Assembly (NCBI RefSeq): GCF_000002985.6
Contig: NC_003284.9
Span: forward strand, 4,154,001-4,218,000
Length of the DNA: 64,000 nucleotides
Direction of reading: 5' to 3'
Source of the DNA: Caenorhabditis elegans
Taxonomy: Eukaryota > Nematoda > Chromadorea > Rhabditida > Rhabditidae
Shown: positions 1 to 64,000 of the stretch, in pieces
Layout of the letters: every line of letters begins with the position of its first letter
How positions within the stretch are numbered: position 1 is the stretch's first letter
The notes under the pieces: model-generated
What the model was told of the DNA's origin: nothing
The model's input: the letters and a program-made list of their open reading frames with translations, nothing else
The model's database searches: none
Program-made: the position numbers and the translations under genes

Positions 1-925
1 TCAAGCGAGAAAATAACTGCAGTAGTTGGGCAGATGTACTTATGAGTCAGGATGCCTTTGAATTTTTCAGCAAGACGGGTGCACTTTCGAATGGCTCAAT
101 GGGAAAATGGAAATAATTCAGATGCCTGGCTTTGGCATATAATTACTTCCAGCCAAAGTACCAATAGGAAACCCCACATTTCCTCTGAAAGTGCAAAATC
201 AGGTTTCAGGCAAATTTTATTTGCGCCTGTAAGCATTTCCAAATGGGGAAAATCACGCAAATGGGGAAAGTTTTAGTTAGGATTGTAAGGCCTTTATTGA
301 AAATATATTGATACTTCTGGATTTAATGTTACCCCCAAAAGTGCTAAAGTTAAGTTGTTATATATTTTTCAGACCTCTTTTTCCTACAAATCTAGAATAA
401 CTTTTTTCAAGCTCTGGAAATATGATGAAAGTTTTAATTTGAAATTAATTTTTTTAGGGTCTCCTACAAACTTATATACTTATATACCGTTTTTAATTTA
501 AATTTTGATTTTTTGATACTTGGTTGAATTATATTATAAAAGAAAATGCCTTATAATATACCTGCTTGTCGAAAAAGAATACCCATCGTAGTTCAATATG
601 GCCTAGAATTTTTAGAATTTTTAAAATTTCAGTCAACACATTAAACTGCCACACTTAGAAAAAGAACAACAGGAGCGTTTGAATACATTTCTTACTGACG
701 AGACTCCAAATTGTATTAAATTCCACAATTAAGTAATTTTAGAAATACAGATTTTCATATTAAAATTTTAATTTTTTGGAATTTTCCTTTTCAAACCAGA
801 AACGTAATTGACTATGCTCCATTTTGCAAAAGAAGAAAAGAAGAAAAAAAGAAACAAAAAGCAGAGGAAAAACAACCGACAATTGTAGGCAACAATTGTT
901 GGAAGAGCCCCATCGTTTTCTTCGT

Positions 926-927
<2 letters not shown>

Positions 928-963
<36 letters not shown>
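928..963. repeat. (CA)18 dinucleotide microsatellite
   Basis: A perfect CA run of about 36 bases lies in non-coding DNA. Cys-Val-rich open frames across it are artefacts of the repeat. Confidence 0.95.
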
Positions 964-964
<1 letters not shown>

Positions 965-1424
965 TTTCGGACAGGACAAGAGTCAATGACAAATGATGGG
1001 AATTTTCGGTTTTGAATGGGGGCCAACAGGGGCCGAAATAATGCATTGGAATGCGGAGAAAAGAGAGAAAAGATTGAAGACGGATTGCCAAAATAATGTG
1101 CGGAAAATTTGCGAATCTGGCTCAAATCTCAGACTGGAACGACGAGATGGTTTGTGGGGGGATAGATGAAGGATTTACTTGGGAATTGAAAATAACAACA
1201 AGATGATCCTTTAAGGGACACTTAGCAATCTGGTCATCGGAGAATAAATATCTAGGGGGGCCCCCCGTCACCAACCAGCGCGGGTATTAGCAGCAGCTGA
1301 AGACGAAGAAAAGTAGAAGAAGTGGACGGAGGGACACAACAACAATAACAACGTTCAACCATTACCAATTATTCTGTCTTTTCTCTCACTTTCCCTTACT
1401 CACTCTATTCACTATTCTGTTCAC

Positions 1425-1454
1425 ATGGAAACACAGAGTCTTTTCAATTTACCA
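1425..1454 (+). CDS. Possible initial coding exon of an unplaced gene
   Basis: A pyrimidine-rich leader is followed by an ATG, ten codons (METQSLFNLP) and a strong donor, GTGAGTATG, in phase 0. This looks like a C. elegans first exon. The next phase-0 acceptor leading into convincing plus-strand coding sequence is at 10272, the start of the Mpv17-like exons, which would require an 8.8-kb intron. I cannot show that the two are joined, and the match could be chance. Confidence 0.2.
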
Positions 1455-2704
1455 GTGAGTATGAATCATGGATGAATAAGATATCAGAAGAATGGGTGTT
1501 TGTAATACAAATAGGTGCATGTTGTTAAAAATGAAGTAGGCGCCTGTAGGAAAATTGTTAGAAGCCACTTTTGTGGTTCAAATGATTAAATATCATATAG
1601 TAATTTCGCTAAATTTTGACATATTACTTAAAAGGCGCATGCTGTGAATTTAGTGGTAGGTCTCGTTACGATCCACAAGTGCCAAATTTTACAGATTTGT
1701 TCATTTCGCGTAAGAAAAATAAAATTCGAAAATCTAAAATGCACAGAAAAAGCCAAACCTTAACGTGGAATATTTAGCACCAACATAGTTTCACATTTTG
1801 GCAAACGGACAATAGTATAACTTATCAAAAATTGAAACTATGCCAAATTAAAATTAAAAAAGGTCTTTCCAAAACAACACCAAAAAAAAAACAATCATAC
1901 AAGTTTTATACTCTAACTAAGTTGTATTTATATATTGCATGAGTTCAAAATTGTGAAATTGCACTAGTTCTTTCAAAAACTGCAAAATTTTGGCAAAATT
2001 TGGCAATTTACCAAAACTTTAACGGAAAATTTTATGTTTTTGATTCTGATATTTGACTATTTCAGATTATTTCAAGTTTTTTTATCATTACCCCACTACC
2101 TCTAAATAATAAAAAATGGAAACATTTGTGAATATTCAAATGAGCTAGAAGAATTATTTAATTAAAACGGAATTTAGTATAAACCAGTATTAATAAAATA
2201 ACGCTTGGGACACAAGATATACATTGAAAAATATGTTACTGGAAAAACATGAAACGTTAGCTTTTCTCAGAAATTGTCAAAAAAAAAAGAAATTCTCAGA
2301 ACTTTCCTGTAGACATAAAATGTGTTCATTTCTGTACAAAATTTTTGAATTACTAAAATAACATTTAGTATGCAACAATTATATTTAGTCCCAGTCAGTT
2401 TAGATATGTTCCAGATTTTTACAAATGGTATATAAAAATACAAAGTTGTTCAAAAAAAAATGACGAGACATATATCAAACTGTAAAACAAAATAATTAGG
2501 AAACTAAAGTTTTGGACATATAGTGAATACTGGTAGAAAATGTTTATACCACTATATCAGAAAAAATATAGATTTAATTTATTATTCGGTCTGAAAAATG
2601 CAAAACTAAAAATACTGAAGGATGGATCGGATTATAGTTCTACATTTCGTTGGAAATAAAATTCACTGAAATAATCCTCTCTCTTTTCGGAATTCTTCAA
2701 TAGT

Positions 2705-2960
2705 TTATTGTCTACTCTCCGCCAAAGATTTCTTCCATCTTAGCAGCGACCAACGATATTCAGTCTTGAGACCGGAATCATAGATGATACAAAAAAAGGG
2801 ATAATTAGATAGAAACCGAAATTTCATTGGCATCCAGCAACAACCACCAAGCGCGCGATTGATACACATTTGAATAATTCCAAATCGGAAGGACAATGGG
2901 AGATATGAGAAGGAAGCTGGTGTAGGAACAAGATGTATTCAGAAATGGGTACGACCGGCG
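2705..2960. other. GC-rich block, possibly exonic on the minus strand
   Basis: About 250 bases are clearly richer in GC than their surroundings. The minus strand stays open for about 80 codons and ends at a stop near 2705. No good acceptor or ATG bounds it. It could be a conserved promoter element, an ncRNA or a relic exon. I do not recognise the product. Confidence 0.2.
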
Positions 2961-3912
2961 TTTCTGCAGCTATTTCGAATATGCATATATGATTAGAGGT
3001 ATGAATTGGTGATGACCAGTTTTTATTATTTTTAAGGTAAATTATTATTTTATGAGATTTGAACGTTTTCGAAAATGATGAAGGTGATGGAGTTTTTGAA
3101 ATGGTCTCATATTTCTTCTTCGCACTTGTGGTAATTTATCCTTGGAAATGGAGTGGTGAAGGAAGTGCGGATCATTATGAGCGTTTGGCATTGAAATGTG
3201 GTTGTGACCCATTATAGGAGTTTAGAAGAGAAGGAAATGTTGAAGTGGATGTTAGTCCTGAAAGGTCTTACATCTACATCTCGAGAAATGATGACATATA
3301 CGCACAGCTGGTAATTAGTGCTGGCTCGGGGAAAATATAGAGAGTAAGAGGGAGGGGAGAGTAATTTAAATCTGCTCACTCTCTCTGTCAATCCTCAAAT
3401 TTTATGAAGTCAAATGTTTTTGAACTCAAGGAAAAGTATGCGGTTAGCCAGAAAGAAAAGAGACTTAGAGTGCAGTCAGCTGAGCAAATGGCAATTTTGA
3501 AAAGAAGAAGAGAAAGTGCTTGAAATAGCAGGTGCCTAGAATTTTTAGGTGTCGGTGGCTGTAGCAACCGGCTAGTAAGTGTGGCAGCTGTAGAGAGACG
3601 CATACACAAAAACACGAAATTTATGGGTGAAGGAAAAAATTGGGCATGTTCTATGAGAAGTAGTATTGTTTTTTTTTGTTTCAAATAACAGAAACATATA
3701 TATCTTACTGATAGAGACACCTCATCAATTCTTACTATGCAGCAGGAAGACCTTTCATCACTAGACTAACAAAACCAGTGTTGCCTTTATGAGAGGTGTG
3801 TACATGTTTACAGAAGGCGTGTCAAAAGGGTACAAACCTTTGAATGGATTACTCATATTTTTTCATTTCATGTTAACTTTAAGAAAAAGGTATGTAATAG
3901 AGAAATATTCCA

Positions 3913-4155
3913 TTAACAAGGAACAGCAGAAGCAGGAGCAAAAAACCAAGCAGCACAAATTGGTGTGAGTGGTGTGACGCCAATCTCATCTACTGGACGG
4001 GGCTGTGGTGGTGTACCAGAATTAGTGTATGAGGGACAGGCGATGAGCCCACGGAGACATTGTACGTCATAGAAGAGACGCAGAGACGATGGGTTGCGGG
4101 GTGTCGAGCGAAAAACGAGAGAACGGGAAAGGTTGAGGATGATCACGAATGTCAT
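3913..4155 (-). CDS. Unrecognised open frame in a GC-rich block
   Basis: A minus-strand frame from an ATG gives 80 residues with codon use closer to coding DNA than the flanks, including a Pro/Thr-rich stretch. There are no recognisable domains. A TATA-like CATATAAAG lies nearby at about 4223. An 80-codon ORF can arise by chance in a GC-rich promoter block, so this is only a candidate. Confidence 0.2.
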   Translation of the reverse strand: MTFVIILNLSRSLVFRSTPRNPSSLRLFYDVQCLRGLIACPSYTNSGTPPQPRPVDEIGVTPLTPICAAWFFAPASAVPC

Positions 4156-7127
4156 ATGTCACACAGTGCTTTCTCAGAGATTGATGATGTTGATCCGCGC
4201 TGCCCACACGTACTGCCTAATCATATAAAGTTACTAGATTATATCCGATTGATACGGATTTTAAATGCAACAAAATGTGTAGTAGTTATTTAACACAAGA
4301 TGTAACATGGAATGTACGGCAATTAAAAAAAAAGAAAATATCAGTGCGCTCACCCTATTTTTAGTATTTTAAAAATATTTAATTATCCCGAAAATCGCTT
4401 TATTTCCGTTAAAATGTAGAACAAGTACACAGAAATACTGCCTAAAATGTGGCACTTCTTATAAAAAATTCATATTGAATTTGGCGTATCATTTTTGGAA
4501 TTTTTGTATATTATTGAATTGTGTAAATTTGCGTTCATTGTTTTCAAAAAAAACCTACATTTATTTACAAAAATGTTTCTGAAGATTTTTAACGACGGAG
4601 GAAAAATGTTTTTTTTTGGGATTTTTTTCCTCAAAATAACGAATGAATTTACACAATAATTGCACAACTAAGATGCATTATCAAACAAAAAATTAGAGGC
4701 AAAAACGTATGATATTGGGCACATGGCTTAAAATAAATGGCTACGAATTGAAGCACCTTGGGAGGTCAAACAGTTTTGAAAACACCTTCAAATGAAATAT
4801 CATTTTTGACAACATAAGTGCTCAGGGAATGATGAAGTTTGTAACTTATTAACACCCCAGATAGATCAAGCTTTATGAATGTAGTAGCCGTACCTCGAAA
4901 ATAATTTTTTTTCGTTGAAAAGGGTAATGGAAACAAAAATTGAAGTTAGATTGCATTTTCAGGCTTAGAAATTCACTATTTCTAAGTTCACCGTTTCATA
5001 CATTGTAAAAAAGGTTAAGGTATTTTGCTAATGGTCAAAAATTTTTGAGTTACGGCTACTAGATACCGTATTTCCTTTAATAGTATTGTACTTTACTTTA
5101 AAAATGTAAAACCCGGTTCTTTCAAAAAATTTATTAATAAATTTTGAATCGCAAATCTGTAGAAAAATCCAACAAATATTTTGTCAGTTAGCAATTTATC
5201 AATTAAACAAATGCCAACTGAGACATAAAAAAAACTTCAATGTCCAACGAGAGTCAAAAGTCAACACTCAGAAAAAGGAAAGATGAAAATGAAAGGAACA
5301 TTCGAACAAATTGGGGACATGTGATGTGATCTAACTCCTTTTATAAATCAAAAGGGAACTAATGAGATTTCATGACTGTCTACGTTCCTAAAACACGGTG
5401 GAAAAAACAATGAAAAGACGTTCCTATCCGATTTCACGCCTTCTCGTCAGCACTGACCTCTTTTTTTCCAACACATAGAACAAATTACGCAAACTAATCC
5501 TCCCCGATTTCGTCACCAACCACACAATGGCCCTATTGAAGACGTTTTAAAAGGGCCAAAATGTGTTCCTATCGCTGTTAGTGGCTTTGTCAACATTTTC
5601 TCACGGGGGCACGCACACACATTTTGTCAGGGATTATCAACAAAATAGGATTATTCGAGCAAAAGTGAATTAGGCATGAACAAGCGGGAAGTTTGCATTG
5701 TCGGCCTGGGAGAGAGCGAAAAGTTGCAATGGAATGGTCTTATGAATTCAATTTTGACCACATGCTTCAGTTGCGGCACAAAATTACATTTGAACGAAGA
5801 AATGTGAACATTTGAAACGTAGAAACAAGAAGGAAAAAGTCTTTCTTCCAATTCGGTCAATCCGAATTCGCAGCAAAAACCATTAGACCGTGAGAATGTA
5901 AAGTTCGCCCTATCCGATTTCAGAAATTCATTCCAGCACTTTTACGCTGTGACCGGAAACTAGTAACTGGAAAAAAATGCTGGAAAATGTGAAAAGGGGA
6001 AGCTCATGCATTAAGACAAGCTGTTTGAACTTTTTGGTCTTCTACTCCTCCATAAAAGCCTCAATAAAATAAGTTGGTGAAAGAGAATGTGCAAGCGAGG
6101 AACAGAAGATAGACGAGCTTCTCGTCAAGTAGCCGTCGGACTTTACTTTAGAGTATATGCATCCTCTTCTTCACCACGAAATTCCACAAATTGTGTGACA
6201 CATTTCGCAACAAAGCTAAATTTTCTAGCACCCACGATTGAAATTCGGACAGAAAGAAGAACGCGAGAAATGAAGAAAAAGGAGGGGGAAACGCACAAAA
6301 AAGCAAAAGGGTCCCAACGAGAAAAGAGGATTTGTCGAATAGATATGAGCTCCGTTTGACTGTTGGAGTCCAGAATTGTTTATTCGTGGTGTGTGTGTAC
6401 TTGGTGGTGCAAGGCTCGTCTGCTGGAATGTGTTCTTGCTCGACAAAGAAATAAGGAAAATAGCGCCTGACAACTGATTCCTCCGAGCTATTTCACTCCC
6501 TCATTCTTTTTTTACTACTACAAGATTGGTGTAACATTTTGAGAGCCACAATCGAGATTTACGACTTTTGAACAATTGTTTAAGAACCACCGAAATTGTT
6601 TGAGATTTTTTTGCAAAGAAATCAACTTACTGCAACTTTTCGGCAACCGGCGACACAGTTCTCGAAAAAATTTCGTTAAACCTACGTTTTCGTTTAACTT
6701 ATATTTCGTAGTGTTTAAAAAAACATCCATTTTTGTTATCTTTCTATTTTTTCAAGATTTTTTAATATGGTTGTTAGAACAAAAAATAAACAATATAAAT
6801 ATCGGCAGTTGTCACAGTTACCGAAAAAAGGAAATTGCTGATGATCCGAATCCCTAAAATTATCGGCAACCGGAAATTTCCCAAAGTTGCCGAACAATAA
6901 ATCTTCTGGGAACCGGCATTTTTTCATACCACAATTTTTCAAAATAAGTTTATTTTATACTTTTTTGAAATTTACGCCAATGTAAAAAAAAAATCCCGCC
7001 CACCCTTGAATGTTTCTTTTTTAAAAATTTAAATTGATTTCTTGATTTTTAACGTGATTGACAAATTCAGACATTTTTCAAAAGATAAGTGGAAAATTTA
7101 CAGTTCCAATATATGATTATTTTTAAA

Positions 7128-7300
7128 AGGTGGACTATGGCCAATGGGGAAATGATTGGAACCCATTGCTACTTTTTCCTATCCATATGGTACCAAAACG
7201 GCCAAGTATCAGAATAAAACTTTTCAAACTTTTTTATTTCGAGTAAAAAAAGTGAAGAAAACTGGGCTTTAACCACTTTTCAAAAATCTAAAAAAGTGTC
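7128..7300. repeat. Dispersed MITE-like repeat, copy 1
   Basis: It begins AAAGGTGGACTATGGCCAAT and is followed by GGTACC and a GGCCAAGTATCA word. These match, with divergence, the copies near 9956, 14385, 47554 and 62072. The right boundary is not resolved. Confidence 0.55.
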
Positions 7301-9595
7301 GCATGTTCGAAACTCGACAATGTTGAAATACAAATATTTTGAAAATAATTAAAACATAAAACTGGAAGAAAACAGAAACTTGAACGGAATATTTTTTAGT
7401 TGACGACTTCCAAAACAAAATTGATGAAACCTGAGTTTTCATCGTTGTTTACTTGATATACAAAAGTGACCAATTTATTTTGAAAACTTAAATAGGTTAT
7501 TCACATAAATGCTTTTTTTAATAATTTTCCCATTGAAAACAATCTGAAATTTAGAAGAGCGTTTTTGCATTGACATTAAAAATAAATTTTTGAATTTGAA
7601 AGAATTAAATTTTTAAAAATCAAAACACAAAATGATGTTTTGTTATTTCTGTTTAAAAAAACACTTTGCAATATCAAACTGATAGTAAACAATATTTGAG
7701 TCATGGCGGAAGGAGAAAGAGTGCAACTTCGCTAAACTGCAGTTTTTCAATGAAAAAGGAAAATCGAAATAAAAAACTCTCGAAAAAAACGTTATAACTA
7801 AAGATAATACGATAAAAAAGGGTTCCCTTGAAAAAATTTTTTCAATAATGGAACAAATACTAATATCTAAAAATTAATGAAAAATATCAAAATTCTCAGA
7901 AAGTTTGGATAAATTTCAATGTTGGTTTAGACTGAACAATACAATGAGTGATCAGAAAACGATGGTCAAGTTTTCAAACGGATCAAATTTCGTTTCGTCG
8001 TTGAGGAAAGGTTTCACAGTGGAAATAGAAAAGAACCCTAAGTGAATAAGTGTTTGGCTTTCCATGATTAATTATTTTTCGGGTGCAACGCAAAAAGAAA
8101 CAAAAAAAAACGCGAAGGCGAAGACGGCAAAAGAAGAAAAAATATATACATAACCTTAGACAAAGAATGTATACATACAAATACACACGTTTCAATTCCG
8201 TTTTCTCCCCTTTTCTCCTTGGGGGTTTATTTATGATGGTTTGAAAGAGACAGAACTAAGAACAAGGAAAGAAACCAAAATTGACAAAAGAAACAGAAAC
8301 AAGTGCAACGTAAAAGAGAAACAAATGAGCATTTTGAAAACAAAAGTAACGACTCATAAATGTGATTATTTTTGATTTTATCATCATTTGTGATTATTTG
8401 ACAATAGTGGCAGTTATAAGCGCGGCTCTTGAGACCTAGAGGTAAGAAGGAGCACTTTCTTGAGTATATCGCACCGTCTTAGTGTATCTTTGCATTTTAG
8501 TGTATTCTTGTCTTGTGATATCTTACGTATTGTTTTTTGAAATTTGAGCTTTATTCAGTGGCGTATGAATAAGTATAATGACAGATGTTGGTGACATGTC
8601 GTCTTGTGTTACATGTTCTTTATTCCACTTGTGGGTGGCAGCAATCTGTTGCTTGAAAGTCGATGTATTTTTGGAAAAACATTCGGGAAAGTAAAATCAG
8701 CATTGTGGTGGTTGGAAACATACGGAAAAACCAATGGGATTGTAGAGCTTTACCTCAAATCCTGAAAAATTAACGGATTAAGATATAAAAAATTAACCCG
8801 AGAACGCATTTTTAAAAAATGCACCATCAAATTATTTTGTTCACAAAATGACAAACTTGTATACAAGAAACGATTCAAAATTAGGATGCTTATTCACTAG
8901 CAGTGTTGTGTGGTCCTCGGCTCTTGGCGCCAGCTGAGAGCCGACAACTTGGGGTTGGCTTGCGCCGAAAGCCGAAAATTTGGGGCTTTTTCGGCTCTTA
9001 CCTACTTTTACTTTTGACCAAATTCAAATCATTTTTCAGATTCCGCAGGTCCTCAGAAACTGGTAAGAATAATAAAATTAAACTACAAGCATGTTCGAAA
9101 AATATTGAAAAGTGCAAATTACAAATAAAATAGTCTTCCATAATTATGTAATTCAGGCATGTAACTGAAATTGACTAGTATAATTTTTTATTTATTTTTG
9201 AGTCCGTTGTTTCTCAAATCAGATTTTTCTAAACTTACTTGATAAGTCAAAAACCCCTTTTTCTACGCTCAAGCTCACAAAAAATTGTCAAAATTTTGTA
9301 TGTCCTCAGAGTCAAGTGTTTGATCAAAGAAGGTATTTTCCATCTCTCTGTTTTCCAATTTTTTTCCTGATATTGCAAAAATGTTTGAGTTAATCTTGTG
9401 TCCCGTTTTTCCATCCCCCAAATCACATTTCAAGTAATTAGAAAAAAAAAAACGTCAGAAACAAAAAAAAACACGTCTTTTGTTCTTTTTCTGCCTTTTC
9501 CTCTATTCAAAAAAATAGATAAAAATAGTGAAACGTACTCTCTGAATATTTGCAAAATTCAATCAACAGACTCAGTGTAATCCAATTATGGGCAA

Positions 9596-9847
9596 GTGAT
9601 ACCATCGGCAGAAGAGCGACTTGAGCACATTGTTCCATGCCTCCCTATGCGTCTCTTCCGCGAGGTGTTCTTGCTCATTTCGCTTCCTCTAGGTGTAAGT
9701 TTTTGGCTCACGTACTTTCTTCTCTTTTATGTTCTTCGTACCCTACCAATTATTTTAAGCGACGACAATATTACAAGAAGGCACACTCTTTTACTAATTG
9801 ACGCTCTTCTTTCAATCGAGGGCTTATTGCAAAACCCGGGTTCTTGA
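9596..9847 (+). CDS. Doubtful short ORF with a hydrophobic segment
   Basis: An open frame of about 83 codons follows a stop at 9577. Its first in-frame ATG is internal, about 22 codons in. It encodes one hydrophobic segment and is somewhat GC-rich. It lies just upstream of the Mpv17-like gene but not in a frame that splices cleanly into it. It could be upstream-transcript or promoter sequence. There is no family resemblance. Confidence 0.15.
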   Translation: MIPSAEERLEHIVPCLPMRLFREVFLLISLPLGVSFWLTYFLLFYVLRTLPIILSDDNITRRHTLLLIDALLSIEGLLQNPGS

Positions 9848-9955
9848 TTCCCGCCTTTCTATTATTCAGCTCGTTTTTTTTCAACTCTTATTTTTAAAAT
9901 TTTCAATTATTGCGAATATACAAAGGTAAGCTTTTTTCTATTAAAAAAAACCACT

Positions 9956-10248
9956 TCTATAGTGCCGAAATGACCAAATATAATAATAAAACATATCTAA
10001 AAAGTTTCTGAAATCTTTTAATTGCCATTCAAGAAGTGACAATTTTTGAGTTTTTGCCAACTTTTGAAAAAAAACTGTCACTGTTGCATATTTGAAACTC
10101 CCAGCTTAATTGATTACCAGTTTCTTAGAGAAAAAATTAAAAAATCAGAAAACAATTTAAAATGTAACTATAGCATTTGGTGATTTTTGCACCATAAAAG
10201 ATGTTCAAATTATTTTCTCACTGGCTCTACTTCACCTTTAAAAACTGT
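9956..10248. repeat. Dispersed MITE-like repeat, copy 2, next to the Mpv17-like gene
   Basis: The left part has the family words AGTGCCGAAATGACCAAAT and AATAATAAAAC. The right end reads CTGGCTCTACTTCACCTTTA, the inverse of the AAAGGTGGAGTAGTGCCAG end seen in other copies. It ends about 25 bases before the first supported exon of the Mpv17-like gene. Confidence 0.6.
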
Positions 10249-10301
10249 TTTCAGAATTAAATTGTTTTTAGCAACTTTATCCGTTGCTAGGATCTCAATA
10301 T

Positions 10302-12138
10302 ATGTTGGTGAGTATTTTATGAAATTTTCAAGCTTTTTAGTTGAATAAAATATATTTATTTTAGATTTGCGTCCGCAACTTCTTAGCTCGTCATCTGTTG
10401 CTTACAAACGTGGGAACAAGTTGCGCCCAAATCGGAACTGCCGACATAATTCAACAGCACATTAATGGAGACGTCGATCGTGACGGATGGGACTGGCGGC
10501 GAACATGTAAAATTCTTTCTTAGTCCTTTTCCCCCTTTTTGCAGCTTTCGTGACAAACTCCCGTTTGAACTAATTAGCTTCAAGGTCACAAAAAGAAGTG
10601 GCTTTCGTCTTCCCTTGGGAAATTATTGGAAGGGTTTCGTAGATTAAAAGTAGTCAGTGTTAATGTGTTAGGTTCTAGAGAAACATTGAAACAGAGGATT
10701 TGGACGGAAAATACAAAAATTATAAATTCTAATTCAGGTAGAATGGCTGCAATTGGATTGGTTATGGCTCCCAGCTTACACTGTTTTTATCGAGTCCTAG
10801 ATACTAGAAAGTTCATAGGATCAAGAAACTGTAAAGTTCTTAAGAAGCTGGCATGGGATACGGCATTTATACCATACTTTTCTTGCATTTTCATGACAGG
10901 TAAATAATATAAAAATTTAGGTTGAAATGAGGCTTATAGGGAAAGTTTCTAAAAGGCGAGGTAGGCTGAAAGGCGAATTAGTCATTTTTTGCCGCCAATC
11001 AAAAACATTTTTCGGACAAATTGTTTACGTTTCTCTAAATACTCTAAATTTAAAAAAACCACTATATTTGAAAATTCAGCGCTTTGCCAAAACTTTGATT
11101 GAATTTTTTGAAAAATGTGAAATGTATATTTTTTAAATAACAATCAATGCCATTCGATTTTTGAATTTAAGCAAAAGAGGGAAAAGGCTGAAAATGTGAC
11201 AAATAATTTTTAAAATTATATATAAGAAGAACTAAAGAAAAATAATAAACATAGTCAAAACAAAAATAATTTCGAAAAAATAATTTCGGGTATTTCAAAG
11301 TATTTCAATCATTTCTATTTTTTTTCGCAAAATTGAAAGAAAAAATTCCCAAAAATACAGAAATTGGCATATTTAATCACTACTAATTTAGTAAGAATGT
11401 TTTCAGTTGACAGGATGTACTGCGCCTTCAACAGTTTTTTTTTAAATGAACCTTCATCACAATATGTTCAAATTCGCATAAAAAAACATTTATATGCACA
11501 CAAAAATTGAACAAATTTGAATTTCACATCAAATTTCCAATATTAAAAGTTCATTTTTCAGTTGGCTCTATCTACGAAGGCAAATCACTAAGTGCTGCAT
11601 TTGCAGAGTATCGAAGAAAAATGTGGCATATCTGGAAGGTTCGTTTTTTGATTAAATTTTTTCTGTTACTGTATAGAAAAATTGGTAGAAAAAAGATCGG
11701 GAAAATAACTAGTTTGAATTTTCGTTCAACTAATAGAGATCACGAACACAAAGAGTGTTTGATAATGAGGCAGTGAAGTTACTCTACCGATACCAATATT
11801 CTTCCGAGACCCACTACTCAAAGACACAAAACTGCGTGTCAAAAAAAAACTTGATCTACACCTTCCAGTCATCTTCACCTGGGATCATACAATACATAGA
11901 GAAACTTGTTTCATGTTATGCAATGAATCTACCCTCCTCGAGGCATATAATTTTCCGGGTGACGTCTACTTCATTTTTACAGGTCGATTTCACGCTCTGG
12001 CCTCCGGCACAGCTAATCAACTTCTATTTCATGCCGCCTGCCTTACGAGTGGTTTACGTGAACTTGGTCTCATTACTTTATAACTGTATCATGTCTTACA
12101 TTAAAAATAACGAGCTACACCATCACTCCACAAACTAG
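10302..12138 (+). CDS. Mpv17/PMP22 family membrane protein
   Basis: The five exons are 10302-10307, 10365-10506, 10738-10899, 11562-11638 and 11983-12138; phases agree and give 180 aa. The family core is clear: WDWRRTCRM, an aromatic FYRVLDT segment, VGSIYEG, then WPPAQLINFYFMPPALRVVY, the Mpv17/PMP22 signature W-P-x-Q-x-x-N-F. Members are small four-helix proteins of the mitochondrial inner or peroxisomal membrane; the compartment here is unknown. The start is an in-frame ATG in a 36-nt exon that begins after TTTTTAG at 10271, so SL1 trans-splicing there with a 30-nt leader is plausible; a further upstream exon is not excluded. AATAAA is at 12284. A 73-nt intron separates the ATG exon from the rest. 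Confidence 0.85.
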
Positions 12139-13456
12139 AATCACTTTTTCCAAGGTGTTCATTTTTGTGGCAATTATGTTTGTGTTCAACTTTTTTTTGC
12201 AACCTCTCCAAATGCATTTTCCTTCTCACAATTCCTCAATTTTAATGGACACCGTTCATTTTTCTTGTTCACTTTCTTATTAGAAATAAAGATAATGACC
12301 ATGTCGACGGAAAAAAAAAGAAAAAAGCATCGGGTTGAAAGCGTCCGGTCGTCCGGCACGTGCACTTATAATGATTTCCTCTATGAAAAAGTTGGTGTCG
12401 AGGTAAAACCGGACAATTGAAACCAACAAAGCGATGCCGGTTAATCTGCGTGTCTCTATCCGGTAATCTTGCATCCCTTTGTCCGTGACAGGTTGAGACT
12501 CACAACTAAATACTCGTCGTGTCAGTACTGTTATCCCCCGTCGGTGGATATTGTTTGAAATTGATGACGGTTTTCAAAACATTACAATTAGTTGTTATTT
12601 TTCACACATATTTCCGTATTATACTTTTCTGTTTTTGCCATTTTTGTACAAAACAACCGATTTTTTTTTTGAAAAAAAACTGAATATAGTCAAAAAATTT
12701 AGGATGGAATCTTAAAAATTTGAAACCACACATATGCTTTTAAAATAACCGATAAAAGTTTCCAAAAAATTTTAGAAACTTTTGAATCAGTTTTCACCAA
12801 TCACATTTCCGAAAGTCGGGCAAAACCATTTGTTTTGAACAATTTTTTGATTCTATTTCTGATTATGTTTTAACTAATTTTTAACTAATTTTATTGGTAT
12901 TTGTGTAATAGATGTACCTCAAAATGTTAGCAATGCCTCAAATTCCATAATGGGTAACATGTAAATAACCAGTCTTTTATTTTTTTAAGCCAAAAAAAGA
13001 AAAATAATTAACCTTTTATTTTTAAAAACTGAAAAGTTTTATGGTAATACAAGCACCTTTTTTATTTTCGTATTAAAAATTGTAAATCTGCAGCAATGCT
13101 CCGCATTTTTGGAAAATTTTCAAAAAAAAATCTTTAAAATAATTGTTGGATTTTCAAGAAATGATACTCTGTCAATTTAGACTATTTCAAGTCTTTTCAT
13201 GCAAAATCATACGAAAATTAACAGACATCTTTTTTTTAATTTTTCGGAATTTTTATAGCTACTAGCTGAACATATACATAGATTTAGTACGTTTTTATAT
13301 ACCTTAATTCCGTGACTACCTGAGTGACTCCACTCTGAATGTTGATTAATGAAACTCATGCACGCTACGATTCCGCTCATCTGTGAATGCTGAAATACGA
13401 CTAACTCGCCCGTCTTACACATACCCCGTTTCATATAAATTTTTCAAATGTTTCAG
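12139..13456. other. Intergenic region between the Mpv17-like gene and the receptor
   Basis: It holds the Mpv17-like 3' UTR, a GC-rich block at about 12320-12550 with GTCCGG repeats, then AT-rich DNA up to the receptor's TTTCAG. The GC block has a 64-codon minus-strand frame that I do not believe is coding. It may be regulatory or an ncRNA. Confidence 0.5.
12284..12289 (+). terminator. Poly(A) signal of the Mpv17-like gene
   Basis: AATAAA lies 146 bases after the stop codon, a usual distance for a nematode 3' UTR. Confidence 0.6.
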
Positions 13457-13458
13457 CT

Positions 13459-15715
13459 ATGAACTTTACTAATATCACGTCTTTCGATGGGAACGAAACG
13501 GAGGTTTTTGACACTTCGTGGAGTTTATCCACCCCGAGCCAATCAACTGAAGAAGCATTCACTACGGGTCCGCATAACTATTACAATCATCATGACCAGA
13601 TTGATTACGTAGCTTTTATTAAATTTATTAACACGTGAGTTGCCTTAATTTTGAACTAGAAAATCAGCTGAAAATTTTTTAAATTCGGCAAAAATACAAT
13701 AACTCTTTTTTCAGAAGTAGCATATTCGCTTACCCTGGGGTTCTCAACACTGACATTTTTAATTTTATTCGACTTGGTTTAACTATTTTGGGGATTATAT
13801 GCAACATTTCGGTTCTGGTCGCAAATCTAGTCAATGGACGAAACAAACATGGCATTCTCAAGTGAGTTTAAATTCACTTTTTTTGATTTTAACGCTTAAT
13901 TTAATTTCAGAATCCGTCTTCTGGTGCTTTTTCTCATCCTTGTAATGACAATCACTTGTATTTTGATGACAGTGATATTTGTATTTGACTGCCTAACGAA
14001 TGTAGGTAAAATTATTAAAGACAATAATGAGTTGAAGGAATCGTTAGACTAACAAAAAATTAGTGTTTTTAAAATGAAATTAAAAATTTACAATTGAAAG
14101 TAAGGCATATTGATAATATATATACATTTATATCCATTTCCATATATCACAAGTAATTTTTTCAGCATTTTTAATACTATTATGCATTTGATGCATTTAA
14201 CAAAAAAAAACCAAAAATTAATAGAACACTGTAGAAATTTGGGAAAATTGGGAAAATGCTACATGCAATAAGACATATGAAATAACTACACAATACACTA
14301 AACATTCTCTGATAAATGCAACACAAAAAATTGCAATTTTTATTCTGTAAAATTACATAACTTCCAAACTTTTTACTTATTTTAAAGGTGGAGTTCAGCT
14401 ACTGTACAAATGAGTAAAAACTAAAATGACCAAATGAATAAAAATACAAGTTTTATAAACAGTTTTGGAAAATTTTTCATTTCGTGTCAAAAAGCGATGA
14501 AAGCTCAGTTTTCACCAATTTTTAAATTGAAATATAAAACATTTCAAAGTTGCATAAAAGTTTTACTATGATAATTGGTCAATTTAGCAGTGAAACAAAA
14601 CTGCATTGGTCAAAGTTGGTTTTAAAATAGTTAAATGGAATATTTTATCAATTCATACAAAAACGTTAAGATATACGTCGATCTGCAAACCCTCTTGAGC
14701 GAGCCTGAATATCACGATGAAATGTCGTTTTTGTGGAGAAACCTTGCCGATTTTCTGCTACAGCCAATGTTCGATCTACAGTCCATTATGATGATGTACA
14801 TTGCGCTTGATAGATATGCCAGTCTATATGTGGTCAGTGAAACTTTGTGAGTGTTTTGTTTATTGGAACATCAACATGTTCAGGGTTACTGGCCATTCGC
14901 CGAGAATCGAAAACGTCTAGCCTACTTTCTAATTGCTCCACTGGTTTTCGCCTTCATATTGATGAGTTCTGGGATTCATTATTTGATACTACCATTCGAA
15001 AGTTTTATTTATGCCAGGTGACCTTACACAAGTGTTTGTATCAATATCAATCCAAACTATTTCAGACTTGCACTTTTGCTACTTCCATCTGCAATCTCAT
15101 TTCTTCTTCTTTCAGTTTGTCTTGTGATCAAGAAAGAAAGACTGAATTATGACCCTGGGTTTAGCATTTCTCTCTCGAAGTGGGTAGTGAACTATATTTC
15201 CTTGTTTTCGTTCAAGTTTCGAGTGTTGGGTTTAAGTTTCGGTCAGCCGACCCTTAACGAGAAAATTTTGACGTACACATACACACACACGTGTGTTTGC
15301 ATCAAGTTCATTCCATTTTTCAGAGCCTTGGTTCGTGTACTCTACGTCGTTGTCATCATTGATTTCCTCAGTAGGCTCTTTCTGTTCTTCCGTCTCGCTG
15401 AGGACAACATCGACTTTGTTGTTCTAACCGGATCGGAGAACGGGGACTTTGTCCTTCACACGTTTCTCAATGTTGGCTTACAAGTATTGTTTTTTTTTTT
15501 GATTCGATCATATGGTTTGACCTGTCACCTTGCAGGTTTCCATCTGCGTCTACTACTTATCGCCCGTGTATATTCCAATTGCCCTGTCTCTCTTCGTCAA
15601 ACATTTCAGGGATTCGGTAAAAGCCAGCTGATTGTCAGCTGAAAGTACAGTTTGCGTCAATCAAATTTTTCAGATATGCTGCTGTCAACGGCTCAACAAG
15701 GTGCACATCATATAA
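13459..15715 (+). CDS. Seven-transmembrane receptor-like protein (divergent GPCR)
   Basis: Nine exons give 368 aa: 13459-13634, 13715-13861, 13911-14001, 14671-14832, 14884-15017, 15066-15179, 15324-15483, 15536-15616 and 15674-15715. The first ~65 residues are extracellular-like with three N-glycosylation sequons (NFT, NIT, NET). Helix 1 is followed by a basic turn; helix 3 ends in ALDRY, a DRY-type motif; helix 7 reads NVGLQ...SPVYIPI in place of NPxxY. The tail has a CCC cluster suited to palmitoylation. The ATG follows TTTCAG at 13456, so SL1 trans-splicing is likely. I cannot name the receptor class or ligand. The exon 3/4 junction is weak: the only in-frame acceptor is GTTAAG at 14670, paired with AAT|GTAGGT. 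Confidence 0.7.
14385..14632. repeat. Dispersed MITE-like repeat, copy 3, in receptor intron 3
   Basis: It starts AAAGGTGGAGTTCAGCTACT and carries AAAATGACCAAATGAATAAA, as in other copies. Its other end carries TATGATAATTGGTCA and TTGGTTTTAA words, like copy 62072-62356. It abuts the weak acceptor of receptor exon 4. Confidence 0.55.
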
Positions 15716-15785
15716 TTTTTGTTTTTTTTTTGTTCGGATTTTTTTCTGAAATTGACAAATAGCAAACATCTTTGTAGTCTTAAAT

Positions 15786-15791
15786 AATAAA
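15786..15791 (+). terminator. Poly(A) signal of the receptor gene
   Basis: AATAAA is 71 bases after the TAA stop, with further AATAAA words near 15812 and 15832. Confidence 0.5.
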
Positions 15792-15849
15792 CTGGTTTTT
15801 TGGTTTGTTTCAAAATAAAGACTAACAATGAATAAAGCCACTGGTTTTT

Positions 15850-16800
15850 GACACTTATAATTTAACATTTAGGTCAATGTGGATTTCTAAAAATTCAATC
15901 TCGGTTTACTTTCGAGACATCGATAAAAAATTACTACAGATCTATTTTTAAAAACGAAATACAAAATTTTTTGTCAAGCGCCAATTTTTGAATTGAACAA
16001 AAAAAACGACAACTAAGATATAAAAAATACTTCCTTCCAAAATGAAATAACAGACCAAAATTTGAACATTACATCAAGCTGAAACACATGGCAGTGTATG
16101 AATAGACAATGATGTCACTTAATTATTATTTAAAACAAAAATCAAAACAGAGTTCCGGTAATTCGAGTTTGATTGTTTTTAAATAAAACCAAGGTTCTTG
16201 AAATTTAAAAATTTTCAGGCGACAATCAATCTTTGATTATTGTTCGACATATAACTAGAAACATTTGGTACTGTGTATTTTATCTCAGAAAACAAATCAT
16301 TTTAATTGAACATAATACACGTGTTCCTCTTTAAGCTCAAAAAATGGTGGTTCTAAGCCTAAAAAGTATCCCACATGTTTTGTATCTCCTGTTTAAAAGT
16401 TTTTTTAGAATTTATAAAAAGTTTTTTGTACCTAAACTTGCCCGCCTTGCCTTGCTATGTTAATGACCTTATAGTAGTTTCTTTGGAAAACTCAAAAAAT
16501 TCTTACATAGCACATCTGAGCAGTGATTCCTGTACTAAATGTTTTAGAAAGCATCTAGCCTGACCTCAGGAATCCCAAATTTTTCGCACTTTTTGACAAA
16601 AAAAAAGTGATACGCGATAATGAAACCGGTCTATTGTCCCTCATTATCACGCAGTCACACTATGATTTCTCAGATGGCCAGCCCAATTTTCAATTCACTC
16701 CAAAACTTTGATCTCAATTCCAAAGTACTTGAACATTTCCCCGACTACATCCCATAGTGTCTTCGGCCATTTGCACCTCAGGAAAAAACTGTGCGTGAAG
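15850..16800. other. AT-rich intergenic stretch
   Basis: I see no gene here. Short frames are interrupted and lack splice or start context. Confidence 0.5.
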
Positions 16801-16805
16801 TGTTG

Positions 16806-16923
16806 TGACGTCGACTGTGACGTCGCATCTCCGCGCCCGATTACTGTAGACGGCTCTTCAGGCTGTGACGTCGAATTTTCAATTAGTTGCCCCGGGGTTT
16901 CGTGGGCTGGACGTCGTATAAAA
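16806..16923 (+). promoter_or_regulatory. TATA promoter with three TGACGTC sites
   Basis: TGACGTC occurs at 16806-16812, 16818-16824 and 16866-16872, each within TGTGACGTCG. A related GGACGTCG at 16909-16916 runs directly into TATAAAA at 16917-16923. TGACGTC is the core of CRE/ATF-type bZIP sites. Initiation would be expected near 16945-16955, followed by ATGATG at 16957 and a possible intron from about 17029 (GTGAGACT) to TTTTCAG near 17113. The gene served is not resolved; the ORF at 19281 is one candidate. Confidence 0.55.
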
Positions 16924-16956
16924 GAGTGGACATGGTAATGGTTTTCCAGTGAAGAG

Positions 16957-17229
16957 ATGATGTTCAGCAAACTGGTATTTCCTTTTCAAGCCCCCCGAGA
17001 ACGTTCGCATCCTAGGCTAATTATAAGTGAGACTGAATACTGTAGACGTGTGTGTGTATGTGGAAAAAGTAATGAAAATCTAGTGGTCAGATCAGTCGCC
17101 GTCGTATTTTCAGTATGTTTACCTCCAGTTTCAAACCGTGTAAAATGCAAAAAAAATGTGACTGACCGACGGCAACCCTCCTCTCTCACCCGCTTCAAAA
17201 CGTCCTCTTCGTCTCCTATCAAATTTTGA
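16957..17229 (+). CDS. Possible first coding exon downstream of the CRE/TATA promoter
   Basis: An ATGATG lies 34 bases after the TATA box and opens a frame of 90 codons with no recognised domain. A consensus donor and acceptor inside it suggest a real transcript would be spliced, so the full frame is unlikely to be the product. It is listed because of its position, not its sequence. Confidence 0.2.
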   Translation: MMFSKLVFPFQAPRERSHPRLIISETEYCRRVCVCGKSNENLVVRSVAVVFSVCLPPVSNRVKCKKNVTDRRQPSSLTRFKTSSSSPIKF

Positions 17230-19090
17230 TAAGTGACCACCAGTTGACGGCGTCTACCGGTCACTCTCTTATCGTTTATTTTTTTTTCTCATTCCTATCT
17301 CTGACCTGCCCAGAATTCCGAAAATTCAAGGCAGAATCTGAATCTAAAAACGGTAGAAAAGAGAATTGAGAATTAAAAATAGAAATGAAATCTTCATTAG
17401 CTGGTCTTCTCCTTTTTCACTTCTTTACAAGTTCCGACGCTTCTCCTGCAGTCATTCATTTATTATTTGTAGTTGTTCTTTATTTTACACCTTTCTCCCC
17501 CCCCCCCCCCCCACATTCTCTTTTCTTTATGCTAACAGTAGTAATTGCACTATGAATTGATATTTTGACAAATATGACAACACAAAAATGTTACAGTATT
17601 TGTTTGAATTGTTAAAGTTTTCGCGATTGCAGCTGATTCACAAAAAAAGTACACAAAACAATCAGTCACTTATTCCTGTAATAAGCGATTTAGTTCCACT
17701 AATTTTCAAAATTTCGTCCACCCACAATTTCTCACATTCCATCTGACGTGAGAAGTTTAAATTCTGAGAAAATTTTGTTTTACTTGTTTGGTTACCGGAA
17801 AGAGGTTCTGCTTTGTCTGAAAATGTTATTGAGGTGTTAATCGAAAACAAAACTAATCAAAACTAAAAATCAAAAGTTTCAAAATGATACAAATTATTTA
17901 TTACTTTGCCTTTCCAACTATTCGAAATGCCGAAATGCCTGGAATGACTCTCAATCAAGTTTTTTCGAATTGTGTTCCAAAAGAATGCAATGATGTTTCA
18001 CATGCTTTAGGACCCTAGGACCCTATAAAACATTACAAACAAGTGCTTTAGAATTTTCTTCCTGCTTCTGTTGTTTTCAAAAAGTTCAATATGCTATTTT
18101 TTAAATAAAAAATGATCGAATTAGGGGCGCATCCCACCTTCACACCTATATACTTTGCAGCAATCACTCAGACTAATATGTACTTCTTGGATTAATCTCT
18201 ATGGGGGAATCAGACTGTTATTGGCATTGATATCACACATTCAGATTATGTTGTTTTGTACTATTTGGATCAACATCGTGACTAACTCTTTTTGGTCAGG
18301 AAATCTGAAATCACTAGTTGTTTGGCTTGTTTTTAAGTTATTAACGGATTTATTCTGGAAGAGATACTTAAAGCTACATCAACCGAAATATATAACACAT
18401 TTCCTATCAGTTGCTCAGCAAAACTAGTTTTCTCTGCAAAATGAATCATGTTTCTAGGATAACCTGAATCCCCCCAAAATTTTTTGACAATTTTCTGTAA
18501 CAAGGCCAAAGTTCATTTTACCCCAGTTTTCTCTTCAATTTCATTTCATGTGACCTTCAATGTGGCTTCTTCCAACGAATGACCATTCGAACTAGTAGTA
18601 GCCATTGCTTATCACTGCGTCTCTACAGTTTCGTTTATAGATAGATAACCTTTGCAAATTTTTCGTCTATTTTGATTTGTTTCACACCTTGAAACCTGCC
18701 GTCACATGGGGCTGCGCGGTGAATTTCAGAAACACAGTACTAGCTTCCGATGAAGAGAAATATTTCTAAATTTTAGCAGAAACGTGAATCGCAAGGTTAG
18801 TATGTTTCATGATACAGTTGTTTTTACTTTTTTTTGCGGGCTACCGTATCCACTAGAGACATCAATATTGGGGTGGAGAAACAAATCCCAAGCTGCACGA
18901 GGGATAAAGTTGCTTCTTGATTAATTGAAAAAGTTGTTATTCTATCAGTAATTCCCTCCCCCTTTACTAACAAAATAAGTTGGGAAAAACTGAGGTTTTT
19001 GTGTTCTTTGTTCTTTTTTCCTTCGAATTTCACTGAAAGACGTAGTACATAGAACTCACTTTCCAGTGTCCTTACACGGGAAATCCGATT
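17230..19090. other. Non-coding stretch before the small 19.3-kb gene
   Basis: It is AT-rich with a poly-C tract. Frames on both strands (for example minus 18824-19174) lack splice and start support. A TATA-like GGTATATAAACTCC lies at about 19089-19102 and could serve the ORF at 19281. Confidence 0.45.
17497..17512. repeat. Poly-C tract (16 C)
   Basis: Sixteen consecutive C residues lie in a pyrimidine-rich stretch. Confidence 0.9.
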
Positions 19091-19280
19091 TGGTATATAA
19101 ACTCCAAATCTCTTGTGTTCTGCCGTGAGATCTGCTCTGATTTCATCTTCTCGAACGCCATTCCATTTTTGCAACGATCGGGGATGAGTTGAATCTTCTT
19201 GAGCCCTGCCTACTTATCATTCACTTCCTTTTTTTCTGTCAAATAAAAACGTTACATTAATAATCATACTTTCATTTCAG

Positions 19281-19478
19281 ATGAGCATTACAATACTCAA
19301 CGACCCCCAACTTTCCTCCGATGTTTACGATCTTTTGATGTCAAGGACACAAACACTTGGCTCCTTCTGTGAATCCTTCATCCCTAACTCGAGAATTTTG
19401 AGCTTTAATTCTACATCAAGCATACCACAATCCGGACGCAAAACCGACAGATTCCCGTCCTATGGAAACAGTGGATAA
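19281..19478 (+). CDS. Small 65-aa protein, unrecognised
   Basis: The ATG sits directly after TTTCATTTCAG, typical of SL1 trans-splicing or of a non-coding first exon. The 65-aa product is hydrophilic, Ser-rich (about a fifth Ser), with no signal peptide or membrane segment. AATAAA at 19636-19641 is 158 bases past the stop. Good start context, a TATA-like box near 19093 and a poly(A) signal support a small gene, but it could also be the last exon of a larger transcript starting at the 16.9-kb promoter. No family is recognised. Confidence 0.45.
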   Translation: MSITILNDPQLSSDVYDLLMSRTQTLGSFCESFIPNSRILSFNSTSSIPQSGRKTDRFPSYGNSG

Positions 19479-19649
19479 CTCCGATCGAGCGAGTAGGCAG
19501 CGATTTGACATCTCCAAAAGGCTACCGATCTCAACTTGTTATGTATATACTCTAATAACTGTTTTCTTGCCAACGTGTACAGATTATTTCACTATTTTTT
19601 GTTCCAAATGTTTTTTGTCCGGTCATGTTTTACCAAATAAATGAATGAG

Positions 19650-22260
19650 AAATTCAACGATTTTTTGTTGTATTTCTGAAAAATCGAAAATATATGAAAA
19701 CAATTCAATTGGTCATTAACAGATCAAGAACATGGACGTGAACATTTGAACTCGGAGAAGATGCCAATAACAAAACCAAGTGACATACTTGACATGAACA
19801 GTTGAATTTTTTATTAATCCACTTCCTTGAGTAAACTACAATCATTAAGATTAAACTGAAGTGAGAAGATAAAAATTTGAAAAAATTTAAAAACAACAGA
19901 TAAGACGGTTTTATGTTTTAGGACTTCATCGTTCAACTTTCCAAAGATCGTAATCAACGAACAAAACACTAAATCACAAATCTTGAATTATTTTGAAATT
20001 TTCTCTTAAAAAAATGCCACAAATTATTCATCGCAGGGTTTGAGGACTGTTAAAACTTGTGAACTCACAACTTGTTTCTCAAGTGTTTGTGAACGTTACA
20101 TTTTAGGTTCTCGTGCATTTTGATTGTTTTAAACAAATTGAAACGTGACATATGTTCAGATGTTCTAGAATTGAAATGTCCCATTCTTACTGAATATTCC
20201 GGCCAGCAGCTGTTTGTGCAAGTTCTAGGTACGGTTTTAAAATTGGTTTAAAATTTAGCAAATGTTGGAAAACTTTGACAAAGTTTTATAGAATCCTGCC
20301 CAAGTTTGAAAAACAATTCTGTGTCGTTTTATACTTGGGTAAGACTGGTCAAACTTTGAACAATCATTGAAAAAGCTTAGATTTGAGCTCCTCAAATTTT
20401 TGCTCGAGTCAAGCTTTTTTTAAGTTTGACAGTTTCACTCAGTTAGAAAAGGTCTGTTTCAAATATAAAGCATTAAAAATACGTCTTACATTTCATTTAA
20501 GTAGAAAAAACTGTACATATGCTATTTTTTTTACAAAGCGTAACACTTTACTCCAAAGTATGAAAGTTTTCATTGAAGCTGTAGTTGCGCCAGCGAGGAA
20601 AATTATTAAAACCTCCTATAATGCCAAAAATGGCCAAAAAACATTTCAAGAAGTGATGAAAAACGTTTTATTGACATTCAAATAGTGTCAATTACTGAGT
20701 TTGTGTCACTTTTTGAGAAAACTGTCGCAGGTTGGAATTCCTAAAGTGTTAGAGTATTAATATATGAAAAATAAGTCCATTAAAGTCGAAGGATCATTTT
20801 TCTGATTGACGACTTTCAAAAATCTGTGTTAACATTCTATGACAGTTAATAGAAATAAAAAGATTTCAAAAAAATTGTGAAGAGTTTAACTATGATATTT
20901 GGAAATTTTTAAACAAAATGTATGGTTTTTACTTATTTCCCCAGTAGGGTTACTTTGCCTTTGAGCTTACTCAGAAAACAAAAACTAAAAATAGGCAAAA
21001 GTTGTGCATGACCTTGGCAAAACTTGGAGGTTACACCAATATGCAACTGCAACTTGGATTTTGGCAGCACCAAACCCATGTTTGACTCAACTCTTGCCAA
21101 ACATCTACCCAAGTTTAAAACGAAACAAGAAAATTTTGGGCCAAAGTTTGGCTAGAGTTGGGTCAAACTTCGGATAAGCTTTAGCCCAGCCTGAATCCAA
21201 GTTCTGCCAAAGTCCCGCCCAACTTTTGTCCAAGTTAATATTTTTAGGGTCAAACTTGAGCGAGAAGTTGAAGCCAAATGCCGAGAAGATCTAATATTAA
21301 TCAATAAAAATTAAACAAATATTGATCATAGTCAAAGTACTTTGAAACCAGATTTTCATATTCAATCTTTTATTTTGACTTATTTTATTGTGTTTTTATA
21401 TTGTACCGAAGCTTTTTATTATCTGCATTATCAGAGTTTCTCAGAACATTCCGCAATCTTTGTAACCTAAAATTATTTACTTCTCTCACATAAGTTATTA
21501 CCGTATCTATTGTTGTCCTCAGCGTTCCCATCTTTCCAAAATGCCAGTGCACTAATTATTTATTGTGTAAAAGGTTAGCAAAAGGTTTCTTATACTAGAC
21601 TGCATTCCAGCTACTGGTCTTATCCCGAACAACGCTTCCACTTCATTATCACCATTCCCGCGCACTTTCCCCGGTGTTATTTACTTTTTTCTCAACGATC
21701 AGGTTTATATACATATTTTTTAAAGTTTCGTTAATGTTAATCGCTTAACATATTGCATTTGATGCTCATTGGTCGACAAAAGTTTTGCAAGTAGTGTACA
21801 TTACTCAACAAATATTATTTGTTTGTTGTTTTTCTTTTTGACTAATTAATTCCTCTGGAAGTTTTCTCCGCTGAGTAGCAAGAAATTAATTTACTCTCTC
21901 AGCAGAATGATTATGGAATTATGGAATTTTCAGCGTTATTACTCGAGATAAACATGTGTCAAAACAGAGATCTAACGAAAGCCGGATCCCATGTGATTTT
22001 CAATTCTTGTTATTCACACATGCACCTTAGTTGTTCCAGACCATTCCCACATATCAAAACAGAATATACTATATTATTCATTTTTTGATAACCTGTAACA
22101 GAGAGTCATAATCATAAACAACTGGATGAATAGAAACCACTTGGTTCTGGTGTTCACTGGGGGAGAAGGTAGGGAAGGGGAATTAAATTAATTGGGTTGC
22201 GTCCCGGTTATCGTTCATAAATACTGCTGATAAGGATCTTGGTAATAAATAAATAAAAAG
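19650..22260. other. Intergenic repeat-rich stretch
   Basis: About 20200-21270 is packed with degenerate copies of AAGTTTGG/CAAACTTG-like words on both strands. A diverged relative of the dispersed MITE may lie at about 20575-20965. Frames here (for example 20383-20685) have AT-rich random composition. I see no gene. Confidence 0.5.
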
Positions 22261-22270
22261 TGTCTTGGTC

Positions 22271-23307
22271 TCAGAGTGTGATTCTAGTTTGGATCGTAGC
22301 ACAAAGCAACTCTCGGTAGGGATCTCGATTGTCTCGGACTCGAACCATCATTTGGTAGGCGGACTGAAAAATTGAAGTATACTGAAGAAGTGGATTTCTT
22401 TTTAATATTTCAATTTAAGAAAAAAAAACGTATTTGCTAAGCGTCCGTCAACGGCTCTCCAGTACAATAGCCATCGCGTTTACCTTATGGTCAGTACCCA
22501 CCAAGTCATAGTGAATCATTCGGAACAGATTCGTAAACAACTTTGTTGGATCAATCTCGAATTCGATAACCTGACGTCCCGGAGTCACCGGACATGACGG
22601 GTTGTCGTCACACATATCATAGTTGCTCCTTAAAAAAACATTCAATGTTTTTCGGTGTTCTGCAAAGAAAACAACTTACAACAGCCCAAAGCTTGGTAAA
22701 AACATCCACCCACATCCGAACCATCCGGTTGAACGTTTAAAGATTGACACTTCGACGCCCAAATTGTCATATCGTTTGTTAGAATTACTGGTGATGTCGA
22801 GGAAAATTCGAATAGGCGAGTTGAAGGAAACCGGGTAGGTATCATCACCGTTGCCGTTTGTAATTGCACCGCCGTGAAGTTCAAACTTTGTGTCTACAAT
22901 TTTTGGTATTTAGGGCTCTGTTTTACTAGAAGTACTGTACCTTCTTTACACTGGAAAAACGACGGACGAACTCGTGTTCGATTCGGAAGAGCAACGCATT
23001 CTTCTTCTTGTTCTAGAGAAGAATCTGCCATAAGGTATGGAGCATCCGGTGCAACTTCAGGGTCATCAGTGTTATCTTCGTTCGAGCCAGCTACTTCTGC
23101 AGCTTGATTACTGGCATCTTGATGGCTACCAAAGTTTTTGAAAGATCGAAAACGAGCAGGCTAAAAAATAAACTAAATCAAAACAAACACAAGTAAACAA
23201 AAAAATACCACTTCTTTTTTAATTTCAGCGCTATCTTGCTCAAATTCTTCTAAACTTGCAAAAACAAAAGGGAATATTAAGAATAGTAGAATAAAACGGA
23301 AATTCAT
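22271..23307 (-). CDS. Secreted ML-domain (MD-2/NPC2-like lipid-recognition) protein
   Basis: Five exons (23209-23307, 22941-23160, 22680-22893, 22484-22628, 22271-22363) join in frame to 256 aa. Residues 1-17 form a signal peptide (MNFRFILLFLIFPFVFA). An acidic linker rich in Glu/Asp/Ala follows to about residue 85. The rest resembles a nematode ML domain: FFQCK, a beta-rich stretch, a WFGCGW motif, YDMCDDNPSCPVTPG (the CP-x-x-G step of ML proteins) and RELLCATIQTRI at the end, giving three plausible disulfide pairs. ML proteins bind lipids or sterols in secreted or lysosomal compartments. The family call is from motif memory. Exon 4 uses an unusual TTAAG acceptor, but phase and sequence make it convincing. 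Confidence 0.7.
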
Positions 23308-23515
23308 CGTTAACAGAATTTTTGTTGAAATCTTCACTTGGAAACTTTTTTGGAACTGGCCGCAACCTGGGTGTATCGAATGTTTAGAATAAAACACAGA
23401 TGAGTGCAAATTGAATAGAGCACTCGACGCACGAAAAGGTGCGGGTTGGTTTTTGAATTGCCTCAGGTGCTAGCGGGAGGTCGACGGGTGCGCTCTGTTC
23501 TGCTGTTTTCTGTGC

Positions 23516-23523
23516 TTTATATA
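23516..23523 (-). promoter_or_regulatory. TATA box of the ML-domain gene
   Basis: TATATAAA on the minus strand lies 209 bases upstream of the ATG, with no intervening ATG on that strand that I can see. A GC-rich stretch upstream (23400-23640) fits a promoter. Confidence 0.5.
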
Positions 23524-23852
23524 CCTGACCGTCTTTTTTTGTAGAGCGCCCAACATGTGGGGCGTTCTTGAAAGTCCGACAAAAACGCGATTCGCACCTG
23601 GTTCCAAAGCTCCGCCAAATCACTCGAGAGCCCGCATTTGTCGCTCGATCAATTTCTAATTAGAGCAAATGGTGAAGCACTCGAGATTGCCATTTTTGGC
23701 ATTTGAAGATTTGCTCATTGCTTTCTAGACGGCTCTCTTCCTCACTCTTGACAAGTTTTTATCAGACACTCGTCACAGAAATGGTCTGCTTATTTCCATG
23801 GGACAGTGCAAACACAGAGCACAAAATAAAAACAGAAAAATAACAGAGTTTC

Positions 23853-23858
23853 TTTATT
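23853..23858 (-). terminator. Candidate poly(A) signal of the ABC transporter gene
   Basis: The minus-strand AATAAA lies about 370 bases past the transporter stop codon. Confidence 0.4.
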
Positions 23859-24228
23859 GGAAAAAAATGAGGGGGATGGAGAAAAGAATAGCTTGCATGA
23901 AATACATGTTTCGATTAGAATCATGAAAGTCAGAAAAAAACCACAGAACAAAATTGCTGATATTACCAAAGAAAAATTAAATTCGACACATATAAAGCTA
24001 CACGATGTGGACGATGCGATCACTGGGCCAAAACCGAAATGATCTTAGATCATGGTATGAACAAGGAATTATTGTGCTCAATGGAATGATGGAATAAAAA
24101 GTGAAATAAAAACAATCTCGATTCCCTTTGAAAAGGTGACATTGAACAATTGAATTGCTATAAAATGATGTGAAAGTGAAACAAGTTATGATTTGAATAT
24201 TTAGAAAACATGGAAATTTAATGAAACT

Positions 24229-27200
24229 TTAACTATTATCCGTATACGATGACTGATCATCGATTGCATGGGCCAATGCAGCCGCCCGAAGGGAGTCAAA
24301 ATTTTCAGCCCCTGATTGAGCAGCCATTCTTGAAAACAGCGAGCTCTGATCATCCAGCAAAGTGATCGGTTTGTCAAACTCGACGAGCTCTCCTTTTTCA
24401 AACACCTGCAAGTTGCGAACCTAGGCATTGTTTGCTTGTTGAGAAACCACTTACCATTACATTATCGCTGTTCATAATGGTGTGAAGACGGTGGGCCACC
24501 GTGATGATTGTGGCGTTTTTGAAAAAGTCTCGAATTGTTTTCTGGATGCAAGCATCTGTCACTCCATCAACATTTGCGGTTGCTTCATCAATAACAAGAA
24601 TTTTGGATCGGTGGATCATTGCTCGGGCAAGACAGAAAAGTTGACGCTGACCGACAGACAGGCTGACTCCCCGTTGGCCCAATTCGACGTTCAATCCTTT
24701 TTCTTTTGTGATGGAACGTTTAAGCTCACACTGAAAATTTTTTCAACGATTATCCTACAGAATCTATTAAAAATTTCGATTTCATATGAATTTCGGAATC
24801 TCGTATTAAATTAGACCGTTGGATCAGATTTAGGCACACATAGGACAAAACTAGGGCTACGGTGAGGTGAAGTTTGAACTTGGTTAAAATATGAGAAAAA
24901 GTTGGATCAGACTTGGGAGGGGTCATGTCCAAGTCTTCCTCAAGTCTTGCTTATGTCTTGTCCAAGTCTTGCTCAATCTTTGCCCAGTCAACATTTTACT
25001 TTTTCAATAAAATTTGTAAAGCCAATGGTGTTAAAACAAGATTATAGGGGCCATAAAAATGGCTTATAAAAATTTCATTCTCACATGTTATTCTTCAATA
25101 AATTAAAGCCATACCTGCTCTAACGCAAACCAAATAGTAGCATCATCATACTCATCGAACGGGTCCAAATTCTCCCGGACCGTTCCTGAAAAGATTACGG
25201 GCTCCTGCGGAATGATAGACATTCCTCCTCTTCTGAAGTTAAGACTAATGTGATCCAGATCCACACCGTCGATAGTGACACGTCCAGAGCAGTACTCTTT
25301 CAGTCCAAAAATAATTTTAATGAGTGTTGATTTACCAGCACCAGTTCGGCCGACGACTCCAATCTAAGTTTCAGAAGTAATACTCTGAACAAAAAGTTAG
25401 TAACTCACCTTTTGTCCACCTAAAACAACAAAGCTAAGATTTTTGAGTACTTTGGTCTCCCCATAATTGACAGATACATTTTCAAACTCGATTTCTCCTT
25501 TCGTTGGCCAAGAGTTCAGTAGCTGTTTATCGAGGTATGCATCATGTGGTCTTCTGGCTTCTTCTTCAGATTTCAATTTGGTGTACTCTAGCACTCGTTC
25601 CACGGAAACCATCTGCAAATCGACAGTTTGAATTCAATCCGCATACTACTATGTTTGTATTGTCTTCATTTGCAACATTTGCTGTGTTCACATTGTATTC
25701 ATTTAGAATAAAAGACCGAATTGAGAGTTTCGGGTGGGTCGCTCATTTGGCGCCACCATGACAAACATTCCATTTGTGTTTGTTGTGATGTGTGTGTGTG
25801 TGTGTGTGTGGAAAATGCGACAAACCACTTCAATCGTCTGATCAGGGCAGTTCGCGCTTGAGCATTGTCCAAAACTCTTTATAATCATGATGTTTCGCCA
25901 ACCGCATAGTGAGCTCAATTCGACCTTTGATGGCGGAGCAGGAGGAGGAGAAGGGGGAGCAAATTGGAGGAATCTCCCGCGATAAAAAAAGAAACAAGCA
26001 AAAAATAAACTCACCCCGTTCTCCAGCTCGGCGCTTTGCCGCATGATCCACGAGAAGAATCCACTCAACTGAACCGCGCACACAAGGCACAATCCGACTT
26101 CTCCGACGGTCAGGGTTTCTAAAAATCTCGGAGTGTTGTTTTGAAATAAGATACGATGGACGCGGTGGATAAACGTTACTGTGTTGACTTACCATATTGA
26201 AGAACAACAACAATCGCCACAATGGAAACGAAAACAGACACCAAAAAGTCGATGCAAATTCCGAACCAACGGGCGGACAAAAGTCCCATGTTGTACGCGG
26301 CCATATAAACATCCTGTGAAAAGGTCAAATTTTAAAATAGTTCGTTCGAGAAATGGGCTCTGGCGTTAGGGAGGGGGGTCTTACCTAGGTGTTTTTAGGG
26401 GGTATTTCCTATAGGGTGGGTCTTAGAGGATCTTTTCTAGGTTGTCGTTTCCACTCTTCTAGGAGATTTTAGGGGTTCTTCTTTCTAAGAAAAATTCTTA
26501 GGGTTTTTCCGAGTAGTGTTTTAGGATAGGATGTCGTTCTTGTAGTCACTAATGGCCTTGAGCAACGTTAAAATCAGCTAAATTTAGTATTCCGATCAGG
26601 GATGTGCGGCGAAAAAACCTTTGACTTGCTCTGAGCTCAATCGGGCTCGACTTAACATAGATTAGTAAATTTTTAACATTCTCAAAAGTTTGGCAATATA
26701 TTAAAATTGTACTTTGTAAAATAAAATGTATTCGAAACTTACATGAAGAGCGCAAAACTTTTCAATCATCTCGTTTTCTTTTCGGTATGCTCGAATAGTC
26801 GACAAACCATGGACAGTAGATGTAATAGTAGTGTTCAGTGGAGACCGAGCTGAAATATTCAAAACTGTTTTGTTTTCAAGAACCGCGAAGTAATGCTTAC
26901 CGGCTGCCTCAATTCTCTTCAATTCCCGTGAACGATGAACGTACATTTTCCTACAGAAGTAGAACCCTGCAGTTATGAACGCGCAGGCAAGAATGACAAT
27001 AGGTCTGACCATGGAGACTAATCCAACTATTCCCACAAATGTCAACGTACCCTGTAAACAAAGTTGAAGTTTGTTAAGATAATCAATAAATTATTGATAA
27101 ACTTACAAAAACAAATTCAAAGTACGTGAACGCAAGCAAGTCATCAGTGAGGCCTATGTCTTTTGAAAAGCGATTCAGAATCATTCCTAAAACCAACAAT

Positions 27201-30200
27201 GTTCTAAAGACCCTAGCCTGCCTAGACCCTAGCCTTACCTTCAGAATTTTTGTCGAAAAACTCGGATTCAGTTTTGAGAACACAGTCAAACATGGAATTA
27301 TGAAGAATTCGAGAAGCCATCAATTGTGCATTGCGGAACCAAACCGATCGAACCACTCCGAGAATCGACATGATAACGGTACTGATAATGAATGTGAGTT
27401 CATAAGTTTGGAATGTGACATTGAACGTGTAACCAAGAACGTCAACATTCCTATTGAACTCTTCTTTGCTGGTACTGTTATCTGCATTGTTCATATCCAG
27501 ATCTACCAACCTAAAAATTGAGTCTAGATCCCAACACACAAGAGTATTTCACGGACCATTTGTTCAACCACCAGTCGACAAAGTTATTCATAAGCTGAGT
27601 TATTAAAACACAAACCACCAGCCATATTCCGTACTTCAAGGGGTTTATGACACCTCTTGTGTACTCCCAATAGACGGACCAAGAGATTGTTCCCGATTTC
27701 CTCGACTCGTAAACTATTTCCTTCACGTATTCTGTTTCAGACATTTTGCTTCCTGATAATACACTATTGGCTCTTTGGAATATGCTCTCCTTGTTTATTT
27801 TCTCCATAGACTCGATATTTACTGGAGATGGTGGCGGAGACGAGGGAGGCCCGTCCACAAAAAGTTCATCGCTTTGAACTTCAGTCTCGACAGCTTGAAG
27901 CTTTATGAAGTCGTCAGTGAAAGTGGATTTCAGTTCGTCCAGAGATCCATTTCCGACCATTTTGTTGTTTTTCATAAGAATTACAGAGTCCAATTCGCTC
28001 AGGAAGTGAATTTGATGGGTGACGAGGATAACTAGCTTATCCGATAAGAATCCACGAATAAGGCTAAAAAATTATTGTGCCATTAAAAAATAAAAGTTTA
28101 CTTGAGGGACTACTAGTGAAGTTAAGATGAAAGACTAACAGGAAAATTCCGGGACTTTCTTAAATTTTCAGATGAGTGACTACTAGGGGAATACCAAAAG
28201 TGGCTTTATTTTCAAAAGCATTTCAAATGTTTGGTGCATTCTGCTACATTATCCGTACTTAAAGTATATAATTAAAAAAACTCAGAGTGATTTGAATGAG
28301 AAAATAAAATTATAAGAAAGACATGGCTTCCTATATTGTTGGATTAGGTTCTGCTTAAAAATTTAAGCACGCAACAGTTTGTTTTAAAAAATTCAAGCCA
28401 TGTAAAAAAATTTGGATGAAAATTTCAAAACATAAGAAAACATTGTTTTTGAAACGCATCATATTTAGTAAATGTGTTTTTTAAACCAAATAGTTTTTAA
28501 CATTTTGTTTTAAAAAAATTTATGGGAAATCTGAACAATTGGGCAGTTTGTAGAATTGTAGATTTTTGTGTAAAGTATATGTAGTAAGGATTTCGTCTAA
28601 ATATATTCAAAATAAATTCAAGAAAGTCCAGCATGAGCGAATATTGTAATTAGACAATACTATCCAATAAGTTTTCGATTTTTTAAAATTTTCAGTTAGA
28701 TTTTTGGTAAATTGCAAATTATAGAAAAATGTGGACTTTATGAGAATTTTGAAGCATTGTTTAACGTGCATTTTTCTGAAATGTTTTAATACAATTATTC
28801 ATGACATAATTAAAATGAAACACTTGTAGAAAGTCTTGTTCCAAAAATATGATAGCTGATGTTGATTAATTGCTATTTTTGTGATTCAAAAGTTATCTCA
28901 AGTGGCACTCATATATGTCTGAGTCAAATGTATTTTTTTTTCTAAACTGGTATTCGAAATAATTATTTCTTTCCAAAACGTTTGACCTTTTGGGTTATTC
29001 ATGAAAAGTGTTTCGAGTTTATCATAAAAATAAAAATAAAACTAGCTACTATATCTTTAATAGCATCAAATATGATACTCATTACAAGAGTTCTATACAG
29101 AAAAAAAAACTCACTTTTCATACAGTTTTTTTCCAACATGAGCATCCACGGCGGAAAGAGGATCATCGAGAAGGTAGATGTCAGCATCCGCATACACAGC
29201 ACGTGCAAGAGCTACTCTTGCTCTTTGTCCTCCAGATAGTGTTGAACCATTATCACCAACAATGGTCATGTCTCCATTTGCAAATTGCCGCAAATCAGGT
29301 GTCAAAAGGCATAGCTCTAGAGCATTCTCATAACGTTCTTTGTTGAATTCGCTGCCAAAGACAATATTGTCCTGGATACTGCCGGTGAAGATCCATGGTT
29401 CTTGAGCACAATAAGCGAACGAGCCATTTACAGAAAGATTCCCGCGAGTCATACGGGATTCCGAGAGAATTGTGAGGAGAAGAGAAGATTTTCCACTACC
29501 GACGGAACCAATTATCCCATAACATGTTCCAGCTACGAACTCGAAGCTCAAATCTTGAACTGCGTAGACAACATGAAGCGGCTCATCTTTCTTCTCGCCA
29601 GCAATAACAGTTGCATCATTATCGCTCAACGCTTTAAAATTCTTCTTTTTCTTCTTCTGATCATGTTCATCTTTGTCGTACCAAACGGCGGTCACTTTAT
29701 TCAGAAAAACTGAAGTCTTTTCAGCTTTATCACATTTCAGTGTCCAACTAGGTTTTTCTCCGATTTTTTTCAATGTAAGCCCTTCTTTTTCATTCTTGCT
29801 TCCATCTTCTGTGTCAGTGCTATCGAGTTCCAATGTGATTCTCGAATATTCTTCAAGACAGAAAAATAAATCAATTCGCCGACTCGTTGAAAATAGTTCA
29901 CGCCCGAAGAGCAAGCCCAGTGGGAGGAATAATGCAAATGGAAGACGCACCGAGTTGAAAAGTGCAGACTGTAAAAATTGTTACAATTTTTTTAGTTGTT
30001 TCCATTATGTTGTGTGACTCACCGATGCGAATACACCTCTGGTTGTCAAAATTTCATCAAAGTAATCGCATGCAAAGATGTAAACGAATAAGCCAATTTT
30101 TGCAGAAATGAAGTAAATTCCCATCACCATAGATGAGTAGAAGGCAGATGTTCCAACTGCTTTGATTTCATCTCTGAAAATTATATTTTTGGTAGAAGAG

Positions 30201-32746
30201 CTTTTTTTTCGTGAGACACTATTTTGGAAGTAACAAAACCATCGGTTGCCGAGTGTGCTGAAAAAAATTTGAAGGTACCTAGTTTGGGAAGACAATACTT
30301 CTTACTAGTAGGGTGGCTCTATGAGTACCGCATAACTTTCATTATTTCATCTGAGAATTTGTACCAACCGCTCACTCGCCGCCGCTAACCCACATCTCTT
30401 CAAAAGTTGGAAAGTCAATTTTTTTAAATACAGTATTCCTAGTGTACATCTACATTAGCCCTACTGTAAATTTAAACCGTAAAGCCTTGACTGATATGGT
30501 GGCTCTGTTAGTTTTTTAGTATAACACTAAAACATACGCACCAGTTTTTAAATTTTTCGAAACTACAGAACTCCTACAATAACTTTATAACTTTTTTTTT
30601 GATTAGTACGGTTTTTCTAAAATTATTGCTTGCCTTTCAGTATTTCTTTGAAACACAAAAACCAGCCGCTGACTTGCCGCTACCAACCCATACGTTTTCA
30701 AAAGCTGAAATCTCAATTTCTCGGAAACTTCAGTAATTTTACAGTACCCTTTCAGTAATCCTACAGTACCCTACAGTACTCTACAGTACCACTAGTGTAC
30801 ATCAGCAGTTACAAAAAAAGTGTGCCGTTCACCCCTGAATACATATCACATATAACTTACTCTCTGAGAATTCGGATTTTTTCAGCAAACGCATTCTCCC
30901 ATCCATGCATTTTGATAACTTTGATTCCATTAATGATCTCACTCATGACTTTCAACCTTGAGTCCATTTTGTCACCGATGTTACGTCTGAAAGAAAGTTC
31001 TTAAAAATCCCATTGCTCACGCGAGCATTACCTATTCACTCCGAGCTGATAAGAATAATGAACCTGAAACGAGACGATAGCCATCATGACAAGGAATCCA
31101 AGAAGACAACAAAATCCAAACATTGACCATAGAATGTAAGCGTAAAAGAACATTAACAGTGGGCACAGCCAAACGTAATGTGCAAATAAAAACGCTTGTT
31201 CCAGTTTTGCAGCGTCAGTATTAAGAAGCTGAATGATTTGTCCACTATTCGTCTCGAATAGAGATGTGAGAGAGATTCGAAGTGATTTTCTGTAGAGTAG
31301 AACTCCTGTGGCGACCCGAGCATGGTTTCCGACTTTCAGCAGACCGTGGAAATATGGGTGATGGATGCAAACTGTGACAAACGATAGCAGAGAAATGATC
31401 AGAGCAACTTAATTCGTTAATTTAGAAGACATTGTTTCAAAATTAAAAAAAAAAAATAGAAAAATACCTTGCATAGCTGGCCAGTATGGAAATTCCTGGC
31501 CCTCTTCGATGTCGTAGTAGCTCATCAGTTCTCTCAAGAGCAGTGGCTGCGCGACACGTGTGAGCTCTTCTAAACAGAGCGAAATCGCGTGAGCCATTAC
31601 ACTGACTTTTGTGCAGTGCCAAACACCAACCAGAAAATGAGTTCTTTTTGGGCCACTCGAAATCCATTTGCTAAAAAATGCAATTTCTTTAAAGTCGTTT
31701 AGCAATATTTCCTAGTCGGTAGAGACTCAGTTTTCTCACTCGAAAAAACTGTAACTTTTTAGAGCAGATCTTGATTGATTTCCAAAATTTCTCTCTACTA
31801 GTTTTCTCTTCTAGTTTTATATCAACTTCACAGAAAACTTTATATACCATATTTTCCCAGAGTCTTCATTATATTTTTACTATTCCAATTTGCGTGGTAT
31901 GTATGTTTTCAGATTTTTTTTTCAAGACTAATAGGTAATATTGTAATGATCTAAACCTTAATTTCTTGACACCCCCAATATTCATCAGATCACATAGATG
32001 AATCTTATCAGACAAAATACTCCCAGAAATATTTACGTGCAATTCGTAATATTCAAAATGTTGACTCAACGATTTTTGTTTAATCATGAGTCATAACCAA
32101 ATAATTAATTTCTTTCCCTAGATGATTTAAATTTTTCGGCTCAATGGAATTTGACTATGAGGAAAACTGCTGATAGAAAAATTGAAACGCATTAATAATC
32201 TCCTTCCTACATACCTTTCGAGCTTCTGTGCCGCATATTTTGCAGAAATTCCTTTTGATGGCTTTTCGAGCAGATCCGTGTCAGTTTGAGCATTTCTAGT
32301 TCTCCACCAGTAGAAACCGACAAAAGAAAACAGAATGCTACTGATCAATCCGGCGCTATCTTCGGAACTTGGATGATAGCCTTCTACACTCTCTAGGTTG
32401 ACATCCGGTTTTGTTTCATCAGGTGTCTTCTGAAAGTGTGGAATCATTTTCTTTTGTCAGATAATTTCTATAGTCTGCAGAAACAACACCTGTTTGGTGA
32501 CAGGTGCAGTTTGCATAAATTCATGTGGTAAAATTTGTAGTAGCAGATGGCTACCGTAGAATACTGTCTAACAGCTAAAATCAAAGAGCTTTTTTAAAAT
32601 GAAAATGAAAATTCAAAATTAACATTTTAAATTCGTAATTAGAGTTAATATGTAAATCAATGTAAACTAACTTTCAAGTCCTCTTTCTGTTCGATGAGTA
32701 GAGTTTCATTTTCCTTGTTCGACTTTCTGGGACTTGATATTGACAT
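24229..32746 (-). CDS. mrp-6: ABCC/MRP-type ATP-binding cassette transporter
   Basis: Eighteen exons are in phase throughout and give 1415 aa. Exon limits from 5' to 3' are 32746-32672, 32429-32215, 31670-31468, 31407-31032, 30986-30861, 30173-30023, 29968-29115, 28063-27557, 27510-27239, 27186-27107, 27051-26901, 26849-26743, 26313-26193, 26118-26015, 25612-25409, 25363-25115, 24730-24455 and 24405-24229. It has a short N-terminus without TMD0, TMD1, NBD1 (Walker [10 protein letters not shown] ~536, LSGGQ ~626, Walker B ending LLDD ~651), TMD2, and NBD2 (GRTGAGKST ~1187, LSVGQ ~1289, ILVIDE ~1309). NBD1 has Asp where NBD2 has the catalytic Glu, as usual in ABCC proteins. It should export organic anions or conjugates at a membrane; the substrate is unknown. 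TTTTAG just before the ATG suggests SL1 or a 5' UTR intron. The symbol is from memory of gene order. Confidence 0.9.
24820..24990. repeat. Degenerate AAGTCTTG-like repeat in transporter intron 16
   Basis: Repeated words such as CCAAGTCTTGCTCAA and CAAGTCTTGCTTATG fill this intron (25114-24731). They resemble the AAGTTTGG-type words at 20.2-21.3 kb. Confidence 0.45.
25789..25810. repeat. (TG)11 microsatellite in transporter intron 14
   Basis: An uninterrupted TG run lies inside the intron between exons 14 and 15. Confidence 0.9.
28064..29114. other. Transporter intron 7 (about 1.05 kb)
   Basis: This is the longest intron of the gene, splitting NBD1 just after the Walker B region. It is AT-rich, and I see no nested gene on either strand. 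Confidence 0.6.
30300..30800. repeat. Tandem duplication with CTACAGTA words in transporter intron 5
   Basis: Two diverged units about 300 bases apart share ACCARCCGCT near 30366 and 30661, CTAACCCACA/CCAACCCATA, and CTAGTGTACATC near 30449 and 30792. CCTACAGTACCCTACAGTAC runs lie near the second unit. Confidence 0.5.
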
Positions 32747-35700
32747 GTCTTTGTACCTAAAAATCAGTTCACTTAAACAAAAAACCAAAATCAGAAAAAA
32801 AAAAAGCAGCGACAAAACAATAGGAAAGATGAGACATAAAGTCAATTCGGACACAAATTTGCCGCAGCACAATGAATGAATGGGACGGACAGACAGTGAA
32901 CAGTTCAGGAAAAAGAAGGGGGTTGGGCCTATCATTTTACAGTGCAGAGAGAGCATGAGACGCAGCAGTCGAAATCGCTCAAATGCCTTCGGACCATGTG
33001 TAAGCATTGATGAATAGTCTAGACATTATGACATAAAGAACAGATCGAAAGTTCAACTATCATATGCTTTCCGAGTTTGAGTATTACGAGTAGTAATAGT
33101 GAATGGAAAAGTGACTAATTAGTTGAAGTCTATAGCTTCAGTTCCGAAGTTTATCAAACCAACAAATGAAAAGTTGAAAAAGTTAAAAGAAACCACTAGC
33201 ATCTTGCTTTCAGGGAAAATATTAAATATATTCATTGCAGAGGACAAAGGCATATTTCGAATATCAGGGCCAAAGATTTGCGGTTGGAGTAGCCAGCCGA
33301 CAAGTTTGTGCAAAAATGATAAGATGCTTTCAAAATGTTCAAACTTCATTAAACTGTTCACCAGCCGAAAGTTGACGAATGTTATCACTCGGCTGTCGGC
33401 TGGCTCTACCTTTTCAGGTACATTTATTCACATTACCCTATTTGTATAGCATGCAATTAAATTTTTCAGCCGGATATATTTTTCAATATTGAACTAACTA
33501 TAACTAACGCGGGTCTCCCTTTTTTGGAGTTGGCCGGGCCTAAGAAAAGGAGCCAGAAACTTGGTTTTCATAGGCCTAGAGATGCAGTTCTAGCATCTCA
33601 TTGTTTTATAAAAAATTTAATGTATCAAAAAAAAAGTAGGAAATTAATTTCATACTTTTTTATTCCACTTCTTGCTGTATTATTTTTTACACCTATTTCA
33701 TTGTTAAAAGAAAAAAACGCCATACCATTGGGGACGCAATTTTTATAAAGGGAACAACACTGAAATTGAAAATAAAATAAGTTATTTACATTGTATTGAT
33801 AGGTTTAAATCAGTGAACACTTGGAAAATATAGAATTTTATGAAAAAGGTTAACATTTCTTTCCAAACTAGCACCAAAGTCAAAAAAAGTAAAATAGCAC
33901 AACGGTGCTTCTTTTACTAAGAGTACAGAAGGTAGTGGGACGTAATTTCATTACCTTTTGATAACCAATCTTTATGGTATAGTTTTTTTCGTCACATATT
34001 TTTTTTGCCACACTCGACTCCTCAAAGCACTAATCGTAAAAAAGCTATTAAACTGTTCCAAGTAGTGCACCTAAAAAATAGCTGAGATTGTGAACAGTTA
34101 GAAAAAGGAAGCATGTTGATATAAAATGCGCTTATCAATTATGAAGAAATTACTGGTGGGAACCTTGGGTCTGGACTTTATGTGTTTATGTGGACTTTAT
34201 GTCAGGGCCACAGGCCTTATATGACTTTTAACTAAAATTATACCAAAATGGAAAACTGGAAAACCTATACCAAAATGGAACGCATTGCCAAACGGCAATT
34301 GCCGCTCATCACATTTTTTTTCAAACAAAACTTATTTACTCCCATTTGTTTGTAATGTCAATACTAGTCATAGTTCATCTAACCGAGAAAACATAAAACA
34401 ATTATGTCTGAGTCAAACCAAAATGACCAGAAAAAAGTATGCGATTAGAAGATATTTTATAGAAGTAATGAGGGCTAGGAAAAATTAATTTTCATTAAGA
34501 TTCGAGGAGCTCTTGAGCAAAAAAAAAGATTTTACAAATGCGGGCTATATATCTAAACAAAGGAAATAAATGAGCCACACAGCATGCCCTTTCATTGAGA
34601 AGCATGAACATCAAGAGGGCGGCCAGTGAAATGAAGACAAGAGGAAGCGGATAACTTGACTATAGCCTCTGCGTCTTACTTTTACTCTTGCCGAACGTAT
34701 GACTAAGGACATTGGGGGAGACGGACGTGTGAAGAAGGTACTTGTTTTTCGAAACTTTACGTAGTTTCCCATGCTTCCCAGGAATAGGTGACAAAGTTTG
34801 AAACAAGGAATAGTGTGCATTTGAAAATGAAAAGTGGCGGAGACTTTTGTAACTTTTTTGTACCATTTCCCTGATATTGTTTCTACCACTTTTGATGTTG
34901 TAGAGTTGATACATTTTGTTGCAGACGCAGGGAGAGAAGATAGAAAATAATTTTAATTTCGTGATCATCACGACACATGCTCTTGTTGCTTTTCCTTTCC
35001 ATGAAAAATAGAATTAAAAATATTGATTTAATGTTAATCAAACCGGAAAAATAGTTGTTGCTGGAAAATTTATTTAAAAAAAAACAACGAAAAAAGATCA
35101 AGAAGGTTCCATGCATTGAAATGAAATTTCGGTGCTCTTGGGTTTTGTTCAGTTCAAAAATTGTTCAGTATTTTTTTAACGTTTTTATGTTTTAGGCTTT
35201 GTTTCTTTATTTTTTAGTTTCGTCATTTTTTCTATAGTTTCGTTATTTCTAAACCTGAAAAATTTAGATTAAATTGAAATATTGAGTATCGAGAAGGCAT
35301 GAAATCCCGAACATGGAAAAATATTTCAAATTGTTGAAATTTGTTGAAATTTTAATTGGAAGAAATTTATTATACACTTTCATCGCTTGTCCTATTAATT
35401 GGTTTTTTTATGCCCGAAGATACAAGTTACGCGTTATTACAAAGATACATTTTGATATTTTCATATCTTAAAAATAATTATTTGCAATACACGGCATTGC
35501 TTTTTGAAAATCTTACATGTACAGCAGAAAGTTTTAAAAACATATATGGACAAGCAAAATTGTCAATTCTCAAAAATTCGTTGGTAAAATTTGCTGAAAT
35601 ATTACAAGAAAATTATACCACTTTAAAATTACAACATGCTGATAAAATGCTCCTACAGCATGCTATTTTCAAATAAATATTTGTTCAAAAATAAAGGCTA

Positions 35701-37092
35701 ACATTCAGGGAACAAACATATATATTATTCTCAAATTTGTTGCAAAATTATGTTTCAGATTCATAAGAAAACTTTCAAAATTTCACAATTTACAAGCCTC
35801 GGAAAATACCCCTACTGCATGAAATATTTGAATTGCTTTTTGAAAAATAACGATCGAAATTGAAAAACCATTTGTTCATTAAAATAAACATATTGGAAGT
35901 TTATACGAATAAAATATTTGTCGAATTTGATATTTTTCAAAATATACCTATGCGACACTAACCGCAATATGTTTTTAAAAACGAGAATATGTATCAAAGC
36001 TCAACTCGGATTGCAAAACCGCATGAAAACTTTCTTTAAACTTCTATTAATAAACTTCTAAGAAAAATATAATTAGTGCGATGTTGATGAGAAATGAGCA
36101 AGAAATGTGGGCTCCTTCGGGTTGAAAATGAGGAATAATCGCGAGAGACCGAGGGACAGAGCGTTTGAAAAGACGGCTCGGGGACCGAACTTGACGAACC
36201 GGATTAGACACGAACGGGAACGAAGGTACAGAACGTCCTCGTTTTTTACGAAAAAGATGAGTGTCCTCGCCGGCTCTCGTTACTAGGATACATGTAGTTT
36301 TACATTATCTGCACATCTTGTTTGTTTGCTTTTTGAAATGTGGATTTGTATGTTGTATATTTTGTTGTTTTCCAATGCAAGCTCTTTTGTTTCAGAAAGT
36401 TATACCGGTTTTCAAAACTATCTAAAAACTGGCTACATTCACATTGCCAATTTTTTAAAAAATATTTCCAATAAAAGCTACTTCTTTACTCTGACCTGAC
36501 TTACTCTGACCCTGAAACGAAAAAACGTTAGATCTAAATTTCTACTTTGATTATAAACTTATTGCCAAACACATCAGACACAGTTTTACTGAACGTATCT
36601 ATCAATGTATCTGCCACCTTCTATGCAGATTATATTACCGAAAAGACAAGTACTCTCACGCACCCTCCGTCTCTCAATCTCCTCTTCTCTTTTCGTCTCG
36701 ACACAATACAACTGCCAACGAGCGGCCCGAAAGGGCGAAAGATCAAGAGACGGCAGACGCAGTAAGAAACGGCAAGAGAGCGCACGCAGACAGCACTGCA
36801 AAAAGGTCTCGCCGCGAAAAGATGCAACCAAGTTCTCGTCCACGACCGCGACGAAAGACCACTGGTTCATCGGTCTTTTCTGTATAATGATTGGCCTTTT
36901 CCATTATATTTAGTGAACATTTTTCTCGATTTGTCACATCACTCGTTCATTCAGTTGTCTCTTGCTCAGTTTACAAACGCATATTTGTGAGAAAAACAGT
37001 TACTTATCGTATATTTTGTTGTTAATTTCAATTTGAATATCTTTCTAGAGTTTCGATTAATGAAATTTAGAGAAATAATGTGCAATTTTTCA
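32747..37092. promoter_or_regulatory. Divergent intergenic region between the transporter and the V-ATPase gene
   Basis: About 4.3 kb separate two divergent ATGs. Most is AT-rich. GC-richer blocks are at about 32880-33010 (next to the transporter start), 36090-36290 and 36640-36870 (upstream of vha-12). The last two have open frames on both strands, typical of promoter or CpG-rich DNA rather than genes. Frames at 33119-33449 and 35356-35676 have no splice or family support. Confidence 0.5.
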
Positions 37093-37095
37093 GGA

Positions 37096-38718
37096 ATGGC
37101 TGCCGTTGACGTCAACCAACCAATCACCGGACACAAGTCCGCCATTATCCGCAACTACAATACTAACCCAAGACTCATCTACCAGACCGTATGCGGAGTC
37201 AACGGACCACTTGTCATCCTCAACGATGTGAAGTTCCCACAGTTCTCTGAGATCGTCAAGATTACCCTTCCAGACGGCTCAAAGCGTTCCGGACAGGTTC
37301 TTGAAATCTCCAAGAACAAGGCTGTTGTCCAGGTATGATAATGTATTCAATATACTAAAATAATGCTTACGTGATATTCAGGTTTTCGAAGGAACCTCCG
37401 GAATTGACGCCAAGAACACCATCTGCGAGTTCACTGGAGATATTTTGCGTACTCCAGTTTCCGAAGACATGCTCGGACGTATCTTCAACGGATCCGGAAA
37501 GCCAATTGACAAGGGACCACCGGTACTTGCCGAGGACTTCTTGGATATCAACGGACAGCCAATCAACCCATGGTCCCGTATCTACCCAGAGGAAATGATC
37601 CAGACCGGAATCTCCGCTATCGACGTCATGAACTCTATTGCCCGTGGACAGGTAATTGGAATTTGAAACTTTATCCAGATTAACCATTTTGCATATTTTC
37701 AGAAGATTCCAATTTTCTCTGCCTCTGGTCTTCCTCATAACGAGATTGCCGCCCAGATTGTGCGTCAAGGAGGTCTTGTACAGCTTCCAGATCGCCCACA
37801 CGAGCAGACCAACTTCGCTATCGTCTTTGCCGCTATGGGAGTCAACATGGAGACTGCTCGTTTCTTCAAGCAAGATTTCGAAGAGAACGGTTCCATGGAA
37901 AATGTGTGCCTCTTCCTTAACTTGGCCAACGATCCAACCATCGAACGTATCATTACTCCACGTATCGCCTTGACATCCGCTGAATTCCTCGCCTACCAGT
38001 GCAAGAAGCACGTGCTTGTTGTCTTGACCGACATGTCCTCATACGCCGAAGCTCTTCGTGAGGTGTCTGCTGCTCGTGAAGAAGTACCCGGACGTCGTGG
38101 TTTCCCTGGATACATGTACACTGATTTGGCCACCATCTACGAGCGTGCCGGTCGTGTCGAAGGAAGAGACGGATCAATCACACAAATTCCAATTCTTACT
38201 ATGCCAAACGACGATATTACTCACCCTATCCCAGATTTGACTGGTTACATTACCGAGGGACAGATCTACGTCGATCGTCAGCTTCACAATCGTCTTATCT
38301 ACCCACCAATCAACGTACTCCCATCCCTTTCCCGACTTATGAAGTCTGCTATTGGAGAAGGAATGACAAGAGAAGATCACTCCGATGTGTCTAACCAGCT
38401 CTACGCTTGTTACGCTATCGGAAAGGACGTGCAAGCTATGAAGGCCGTCGTCGGAGAAGAAGCCTTGTCATCTGATGATTTGCTCTACCTCGAGTTCTTG
38501 ACAAAGTTCGAGAAGAACTTCATCACCCAAGGTACTAGATTTTTTTGCACAGTGCTTTTACAAATTCTCATTTTCCAGGTCACTACGAAAACAGAAGTGT
38601 CTTCGAATCCCTCGACATCGGATGGCAACTTCTCCGTATCTTCCCACGTGAAATGCTCAAGCGTATTCCAGAGTCTACCCTTGAGAAGTACTACCCACGT
38701 GGAGGAGCCAAGGAATAA
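37096..38718 (+). CDS. vha-12: V-type proton ATPase subunit B
   Basis: Four exons (37096-37332, 37382-37651, 37703-38531, 38579-38718) join to 491 aa. The protein is strongly recognisable from end to end: the N-terminal beta-barrel segment, [19 protein letters not shown], a conserved [17 protein letters not shown]-like stretch (here with a Val for the Arg-type residue) and the C-terminal [20 protein letters not shown]. Subunit B forms the non-catalytic nucleotide-binding half of the V1 hexamer that powers proton pumping in lysosomes, vesicles and excretory tissue. Codon bias is strong (many GGA, CCA, AAG, ATC), which fits high expression. TTTTTCAG ends 3 bases before the ATG, fitting SL1 trans-splicing. 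The length equals what I recall for C. elegans VHA-12. Confidence 0.96.
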
Positions 38719-39119
38719 GCAGATTTGGAATTGTGTCTTCACCCACCTTATCTTGTCTCTTCATTCCATTCCACGCGATACTCTAATTTGCACTTGACTT
38801 TTCTCTCCAAGTCATATTCGTCTTTGTTGTTTCATAACTTTAGCAGTATAGCTATATATTATATAAGCATGTCCGCCATGCGCAAATCATTTTTCAACAC
38901 CATCACCATCACCACCACTCCACAAAGTGATATTTCATTCTCGTCATGTAGATATGAAAATTTTTTAATTTTAGTCATTCCAATGTTTCTTTTTAAACCC
39001 CGATTGTTGTAAGTATTCACTTATAAATTGCGATACGCATTGCCCCCCGTGATAGCTGGAAATCCAACGTTGTTATTTTTTAAATTCTAATGCAATAGTA
39101 GGTTATATAGTAACAAGTA

Positions 39120-39125
39120 AATAAA
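39120..39125 (+). terminator. Possible poly(A) signal of vha-12
   Basis: AATAAA lies about 400 bases past the stop codon; a non-canonical nearer signal is also possible. Confidence 0.3.
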
Positions 39126-39129
39126 TGGA

Positions 39130-40070
39130 GCTATCACAAAAAAACGTTTTCAGATTTTATATTTAATTCATGTCTTGGTGACTGAAAAATGAGGGTTCAA
39201 AAATATAGATTTTCAGAGTTTTCAAAATGTTTTTTTTTTCACTTTCGATCCAATTTAGCGGAAAGTTCAATGCGCCGTACTACCTTCTCACTTTCCCGAA
39301 AATATGATGATCAATTATAAGACTATTTTCAAGGCACAAATTATGAGAGCGTTTACAGTATTTTTATTGGAAGTGAAGTAGTGTTCGTGAACTGTTAAAA
39401 TTAATATAATTACTGTACATATGAAGTTGAAATGATTAAATATAATTTTTTAGAACTATTTAAAAATTTTTGAGCAATTTTTATGTGGCACTAAAAAGAT
39501 GTTAGTTACTAAATTTTCACATAAAAATTCGAAAGTCAACCAAAAATATTTTTCGCTGAGTTTCATGTTTTCAACTTGTTTTGGTCATTTTTATATTCAT
39601 CCTTTAGTATTTCAAAAATCTATTATACCATTTTCAAAAATTTACTAAATTGCCGAAACTTATAATCTAAATTTGGAAATGTCTTCATTATCTTAGACTT
39701 GTTTAATAATAATTGAAACATATTATAAGTTCCCTTCTCAAAAGACTTGCTAACTTTTTTTTTCTTCAAAAATACGGAAATGTACGAATTGGTAGAAACT
39801 TTAATGATTCTCTAATCCACTACCAAACCGTTACTGACGCTCTCATAATGTCCACTAGCTATTTTCAGCATATCTCATTGTTCTACGTCGACATGAGGTT
39901 TTAATGAATTTTTCAATGTTCTTTTTTAAAGGCCATAAGAGTAACGAATTTTTAAAATCTACTTTTACACCAGTTATGATCAAAATTCATTCAATATCTT
40001 CAAAATCTTTGAAGTTTTGTGCTTGAAGGATTCATTTATAATAATTACAAATTACAAAATATACATGTGT
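39130..40070. other. AT-rich intergenic region between convergent genes
   Basis: It separates the 3' ends of vha-12 (+) and the small membrane protein gene (-). I see no gene; the frames are short and AT-biased. Confidence 0.5.
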
Positions 40071-40076
40071 TAAAAT

Positions 40077-42456
40077 TCAGACATCAATAACATTTGCTGG
40101 ATCATTGTCTTCATAGTTGTTCCGCCTACTTGGAATGCCTTCCAAATCTTTCATCAGTGTCTCCATAACATCAGACGTCTGGAACACACATTCTTTAATT
40201 TCCAACATCACAAATTGAAATTCTCACCGGCTCTACATTGATTGCCGGTAATCGACGGCTACTAACACTGCCATTTCTCCCATGTACTTGTGGTTGTTCA
40301 ATCTGAAAGTATCAAAATATTTTTGCATTTTTTTAATTTTAGGAAAAGCTTACATCCGGTTTTATAGTTTCCTTTGGGGGTTCACGCTTATCGAGAGTTT
40401 TTGTAACGTAACTCATTAAACGTTGCGCTGAAAAAGTACTGATAACATTTTCAATTTTGATCTCCAACATACAGAAACGACGCTTGCTCAAAGTTGTTTG
40501 AGTTTCCGATTCCTCGTCGCTGTCATAATCGAAGTTTGGCGAACTTCTGACGATTGACCTTCGAGTTCTCTGAAAACGCAACCATACTTTATTATGAAAA
40601 AAAAAAACGCTCACCTGATCGAATGTAGAATTTCTTCGTTGTTCGTGGAATGTGCACCATATTTTCAGAAGGCATAAAATGAGACCAGTCGTTAGTGATG
40701 CGAAAAAAATGAGTATGACGAGAAACACGACGAGGCCATAAATGGAATGGTCCGTAGTGTCAACAAGTTCAGTGGTCGTCTCCATCTGCAAATTGAAAAT
40801 GCAAACACTTTTTAGCAGTGCCACTTGTTTACAGGAAATCTTTCAAAATCTTGAGAAATGTCCGGAAATTCAAATGAGATGGGATAAAAGTTATGATCGA
40901 ACCATTAGCTGACAAGGAAGTTATCAAAAAAATGTCACTTGTGGGATTAAAAACTACTCATAAAGTTTATTATCAACAAGAATTAATCTTTCAAAAGTGG
41001 TCTCAAAGATAAAAACACAATAGTTTAAAAGTAGTTTAGAGTGCGGTTTAATGTGAGTTTGAAAAAAAAACAGACTTATTCTGACGCAAGTCTCTTTCCA
41101 ATTAGAGAAAAAACGTGCTCAAACTATTCTTGACACTATGTCAAAACGGATAGAAATGACACTAGACCATAGCGAACTGACTCATTTCAATGTACTACAT
41201 GATCTTTCTCACAGAATATTTTATGAACTTCAGAATCCCTTCTGATGTTTGATTAGAATATTGAAATGAAACTTGTGGGAGTTGGCGCACAAGTTTTAGA
41301 ATTTTTTGAAGGGCAAAAATCGGGAGAAAGATTCAGTTGAAATTTAAAAAATAAATAAATTGAAAGTTGTAAAATTAGTATTTTCTCTCCAAACTTTGAG
41401 ATAACTCTAGAAAATTTAAACAGGTAAACTTATGTTATAAACTAAATATATTCCTTAACTTTCAATTAATTCACAAGAGCTGAAGGAAGCTGAGTGTCCC
41501 GACTTTTTTTTGTTTTGATTTACTTTGATTAAAACAATGAATTCACTTGCGGGTTATTATGCATATTTTTTTTTGCTTGGGGCGTTTAAAAATAAAGTTA
41601 CATTTATAATAGGTTGGCAACCTAATTCCTTCACCTTTTTATTACCTATTTGTTGAAAATTAATTTGAATCAAAAACAAAGCAATATGTACAAGTTGACA
41701 AAAAAAAACGATTTTAGCTAAATTTGGCTGATTTTTGATTCTCCATGAAAAACTTCAAAGTTTTTTTTTTTGAGAAAACGCATTAGAATATTGGGGCTAC
41801 TGGGAAACATATAAAATACCAGTTAAATGTTTTAATTTTGAAGATTATATAAAGATTTTTTGTCCGTCTTTCAAAATCATGATTGAGAAAAACTGAGATT
41901 TCAGCACTTTTTGACTGAACCTAAAAAAATGTTCAAAAATTTATTGACAAATTTTATTTTGATATTGTGTCATTGTGACAACACGTTTTGAAAAAAAAAG
42001 GATGAAAATAATTTCCCACTGACTAAAAATCACCACTTTAAAATTTTTTTTTAATTTCTGAGTAGAAATTTTGGATGAGATGTATTCAATTTTTCAATGT
42101 TTAAAGATGGTGTGAATTTTATTGACGGTTTCCCCTTAAATTTGAAAATTTTCACAGAACGACAAATACTACAAAAAATGAAAAAAAAAATTGACCCGTT
42201 TTACAAAGATTATTATAAAAAACTTGTGGCGCAACTAATAAAATTGGTCAAAATATTCTATTAAATTGCATCTTAGAAAAGAATTTTCGAGTTGTTGTAT
42301 ATAAGTTTTAAAAAAAAATTCCAAATTTCACTTATAATACGCTAGTTTAAAAGTTTCCCCTGGTTTGAAAAAAAAAATAGTAGTCTTGCCTAATCTTGTT
42401 TTGAGCATACTTACTTTGACGATGAACTTATTACACGGGCTGTCAACAGGTATCAT
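40077..42456 (-). CDS. Small single-pass membrane protein, unrecognised
   Basis: The exons are 42456-42415 (partly coding), 40785-40615, 40569-40354, 40302-40228 and 40178-40077, about 201 aa. A short N-terminal segment with one Cys (DSPCNKF) leads into METTTELVDTTDH, then a hydrophobic helix of about 22 residues, a basic turn (KIWCTFHEQRR), and a charged tail with an acidic DYDSDEESE patch. This suggests N-out, tail-in topology without a classical signal peptide. The first exon follows TTTTAG at 42473 and splices in phase 0 across 1.6 kb; the second ATG (40785) also follows a CAG, so a shorter 187-aa form may exist. No family is recognised; an adaptor or accessory role would be a guess. Confidence 0.65.
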
Positions 42457-42479
42457 GCTGTTCCATGCTGACCTAAAAC

Positions 42480-44825
42480 ATAATTATCAATACTCAGAAA
42501 AAGAGAATATCAGTGTCTGAAAGCAACACAAGAAATTCCCTAATGAGAAAAGAGCCGAGAAAAAGTTAGAAACAGGCAATGGGTGGGCGTGCCCCGCTGG
42601 TGTCAGATTATTTGGAGATGAAGAAAAAAGCGGAAAAAGAAGAAGAGTCAGAGATGATGACGACAACAAGTATATTTTTGGGAGAAGGGATACCCAATTG
42701 AACCAATTCGGAACTGCTTTTCTTACGACACATTGCTTCGTTTGTTGCGTATTCACTCGGTGGTACAAGTTTATTTGTAGACTTTCTGTGACATCAATCC
42801 GTCATGGAATGTTTGGCAGAAAAAAATGAATGATGAGTGAGAGGAAATGGCTAAAAAAAAAAGAACAAGACGAAAGGACGGATAAGACAAAAATAAATGA
42901 CATCGCCCGAGCCAATTGGATATGCTTTTGACACAACCCAAAATCACCGTGACTCCATTTTTGGCAATGAGCTTTCTGAAAATAACTATTTTTAAAAGAC
43001 TTTGCTTTTTAGATCCAAAATAGCTTCAAACTGCGGCATTTTGTAATGAGACGTTTTGAAAACTTCTCAAAAATCCTTATGCTGATTCGTTTTGAAAAAA
43101 AAAATATATTTTCAGCTGAAATTTTGCTAACTTGTAATTTTATGTTAACTAATTATAGTTTTTGGATCAAACTCATAAGTTTTGGATTTTTTAAACAAAC
43201 ATTTTTCACGTGTGCTTGGCGCATCAGGCAAGTTGAAAAATGGGATATTTTCCGCGCTCGGCTAATTCAGGAAATTTGCCGCACACAACAGGTTTATTAG
43301 TGATTTCGGATCATATCGTATCCACTGAAAAATCATTTTGATTAACGAATTAATAAATTACCAAAAATCTGTTAAAATATGATAATTGAATACAAACTTA
43401 CTCTTGCAAGTTCTGCTTTTTTCAATTTGTTAAAACTTGAGAATTCAGCTAAAAATAGTTTTTTTTCCAATACTTCCAGCAGGAATTCATTACAAAATTG
43501 GGTAATTCTCTATCATCTTGGTTTTGAATAAAACAAAGTCTCTAATTTCGGAACTCTACCTTTAAAATACAATAATTGAAAAAAAATTGTAGAAAACCTA
43601 GAGAAAACCAAAAAAAATTCCCGGTTGCTCCTTGAATAAACTGATGCAAGAGAATAAAGATTGCGTGACGCCAGACAAATCTAGAAATCTCATTAACGCA
43701 CATTTTAAGTGAACCCGTGGTCAAGATTTGTTTCGAATAATAAAAGATTTCTGGAAAAACGCGGTGAAATGAATTTGAGAAACAACAGAGAGGCATATTG
43801 AAAAAGTGCAATAGGTATTGCCAAAAAAACATGAGTCAAATGAAAAAGGGAATTGGAAATGTGAAAACCTAGATTGATTTTTTTTTAAGTTACACCTAAT
43901 AACTTCCGGTTTTTTGTTGTTGTAGGAAACAATAGATTATCTGTAAATTACATTTTGTGTTTTTTGAAATTTTTTTTCCCGCCACATTGCCTACTTTGCT
44001 GTTGGCCAAGCAATTTAAAATACTTTTAAAAGTATATAGAACTGCATCAAAATAAATAGCGTCTTACAGAGCGCGCCATCGAAAATTCAAATTTAATAAG
44101 GTCCTCAATAAATGACTGCTACCGACTGCTATTAAAATGTAAATTGGAGTGCATGATAAGTGACAAAGAAAGACAATTTATCAGTTAATATACTTGAAAT
44201 TTTGTGTTACGCACATTCTATTTGGCTCTTCGGGGTGGGTAAATTTTCTTTAAAAAACAAATCCAAATTACCTCCCAAATTTCAATTCGTAGTGCAACTT
44301 GCCTGTAAGTTTTCAAGTCTATATTGCTACGTAGATATCGGCACATGCCGATATACCGAAATTTTTTTTTCGGCGCTCGGCACATGCCAAACCTAAAAAC
44401 GTCGGCACTTTGTCTGAGTATCACAAGCCATCTAGTTTTTGTTCTATAGTGGCACGCGGTGGTACAGCAGCTAGATGAGTACAAACGCGCTCAACCGAAC
44501 AGATCCTAATTTTACCAGTTAGAAAATTTTCAATAAAAAAATCTCTTTCTAGAAAAGGTAGAGATCTTACTTGCGGTCACTCATATGCATCGCTAAATCA
44601 AATTTAAGGTTAGTTTTTGAGATAGCAACCAATATAGGTTTTCAGACTGAGTATCATGCAATCTATTTTCTGTGCTACCGTCTGGCAAGTGGTACATTTG
44701 TGCAAATGCGCTAATGTATTCATAGAGCGAATCATCTGTCCCTGACCACCTGAAATATAAAATTTTTTAAATGGTTAAAATTAAAATCCACAAATGAATT
44801 CATATTTAAAAAAAAAAGGAAACAG
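42480..44825. other. Intergenic region with relic repeats
   Basis: AT-rich DNA with a moderately GC-rich stretch at 42560-42760 that could be promoter sequence for the membrane protein. A pair of diverged ~75-base copies lies at about 44420-44500 and 44650-44730. A minus-strand block from 44751 down to about 44600 follows TTTCAG and stays open for about 50 codons without a recognised domain. Confidence 0.4.
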
Positions 44826-44830
44826 AGTGA

Positions 44831-45891
44831 CTAACGTCGACGAGCACGTCGACGAGCAAAAGATGATCGCATGATCGAATGAATTCTCTCATAGAAAGAT
44901 TCTTCAGTGGATGCACGGGGCGATGTTGGTGGTGGCACTCTTCTCGGATGATCGTGTCCTTTTTGTTCTTCACTTTTGGCTGTTTTGCTTTGGTGAGAAG
45001 ATCGACGTGGCTCCTCAGGTGGAACTTGTCGCTTTCTGTCCTCACTTGATCTCTTTTCTCTTCCGGTCTCGGCTCGCGGTCCTTCATTTCTGGCAGATCT
45101 TGAAGATCGGTCAGGCTCTCTTCCTAATCTGCAAATCAAATAATTTTCAAAAATTCTAGGAACGTTTAAAACATTGCTCGACGCCAGGAAGCCAGGGAGC
45201 AATTTCCCTTTTTGCAAGCCAAATTCAATTTTTAGAGCCAAATTGCTGCAGCACACAAAATAACAATTAAGCGATACTTACTCTTCAGCTCCATGCGGGG
45301 TTCCCGTACGATTCTGCTTGGAGCGGTCTCGCGATTGAGACGGTCTTTGACGAGTATCACGATAATCTGGCTGTGCACGGCCGCTTGGCTGAGCGTTGGA
45401 TCCGGAAGGTCGGACCGATCTTTGTCGGTTCCGGGGAGTGACTGGTGGTGCCCTTACTCCGGACATCTGACTGTCGTTTCCATCATCGAAAGCCCTGAAA
45501 ACTGGGACACTAAAAATTATTTCGTCGCAAAAAACTTACATGTCGGCTGTACGGACGCTGAAATTAGATCTGGATTGAGATGGGTACAATCCTTCAGCTG
45601 GCATCTCCGTTCGTCGGCGATTGGTGCCCGATTGAGACGCAGAAACGCCTTCGAATTGCATATTCCTTTGCCCTTCTGGTGGATTCCGAGTTGATCTACT
45701 TCTGCTGCTGTCGGTTCCATCATCGAAAGCGCTGAAAAACAAAAACTAGAAATTATTTCAATTAACAAAAATTACATATCGGCAAGGCGTTGCGATAATT
45801 CTGATTCTGACAAATTGGCGCCCGTTGGCTCATCCCCAGGTGGACTGCGGTTGTCTCGTGGAGACACTCGAATTGGGTGATGACGTTTCAT
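44831..45891 (-). CDS. Arg/Ser/Pro-rich disordered protein, unrecognised
   Basis: Four exons (45891-45776, 45731-45540, 45494-45282, 45128-44831) join to 272 aa. The protein is hydrophilic with no signal peptide or helix, rich in Arg, Ser, Pro and Gln, with RS/SR dipeptides and a C-terminal ARRRARRR tail, suggesting a nuclear or RNA-associated protein. Exons 2 and 3 both open with AFDDGxDS, indicating exon duplication. The start is the first in-frame ATG after a TTTTTTCAG acceptor at 45930, assumed to be SL1 trans-spliced; an upstream exon ending in G would extend the frame. A TATA box on this strand is at 46057-46066. The family is unknown, and role ideas come from composition only. Confidence 0.65.
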
Positions 45892-46056
45892 GACTTCTCG
45901 CGTGACCTGTCGATGATACTTAGTGATCACTGAAAAAATTGTATTTATTACAAAAAAAATGTCAAAAATTAAAGCAACATTCCGTGACAAAAAATCAGGT
46001 TGAGAAAAAAGCAAGATGTCAGTGAAAAATAGTGTTTTGCAGTGCGTTCAGTGGTA

Positions 46057-46066
46057 TTTTATATAA
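46057..46066 (-). promoter_or_regulatory. TATA box upstream of the Arg/Ser-rich gene
   Basis: TTATATAAAA on the minus strand lies about 130 bases upstream of the presumed SL1 acceptor. Confidence 0.45.
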
Positions 46067-46504
46067 GTTAAACTAACAGTACACTTGGCGACTCTACAAG
46101 GATTTATTATAGACAACTAGTAACACTAATAGACAAGTAACGCAAGAACATAAAGTAAGAACAAAAGCAAGTAAAAGTTAAGACTGATTCGATGAGCATC
46201 TCCTGTTGGGCGGTGTTGTACACGTGTCTTGTGGTCGTCGGTGTAGACGTGGAAAGGTCACCACGTGGCTGCTCGCGTCCGTCATCCTTTTGTGCATGCG
46301 GTAGTGGTTCACGTGTTTAATGGATTGACGTCCTTGTTCTTGGTTGCATGATGAAGTTCTCAGAGCAATGTGGATGTGGATTGTTGGTAGTAGTGATCTT
46401 CGCCAGTAGAGTTCAATTACAGTAATACTTATGCAATAATTATAGAATAATTATCAAGTCGTGAATAATGGAGATCCTGCTCCATGCTATTCGCGACAAA
46501 TAGT

Positions 46505-46650
46505 GCTTCGAGACCATCCGTAATTAATAGGGCTCCCTTTAAGCTTGACATGGATTTTATTGATTTTCAAGTTCATTTTTCGCACTTTTGGAGCATTTTC
46601 CAAAAATTTTTTGTAAATACTGTATGAAAAACTTTATTTTAGCCATTTTC
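46505..46650 (+). repeat. Direct repeat, unit 1
   Basis: It begins GCTTCGAGACCATCCGTAAT and matches 46870-47015 over roughly 145 bases with moderate divergence, ending in a TTATTTTAGCC acceptor-like end. Confidence 0.75.
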
Positions 46651-46869
46651 TACGTGCCAAGTACATTTTGTGAGTTTAGAGAGGGCAAAATTTCGATTTA
46701 TAGTGACATTTCGTTAATTTAAAAGCTTTTTAGTAGATTAAAATAAATAAATTACGTGAAAATCAAAGAAAATTCATTTAAAATCGACGGAAATAGGCGA
46801 GAATTGTAAAATCGATAAACCATATCGTGTACAGTAACCTTAAAGGTGCACACCTTGAAATGTGTTTTC

Positions 46870-47015
46870 GCTTCGAGACCATCCGTAATAAATAAGGCTC
46901 CCTTTAAACTTGAGGTGGGTTTTATTGATTTTTAAGCTAATTTTTCGCAATTTTCGATCATTTTCCATACAATTTTTGTAATTTCTGTATAAAAAAATTT
47001 AATTTTAGCCTAAAT
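46870..47015 (+). repeat. Direct repeat, unit 2, leading into the phosphatase fragment
   Basis: A copy of 46505-46650, 365 bases downstream. It ends at TTAATTTTAGCCTAAATTCCAG, the acceptor of the first phosphatase exon, so the repeat is probably duplicated phosphatase intron. Confidence 0.75.
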
Positions 47016-47020
47016 TCCAG

Positions 47021-47526
47021 AGACAACGTCGGATTTGTCGACTTGGAAGACCACCGCGTTTACACCGAATCTTGCACTGAGGTTTGCAATTTTTCAGTCA
47101 TTTTTTTTTTTTGCAAATTAAAGTATTTTAGATTGAAATCGGCGGAAAATCAAAGGACAAAATCACCCATCGAGTGTTGAAAGTTGTGGTGAAGGCGACC
47201 GGCCAGGAATCTAAACTAAACCACTATCAATGGGCTTCTTGGCCGGACCATGGGATGCCCGATTCGTGTGACACGGCGCATCGTCTCTTGTCGGCTGTCA
47301 AGAAGGATAAGTAAGATTTTTTAAAAAGATTTTAATCTCATTTTCCAGCCAAAAATCGAGAAAATCTTCCAGGAAGCCCGTAATTGCTCACTGCTCGGCT
47401 GGCGTTGGACGCACCGGGACTTTGGTGTTGATCGAGTCGATGATTGCCGCACTCCGGCATCCGAGAAAGCAGAATGTGAAGGATTCATTCGTCTTGTTGA
47501 GAAAAGACCGCGCAAGAAGTGTTCGG
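47021..47526 (+). pseudogene. Protein tyrosine phosphatase, C-terminal half fragment
   Basis: Exon-like blocks 47021-47081, 47132-47310 and 47373-47526 splice in frame. They encode the second half of a classical PTP domain: [15 protein letters not shown] (the WPD loop) and [10 protein letters not shown] (the P-loop with catalytic Cys and Arg). The catalytic residues are intact, but the N-terminal half of the domain is missing here and lies inverted at 47716-48274. The end after ARSVR|GTAATT has no partner; a dispersed MITE follows. It is probably a rearranged pseudogene, although the reading frame is not broken. Confidence 0.8.
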
Positions 47527-47553
47527 GTAATTATTTATAAATTGAAATAACTT

Positions 47554-47700
47554 TTAAAGGTGGAGTAGTGCCAGTGGGGAAATTGCTTTAAAACACGCCT
47601 ATGGTACCACAATGACCAAATATCATGATAAAAAAATTCAAAAAATTTTCTAGATTTTATATGATTTTTTGAAAATTGAAAAAATCTCTCGTTCCGGTTT
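47554..47700. repeat. Dispersed MITE-like repeat, copy 4, between the phosphatase halves
   Basis: It carries AAAGGTGGAGTAGTGCCAGT, GGTACCACAATGACCAAATA and TCATGATAAAAAAATTC. It sits at the junction between the two oppositely oriented phosphatase pieces. Confidence 0.65.
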
Positions 47701-47715
47701 CGTGCAAATTTTTAC

Positions 47716-48274
47716 AAAATTCGCATGAATGTAGAAGTTTTCATCGCCGGCAAGTGTGAAGCGGCCGCGATCCCAACATTGAATGTTCGGATAGCGGTTG
47801 AGATCCTTGAACTTTAGAAACGCCGTACATTCCGAGTCGGGAAACTGGAGAGATATTAATTTATTAATTTATTTATTTACGCTCTCGAGCCATCGGAGAA
47901 AGATATTTATATCTTACAATATTTCCGACGGCTTTGTACTCTTTCGTCAGTTGCTGTGGAGTGCTCATCATCACCGCAGAAGCCCACTTTTTGATCATTT
48001 CCGCACGTTGCTCTTTCTCTTTCGGCTGAAAATTTCAGAGTTTTTGTGTTAAAAAATCTTCTACAGAGTTCTACAATACCTCCAAATCCTTCTTCTCACT
48101 GCCCAAATCATCATCATCGTCGTTCTTCTTCACCTTGGCATCCTTCTCATGCGACGGTTTTGGCTTTCCGTTGTTGTCAGGAGGCTTCAGGACGCTTTCC
48201 GGAGTGTCCTCCATATTCGCATTTTGCTCCACAGACCGCTGGCGCTCCAATGGAGCCGGCTTCTCATCGTCTTC
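47716..48274 (-). pseudogene. Protein tyrosine phosphatase, N-terminal half fragment
   Basis: Minus-strand blocks 48274-48080, 48025-47918 and 47844-47716 splice in phase 0. They encode an acidic/Lys-rich linker, a helical stretch ([12 protein letters not shown]) and the PTP entry segment with [14 protein letters not shown] and YIHAN, the substrate-recognition loop of classical PTPs. The middle of the domain (the segment usually carrying a QAP/FW-type motif) is absent, and the second half lies inverted to the left. Further 5' exons are lost or lie beyond the inverted-repeat element at 48430. The style resembles the large sperm-enriched nematode PTP family. Confidence 0.75.
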
Positions 48275-48662
48275 CTGTAATAGTCAGGTTATCGAGTTTT
48301 CCACAAAGTTTTACTGGTCTGGCGTGCAAATATCTCGTAGCGAAGGGGCCTCTCTGTCGGCATTTTCGCGCCAGAAAGTAGGTCATAATATTTACTAGAG
48401 GAAATACGTAGTCCAGTTGTTTTATTGCTTTATTAGACTCAAAATTGTCTGAAAACCCGGAATTTCATAATAAAACTTCATGAAAACTTCTCAAAAAAAA
48501 GTTATGACGCCTCAAAAAATGGCCCTAAATTAGTTTAAATTTGAAATTTGACCGATTTGTCAAGCGGCTGGAAACTAACTTTTTTGATATTACCGTCTAA
48601 TTTTGAGTATACAATGTAATTATCGTGCGTTTTCAACAGTTTTCAACAGTTTTCAACAGGTA

Positions 48663-48733
48663 TTTTAAAGTCGATGGACGGCGAGATTTGGTTTTAAAAA
48701 ATTAAAAATCTCGCCGTCCATCGACTTTAAAAT
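48663..48733. repeat. Long hairpin within the inverted-repeat element
   Basis: Arms of about 28 bases (TTTTAAAGTCGATGGACGGC and onward, and its complement ending CGACTTTAAAA) flank a 15-base A/T-rich loop. RNA from either strand would fold tightly. Confidence 0.85.
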
Positions 48734-49059
48734 CCCTGACTAGCGGGCCCTGCGGGCCCGCCAGTTGTAGGGGGTGTGAGGCGAGTCCCCTTGCCGGGCG
48801 TAGGCTCTCGGCTTCGCCTCGAACCTGTTAGAAGGTTCGTGAAAATTTCAGTTTCAGTAGGTCGATGGGAGTCTTCTTGTTTTTTGAGTTCGGTTTGACC
48901 AAAAACAGATGCACCCGATGAATCAGTTAAAGCTGAGTTTTGATTGATTGAAGTTTGAGGAGGCTTTATATTAGGGGAGACGTACCCATATTTTGTATAA
49001 ATTTGAGTATTTCTATTCGAATCCCGATTACTCACAAAAAAACAAAAAAATTTGTCACT

Positions 49060-49122
49060 TGGTAGAATTGAACCAACTACCAAAATTTCTGCAGTCATAC
49101 GCACTAACCACTCGGCCATGCG
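49060..49122 (-). repeat. tRNA-like module with pol III A and B boxes
   Basis: On the minus strand, TGGCCGAGTGG (49118-49108) matches the A box TRGCNNAGYGG and GGTTCAATTCT (49074-49064) matches the B box, 33 bases apart, as in a tRNA. No complete acceptor stem is evident, so it is a tRNA relic or SINE-like promoter rather than a working tRNA. Confidence 0.65.
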
Positions 49123-50644
49123 GGAGACACCTCAAACTGGGATGTAGGGAAGAAAATTTTCTGGAGGAAGTCGTCTTTCGATTCCGCTTTCTTCAATTAT
49201 TACTATTTGGGGAAGACGTTCGAAAACCGTTTATTAGTGATATGTCAGCGGGAAAACGAATTTTTGAAAATTTTATTACAGGATTGTACTCATTATTGAA
49301 TTCCCGAAAAGGAGACGTACAGTTGAGGGTTATATCTTGTACACAGACAGATGTATAGAAGAAAACAAGTTTTGGCCTGAAAATAAAAAAAAATAATATC
49401 TCTTGGCAAAGCATTGCTAACGCGACGAAACTTCATCTTCCATTAAATAAAATCAAAAACTATGAATTAAAAATACATTCCGCAAAACTTTAGTGGAAAA
49501 AATGTTCAGGGGACCCAGGAAACCACTCCCAAAATTTTTGAATTATTTTTTTCTTGAAAAATTTTCCCACTGAACTTTTTACAAATTTTATATGTTCCGA
49601 TGCGTCTTGATGAGACCTACACGTCAATTTTTAGAAAACTAAGAAAACTTGAAAACTGACCGAGTTATGATTGAAAAAGTAGATTCGCGAAATAGGGGGA
49701 GTGTGCAAAATTTTGCACTTATTCGTCTTGCTCGGCCGACTCATAAAACTTTTCTTAATTTTGAGTTAAAAATCGTGTTCAGCGTACTTTTTTACGTAGG
49801 GTAAGCAAAAAAAATATCAAAAAAGATGAAGTACAACTTCAGATAAAGACGAAAAACTACTTTTTCGGAAAAAAATTTTTTTTGGCAAAATGTCATTTTT
49901 TGGCCTTTTGTTTTATCACAACTTTTTTCCATTTGCACTTATAAACTCAAACTATTTTTCAAAAAATCCACCTCTCTAAGTAGTATCTTGCACATAAATT
50001 TGGAACAAAACCGAGCAAAACCCGAATTTTAATTCAATTAAAACATGCTTTTTTGGGGGTAAAAAGAGCAACAAAAATTTTTTTCAAACTGGGGAAAGTC
50101 GCCCTGGGCTCAATTTTGCTCCGAACTTAGTGCCGTTTTCTGCTCCACCGTGGGGCAAAATATTTCTAGTAGGATTTCAAATATTAGAGCATGAAGTCAC
50201 ACGGTTCAGGAGTTGTGAATGAAAACGAAGTGGGACATTTTTTCGCAAGCCAAAAAAAACGCGAAAAAACGCGAAAAAGGGGCGGAGTCGCCACACTCGG
50301 CATTTATTAGAGGCTGCTTGGCAGAATGATGTTGAAAACATAAGATAATTACATTGTATACTCAAAATTAGACGGTGATTTCAAAAAAGTTAGATTCTAG
50401 CCGCTTGACAAGTCGGTCAAATTTCAAATTTTAACTAATTTTAGGCCATTCTTTGAGTCATCATAACTTTTTTTCGAGAAGTTTTCAAGTAGTTTCATTA
50501 TAAAATTCGGTGTTTTCAGGCAATTTTGAGTCTAATTAATATTTATTTATTTATTAAATTAATATTTATTTATTAAATTAATATTTATTTATTTATTTAA
50601 TATTTATTTAAAAATAATTAAAATAGAAAAGAAAAAATTAAAAA

Positions 50645-50760
50645 ATTAGAAGTCGTCGTCGTCCATCGTCCCGAACCATCCCGAAGCCATTCATCCCGAT
50701 CGTCCTGATCCTTCCACCATATTGTTGCACTACAGATTTCAGCATCTGTAAAAACTTGTG
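50645..50760. repeat. (CCATCC/CGATCC)n minisatellite, left part
   Basis: Repeats of CATCGTCCCGAACCATCCCG type end in TTTCAGCATCTGTAAAAACT, as at 53025-53050. The foldback element is inserted just after this block. Confidence 0.7.
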
Positions 50761-50989
50761 GTTAAAGCTAACTAGGGAATGGTGTTACCCCTGCAATCGC
50801 TAGGAGGACAAAACAAAGTGAAAATGGAAGATCAGATCTATGGCTACAAGAATCAGTTTTTGGAATCTGCTAAACTCGGTCCCAAAGCTGACATTTTCGG
50901 TCTTAAAAAGTAGTCCTCTTTTTGCTCAAAATGCCCTTTTTCGTGTGTAGAAGTGGCTACATAAAAGTTTGGCACTGCAGCCGCCGTTT

Positions 50990-51052
50990 GAATGGCCGAT
51001 TGGTGAACTCTCGTGCTCATTAATCTAAAGGTCACGGGTTCGTTCCCCACTA
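50990..51052 (+). repeat. tRNA-like module in the left foldback arm
   Basis: TGGCCGATTGG (50993-51003) is an A-box near-match and GGTTCGTTCCC (51037-51047) is a good B box. The spacing is that of a tRNA. It lacks a clear acceptor stem. Confidence 0.65.
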
Positions 51053-51862
51053 GGTATTAATTTTTTTTTGAAATTTTCCTCTAGCATGAAATATGCACAA
51101 AAACACGGCTTCTTCCGTTTTTTGGTAACTTCGGAATAAATTTTTTGGTTCCTGGGAATCATAAAAGTAATTTGGAAACTTTTTGGAAGTTTTCTTTTTT
51201 TGATAAATTTTCACTTTTCTCCCACCTGATGTATGCACATTTTTTTCTTCAAAAATAATTTTTCAAAAAGTGTTTGGTTTGAAAGAGCAGCATTAGTTTG
51301 GATATTTCTACGATTTTGGAGGATCAAATGTACATTATGGACATTAGTAATTAAGTAAGTTAAAGCTTCACTTCGATTAGCTATATCTCTCTACCCATAA
51401 AATTTAGCAGAGTAACTTCAACTGACAATTTGTTTATTGGTACTTTTAAAATAACTTTGCAGTTGACAACTTTTTTTTATTTTACTCGTCAACGGAGCTG
51501 GAAGTCTTTGAAAGTAGGTCCTTTTCGTGAAAAACTCTAGAGAAAACAACAGTGGTTTTCTCCTAAAAATGACATTTGATCCTCCAAAATCGTAGAAATA
51601 TCCAAACTAATGCTGCTCTTTCAAACCAAACACTTTTTGAAAAAATTTTGAAAAATTATTTTTGAAGAAAAAAATGTGCATACATCAGGTGGGAGAAAAG
51701 TGAAAATTTATCAAAAAAAGAAAACTTCCAAAAAGTTTCCAAATTATTTTTATGATTCCCAGGAACCAAAAAATTTATTCCGAAGTTACCAAAAAACGGA
51801 AGAAACCGTGTTTTTGTGCATATTTCATGCTAGAGGAAAAATTCAAAAAAAAATTAATATCT

Positions 51863-51922
51863 AGTGGAGAACGAACCCGTGACCTTTAGATTAATGAGCA
51901 CGAGAGTTCACCAATCGGCCAT
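51863..51922 (-). repeat. tRNA-like module in the right foldback arm
   Basis: This is the inverted copy of the left-arm module (GGGGAACGAACC is replaced by GGAGAACGAACC on the plus strand here), so one B-box base differs between arms. Confidence 0.65.
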
Positions 51923-52157
51923 TCAAACGGCGGCTGCAGTGCCAAACTTTTATGTAGCCACTTCTACACACAAAAAACGGCATTTTGAGCAAAAAGAGGA
52001 CTACTTTTTAAGACCGAAAATTTCAGCTTTGGGACCGAGTTTAGCAGATTCCAAAAACTGATTCTTGTAGCCATAGATCTGATCTTCCATTTTCACTTTG
52101 TTTTGTCCTCCTAGCGATTGCAGGGGTAACACCATTCCCTAGTAAGTTAGTTAAAGC

Positions 52158-53380
52158 ATCAAACAAATTCCTTACAAGTTTGGCCTTTCTTTTTTCCATC
52201 CATTCTTCCTTCCTACCATCCATCCTTTGATCATCATCGTTTGCTTGAGTTCTATAAAAAGCTACATTTTAGTTGAAGCTGAAAGGAGAAAGGATCACTT
52301 TTACCAGTCCATCAGGATTGCCATCGATCCATCCACCCATCCGATCCTTCGTCGTCCTCGTCCATCGTCCCGATCCATCCCGAAGCCATCCATCTCGATC
52401 GTTCGTCGTCGTCATTGCGTCGTCCATCCACCCATCGATTGAATCCATTCATGCAACTTCAAGTGATGTTCTGTACCGTTAGAACCGTGCAGCATCACCC
52501 ATTACAATTTACCTATGTGGCAAGAACCGTCCGATAAGCCCTCGTTTGTTTGACGCTATTTCCAGTCTCCTTGTTCTTTTTTCGTAGGAGTTCGCATTTC
52601 CCATTAAGAGATTAATCAGTTTCACGGCCTCTGAGTACGGTACAAGATTTGTTTGTTTCCAAACAAATCATCTCAGGGGGGTAGCAGTGAATCCGAAAAT
52701 GCAGCCCTTGCCTACTACTTTTGAACCCGGTTTAGAAATTGGACAGTGACAAATTCAAGCAAACCAGTTCAGTCCAAGCCAGGTAAACTTAATGGGGACG
52801 CTACACTCACAAGAAGGAGCAAGATGGACTCACTTAACGTCCATCCCGATCCGTCCCGAATTCATCCATCCTTTGTCGTCGTCATTTTGTCCCAAATCGC
52901 TTTCGATCGTCCCAATCCATCCATCCATCCTTATTGTTTGTCGTCGTCGTCGTCTTGTCCCGATCCATTCGTCCTGATTGGCCTGCCCATTCAACCCATT
53001 GTCCAGAGTTTCTTCAATCACAGCTTTCAACATCTGTAAAAGTTCTTAGTTTAGATGACGCATCAAACAAATTCCTTACAACTTTGGATTTTCTATTTCC
53101 ATTGTTCCAACCATCCATCCTTTCCTACCATCCATCCTTCGTCGTTTGATAGAAATCTGTAAAAAGTTACATGTTAGTTGAAGCTGAAAGGAGAAATGAT
53201 CACTTACCAGTCCATCCCGATCTGCCCCGGATCTATCCATCCCGATCGTCGTTGATCCATCCATCCATCCATCCGATCCTTTGTCGTCGTCGAACATCGT
53301 CCCAATCCATCTCGAATCCATTCATCCCGAGCGTTCTGATCCTTCCATCTAGAGTCCACCATATTGTTCCTGAAAGCATC
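52158..53380. repeat. (CCATCC)-rich minisatellite with internal ~900-base duplication
   Basis: Two related units begin with GCATCAAACAAATTCCTTAC at about 52156 and 53062 and each runs through CCATCC tracts to TTAGTTGAAGCTGAAAGGAG near 52270 and 53171. On the minus strand the tracts read GGATGGATGGAT, giving Asp/Gly/Trp/Met-rich frames. Confidence 0.75.
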
Positions 53381-53485
53381 AAGGTTTTGAGGGAAACACC
53401 TAGATAAAATGAAACATACCGATATGAGAAGGTGTTGGAATGCCGAAAAGCGTGCGTCTCCTCCAGCTGATGTTTCCTGAATTTC
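53208..53485 (-). CDS. Exon-like pair ahead of the minisatellite, unrecognised
   Basis: On the minus strand, TTTTTTTTCAG opens an exon at 53485-53420 ending ATCG|GTATGT, and GCTTTCAG opens another at 53369-53208 ending ACTG|GTAAGT. They join in phase 2 to an open frame of about 75 codons that becomes low-complexity in the GGAT repeats. The next acceptor (near 53158) would give an immediate stop. No start codon is placed. It is either a relic or a fast-evolving gene with a repeat tail. Confidence 0.3.
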
Positions 53486-53489
53486 CTGA

Positions 53490-54730
53490 AAAAAAAACAA
53501 TTATATTTGTGTAAAGTTAAAAGAGAAAGAAAGAAAGAAGGAAATTTATCATTGAAAAATCAGTCCGAGTATGACTGACTTATGCCCCACCAGTTGATTC
53601 AAGTCAGGACAATGTTACAGGGGTTGGAAAAACTATTCAGAGTCAAAAAATAAATAAAAAAAGCATAGGGAATACTTCCAGAATGAAAAATAAAATAAAT
53701 TGTAGTATGAATTTCAGATATTTCAGTAAGTTTGTTTTGGTAAAGAAGTGTCAAGAAACTAAAAAATTGAAGAATCAAGAAGCGTCCCGGTGAGGACGTC
53801 ACTCTCACAAGAAGGGGAAAAAATGAATGAATGACAATGTTTAAGTTTCCGGATGGATTTATGGAGACTGGAGATGTGCACAAAGAGCGTAGAGAGAAAG
53901 AGAGAGAGACACAGACACAACAATTACAGTCGGCACAGACGAACCGCGATATACAACTGCACAGAGCAACGTCACACTCACACGAAGGAGACGCGGTGTG
54001 TTCAAGAGAGTGAATGAAATTTCAAAGTAAATGAACCATTCATTTGTAAACGAGCAAAAGTGAAAACATTTGTAAATGAGCGTCAAAGGGATTGAACATT
54101 CAAGTTAATGAGCACGCTAGTAAATGAGTGTTTGCCTTATAATTTTAGATACACGTGCAATCAACTATGGGTTGTCAGATTTCAATACTGACAAGCCAGG
54201 TCTTGTCGAAACTTGGATGCCTGCTTTTCCATTAGTTAAAACTCCTTACGATTTAACTGTGCCCACAAAACCTTAGAAACTCGATACTTCAGGGATAATC
54301 GATCGCAAGCTTCGAGAATTAGTTGCAACATGGTTTTACATTTCCGTATCTTTTTCACATTTTTGAATCGTTGCAAAAAGCTTAATTCTGTACCATAGAT
54401 GAAAGGGGATCAATCTAGCTTTTCAGGAAGATCGGAAATAACTTTCGTGAAAGTTTGACAAGTGTTATTTTCCGACGATAGAACCAAAACTGGAAATAGA
54501 GAAACTTCTCAAAATAAAATGTACCACGTTCACTTATCTCCAAAATTGGACTTGGAAAAAACTTATTGAGAATATATCTTTTGGCAAAAAAAATAGCAGA
54601 AATTTTTTTGGTCGACTTCTTTGGAAATGTATTCTTATCACTGAAAACTGTACCAAATATTCTACACACTTTCCATTTGACTTAAACCACGCGAACACTG
54701 AAACCATCACCGATTAAAATATTTACACAA
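53490..54730. other. Intergenic stretch with purine-rich tract
   Basis: It includes a GA-rich tract at about 53880-53925 and a CGTCACTCTCACAAGAAGG-type word (53796 on) resembling 52797 and 53969. I see no gene. Confidence 0.4.
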
Positions 54731-54736
54731 GTCTCA

Positions 54737-55301
54737 TTGCGCAGGGACACCCTTTCGCGATGGCTATTGCAGATATCGACTTAATGAATGTCATCAAAAG
54801 AGAAGAAATAGTGAAACAATAAGATTTTTGTTAATTTCAAAACTAAAGTGAGATGTCTAAAAATTAATTCACATGATGAACTTGTTGAACTAAACTGAAC
54901 TTCTTTGAAAATGTAGCACAAGTTTTTTAATGCTATTAACTGATCGAAATGACCAACTGATGTATTTTTGCGAGACGAGAAAATTGAGTGCGAAACCAAG
55001 TATAATTGAATCCTAGTATTATTGTTTCGTAATTTGGAAATTCTATTATAAGAAAACTCTTCAGACACAATTCTACGTCTAACGGTTTAACCTCATCTGA
55101 GAAAATTTTTTGCAAATGTGACTTGCCCATTTTTTTAATACAAAAGGACGGTTTTTATAATTTTTTTCGCAAGTGGCTCAATTCTTCAAATTCATCTGCT
55201 TAACTATAAAACACATTCAATCAATACCCCTTTGCCATTTTGCCATCGCGCGGAGAAAGAGGTGTCCCTGCGCGATAGCGGCAATTTTATCGCGAAGGGA
55301 G
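54737..55301. promoter_or_regulatory. Cluster of MEX-like motifs: candidate rex site
   Basis: The dosage-compensation MEX consensus, as I recall it, is TCGCGCAGGGAG. Matches by eye are 55264-55275 on the minus strand (TCGCGCAGGGAC, 11/12), 55290-55301 on the plus strand (TCGCGAAGGGAG, 11/12), 54737-54748 plus (TTGCGCAGGGAC, 10/12) and 55246-55257 plus (9/12). Two strong sites in opposite orientation 14 bases apart are typical of recruitment elements on X that bind the SDC/DPY complex. Confidence 0.6.
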
Positions 55302-55319
55302 CTCAGGTGCGCGCGTGGT

Positions 55320-56200
55320 TACAATTATATAGAACTCATGCGAAACAAGTGGTTCTCGTTTATTTTGTGTCAAAAAAGAATATTATACATTTCGCGACGG
55401 AAAAAAGGATATTTGAAATATAAAAAATGACTACAACATTTTACTAGTTGGTGAAACTTAAGATTTTTTGTTGTTTTTTATACATATTTTTCCTGTAGTT
55501 TTTTGGGAAAACGCACCGTTTTTCACATTAGGTTTGGTTTCCCAAAAAAAATTAACCATAATACTGGAAAGACACGTTAGCAGGTAAAAATCAGCTTGAA
55601 ATTCCTGTAAAATAAATACTGCAGCGCAATGTTCAATTTTCTCAAGCATTCTAATTATGTCAACAGGTTATTGGAGTTTTTTAAACTGCTTTATATTTTC
55701 TGCTTGTTAAGTTTAAAAACTGTAAGTTTGAACTACCTATGTAAAATTAATTCATTCATTCCAAAATGCATACGGTCAAGCAAAATACAAAAGTCTAATT
55801 TGAATTCCCGCGCAACATAACTGGCGTGCAAGATTCAAATTCTGTCATTTCTAGCCATGTTTGTAAGGTTTGGTATTATTAACAGTTTTTTCAGTTTTTG
55901 TTGTATTGTACTGGTCAGTATCAGCACTTCAGTTATATTTTTCAGTATTTTCCCAGCGATGATCATCCTTCTTCAAGCAATAATGCAATTTCTGAGTGAT
56001 GAAGTTAGTGCTTGAAATCCACACAAAATTATTCCGTCTGCAAATCTGATGAGCAAACTTGGTTGGCGTAAATGTTGCTGTTTGGCAACTTCGGCAACAG
56101 CCAATTTTAATTCAAATGTTTTTTGTTTTGTTTTTGAAACCCGCGATGCGAATATCTCACCGTAACATGCCAAAATTTAAGTTCAACTGAAAAATGTTTT
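55320..56200. other. Intergenic AT-rich stretch
   Basis: I see no gene; the short frames lack start, splice or family support. Confidence 0.45.
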
Positions 56201-56204
56201 AAAA

Positions 56205-56352
56205 TACACTCAAAGTAATAAAACTGCGTTGCGTGTACGACCAAATAGGCCCCGATGGGGTACCGCTTTTTGCCTTTTCCCCGTGAGTGAACGAGAAAAA
56301 GGCGGGGCCTATTTTGGTGTACACGCAACGCAGTTTTATTATTTTGAGTGTA
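56205..56352. mobile_element. Short hairpin MITE (148 bp)
   Basis: The ends TACACTCAAAGTAATAAAAC and GTTTTATTATTTTGAGTGTA are inverted repeats, and pairing continues through GCGTTGCGTGTAC and ATAGGCCCC for about 55 bases per arm. TA at both ends fits a Tc1/mariner-type TA target. There is no ORF. Confidence 0.85.
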
Positions 56353-56359
56353 GTCACAA

Positions 56360-57700
56360 TTTCGGCGACTTAGCTTCACGGTGCCCGGAAAAGTACCGTG
56401 ATTCCGGCAACCGACCTCTGCCGGTTCTAGCGTTTGGTAAATTTTTTAATGCCCTGTTCATCACATGCGTTTCGCATTAATTTTCAATTTGACCTGCTCC
56501 TCGTCTTCAAATTGTCTTATATTGTAAATAATGTCAATGTTAATATGTGATGTTAAAAGAATCAATAAGAAATTTCGAACGCCATTCTTTTTATTATATT
56601 GGTACATTTTGGGACGGATAAATACAATTTTAGTTTTATTAAAACAAAAGTCAAGAGGACAGAGATTCCGGTGAGAAGGGAAGTGTCACAAAATAAATGT
56701 GGTAAAAATGTTCAGCGAACAAAATTATTTTTAAAAAATTGCAATGACTTTGCAAAAAGAGAAAAAAAAAGAAAAAAGAACCGACAGTAAAAAGCATGGA
56801 GGCAGACAGTTTTGAAACAACTGCACAGCGAAGATTTTCAAAATAGGGACCAACGGTTGTACTCGTGGGGGAAGAGAACTAAGAAAAGGAAGAGGCTTTT
56901 TGTAGAAAAAAACAGGAAACAAAAAAGTGTTTCTTCAAAAATTCGTATTAAAATCCACGGGGACTTGAGAATGGTTGATGAAGAACATTTGAACGTAAGG
57001 GGGGAAAAAGAGTGAAGCGGACAAATTACCAATTTTTTTTGGCTTTTGAGTATTTCACTTTTTTTTGGTATTTTTTAGCGAATTTTTTTTCGTGTGAAAT
57101 ATGACAGTAAACAACACCAACTAAGGAGCAACGAATTTTAGTGGGGCGGGGAAACAGTGAGAAGATGCGACTAAGTTGTTCTCAAACATATCACAAGGAA
57201 CAATAAATTACAGTATCAGCAAATTTAAAGGTTTGCAACAGAGAGAATGGTAGCAAGAAGTAAAGTAAAGTATACAGAAAGAGAGAGTGAGAGAGACATG
57301 AGAGAAACAAAGAGCAAGAAAGAAAAAAAAGAAGTGGTTGGATTTTGTCTATAAAAACGTACCAGTTAACTTAGTAGCGTTCGTGGAATGGGGCGCATGA
57401 CTGGACAATCAAACAACCATCACAGGAGTGAAATGACGAGAAAACAGAACAATTTGTGGAAGACAAAAAACGTGGGTTCAATAAGAAAAGAAAAGTGATT
57501 ATTTCAAAAAAAAAAAGTTGGGGTGCAAAATAGAGCAATCATCAGAAAGTAAAGAAAATGAGCTCTTGCGTGCTCATTCATTCTAATCTAGAATATTGAA
57601 TTCATAGGTTTTTTTTTTGTTTTCGGGAAACCAAACTTAATTATTATATTAAAATGATGATGATTTTCCAACACAAAACGTTTTGGAATATGCGAGTGCA
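56360..57700. other. hpk-1 downstream region
   Basis: It holds CGGCAACCG-type repeat fragments (56363-56435) and a long GA-rich tract (57278-57335). A minus-strand AATAAA at 56590-56595 could end a 1.1-kb hpk-1 3' UTR. I see no separate gene. Confidence 0.45.
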
Positions 57701-57709
57701 ATGAAGTGA

Positions 57710-63059
<5,350 letters not shown>

Positions 63060-64000
63060 CGCCACCCAATCAAACAATCGATGAAATCAGTGAAGCAGTC
63101 GTGTTGGACGCCGCCTCCAGCTTCTCACTCCCAGATGCTTTTCTCGCCGTCAGGCCGACCTCCGCCGTTTGGAGACTTGGTGCACAGGCTCGCCAAATTT
63201 TCAGTTGATCAGTGTCCTTTATGGTAAACGGTGTGTATAGTGAAAACGCTCGAAGGTCTCTGCGAAAAGCAGAGATTCCCGACCCGTCTCCTGAAACAAG
63301 GCATTTTTCTATGAGACTGATATAAAAGTGTGCGAATAAAATTCATAAGGAAAGAGGCAAAAAAAATATTGAAAAAAAAGAAACGAGAAGATTATAAGGT
63401 ATAATCTCAGAAAGGGAAGTGCTGGTGTGTTGAAAAAAGGGGGAGAAAGAAGAAAGAAAAAAAAGAGAAAAACACAATACTTATGACGTGGAAAGTATGT
63501 GCCCAGAGGTGGCAGCAGGTCGGATTGATGAACAATGACAAAAACATGGTGCCCCTACACACTCACCATTATGATTCACTTTACAAAAATTAAATAGAAG
63601 GATGAACAATGGATGATTAAGGAATTCTGAAAATGATACCAATACCTTTTGGAGGCTCTACACCATCAGTTATGGTATTTTTTGTATTCCGAGAGAAGTT
63701 ACGGTTTTAGGTATTTTAAACGTAAAACCCAAAAATGTGTTCAAGTTTCGTGATAAAACTTTTAAAAAAATTTAAAAATTGTTTTAATGTCGTTTCAAAA
63801 TTTCGAAAAAGAACTAAGTTTCGCTAAAATCTCGGCAGTTGGTCGGAAGTTGATTTTTTGAGATTATCTTTAATTGAGGTATTTTTCAGTCGTTGGGTAA
63901 CAAATTTGGATCATTTTTTAGTTAACTATTGGTTTTAAATGTACCTTAATCAACCAAATGAATTGAAAGAAACGGCTTATATATGCAATAAAGAATGACA
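63060..64000. promoter_or_regulatory. hpk-1 upstream region
   Basis: GC-rich sequence at 63060-63290 continues from the first coding exon and is probably 5' UTR and core promoter. Beyond it is purine-rich (63350-63470), then AT-rich. No further gene is visible. Confidence 0.45.

Follow-up and report, generated by a model that had tools for sequence, protein, structure and literature searches.

A divergent MEX motif pair within the rex-23 interval of the Caenorhabditis elegans X chromosome

MEX motifs in the window

The DNA analysed here (the window) is a stretch of 64,000 nucleotides that corresponds to C. elegans X:4,154,001-4,218,000, and positions below are counted from its first letter. 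From the letters alone, the initial annotation had proposed a candidate rex (dosage-compensation recruitment) site at 54737..55301. This raises the question of whether the few motifs found there mark a genuine recruitment site on X and, if so, which of them form its core.

The window was scanned with TCGCGCAGGGAG, which we take to be the MEX consensus. It is consistent with both the core GCGCAGGG and the 'perfect' 12-mer ATCGCGCAGGGA in the passages of PMC5451215. The scan returned just two 11/12 matches, TCGCGCAGGGAC on the minus strand (55264..55275) and TCGCGAAGGGAG on the plus strand (55290..55301), which face away from each other with 14 bases between them. The annotated pair of opposite-facing 11/12 matches 14 bases apart was therefore confirmed by the scan, and so was a 10/12 match 0.5 kb away, TTGCGCAGGGAC, on the plus strand at 54737..54748, whose role is uncertain. 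The weaker adjacent match that had also been claimed is present as TCGCGCGGAGAA (9/12, plus strand, 55246..55257); in score it does not rise above background level. At up to three mismatches, matches in the window number 22, where 12.19 (sd 3.28) would be expected, and none of 100 shuffles got to 22.

Scores were obtained with our own matrix, not the published one, trained on 20 motifs from 9 other X clusters with the present locus (rex-23, as argued below) left out. The two members of the pair scored ln P -18.16 (55264) and -16.69 (55290), the distal motif at 54737 scored -14.10, and the weak match at 55246 scored -10.42. Across the 64 kb, these first three are the only motifs at ln P -12 or better, the next best being -11.99. 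The backgrounds were 200 kb of X and 37 autosomal loci picked for a motif. In the X background, made up of 20 stretches of 10 kb, three matches reached -12 or better and none reached -13, and one of the stretches (L070, at about X:2,306,838) holds a weak pair of ln P -12.22 and -10.93.

A chance arrangement in CpG-containing DNA would be one way to account for such a cluster. The bin 55201-55500 does have the highest CpG observed/expected ratio (1.66) among 19 bins of 300 bp covering 52501-58200, and the weaker pair of L070 shows that pairs occur in background X DNA as well. However, three matches in the window reach ln P -14, against an expectation of 0.11 for 64 kb; the 200 kb of X background has none, and the named site rex-23 is located here by primer mapping (below). 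We consider a chance origin extremely improbable.

With our matrix, the 55264 (-) and 55290 (+) motifs together form a cluster under the 200-bp definition in PMC5451215, and the 54737 motif, about 500 bp from the others, falls outside that definition. The distal motif may not take part in recruitment, and the 55264/55290 pair is most likely the working core by inference.

One member of the pair carries further weight. Shifted by one base (55265-55276, minus strand), it is the 'perfect' motif ATCGCGCAGGGA as defined in the passages of PMC5451215, where section 9 counts 10 copies on X and a single autosomal one. Among the 64 motif loci compared here, we recovered the same 10 of 11 on X, with the remaining copy on contig C5, and 55265-55276 is one of the 10. 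Since every X copy of the perfect motif is reported to overlap a recruitment site (PMC5451215, in the passages available), the copy at 55265-55276 should do so too.

Location of the cluster at rex-23 and its surroundings

PCR primers for a FISH probe of about 5 kb around rex-23 are given in passages of PMC5047749. Matched to the window, the forward primer lies on the plus strand at 52985-53004 (X:4,206,985-4,207,004) and the reverse primer on the minus strand at 57679-57699 (X:4,211,679-4,211,699), each with a single match in the genome. They delimit a probe interval of 4,715 bp (52985..57699) with its midpoint at 55342, some 40 bp away from the motif pair. The 55264/55290 cluster is also the sole MEX cluster found in the window. 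The match is between a 4.7-kb probe interval and the one motif cluster found inside it, the PMC5047749 passages being without motif positions. Because the published primers flank the motif pair and each is unique in the genome, we identify the site, with high confidence, as rex-23, a DCC recruitment element on the C. elegans X, whose core is most likely the divergent MEX pair at 55264-55301. The proposal of a rex site made from the letters is thereby supported; the site is already catalogued as rex-23 and is no new discovery.

The assignment of the window to X, likewise part of the annotation, proved right. The coordinates of rex-8 are given as chrX:11,093,923-11,094,322 (WS220) in the passages of PMC5451215, and this interval contains motifs at 11,094,123 and 11,094,224 of the same contig as the window. 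As to rex-23 itself, the legend of Figure 7D in PMC5047749, as far as the passages go, seems to rank the rex sites studied there, including rex-23, among the 25 most DCC-occupied, and the name rex-23 would mean that the site has been scored as a rex. In the same passages, recruitment of rex-23 to the nuclear periphery was not greater in XO than in XX embryos, and older embryos showed the reverse.

A probe of this size leaves space for a different source of recruitment: the pair could be an unbound MEX cluster, with other sequence in the 4.7 kb, e.g. MEX II or Motif C, doing the recruiting. The 26-bp MEX II and the 9-bp Motif C are reportedly to be credited to Fuda et al. 2022. Against an unbound cluster, one motif of the pair belongs to the 10 perfect copies on X, every one of which is reported in a recruitment site, and the pair lies midway along the probe; in addition, all 17 motif clusters on X are DCC-bound according to the passages of PMC5451215. 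We therefore see very little likelihood in recruitment from elsewhere in the probe, and keep the divergent pair as the core of rex-23.

Several other features were observed around the site. Open frames of a HIPK-type kinase adjoin it on the minus strand at 57710-60107; the part searched, 59502-60107, matches Pfam PF00069 (E 1.6e-30), with HIPK2 and HIPK3 as the best PDB matches. The gene is presumably hpk-1, and the rex core would, by inference, lie beyond its 3' side. An inverted repeat at 56205-56352, whose 50-nt arms are 92% complementary and separated by 48 nt, resembles a small palindromic repeat element. On the plus strand, the open frame at 47311-47550 has a protein-tyrosine phosphatase family match (PF00102, E 1.7e-12). 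Two near-identical open frames of 70 aa lie about 0.4 kb apart in opposite orientation, at 51050-51262 (minus strand) and 51652-51864 (plus strand), an arrangement that points to an inverted repeat. No tRNA was detected in the window by ARAGORN, and no Rfam family matched in 46000-64000.

Comparison with other MEX loci

The initial annotation held that clustering of MEX motifs marks true recruitment sites. This was examined over 64 loci, which cover all 69 listed places within one mismatch of TCGCGCAGGGAG (32 on X and 37 on C1-C5, possibly lower bounds). A locus was counted as clustered if a second motif, at ln P -10.5 or better, lay within 250 bp. Where the motif had no more than one mismatch, 27 loci were on X, of which 12 were clustered, and 37 on autosomes, of which 2 were (Fisher P 0.0003), a comparison that leans towards X because 9 of the 12 X clusters trained the matrix. 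Clustering alone is not decisive, since two autosomal loci are clustered too. This agrees with section 10 of PMC5451215, in the passages of which clustering does not by itself fully part X from autosomes (17 clusters on X, 5 non-recruiting ones on autosomes) and overlap with HOT sites is also pointed to.

The closest match to the core by alignment is a cluster at X:14,525,898-14,525,934 (L027), a divergent pair with 13 bases between its motifs, compared with 14 in rex-23. The alignment spans both motifs and the spacer, and its score of 50 is the highest among the 63 other motif loci, the next being 34. Once the MEX motifs were masked, the score fell to 26 and was no longer the top one, an autosomal locus (L038) reaching 30; the likeness therefore lies mostly in the motifs themselves. 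An ancestry common to L027 and the rex-23 core beyond the motif is not supported by the masked alignment.

The distal element gave a similar picture. Positions 54736-54751 match 55261-55276 in inverted orientation over 16 nt at 94%, and the unmasked alignment of the 54737 element with the core scored 35, against at most 25 in 500 shuffles. The element was also considered as an inverted copy of the core and rejected as such: with the motifs masked just GCCATCGCG was left, at a score of 18 that 2 of 200 shuffles equalled under an imperfect null. Here, too, the masked alignment lends no support to shared ancestry beyond the motif.

Two further X loci, at 8.036 and 2.997 Mb, are presumably rex-14 and rex-32, respectively. 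Each has two perfect motifs, in agreement with what PMC5451215 gives for rex-14 and rex-32 in the passages available. The core of the presumed rex-14 (X:8,036,399-8,036,444) is also a divergent MEX pair, with 22 bases between its motifs instead of the 14 in rex-23. Both motifs there are followed, at 13 bases, by an exact GTGGATAA, whereas rex-23 has just GTGGTTAC after one.

The orientation of neighbouring motifs was recorded as a separate observation. Among pairs in X clusters with starts no more than 60 bp apart, counted by hand from groups at ln P -10.5 or better, 6 are divergent, 5 tandem and none convergent (n = 11, including rex-23). All 6 opposite-facing pairs are therefore divergent (two-sided P 0.03, post hoc), or 5 of 5 (P 0.06) when rex-23 is left out. 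Divergent pairs of strong MEX motifs were seen at L010, L011, L015 and L027 (X 4.209, 5.430, 8.036 and 14.526 Mb). With strict patterns, a convergent arrangement with 4-34 bases between the cores has no match in the whole genome; the divergent pattern occurs 4 times and the tandem one 3 times in the 27 X loci, and neither occurs in the 37 autosomal loci or the 200 kb of X, an uneven comparison in that divergent and tandem pairs were counted in loci chosen for a motif and convergent pairs genome-wide. Two weak pairs run against an orientation bias: the L070 pair is convergent, and so is the weak 55246 (+) match of rex-23, just under the -10.5 cut, with 55264 (-). As weak convergent pairs exist, a divergent bias, if real, would be confined to strong motifs, and a preponderance of divergent or tandem order among close MEX pairs is not established. 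Motif orientation has been studied for TAD contacts, with a negative result (PMC9635877, PMC5451215), and the passages of these two papers make no mention of a divergent bias.

The GTGGATAA element was likewise followed beyond rex-14. On X, 6 of 32 MEX motifs, spread over 3 of 27 loci, have it downstream at a distance of 11-14 bases, and none of 37 autosomal motifs does, with a Fisher P of 0.008 by motif and 0.07 by locus. The three loci (L009, L015 and L020) are those taken as rex-32, rex-14 and rex-8. The joint pattern GCGMAGGGN{8,22}GTGGATAA has 7 matches genome-wide, which fall in 4 loci, every one of them on X, against none for its backwards control; the fourth locus is at X:9,465,883-9,465,913 (9.466 Mb). 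The looser pattern AGGGN{10,20}GTGGATAA has 44 matches in the genome, 15 of them on X, against 77 for its backwards control, and after removal of the 8 on X that come behind a MEX-like motif, 7 of the 36 left are on X, close to the proportion of the genome that X makes up. One further GTGGATAA follows a weaker motif at the 16.056 Mb locus, and at 16.682 Mb the element is on the opposite side of the motif.

An exact GTGGATAA is absent from rex-23, where the best match, GTGGTTAC (6/8, plus strand, 55315..55322), follows the 55290 motif at 13 bases. Within 8-17 bases, a best match of 6 was found at 4 of 32 X motifs and also at 2 of 37 autosomal ones, so the GTGGTTAC of rex-23 is not significant alone and its assignment is speculative. 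As for GTGGATAA, it may already be contained in MEX II as published. A literature search for GTGGATAA with elegans gave no rex-site paper among the matches listed, judged by title and the start of the abstract, and GGATAA was not found in the passages of PMC3983662. Taken with the orientation counts, an oriented architecture may be imagined for a set of strong rex sites, in which a divergent MEX pair 13-22 bases apart has an optional GTGGATAA 11-14 bases downstream of each motif. SDC-2 would then bind as an oriented dimer together with a DNA-binding partner factor, and the partner element would partly set rex strength and X specificity; we offer this tentatively and regard it as unlikely on present evidence.

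Proposed mechanism and meaning of the site

At rex sites in general, SDC-2 recognises the site and holds it open; it also brings in condensin DC, and this complex spreads (passages of PMC8825453, PMC5451215 and PMC9635877). Motifs act synergistically in C. elegans (PMC10076027), and eight rex sites are placed at TAD boundaries (PMC8825453), again according to passages of these papers. By analogy, SDC-2, with SDC-3 and DPY-30, would recognise the rex-23 motif cluster in XX embryos, and its binding to the pair would keep the chromatin open. SDC-2 would then lead to the loading of condensin DC (DPY-27 and its partners) at rex-23, from where the complex would spread to nearby chromatin and help to halve X expression in hermaphrodites. 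These steps from SDC-2 to condensin DC are carried over from the published sites and are likely to apply at rex-23.

For the site itself, the motif positions within rex-23 are what the present analysis adds to the passages of PMC5047749. For the reading of raw sequence, rex-23 serves as a clean positive control, in that a genuine regulatory element was recognised and the chromosome correctly assigned. Beyond this site, the combination of MEX with GTGGATAA, if it is not already MEX II, could be relevant to which features other than MEX direct the complex to X.
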